Position numbers and translations under genes: made by a program. From the NCBI RefSeq assembly GCF_005518285.1, contig NZ_SJDU01000026.1, positions 1 to 12,576 of the forward strand: a DNA stretch of 12,576 nucleotides, in the 5' to 3' direction. The notes beneath the pieces were generated by a model. That model was not told the DNA's origin and made no database searches. It saw nothing but the letters and a program-made list of their open reading frames with translations. Below are positions 1 to 12,576 of this stretch, one piece after another; positions within the stretch are counted from its first letter, which is position 1, and the number at the start of each line of letters is the position of its first letter. The DNA comes from Brachyspira catarrhinii. GTDB taxonomy: Bacteria; Spirochaetota; Brachyspiria; Brachyspirales; Brachyspiraceae.

Positions 1-2
1 AT

Positions 3-863
3 GTCAGCGACCCGAACAATATTCCGCCTGATAACGGGATAAAAACAAACGACATTAAAACGGATACGGGCGATAATGGTGTTAATTTTACTGCAACATT
101 AAATACAAATAGTTTTACGGATTTGATATTTAAAGTCGATAATACGACAAATTCAGTAGTAAATATACTATTCGATTCAGAGCAAAATATTAGCGCAGCC
201 GAAATTACTTCGATAAAAACCAAAGAAGGAGAAACTATCGATGTAGGATTAACTACAGCTGATATTAAATATAATCTTACGACAAAAGAATTGGAAGTTA
301 CAGATGCGGCAACAATCGGTGGTAAATTACCAAATAGAGGCGATAAATCTACTATAGTTTTATCGATAAAATTAACTTCAGATGCGACAAATTTAAATAA
401 TACGACTACTACGGTAGATGTCGATGTTAATTTAATAAAAACTAAAGAGTTAGACTATACTGAAATATATCAAATATTTAAAGCAATTGGAAACAATTCT
501 GTTGAGAGAGGTTATGATTTCGATTTTAGCGATACTACTACAACTACTTATAGTGAAAATAAAATTGAAATTAAAAATAATTCCAGCAGAGCTACCGATA
601 TCAATACTGTTAATCTTAAGCCTGAAACTTTTAAAACTGAAATGGAAGGGGGGTATGGTTTCCAAAAGGCTGCTGTTAAAGCGCTAGGCTATATTTCATC
701 TGCCGTATTTGATGATATAAGCAATATAAATATTCAAGGCACTGTAGCTACATTTTTTGTTACTTTTACTTTCAATCCTGAATACGAACCAGTAAATACA
801 AGATTTCAAATAAATGTTGATGCAGCATATGCAGTAGGTAGTGGAGCGTGGGAAATAAATTAA
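3..863 (+). CDS. C-terminal part of an unidentified Thr/Asn-rich, probably surface or secreted protein (5' end outside window)
   Basis: The reading frame is open from base 3 to the TAA at 861-863 with no stop, so the start lies outside the window and the TTG at 123 is not a convincing start. The visible 286 residues are rich in Thr, Asn, Asp and Ser, contain runs of Thr (NNTTTT, DTTTTT), and alternate in a way that suggests beta strands. A second segment begins near the motif TKELDYTEIYQIFKAIGN (about 110 residues into the listed frame) and ends in a strand-rich tail closing with AVGSGAWEIN. There are no cysteines and no obvious membrane segment in the visible part. I do not recognise the family. 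The composition resembles bacterial outer-surface or periplasmic proteins, but that is inference; signal peptide and lipobox cannot be judged because the N-terminus is missing. The gene is followed by a strong terminator, so it is the last gene of its transcript. Confidence 0.75.
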   Translation, partial: VSDPNNIPPDNGIKTNDIKTDTGDNGVNFTATLNTNSFTDLIFKVDNTTNSVVNILFDSEQNISAAEITSIKTKEGETIDVGLTTADIKYNLTTKELEVTDAATIGGKLPNRGDKSTIVLSIKLTSDATNLNNTTTTVDVDVNLIKTKELDYTEIYQIFKAIGNNSVERGYDFDFSDTTTTTYSENKIEIKNNSSRATDINTVNLKPETFKTEMEGGYGFQKAAVKALGYISSAVFDDISNINIQGTVATFFVTFTFNPEYEPVNTRFQINVDAAYAVGSGAWEIN

Positions 864-937
864 TTTTATAAAATTATTATTAAAGTAAGTTTGAGTATAA
901 TGTAAGAATAAGATTAAAAAGTTTTGATTTTTTAAAC

Positions 938-970
938 AGCCTCATGCATCTTTGCATGGGGCTAATTTTT
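938..970 (+). terminator. Intrinsic terminator after the surface-protein fragment
   Basis: An 11-bp stem (938-948 with 953-963, one G-U pair) closes a four-base TCTT loop and is followed by AATTTTT (964-970). It lies 75 bases past the stop at 863 and before the promoter of the next unit, so it separates the two transcripts. Confidence 0.9.
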
Positions 971-997
971 AATATTATAAAAAACAATATATATTTA

Positions 998-1025
998 TTG
1001 ACAGAAAGTTATTTTGATATATTAT
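998..1025 (+). promoter_or_regulatory. Probable sigma-70-type promoter for the yedF operon
   Basis: A perfect -35 TTGACA (998-1003) is followed after 16 bases by TATTAT (1020-1025, five of six matches to TATAAT). An overlapping TATATT at 1018-1023 preceded by TG is an alternative but leaves only 14 bases. The promoter sits just after the upstream terminator. The predicted leader is about 40 bases and ends with the GAGGA ribosome site (1061-1065), six bases before the yedF ATG. Confidence 0.65.
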
Positions 1026-1071
1026 TTTAACTATTGAAAATTTAAATAAAAATTTAATTCGAGGATTTTTT

Positions 1072-1638
1072 ATGAAGACAATAGACGCAAAAGGTATTCC
1101 ATGCCCAAAACCTTTAATTTTAACGAAAACCGCATTAACGAACGCCAGTATTGACGAAGAAATCGAAGTTCTTATAGATGACGAAGTGGCTTTTCATAAT
1201 ATAACCGATTTTCTTAAAAATAATGGAATAACTTATGCAAACGATGGATTGAATTTCAAAATCAAAAAGAATAAAGAATTATCCGCCGCAAGTATGGAAA
1301 AATCTACAGGTCCAGTAATCGCTGTCGCCGATAAAAAATTTATGGGACATGGAAACGAAGAGCTTGGAGGATTATTATTGAAAGCTTTTTTAGGAGCTTT
1401 GAAAGACGCTACGCCAAAACCAGAGGCTTTATATTGTTATAACGGCGGAGTTTTTTTGGGAGTCGAAGAGCCTTATAAAACTTTGCTTAAAGAATTGAGA
1501 GAAGCGGGAATAAAAGTGTTTTTCTGCGGAACTTGCGTGAAATTTTACGGACTTAACGATATAAAAGCGGAAGAGCAGACAAATTTACTCGGAATAATAG
1601 AGGCTATGGCTAACGCTTCGGCGGTTATAAGAATATAA
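1072..1638 (+). CDS. yedF: Selenium metabolism protein YedF (TusA-like domain plus DsrE-like domain)
   Basis: This 188-residue protein has the two-domain build of the YedF family (usual length about 200). Residues 1-68 are a TusA/SirA-like fold with the signature GIPCPKP, where Cys11 is the expected sulfur- or selenium-carrying residue. Residues 80-188 are a DsrE-like domain with LYCYNGGVFL (Cys122) and the cysteine pair FFCGTC (Cys152, Cys155). The family co-occurs with selenium use (SelD-type genomes) and is thought to handle activated Se/S in the cytoplasm; the precise reaction is not established. The ATG is supported by GAGGA six bases upstream and by alignment of the N-terminal motif. 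It opens a unit whose next two genes are a cysteine desulfurase-like enzyme and a putative Se/S carrier, which strengthens the call. All signature cysteines are present. Confidence 0.88.
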   Translation: MKTIDAKGIPCPKPLILTKTALTNASIDEEIEVLIDDEVAFHNITDFLKNNGITYANDGLNFKIKKNKELSAASMEKSTGPVIAVADKKFMGHGNEELGGLLLKAFLGALKDATPKPEALYCYNGGVFLGVEEPYKTLLKELREAGIKVFFCGTCVKFYGLNDIKAEEQTNLLGIIEAMANASAVIRI

Positions 1639-1661
1639 TTTTTTATTTATTTTAATTATAA

Positions 1662-2795
1662 ATGAAAAAGAAAATTTATTATTTCGATAATTCTACGACA
1701 AGTTTTCCAAAACCAAAAGAAGTAGCCAAAGAGATGTCAAATTTCATTATGAATATCGGAGGAACTTACGGAAGAGTAAATACCGAAAGAGGAAAAGAAA
1801 CGACAAAAAAAATCGAAGAATGCCGAGAGTCGATGGCTAATATTTTGGGAGTAAAAAATAGCTCGAATGTTATTTTTACTTCTGGAGCGACAAGGTCTAT
1901 AAACGACATATTGATAGGACTCGATTTGCATGACACAAAAATTTTAATATCGTATCTCGAGCATAATGCCGTTTTAAGACCTATTTATCAATTAAGCAAA
2001 AATAAAAATGTGGAATATCAATTGATTCCTTCAATTGAAAACGGGCTTATTGACATCGAAAAACTTTCTAATTTAATATCAAATACGAAAAATAAAATTT
2101 CATTGGCAATAGTTAATATGGAAAGTAATATAAGCGGAGTAATTCAGCCGATTAAAAAAATCAAAGAAGCTATAGGTGATATTCCATTGCTTGTTGACGC
2201 CACCCAATCGGTTGGAATTCATACTATTAAAGCGGAAAATTGGAATATTGATTTTTTGGCGTTTACGGGACATAAAGGGCTTTTAGGTCCCACTGGAACT
2301 GGCGGATTTTATATTAAAAACGATAAAATATTAAATCCAGCTTATTTTGGCGGAGGTTTTGGAGACGGATATGAAACTCCTTACAGCATCCCCGAAATAT
2401 ACGAATCTGGCACTCCAAATACGGTTGGAATAATAGGACTTTTGGAGGCTTTGAAAAATAAACCGAATTGGAAAATAAATATAGACGATTTAATAGAAAC
2501 TATAAAAGAAATTGAAAGTATGAATAAATATAATGTTATATGGGCAAAAAATAAAAAATGTCAGGGATTTTTATTTTCTATAACCTTAAAAAATGACGAT
2601 ATAAATATGGCAAATTTAACTTATAAGCTATATAATGATTATAATATAGAATGCAGATACGGATTTCATTGCGCTTTTTTGGCTCATAATTTTTACGGAA
2701 GTAAAGAAGGCGCTATAAGATTTTCGTTTTCTCCATATACTGAAAAAGAGGATTTAAAATATTTAATAAACTCGTTAGGAAGCAAATTATGGTAA
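1662..2795 (+). CDS. Cysteine desulfurase / selenocysteine lyase-like PLP enzyme (EF2568-like family)
   Basis: This 377-residue class V aminotransferase-fold enzyme would take sulfur from cysteine, or selenium from selenocysteine, and leave it as a persulfide/selenide on an active-site Cys. Visible features, in order: the N-terminal IYYFDNSTTSFPKP motif typical of the family; EHNA (100-103); LLVDATQSVG with Asp179 and Gln182 as cofactor contacts; the PLP lysine Lys205 in FTGHKGLLGP; and the probable catalytic Cys337 in GFHCAFLAH. The C-terminal motif resembles the subgroup linked to selenium-dependent molybdenum hydroxylase loci (EF2568, TIGR01977) rather than housekeeping IscS/NifS. It lies between yedF and a DUF3343 gene, so a Se/S transfer role is inferred; whether Cys or Sec is the preferred substrate cannot be read from sequence. 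The ATG lacks a recognisable Shine-Dalgarno, but no later start would keep the conserved N-terminus. Confidence 0.85.
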   Translation: MKKKIYYFDNSTTSFPKPKEVAKEMSNFIMNIGGTYGRVNTERGKETTKKIEECRESMANILGVKNSSNVIFTSGATRSINDILIGLDLHDTKILISYLEHNAVLRPIYQLSKNKNVEYQLIPSIENGLIDIEKLSNLISNTKNKISLAIVNMESNISGVIQPIKKIKEAIGDIPLLVDATQSVGIHTIKAENWNIDFLAFTGHKGLLGPTGTGGFYIKNDKILNPAYFGGGFGDGYETPYSIPEIYESGTPNTVGIIGLLEALKNKPNWKINIDDLIETIKEIESMNKYNVIWAKNKKCQGFLFSITLKNDDINMANLTYKLYNDYNIECRYGFHCAFLAHNFYGSKEGAIRFSFSPYTEKEDLKYLINSLGSKLW

Positions 2796-3007
2796 AAAGT
2801 TTTTGTTATTTACAAACGCCAAGAGATTTGATTAAAGCGGAAAAAGTTTTAATGGACGCTGGAATCGAAGTCGTTATTCGTCCCGCTCCAGAGCCTGTTT
2901 TCGGAGTATGCAACATGGCTATCGACATAGAAGACAACGATAAAGTTTATATAGTTTCGTTATTGGAAGCGGCGGGTTTAATGGTTAAAGTAAAAGATGT
3001 AGAATAA
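2789..3007 (+). CDS. DUF3343 protein, putative Se/S carrier
   Basis: This small 72-residue protein matches the DUF3343 pattern: an N-terminal strand (FCYLQTPRDLIKAEKVL), a helix, then AGIEVVIRPAPEPVFGVCNMAI with a conserved-position Cys41, and a C-terminal strand-helix-strand. The family has been described as a putative selenium/sulfur carrier, with Cys41 the plausible carrying residue; Cys6 is the only other cysteine. Its ATG lies inside the end of the desulfurase gene (7-bp overlap), with AGGA (2777-2780) eight bases upstream, so translation is probably coupled. Placement directly after a PLP Cys/Sec lyase supports a role in receiving Se or S from it (inference). It has no signal peptide or membrane segment. 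Its stop TAA is immediately followed by the next gene's ATG. Confidence 0.82.
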   Translation: MVKSFCYLQTPRDLIKAEKVLMDAGIEVVIRPAPEPVFGVCNMAIDIEDNDKVYIVSLLEAAGLMVKVKDVE

Positions 3008-5482
3008 ATGAATAATAATTTGAAAGATGAAATAGGCGATATGCGACACGGTCGGCGCGTCTGCGGGCATGTTGCCTCAGGCGCCTACGCGGAAGCGTTA
3101 AACCTCCTTAAAACCAGCAATGTAATAAAACCGACAAGATATTTGGGCGGCGAGATAAACGCGATAATCAAGCCCAATGCGGATTTTAAATTTGTAATGT
3201 CTTTTGCAGATTTGTATGAAGTGGCGATAAGCAATTTGGGACTTTCTATACTTTACGAAGTTATAAATTCCATCGAATACGCTTCCTGCGAGAGAGTTTA
3301 CGCCGTAGCTCCCGACTTTGAAAAATTATTAAAAGAAAAAAATATTCCTCTATATACTTTGGAAACTTTTAGCAGAGTGAAAGACGCCGATGTTTTAGGT
3401 TTTACTCTTCAATACGAATTGATTTATACGAATATTTTGCAGATTTTGGAATTGAGTCAAATACCGATTTTTAGAGAAGAGAGAGGAGAAGATTTTCCAA
3501 TAATAGCCGCTGGAGGTCCGAGCGTTTATAATCCTTTTCCGCTTGCCAATTTTATAGACATTTTTTTAATGGGAGAATTCGATTACGAAATAAAAAACTT
3601 TGTCGATATAATTTATAATCTTAAAAAAAATAAAGCTACAAAAGACGATATATTAAAAGAATTGTCAAAATTGGAATACGCTTATATTCCGAAATATCCT
3701 AAAAAAACCGTGAAAAGAATATTCGTTGAAAATATTAACGATATGCCTTATGTAAAAAAACCTTTAGTGCCGATTTTAGAAGGAATACAAAATAGAATTT
3801 CGGTTGAAATAGCGAGAGGTTGCGCTCATAGTTGCAGATTCTGTTTGGCGGGAATAACTTATCGTCCCGTTAGAAATAGAACTATTGAAAAAATAATTGA
3901 CATTGCGATGGAATCTTTGGAAGCTACGGGTTTTGGAACTTTGAATTTATTTTCGCTTTCGGCTGACGATTATCCTAATATATTCGATTTGATTGATTAT
4001 CTTCAAACTTTGGGAGAGCATAAGGGCTTTTCTTTGTCTCTGCCTTCTTTGAGAATAGATTCTTTCGATAAAGAAACGGCAAATAGAATAGCGCAATTTA
4101 AAAAAACGGGTTTAACATTCGCGTTGGAAGTCGGAAGCCATGAATTGAGAGAGAAAATAAACAAATCGATGGACGAAGACGCAATATTTAATATTCTTTC
4201 CGATATTCAAATTATGGGATGGAAAACGGTAAAAATTTATTTCATGATTGGCTTTACAGAAAATCCCGACAAAGAAGCGGACGAAATCATTGAAACTTTG
4301 GAGAAAATGATAAAGGCGTCAAAAAATAAAGTAAAAATAAACGCCGCGATAAATGTTTTCGTTCCAAAGCCTCATACTCCGCTTGAAAATTTGAATCAGC
4401 TTACGGACGAAGAAGCGATTGTTTGCATAGAAAAAATAAAAAACAGATTCAGAAAAACAAAAGTTACGATTAAATATCATCCTCCAAGAATGGCGGAAAT
4501 CGAAGGAATAATATCGAGAGGAGACGAAATTGTCGGAGATATAATTTACGAAGCATATAAAAATGGAGCGAGATTTGACGCTTGGGTTGAATATTTTAAA
4601 TACGATATTTGGAAAAAAGTCATTGAAGATAAAGGACTTACGATAAAAGAATTAATTTCAAAAAAGAAAGAAACTCCATGGAAATGCGTGGACACTCTTA
4701 TAAGTCAAAAATTTTTAGGCAGAGAATACGAAAGATTTCAAAACGGAAAATTTACCGATTATTGTTTTACGGGAAATTGTCAAAACTGCGGAATTGATTA
4801 TAAAACTTACTGCCATAAATATAAAAAGGAAATATTAAATAAAAATTTTGCGGAAATGAAAGAAGAATTGAAGACTTTGAAAAAGAGAGATGTTTTTTCA
4901 GTCAATTATAAAATATTTGCGAAATTCAAAAAGGAAGGAATTTCATCTTTACTCGGAATGCATGATTTATCTCGAATTATGATTTCTGCCTTGAAAATTG
5001 CGGGAGCGAAAATATCTTTGAGCAAAGGTTTTCATCCGCTTGAAAAAGTTTCTTTCACTCCGCCGACTCCTTTTGCCTGCGAAAGCGAAGCGGAATTTAT
5101 GGAAGTTAGTTTAACCGACAATATAGATATAGATTTATTAAAAAATAAAATAAATAATCTGCTCGCTCATATTGGAATAAATATTTTAAAAATTGAATTT
5201 ATTACGATTAATCTAAAAAAAATTAATACCATCCCAAAAAATATTTTATACGAAATAGAAACGAATAACGATAAAGCGGCGTTCGATTTGCTTAAAAATA
5301 AAGAGAAATTAAAAGAAAGCGAAGAGCGAAACGGAGATTATTTGATTATAATGGGTGAAAATAAAATATTGATTACTTTGCTTGACGGAAACGAAAAATT
5401 GATTCGAGTGCGAGATATAAAAAATTATCTTCTTAAAAAAAATATTGTTATTAAAAGAATAAAAAAAATTGGATTTAGTTGA
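3008..5482 (+). CDS. B12-binding-type radical SAM protein fused to DUF2344 (TIGR03960/TIGR03936 type)
   Basis: This 824-residue protein has three parts. Residues about 43-250 form the B12-binding-like N-domain, starting at the conserved RYLGGE (44-49) and including MSFADLYEVAISNLGLSILYE and AAGGPSVYNPFPLANFIDIFLMGE. Residues about 260-500 are the radical SAM core, with the 4Fe-4S motif GCAHSCRFC (Cys272, Cys276, Cys279). A Cys-rich stretch (Cys586, 591, 594, 602) follows, then a DUF2344 domain from about 633 (KGFHPLEKVSFTPPTPF). The two halves are separate or fused in different bacteria; here they are fused. The substrate is unknown; in other genomes such genes often neighbour ribosome-related genes such as rng and rplU. 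The start is the ATG touching the previous stop (TAAATG), with only a weak Shine-Dalgarno; the other in-frame ATG is codon 12. Residues about 12-30 come from a GC-rich, hairpin-forming stretch foreign in codon use and are probably an insertion. Confidence 0.88.
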   Translation: MNNNLKDEIGDMRHGRRVCGHVASGAYAEALNLLKTSNVIKPTRYLGGEINAIIKPNADFKFVMSFADLYEVAISNLGLSILYEVINSIEYASCERVYAVAPDFEKLLKEKNIPLYTLETFSRVKDADVLGFTLQYELIYTNILQILELSQIPIFREERGEDFPIIAAGGPSVYNPFPLANFIDIFLMGEFDYEIKNFVDIIYNLKKNKATKDDILKELSKLEYAYIPKYPKKTVKRIFVENINDMPYVKKPLVPILEGIQNRISVEIARGCAHSCRFCLAGITYRPVRNRTIEKIIDIAMESLEATGFGTLNLFSLSADDYPNIFDLIDYLQTLGEHKGFSLSLPSLRIDSFDKETANRIAQFKKTGLTFALEVGSHELREKINKSMDEDAIFNILSDIQIMGWKTVKIYFMIGFTENPDKEADEIIETLEKMIKASKNKVKINAAINVFVPKPHTPLENLNQLTDEEAIVCIEKIKNRFRKTKVTIKYHPPRMAEIEGIISRGDEIVGDIIYEAYKNGARFDAWVEYFKYDIWKKVIEDKGLTIKELISKKKETPWKCVDTLISQKFLGREYERFQNGKFTDYCFTGNCQNCGIDYKTYCHKYKKEILNKNFAEMKEELKTLKKRDVFSVNYKIFAKFKKEGISSLLGMHDLSRIMISALKIAGAKISLSKGFHPLEKVSFTPPTPFACESEAEFMEVSLTDNIDIDLLKNKINNLLAHIGINILKIEFITINLKKINTIPKNILYEIETNNDKAAFDLLKNKEKLKESEERNGDYLIIMGENKILITLLDGNEKLIRVRDIKNYLLKKNIVIKRIKKIGFS
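3041..3100 (+). repeat. GC-rich triple-hairpin element inside the radical SAM coding region (candidate in-frame insertion)
   Basis: Forty of these 60 bases are G or C, more than twice the background. Three stem-loops follow each other. SL1 is CGAC/GTCG with loop ACG (3044-3054). SL2 runs 3054-3085: 54-58 pairs with 81-85, 61-63 with 78-80, and 65-69 with 73-77, with bulges at 59-60 and 64 and a TGT loop. SL3 is ACGC/GCGT around a GGAA (GNRA-type) loop (3087-3098). The stretch is translated in frame as residues 12-31 and contains CGG and CGC Arg codons, whereas Arg in the surrounding genes is mostly AGA. No copy of the whole element occurs elsewhere in the window, so calling it a repeat family member is inference. 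Confidence 0.5.
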
Positions 5483-5493
5483 AATTAATCAAT

Positions 5494-5522
5494 TTGCATA
5501 ATTTTATTTTTCATGATACTAT
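5494..5522 (+). promoter_or_regulatory. dapH: Possible promoter for dapH (extended -10)
   Basis: TTGCAT (5494-5499, weak -35) is followed after 17 bases by TACTAT (5517-5522), preceded by TGA as an extended -10. The 109-base gap before dapH makes a promoter likely, but the match is moderate. The leader would be about 60 bases. Confidence 0.4.
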
Positions 5523-5591
5523 ATAGAGTATTTAAATTTAAAATTTAAAAATAATAATTAAAACAATAAATTAAAAATAGGAAAAATAAAA

Positions 5592-6296
5592 ATGAATATG
5601 TTGGAAAAATCTGAAGATATAATAGCCTATATAAAAAATTCCAAAAAGAAAACGCCCGTTAAAGTTTATATAAAAGGAAAATTGGAAAATATAAAAACTG
5701 ACGCTAAAGTTTTTTCTTTTGGAGATTTTTATTTTATAGTCGGAGATTACGAAGATATAAAATCAATTTTGGAAAATAATAAAAACATGGTAGAATATTA
5801 TCATTTGGAAAACGACAGAAGAAATTCTGGAGTTCCAACTTTGGATTATTTGAATATTAACGCGCGAATAGAGCCTGGAGCGATTATAAGAGATAAAGTA
5901 AAAATCGGAGACAACGCCGTTATTATGATGGGAGCGATTATAAATATCGGAGCGGAAGTAGGCGAGGGAACTATGATTGATATGGGAGCAGTTTTGGGAG
6001 GACGAGCCATAGTCGGCAAAAATTGTCATGTCGGAGCTGGAGCGGTTTTGGCGGGAGTAATCGAGCCTCCTTCGGCTAAACCCGTTATAGTCGAGGATAA
6101 TGTTATCATTGGAGCAAATGCCGTCATAATCGAGGGAGTTCATATTGGGAAAAACGCGGTAATCGGAGCGGGAGCGGTTGTCATAGAGGATGTGGAAGAT
6201 AATCAAGTTGTAGTTGGAAATCCCGCAAAAGTCGTAAAAAATGTCGATGAAAAAACTGCGAATAAAACAAAATTAGTTGACGATTTGAGAAAATAA
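5592..6296 (+). CDS. dapH: 2,3,4,5-tetrahydropyridine-2,6-dicarboxylate N-acetyltransferase (DapH)
   Basis: DapH acetylates tetrahydrodipicolinate with acetyl-CoA, the branch-defining step of the acetylated diaminopimelate/lysine pathway in the cytoplasm. The 234-residue length equals that of characterised DapH proteins (about 236). Residues 1-85 are the DapH N-domain ([22 protein letters not shown], then ENDRRNS at 73-79). Residues about 90-205 are a left-handed beta-helix of hexapeptide repeats, with the diagnostic [37 protein letters not shown] and [11 protein letters not shown] stretches. The start ATG has AGGA (5579-5582) nine bases upstream; a second ATG two codons in is possible. The next gene, 77 bases on, is an aminotransferase fitting the following step, so the two probably form an operon. 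Confidence 0.95.
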
Positions 6297-6373
6297 ATTT
6301 TTTATTTTTAAATAAAATTAATAAAATTTTTTAATAGATTTTAAATTTAAGAATTTCAATGAAAGGAGAAATC

Positions 6374-7513
6374 ATGAACGAAAGCTATTTAAATAAAAAT
6401 ATTGTATCAGTTCCTTATTCTTTGATAAGAGATTTAACGGAAAAAGCGGAAAAAATTAAAGACAGCATAACGCTTACGATAGGAGAGCCAGATTTACAGC
6501 CTCCGAAAGAACTTATAGAATACGGATGCGAATATGCGAAAACTCATAAATTAACTTATACGCATGCTGGCGGTGGCGAAAAATTAAGAACTTTAGTCGC
6601 GGAACATTATAATAAATATTACGGAGCGAAAACAAACGCTAACTGTGTCACGATGCATATAGGTTCGATGGAAGGACTTTCTTCAATATTAAAGACGATA
6701 TTAAATCCCGATGACGAGGTTATACTTCCTACTCCGTTTTTCTCTCCTTACGAGCAGATTATAAAAATAGCGCATGGGAAAGCGGTTTATTTGGATACGA
6801 GAGAAGATAATTTTGTAATAAAACCAGAAGCGATAGAAAAAGTTTTGACAAATAAAACTAAAGCGATTCTTTTCAGCAATCCTGGAAATCCTTCGGGCTA
6901 TATGTTGAAAAAGGAAGAGGTTGACGAGCTTGCCGAGTATTTCGCCAAAAAAAATATTTTCGTAATGGTTGACGAGATTTATTCTGCAATTTCTTTTTAT
7001 CCTTTCGTTTCTTTTGCCTCTTACGAATCGATAAAAGATAAAGTTATAATTTTAAACGGTTTTTCAAAATCGCATTCTATGACGGGATGGAGAATCGGAT
7101 ACAGCATAGCGCCCGCGGAAATAAGAAAATATATTTTAAACGCGAGTTTTAATAATGTGGGAAGTATGGTTTCTTTGTCCTGCGCAATCGCCGAATACGC
7201 TTTGGAAAAATTTCCCGTTATAACCGAATTCAGAGATATTTATAGAGAGCGAGCTTTGACTATGTCGAAAGATTTAGCCGATTTGGGATTTGAAATCATA
7301 GAACCGCGAGGAGCTTTTTATTTATTTGTCGGATACGGTAAATTTTCAAAAAAATCTTCTTTGGATTTTTCTTTGGAATTATTGGATAAAACTGGAGTGG
7401 CTGTAGTTCCAGGGATAGCTTTTGCCGAAGACGGATATTTTAGAATTGCGCTCACTCAAGATATGCCTTTACTTAAAGAAGCGGTTAATCGTATAAAAGG
7501 TTTTATAGGATAA
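6374..7513 (+). CDS. Class I/II PLP aminotransferase, probable N-acetyl-LL-diaminopimelate aminotransferase
   Basis: This 379-residue fold-type I aminotransferase shows the standard cofactor motifs: TIGEPDLQPP (35-44), SNPGNPSG with Asn172, VDEIY with Asp200 and Tyr203, the PLP lysine Lys232 in NGFSKSHSMTGWR, Arg240, and the carboxylate-binding Arg357 in YFRIAL. An in-frame ATG at 6359 would add five residues, but AAAGGAG (6362-6368) lies five bases before the ATG at 6374 and inside the longer version, so 6374 is chosen. The position directly after dapH suggests it converts N-acetyl-2-amino-6-oxopimelate to N-acetyl-LL-diaminopimelate (PatA-like). This rests on context; aspartate or other aminotransferase activity is possible because the family is broad. 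It is the last gene of its unit, being followed by AT-rich hairpins and a new promoter. Confidence 0.82.
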   Translation: MNESYLNKNIVSVPYSLIRDLTEKAEKIKDSITLTIGEPDLQPPKELIEYGCEYAKTHKLTYTHAGGGEKLRTLVAEHYNKYYGAKTNANCVTMHIGSMEGLSSILKTILNPDDEVILPTPFFSPYEQIIKIAHGKAVYLDTREDNFVIKPEAIEKVLTNKTKAILFSNPGNPSGYMLKKEEVDELAEYFAKKNIFVMVDEIYSAISFYPFVSFASYESIKDKVIILNGFSKSHSMTGWRIGYSIAPAEIRKYILNASFNNVGSMVSLSCAIAEYALEKFPVITEFRDIYRERALTMSKDLADLGFEIIEPRGAFYLFVGYGKFSKKSSLDFSLELLDKTGVAVVPGIAFAEDGYFRIALTQDMPLLKEAVNRIKGFIG

Positions 7514-7518
7514 ATATA

Positions 7519-7579
7519 CTTCTTTTTCTACCGAGAAAAAAGAAGCAAAAACAATTACAAATGTAGGATGCTGTTTTTT
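7519..7579 (+). terminator. Possible AT-rich terminator after the aminotransferase gene
   Basis: Two inverted repeats lie between the stop and the next promoter. CTTCTTTTTCT (7519-7529) pairs with 7534-7545 (one bulge) around ACCG. AAAAACA (7547-7553) pairs with TGTTTTT (7572-7578), ending in a T run. Both stems are A-U rich, so termination strength is uncertain; the first lacks a T run on this strand. Confidence 0.4.
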
Positions 7580-7611
7580 AATAAGTTAATAATAATTAGG
7601 AATTTTATTTA

Positions 7612-7640
7612 TTGTCATTTATCAATAAATAATTTATAAT
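7612..7640 (+). promoter_or_regulatory. Sigma-70-type promoter for the DUF4954-prmA unit
   Basis: TTGTCA (7612-7617, five of six matches) and a perfect TATAAT (7635-7640) are separated by 17 bases. Transcription would begin near 7647 and give a leader of about 37 bases containing the AAAGGA ribosome site (7669-7674). Confidence 0.75.
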
Positions 7641-7683
7641 CTCTAATATTAAATCAAATAGTTAAACGAAAGGAATATATCTA

Positions 7684-9663
7684 ATGACTTATAAATTCTC
7701 AAAAAAAGATAAAGAATTTAGAAAATTAAAGAAAAACGAAATTGAATTTTTGAAAAGTCAGGGATGTATTTCTCAATCTTGGGATAAAATACTTATAAAA
7801 AATGTCGATTTAAACAGAATAAAAGATGTTTCGTTTCATGGAAAAATAAAAATTAAAGAACTTAACGGAAATGTTTCTTATCATAATAAAGTTAAAGTAG
7901 AGGCTTCAATCACAAGAGCCACTTTAATCGATGTAATGATAAACGGAAATGTATATATAAATAATGTCGGAAGGCTTATCGCAAATTACGAAATAGAAGA
8001 CGGAGTAATAATAGAAAACGCGGGCGCAATTTATATGGAAGGAGAGAGCAGTTTTGGAAACGGAGTAGAAACTTCGCCGATTATGGAAGGAAACGGAAGA
8101 AGCGTAAAAATATTTAATAGGCTCAATTCTCATATCGCTTATATTGTAGCTATGTATAGACATAATTTTGTTATGCGGGAAAAAATAAATAAAATCATAG
8201 AAAATTATTCTTATTCAAAAATTTCAAAATTCGGGCTTATAAAAAAACATGCTAAAATAATAAACGCGAGATTGATAAAAAACGCTCATATAGACCCTTA
8301 TACTACAATCGAAAATACGGACGAAATAAACAATACTACAATAATTAGCGCAAAAGAATCTCCTTCATATATAGGAACTTCCGTAATATTAAAAGATTGC
8401 ATAGTTTTGAAAGGCGCGCATATAGTGGACGGAACGGTTATAAAAAAAGCGTTTATCGGAGAGGGAGTCAAATTGGGAAGACAATTTTCATGCGAAGATT
8501 CTTTATTATTTGCAAATTGCGAAGGCGAGCATGGAGAGATGTTTTCGATATTTGCGGGACCTTATACCGTCACTCATCATAAGGCGACTTTGCTTATAGC
8601 GAGTCATTTTTCTTTTTTTAACGCTGGAAGCGGAACTAATCAAAGCAATCATATGTATAAACTTGGACCTTATCATCATGGTTTTATGGAGAGAGGATGC
8701 AAAACGGGAAGCAATTCTTATATACTTTGGCCATCTCGAATCGGCGCTTTCTCCACCGTTATAGGAGCGCATTACGATAATGTGGATTCTTCGGATTTTC
8801 CATTTTCCTATATAACCGAACATGGCTATCATCAAACGAGATTGATTCCCGCTCTCAATCTTTTTGGAGTAGGGCTTACGAGAGACGAAAATAAATGGAT
8901 TGAAAGAGACAGAAGAACGGGCGATAAAAAAGATTTGATTATATTCGAGGTTTTCAGTCCTTATACCGTTTCCAAAATGATTAACGCCGAAAAAATTTTG
9001 AAAGACATAAAAAACGATATAAAAGACGGCAAAGACGATTTTGTTATGTATAAGAATATGATAATAAAAATCTCTTCTTTAGATAAATATTCTCAAAGAT
9101 ATTCGATTGCGATAGATTTATATTTATGCGGTAAATTACTTGACTTTATTAAAAATTGTAAAAATATAAACGATATAATTGAAAATTTGAAATGCGAAAA
9201 AATTTATAACGAATGGGTTGACGCTGGCGGACTTATATGCGCAAAGGAAAGGTTGGATAATATTATTAAAGATATTGAAAACGACAAAATAAAAGATATA
9301 GAAGATATATTAAAAGCTTTTGAAAATCTATATAATAATTATTATGCGGATGAAAAATCTTGGGTTATCGACATAATTAAAAAAAGATATTCTATAGAAA
9401 ATGTCAATAAAGAAATAATAATAAAAATATTAAATGAATATATTTCGCTTTTAAAAACTTCTTACGACATTTTATATAGAGACGCTAAAAAAGAATACGA
9501 TATTTCTAAAATGGTTAGCTGCGGAATAGACGATAGAAATGTTATGGAAGAAGATTTTAAAGCGATAAGAGGAACTGTCGAAGATAACGCATTTGTAATA
9601 AAATATAAAAAAGATATGGACGAAAAAATAAAAGATATTAATAAAATAATAGAATTGTTATAA
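7684..9663 (+). CDS. DUF4954 family protein, left-handed beta-helix, function unknown
   Basis: The 659-residue product matches the DUF4954 family, which I recall from Bacteroidetes and spirochaetes; no reaction is established for it. Residues about 35-130 and 190-290 show irregular beta-helix repeats of the acyl/nucleotidyl-transferase type (IKNAHIDPYTTI, SVILKDCIVLKGAHIVDGTVI, FIGEGVKLG). The most conserved block is 291-375, with AGPYTVTHHK (291-300), NAGSGTNQSNHMYKLGP (313-329), YILWPSRIGAF and SSDFPFSYITEHGYH; its His, Asn and Ser residues suggest an active or binding site. From about 430 to the end it is helical and Lys/Asp/Glu-rich. No signal peptide or transmembrane segment is visible. 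The ATG has AAAGGA nine bases upstream. prmA follows 17 bases later, so they are co-transcribed. A sugar-nucleotide or acyl transferase role is a guess from the fold only. Confidence 0.85.
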   Translation: MTYKFSKKDKEFRKLKKNEIEFLKSQGCISQSWDKILIKNVDLNRIKDVSFHGKIKIKELNGNVSYHNKVKVEASITRATLIDVMINGNVYINNVGRLIANYEIEDGVIIENAGAIYMEGESSFGNGVETSPIMEGNGRSVKIFNRLNSHIAYIVAMYRHNFVMREKINKIIENYSYSKISKFGLIKKHAKIINARLIKNAHIDPYTTIENTDEINNTTIISAKESPSYIGTSVILKDCIVLKGAHIVDGTVIKKAFIGEGVKLGRQFSCEDSLLFANCEGEHGEMFSIFAGPYTVTHHKATLLIASHFSFFNAGSGTNQSNHMYKLGPYHHGFMERGCKTGSNSYILWPSRIGAFSTVIGAHYDNVDSSDFPFSYITEHGYHQTRLIPALNLFGVGLTRDENKWIERDRRTGDKKDLIIFEVFSPYTVSKMINAEKILKDIKNDIKDGKDDFVMYKNMIIKISSLDKYSQRYSIAIDLYLCGKLLDFIKNCKNINDIIENLKCEKIYNEWVDAGGLICAKERLDNIIKDIENDKIKDIEDILKAFENLYNNYYADEKSWVIDIIKKRYSIENVNKEIIIKILNEYISLLKTSYDILYRDAKKEYDISKMVSCGIDDRNVMEEDFKAIRGTVEDNAFVIKYKKDMDEKIKDINKIIELL

Positions 9664-9680
9664 ATACAAAAGGAATTTTA

Positions 9681-10559
9681 ATGAAATTATATTCTCTATC
9701 TTTTAAAGTGGATTTTGGATTTGAAGATATATTGGAAGCGATTATTGAAAGCGGGAAATTGGATATATTGGGTTATAATATCGAATATCCTAAAAACGAC
9801 AAAAAAGAAAATATTGCAATAGTAAATATATATAATGAAAATAATAAAAAACTTGAAAATAATTTGAATATTATAAAAAATTATTTAGAAATAGATTATT
9901 CCTACGAAATAAAAGAACTCGATTCGGATAAATATTTAACTTCTTATATGGAATATCTCAAGCCTTTTAAAATCGGAAATATAACGATTGTTCCTAATTT
10001 GAAAGATTATAAAGATTATTATAACAATTTGGAAGAGCCGATAATTTATATTGCCAAACAATACGCTTTCGGCAGCGGAACTCATGAAACCACTTATTTG
10101 GCTTTGGAAACGATTAACGAATATTCTTTAGAAAACGATATAAAAACAAAAAGTATTGCCGATATTGGATGCGGAAGCGGAATATTGTCTTTATTTAGTT
10201 ATAAACTTGGAGCGAGAAATATATTTTCCGTTGATATAGATAGCGATGCGGTTAATTGTTCTTTAGATAACGCGAAATATAACGATATAAATTTGGATAA
10301 TGTTATTTTTGGAAGCTCAAAAGATTTGAATAATATGAATTTAAAATTCGATTTGGTAGTCGCAAATATAGAAACCGATATATTGATAGAAATAATGTCG
10401 GATTTGAAAAAGTTATTAAAAGAAAATTCTTGTTTAATATTATCGGGAATTTTACTTGAAAAAGAATCTTATATTAATAATGCAATAAGAGAGCATGGAT
10501 TAAAAATTATAAATAGAAAAAGAAAAAACGATTGGGTGGTTTTATTATTAAGCTTATAA
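9681..10559 (+). CDS. prmA: Ribosomal protein L11 methyltransferase
   Basis: PrmA uses S-adenosylmethionine to methylate ribosomal protein L11 (rplK product) at several amino groups. The 292-residue length is normal. Residues 1-90 form the diverged N-terminal substrate-recognition domain. The catalytic domain starts with the family hallmark FGSGTHETT (130-138), then has the SAM-binding DIGCGSG (161-167), the acidic VDID (184-187), VVANIETDIL (226-235, equivalent to the usual VANIL motif), SGIL (255-258) and the C-terminal DWVVLLL. AAAAGGA (9668-9674) lies six bases before the ATG. The gene follows the DUF4954 gene with a 17-base gap and is the last of that unit, since a strong promoter follows. 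The N-domain is Asn/Lys-rich in line with the AT-rich genome. Confidence is high because of the FGSGTHETT motif. Confidence 0.93.
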   Translation: MKLYSLSFKVDFGFEDILEAIIESGKLDILGYNIEYPKNDKKENIAIVNIYNENNKKLENNLNIIKNYLEIDYSYEIKELDSDKYLTSYMEYLKPFKIGNITIVPNLKDYKDYYNNLEEPIIYIAKQYAFGSGTHETTYLALETINEYSLENDIKTKSIADIGCGSGILSLFSYKLGARNIFSVDIDSDAVNCSLDNAKYNDINLDNVIFGSSKDLNNMNLKFDLVVANIETDILIEIMSDLKKLLKENSCLILSGILLEKESYINNAIREHGLKIINRKRKNDWVVLLLSL

Positions 10560-10584
10560 AATTTATAATTTATATGAAATAATA

Positions 10585-10612
10585 TTGACTATAAAATATG
10601 CTATGATATAAT
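10585..10612 (+). promoter_or_regulatory. Extended -10 promoter for the PP2C phosphatase gene
   Basis: TTGACT (10585-10590) and a perfect TATAAT (10607-10612) are 16 bases apart, with TGA immediately before the -10. The predicted leader is about 33 bases. Together with the gap after prmA this makes the phosphatase an independent transcription unit. Confidence 0.8.
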
Positions 10613-10651
10613 GAAATTAATTCGTTTATTAAAATTTGGTAAGAGGTTTTT

Positions 10652-12427
10652 GTGGATATATACGATTTGATTAACGAGCCTGAAAAACAACTCGAAGTAT
10701 TTTCCGATATAATAAAAAAAATGAACAATATCGGCGATTATGAAGAAACTTTGGTAAATATATTGTCCGAAATAAAAAACATAATGCTTACAGATACGAT
10801 TTTATTATATTTGATAGACCAAGAACTTTATAATTTGAATTATGAAATGTCAATAGGAGCTTTGGGAAGCAAATTTTTCGGCTCGATAATAGACGGAGAA
10901 AAACCTTTGTCCGTTCGAGCCTATACAACTTCGGCGTCTTTATATTCCAACAATCCGCAGGACGATTCGGCTTTTATTCCTATAAAAGAAATTTTGAAAG
11001 AAGATTTAAAAAATATATTATTCGTTCCTCTTAAAGCGAGAAAAAAAAATATAGGCGCGTTATTTTTGATAAATAAAAAAGACGGCAAATTTGTGGAAAA
11101 CGACACGATTATAATGTCGCTATTTTCAAGCGTAGTTTCTTTGGCTCTTATAAATAAAATGACTTACGATAAAGGGCAGTCGAGAGCTTACGAAGTCGGC
11201 GCTTTATACGAGATGTCCGTTTCAATAAATAAATGCGAAACTATAGAAGATATTTTAAATAATAATATAAGTATCGTTTGCGAGGCTTTCGAGGCTCATA
11301 GAGTTTCTGTAATTTTGAAAGACGAAAACGGAATGTTTAGATTCAAAGCGGGAATTGGAATTGACGAAGAAGTTCTTAAATATGGAGTGATAACTACCGA
11401 AGATAATGTTTTGGGAGAAATTTTAAAAACGGGAAAATCGGTTTATTCTGTGAGCGTTTCAAAAGATTACAGATTTAAGCCAAATAAAACTTTAAGATAC
11501 ACGAGAGACAGTTTTATAGCGTCTCCGATAATCGGAAAGGATGACGATATTATAGGATTTTTATGCGCGACAGAAAGAAGCATAAATAAGGCTTTCAATT
11601 TAAGTAATTTGATGCTTCTTGAAATGCTCGCTCAACAAATTTCCGAAAATTATATGCATGTGTTTTTATCGGAAGAATCGAAAATAAAACAATCTTTAAC
11701 CGAAGAAATTAATTATACCGAACAACTTCAAAAGAGCATTCTTCCGAAAGAATTTCCAAATAAAAAATTATTCGATGTGGCGGCTACAAGCATTCCAAGT
11801 AAAAATATTGGAGGCGACTTTTACGATTATATGAAACTTAAAGAAGGAAAATACGCGTTAATTATAGCGGATGTTTCTGGAAAAGGATTAAACGCGGGAT
11901 TTTTCATGGTTATGACGAGGAGCATTTTAAGAGTTTATTCTTCCCAAATGGATAATCCCGCGAAAATTTTGGAACAGACGAATAAACATATATTTTACGA
12001 TTCAAAAAAAGGCATGTTCGTCACTTGCTTTTTGGCTATAGTCGACACAAAAAATAAAACGATTACTTATTCGAACGCTGGACATATTCCGCAGTATCTG
12101 GTAAAAAAGGCTTCCGTAAACGAAGATTATATAACCGAAATGTATGTCGGCGGAAAACCTTTGGGATTTGTGGAAAGCGCTTCGTATAAAAACAAAAAAA
12201 TATCTTATTCAAAATCGGACACTATAGTAATGTTTACGGACGGAGTTACGGAAACATTTAACGAAAATAGCGAAGAATACGGGGAGAGCAAATTAAAAGA
12301 TATTCTTAAAAACGAATACGACAGTTCGAGCGAATTATTAAAAGATATAGTCGATGAAACGATTTATTTTAGAGCGGATGCGCCGCAGTTTGACGATATA
12401 ACTCTTTTAATAGCGAAATTTTTATAA
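10652..12427 (+). CDS. GAF-GAF-PP2C (SpoIIE/RsbU-type) serine/threonine phosphatase
   Basis: The 591-residue protein is a sensor-phosphatase without membrane segments. Residues about 25-170 and 185-340 are two GAF-like domains. A linker (about 335-365, likely coiled coil, ending QLQKSILPKEFP) leads to a PP2C domain of the SpoIIE type at about 370-591. All metal and catalytic motifs are present: GGDFYDY (387-393, Asp389), ADVSGKGL (406-413, Asp407), NAGH (475-478), FTDGVTE (528-534, Asp530) and FDDIT (580-584). The family dephosphorylates phosphoserine on STAS anti-sigma-antagonist proteins; the GAF domains would sense a ligand or redox state, which is unknown here. The start is GTG, chosen because AAGAGG (10641-10646) lies five bases upstream. 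No STAS or kinase partner is encoded in the window, so the target is not shown. Confidence 0.9.
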   Translation: MDIYDLINEPEKQLEVFSDIIKKMNNIGDYEETLVNILSEIKNIMLTDTILLYLIDQELYNLNYEMSIGALGSKFFGSIIDGEKPLSVRAYTTSASLYSNNPQDDSAFIPIKEILKEDLKNILFVPLKARKKNIGALFLINKKDGKFVENDTIIMSLFSSVVSLALINKMTYDKGQSRAYEVGALYEMSVSINKCETIEDILNNNISIVCEAFEAHRVSVILKDENGMFRFKAGIGIDEEVLKYGVITTEDNVLGEILKTGKSVYSVSVSKDYRFKPNKTLRYTRDSFIASPIIGKDDDIIGFLCATERSINKAFNLSNLMLLEMLAQQISENYMHVFLSEESKIKQSLTEEINYTEQLQKSILPKEFPNKKLFDVAATSIPSKNIGGDFYDYMKLKEGKYALIIADVSGKGLNAGFFMVMTRSILRVYSSQMDNPAKILEQTNKHIFYDSKKGMFVTCFLAIVDTKNKTITYSNAGHIPQYLVKKASVNEDYITEMYVGGKPLGFVESASYKNKKISYSKSDTIVMFTDGVTETFNENSEEYGESKLKDILKNEYDSSSELLKDIVDETIYFRADAPQFDDITLLIAKFL

Positions 12428-12465
12428 TTTTTGTCGTCTGCCCGCTTTTAGCAATTTTTAAGGTG

Positions 12466-12493
12466 TTGACATTTTTTTTTAATATGTTATAAT
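12466..12493 (+). promoter_or_regulatory. Consensus extended -10 promoter for tRNA-Asn
   Basis: A perfect TTGACA (12466-12471) and a perfect TATAAT (12488-12493) are separated by 16 bases, with TGT directly before the -10. Transcription would start about 14 bases before the tRNA at 12514, as expected for a stable RNA gene. Confidence 0.85.
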
Positions 12494-12513
12494 TTTTCCA
12501 TAGTTAAAGATAT

Positions 12514-12576
12514 TCCGAGATAGCTCAGTCGGTAGAGCAGGTGACTGTTAATCACCGGGTCGCAGGTTCGAGCCCT
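12514..12576 (+). tRNA. tRNA-Asn (anticodon GTT), 3' end cut by the window
   Basis: The 5' acceptor strand TCCGAGA (12514-12520), D arm (GCTC at 12523-12526 with GAGC at 12535-12538), anticodon arm (GGTGA at 12540-12544 with TCACC at 12552-12556) and the start of the T arm (GCAGG then TTCGAGC) are all present. The anticodon loop CTGTTAA gives GTT at 12547-12549, which reads Asn codons. The last two bases of the T stem, the 3' acceptor strand and the discriminator base lie beyond the window. The first base U1 agrees with other bacterial tRNA-Asn genes. Confidence 0.95.

Follow-up and report, generated by a model that had tools for sequence, protein, structure and literature searches.

The 63-nt GC-rich segment near the 5' end of a radical SAM gene of Brachyspira catarrhinii very probably consists of three nested members of a dispersed family of 21-bp double-hairpin elements of the genus Brachyspira. 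Sequence comparison leads to this reading through the in-frame length of the segment, its decomposition into three 21-mers, a family whose stems covary, sites that differ by 21 nt between relatives, and a nesting place at which the host copy is divided 12|9. The gene is an ORF of 824 aa (3008..5482, plus strand) in the window, that is, the whole 12,576-nt stretch of DNA that was analysed, and it encodes a TIGR03960/TIGR03936 B12-binding radical SAM protein. DNA alignment with the nearest relative (G021) places the insertion after codon 9, at 3035..3097 on the plus strand, where it adds 21 codons with 70% GC; the mean GC over the B. catarrhinii contigs examined, 11 of which were picked for earlier matches, is 30.7%. 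The original prediction had seen a GC-rich in-frame insertion at 3041-3100, and recounting confirmed 40 G/C among these 60 bases and a reading frame free of stops, but the true limits in the alignment lie 6 nt earlier at the start and 3 nt earlier at the end. The N-termini of all 22 other Brachyspira orthologues found lack the 63 nt. A repeat search of 3000-3140 returned no inverted pair and one direct repeat, which was chance-like.

Exhaustive decomposition of the 63-mer gave, as the best split, three nested 21-nt elements, each made of two small hairpins back to back, with a score of 80.4 bits versus 60.1 for the runner-up (a lead of 20 bits); none of 2000 shuffles scored as well for copies A plus B. 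The innermost copy C, of the Y type, occupies 3056..3076 on the plus strand (21 nt, CGC-GTCT-GCG / GGC-ATGTT-GCC) and reached 32.8 bits when scored against three other Y units, and its core TGCGGGCATGTTGCC occurs 11 times in the B. catarrhinii genome at two mismatches or fewer (reversed control, 0). Copy C splits the X-type copy B on the same strand into its first 12 nt (3044..3055, the hairpin CGAC-ACG-GTCG plus G) and its last 9 nt (3077..3085, TCAGGCGCC), the same 12|9 division that is seen in nested copies elsewhere; copy B scored 23.9 bits, with 0/20,000 shuffles as good, and its right hairpin has lost one pair. Copy B in turn splits the Y-type copy A 12|9 on the minus strand, where the first 12 nt of the element lie at 3086..3097 (the hairpin CGC-TTCC-GCG plus TA) and the last 9 nt at 3035..3043 (CATATCGCC on the minus strand). 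Copy A reached 20.5 bits, again with 0/20,000 shuffles as good, and because its right hairpin is eroded, confidence in this outermost copy is lower than in copies B and C. Further copies are present in the B. catarrhinii genome, and the window itself holds a second X-type element, also eroded (TGCTAAAAGCGGGCAGACGAC, 12433..12453, minus strand, 24.1 bits), in a 29-nt insertion relative to G021 directly past the last ORF's stop codon.

The family is widespread in the genus. A broader family pattern gave 155 matches in 18 of 26 Brachyspira genomes (reversed control, 0), the earlier pattern gave 69 matches in 17 of the 26 (control, 1), and a narrower one matched 14 of 296 Spirochaetota genomes, all 14 of them Brachyspira; the 270 other spirochaete genomes in the sample gave no match. 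Across 66 distinct 21-mers, 96.8% of the cells were paired and compensatory changes were present; cells changed on both sides numbered 64 versus 21.8 in shuffles (reached by 0/500), and pairs with a change on both sides numbered 4 versus 3.1 (reached by 69/500), where the only free stem columns were 3, 4, 8 and 9 in the 69-match pattern and 4, 8, 13 and 20 in the 155-match pattern, columns 2/10 being restricted to R/Y. Structure alone cannot single out the family, because scanning for generic double hairpins yielded only a small surplus over shuffled sequence (25 versus 12 in 1.56 Mb of G021, and 27 versus 6 in B. catarrhinii contigs that were partly selected). The scan of 23 unselected B. catarrhinii contigs (320,791 nt), which left out six further contigs of 200-207 nt, found no X-type copy of at least 18 bits and one Y-type match of at least 22 bits. 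Searching IMG/VR viral contigs with two unit patterns gave 23 matching stretches for one and none for the other; seven of the 23, from five contigs, are AT-rich (25-31% GC), and the remaining 16 (58-71% GC) are probably chance matches. Units were also found within ORFs matching phage portal, tape measure, baseplate hub and minor head families, for which the occupied form alone was seen. The matches listed in our literature search, in their titles and abstract openings and with few subscription papers covered, include no report of such elements in Brachyspira.

Comparison of occupied and empty sites suggests that the 21-nt elements are mobile now or were so recently. At six sites aligned as DNA, the two forms differ by exactly 21 nt without a clear target duplication, one of one or two bases being possible where TT, TATA or similar runs form the flanks. 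Two of the six lie in PDDEXK_2 genes and a third is a nested copy; the other three concern one gene that is also present on IMG/VR contigs, and one of the three is nested. Differences of 7 residues or 21 nt were further found in a methylase, between PDDEXK_2 paralogues, in UDP-galactopyranose mutase, in a gene of contig C34, and twice, as counted by eye, in a nuclease-like gene. It is plausible that GalE (L209) also carries a 7-residue insertion; its gap against solved GalE structures is longer than 7 residues and blurred, and the examined part of the relative offers only a 43% identical protein. The exception is locus L273, where the length difference to the empty relative is 20 nt and the reading frame is ended. 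Insertion would be biased weakly towards a pyrimidine at -3 and A at +3. Since the 21-nt family also stands at occupied and empty sites of other genomes, a plain assembly error is not a likely source of the 63 nt, though the B. catarrhinii assembly is fragmented and 88% complete.

Over 303,871 aligned nt of B. catarrhinii and G021, insertions of at least 12 nt with good flanks numbered 77 versus 66, and those with at least 45% GC numbered 5 and 6, respectively, counts that give no unbiased rate because eleven contigs were picked for earlier matches. The five GC-rich insertions in B. catarrhinii measure 63, 63, 21, 21 and 12 nt, and of the six in G021, one has 15 nt and the other five 12 nt each. 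No unit is recognisable in L062, one of the two 21-nt insertions, and in the second 63-nt insert, on contig C34, one X unit could be decoded at the edge and no more.

A perfect host element split 12|9 surrounds the unit in 12 of 69 contexts, with 0 at each of 15 other offsets. Among these 12 there are just three different pairings of host and guest, and three nesting events could account for all of them. One of the pairings, 42 nt long, is found with four unrelated sets of flanks; nested pairs may therefore move whole, as 42 nt.

These observations let us infer that A, B and C were inserted in that order. Copy A would have landed first, on the minus strand, in the 5' portion of the radical SAM gene; copy B would then have entered the internal site of A, 12 nt from its left end, and copy C would have entered B at the same relative site. 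Copying could be the work of a trans-acting activity for which the double hairpin, in the form of single-stranded DNA or of RNA, is the recognition signal, followed by joining to the target without a clear duplication. Damaging insertions would mostly be purged, and tolerant loops or termini would gain seven residues. The elements can persist in genes because 21 nt equals 7 codons and most copies have no stops, and the simplest view of their role is selfish or neutral. That a dedicated enzyme actively mobilises the unit through a single-stranded or RNA copy at a defined internal acceptor site, so that host and phage proteins grow in 7-residue quanta, is a tentative proposal to which we give slightly less than an even chance.

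Another explanation is that the copies arose without any dedicated mobility, from replication errors such as template switching or slippage between short hairpins, or by gene conversion with copies already present as donors. The lack of a clear target duplication would agree with such an origin, as would the mosaic repeats in intergenic palindromes of the B. catarrhinii genome, but slippage can hardly produce units of precisely 21 nt that have clean ends, stand at unrelated sites and nest at a single 12|9 point, and gene conversion, which needs flanking homology, can hardly do so either. We therefore consider this origin unlikely, though it deserves to be kept in mind. Movement by a REP/RAYT-type or IS200-like Y1 transposase is considerably less probable. 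Like REP/REPIN and BIME (PMC3116915), the Brachyspira units are tiny GC-rich hairpins in many copies, of a size like that of REP units (20-40 bp, PMC3733652). REP/REPIN and BIME are extragenic and linked to REP-associated tyrosine transposases. However, 26 of 40 context clusters, from a non-random sample of loci, lie inside ORFs of at least 100 aa, the units have no fixed tetranucleotide tag beside them, and no match to PF01797 (Y1) was found in the 26 Brachyspira genomes, while the control search was positive in 5 of 14 genomes; it is on this last result that a REP/RAYT origin was dismissed.

The original prediction had also offered a structured mRNA element that modulates translation. On this view, selection near the 5' end of the radical SAM coding sequence would have favoured an attenuator or a modulator of translation. 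The position about 30 nt past the start codon and the possibility of small hairpins speak for it, but when taken as one RNA the region is no more stably folded than its dinucleotide shuffles (z = 0.32; 113/200 fold at least as well), the segment is missing from all 22 other orthologues found, and its relatives lie in unrelated genes, with all six frame/orientation combinations represented among the 26 ORF-spanning context clusters. The shuffle-level folding and the absence from the orthologues led us to reject an mRNA regulator as the main reading, and we give it very little credence. The support for the hairpins is covariation across the element family, not folding energy. Of three predicted stem-loops, those at 3044-3054 (CGACACGGTCG) and 3088-3097 (CGCGGAAGCG) are present and match the left hairpins of two element copies, whereas the supposedly bulged one at 3054-3085 is an element split by another.

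The Rickettsia palindromic unit is about 100-150 bp long and encodes a segment of 30-50 residues. According to PMC10969869, the elements described by Ogata et al. (2000, 2002) measure about 150 bp and stand in frame in protein-coding genes. The Brachyspira copies likewise lie in frame in protein genes, except at L273, and what stands of the predicted spirochaetal in-frame palindromic element is a dispersed in-frame hairpin repeat with relatives in the genome and the genus; size, architecture and nesting differ, since the unit has 21 nt (7 residues) with two tiny hairpins, and copies nest in one another. That one longer, composite Rickettsia-like palindromic element was inserted once is scarcely credible: it would fit a palindromic dispersed repeat inserted in frame and the 42-nt pair that may move as a whole, but the unit found alone has 21 nt, the 63 nt divide into three family members at the nesting place used elsewhere, and BLASTN found no second 63-mer in the B. 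catarrhinii genome.

Among other known systems, the small dispersed repeats (SDR) of Nostoc and relatives (Elhai et al. 2008, Genome Res 18:1484) reportedly form families of 21-27 nt with a common predicted structure and compensatory changes, located in minitransposons and with nested copies. The Brachyspira family resembles them in its 21-nt unit and in two-sided base-pair changes above all 500 shuffles, a likeness drawn between phyla from descriptions; a further parallel is SDR5, which inserts precisely at a fixed place in an octamer (PMC4390886). The Brachyspira family differs in that many copies lie in ORFs, occupied/empty gaps are 21 or 63 nt (one is 20) and nesting falls at 12|9 within the element. 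With two adjacent hairpins and no clear target-site duplication, the units also recall mitochondrial double-hairpin elements. The latter are GC-rich within AT-rich DNA, and we know of no fixed, codon-sized 21-nt unit among them. PMC2800124, which cites Paquin et al. (2000) on such elements of fungal mitochondrial DNA, states that the Allomyces elements have no flanking duplications, hence the proposal of an RNA intermediate. The Brachyspira units, in contrast, occur in bacterial genomes and AT-rich IMG/VR contigs. MITEs have terminal inverted repeats plus a target-site duplication, whereas the Brachyspira units begin and end with C and show no clear duplication at aligned empty sites.

Because relatives of the 21-nt units stand in many genes of the genus and usually preserve the frame, the units seem to belong to the smallest pieces of mobile DNA that come to encode protein. 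If actively mobilised, they would rank with the smallest known mobile elements, and in that case we know of no smaller mobile element that is routinely translated. The family, which spans a bacterial genus and AT-rich viral contigs, bears on how a 21-bp sequence, too small for genes or classical ends, inserts precisely, and this mechanism is testable because occupied and empty sites are clean, the structure covaries, nested copies share one acceptor place and the length is a whole number of codons. It indicates a source of 7-residue insertions in the radical SAM protein, UDP-galactopyranose mutase, a methylase and perhaps GalE. With such inserts in both host and phage-type ORFs, Brachyspira annotation and phylogeny may contain translated repeat DNA.

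The radical SAM gene (ORF at 3008-5482; product a TIGR03960/TIGR03936 B12-binding radical SAM protein) has named Brachyspira relatives at 80-82% identity, and its orthologue in G021, the genome of the nearest relative, is 93% identical at the protein level. Alignment with G021, in which the DNA is aligned on either side, left a gap opposite a 63-nt segment of 70% GC at 3035-3097. Because the N-terminus before the gap, MNNNLKDEI, pairs with MKDNLKNEI in G021, the start codon lies upstream of the insert and the insert follows codon 9, which bears out the original prediction of an in-frame segment near the 5' end of this gene. The search covered 25 other genomes of the genus and found the gene in 22; in all 22 orthologues the protein match to the window ORF starts no earlier than residue 23-29, and the segment is missing from the N-terminal sequence, as had been suspected. 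The insert very probably consists of nested 21-nt double-hairpin elements.

Further copies in the same genome, also anticipated by the original prediction, were indeed found: against this assembly, which is fragmented (987 contigs, 2.69 Mb) and 88% complete, BLASTN returned, beside the window itself, five matches with E < 0.1, all at the middle of the insert, and six weaker ones (E 1.5-2.7) there or elsewhere. With two mismatches allowed, the 15-mer TGCGGGCATGTTGCC has 11 occurrences in this genome (none in the reversed control); with one allowed, it occurs in 1 of the 26 genus genomes, namely this one. Some copies are part of palindromic repeats between genes (TCATTGCGAA...GAAGCAATC); others lie in two genes named by eye, a nuclease-like one on contig C204 and a methylase-like one on contig C34 (no Pfam match), and at other places. 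Comparison of the copies reduced them to a shared unit of 21 nt with two small hairpins side by side, each of 10-11 nt: on the left CGC-TAAA-GCG, CGCC-GAA-GGCG, CACC-GAA-GGTG, CAC-TTACA-GTG and others, and on the right GGC-AGAC-GCC, GAC-AGTC-GTC, GTC-AGTC-GAC and GGC-ATGTT-GCC. By hairpin lengths the units are of type X (11+10) or type Y (10+11). An eroded second unit is present in the window at 12433-12453, within a 29-nt insertion directly 3' of the last ORF's stop codon. GC-rich tandem repeats of short units (e.g. CGGCT, CACGT, CAACG) also break the AT-rich sequence at several places (L054, L114 and L119, and in the genome G021).

The pairing itself is supported by compensatory changes, which had been proposed as a check. 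Standard pairs fill 96.8% of the cells at the seven stem pairs in a set of 66 distinct X units, falling to 27-54% in slid registers. Two-sided changes occupy 64 cells, where shuffles gave 21.8 and none of 500 got as far; counted by pair, such changes affect 4 vs 3.1, which 69 of 500 shuffles reached. Several stem columns were set by the search patterns, which leaves 2/10, 3/9, 4/8 and 13/20 as the informative pairs; ten cells (2/10), three (4/8) and two (13/20) are unpaired. The X pattern gave 69 matches in 17 of the 26 genus genomes (control, 1) and a pattern with a freer right hairpin 155 in 18 (control, 0). A sequence-free double-hairpin scan of G021 gave a slight excess (25 vs 12 shuffled). 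With a narrower pattern, 14 of 296 phylum genomes had matches, all among the 26 Brachyspira genomes, and none of the 270 outside the genus did. Five genomes (G001, G006, G014, G018 and G025) have a common distinctive N-terminal region in the radical SAM protein, matching from residue 23-24. X-pattern matches were absent from these same five, and the distribution of the family may therefore track phylogeny.

Two 21-mers can be peeled from the 63-mer in 43 x 22 ways, and scoring of every one gave 80.4 bits for the best decomposition and 60.1 for the runner-up. The best places copy C (Y type, plus strand) at 3056-3076, inside copy B (X type, plus strand; 3044-3055 and 3077-3085), itself inside copy A (Y type, minus strand; 3035-3043 and 3086-3097), with both splits at 12|9, a place not demanded by the score. 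With C fixed and the other 42 nt shuffled, 0 of 2000 shuffles reached the A+B sum, and neither A nor B alone was equalled in 20,000. One pair is broken in the right hairpin of B and that of A is mostly eroded, so the age order inferred here, A then B then C, fits the decay. For the wider family, k nt upstream and 21-k nt downstream of 69 distinct contexts were joined for k = 3 to 18, and a perfect host (6/6 outer pairs of the double hairpin) appeared in 12 contexts at k = 12 and in none at any of the remaining 15 offsets. These 12 cases are non-independent, with three combinations of host and guest among them: a single PDDEXK_2 site accounts for seven, a gene also present on IMG/VR contigs for one, and a single 42-nt pair at four unrelated flanks (L187, L191, L199 and L203) for four, because of which nested pairs may move as wholes.

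Filled and empty sites were found in other genes. Two sites in PDDEXK_2 (PF12784) genes are filled in some relatives and empty in others, by exactly 21 nt each, and at one of them some relatives carry an extra 21-nt copy inside the first. The IMG/VR-shared gene, which has no Pfam or PHROG match, varies at three sites, again by exactly 21 nt; at one of the three the difference is a nested copy. No clear target duplication was seen at the aligned sites, with 1-2 bases possible where the flanks are runs. Protein or pairwise DNA comparison gave differences of 7 residues or 21 nt in a UDP-galactopyranose mutase gene (PF03275), in the C34 gene, in an Eco57I-family restriction-modification methylase of 994 aa, between a pair of PDDEXK_2 paralogues of G021 and, counted by eye, at two places in the C204 gene. 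Near residue 80 the 994-aa methylase also differs by 7 residues and by a further 2. A 63-nt difference recurs once outside the window, in frame on C34 (L051, about 5762-5824), and that one did not resolve into three units. The methylase gene at L188 (contig C143) carries an in-frame 126-nt insert, an intergenic-type TCATTGCGA palindromic repeat with one 21-nt unit. The counter-example is L273 (contig C925), a gene assigned to PDDEXK_2 by likeness to its relative, in which the difference from the empty relative at the unit site is 20 nt; the unit holds an in-frame TAG, and the gene is truncated there. Insertion itself thus need not keep frame, and the copies seen in intact genes have probably passed selection.

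Grouping 71 contexts by flank similarity gave 40 clusters from loci first returned by the searches, a non-random sample, of which 26 lie in ORFs of at least 100 aa, with all six frame/orientation combinations represented. Among the unit-bearing ORFs, some match phage families: portal, tape measure, baseplate hub and minor head. Flank preference is weak: C at -4 in 18 of the 40 clusters (P = 6e-6), a pyrimidine at -3 in 31 (3e-4), where G never occurs (0/40), and A at +3 in 26 (1e-4), these being one-sided binomial values against simple base frequencies, per position and uncorrected over 24 positions. The nested acceptor YGG|NCA agrees with the -3 and +3 preferences.

Comparison of the genomes has shown that a covarying double hairpin is precisely present or absent and that it has a single internal acceptor place. 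A trans-acting activity would recognise the folded unit; active mobilisation by a dedicated enzyme can be put forward only tentatively, and DNA-level copying by replication error would be a rival source of the copies. No Y1 transposase, the type of enzyme that serves REP elements, turned up in any of the 26 genus genomes (the control search hit 5 of 14). For the mitochondrial elements of Allomyces, the absence of flanking duplications led to the proposal of an RNA intermediate (PMC2800124), and the units here likewise lack a clear duplication.

Mobile hairpin repeats of tiny size are already familiar, the cyanobacterial SDRs among them. The mitochondrial double-hairpin elements belong here too (PMC2800124). 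In Rickettsia, palindromic elements inserted in frame are described (PMC10969869), but those are larger, whereas the Brachyspira unit combines 21 nt with in-frame insertion and 12|9 nesting. For a genus of spirochaetes, the literature searches showed no 21-nt unit that joins both known traits, the tiny hairpin repeat and in-frame insertion, with nesting at 12|9.
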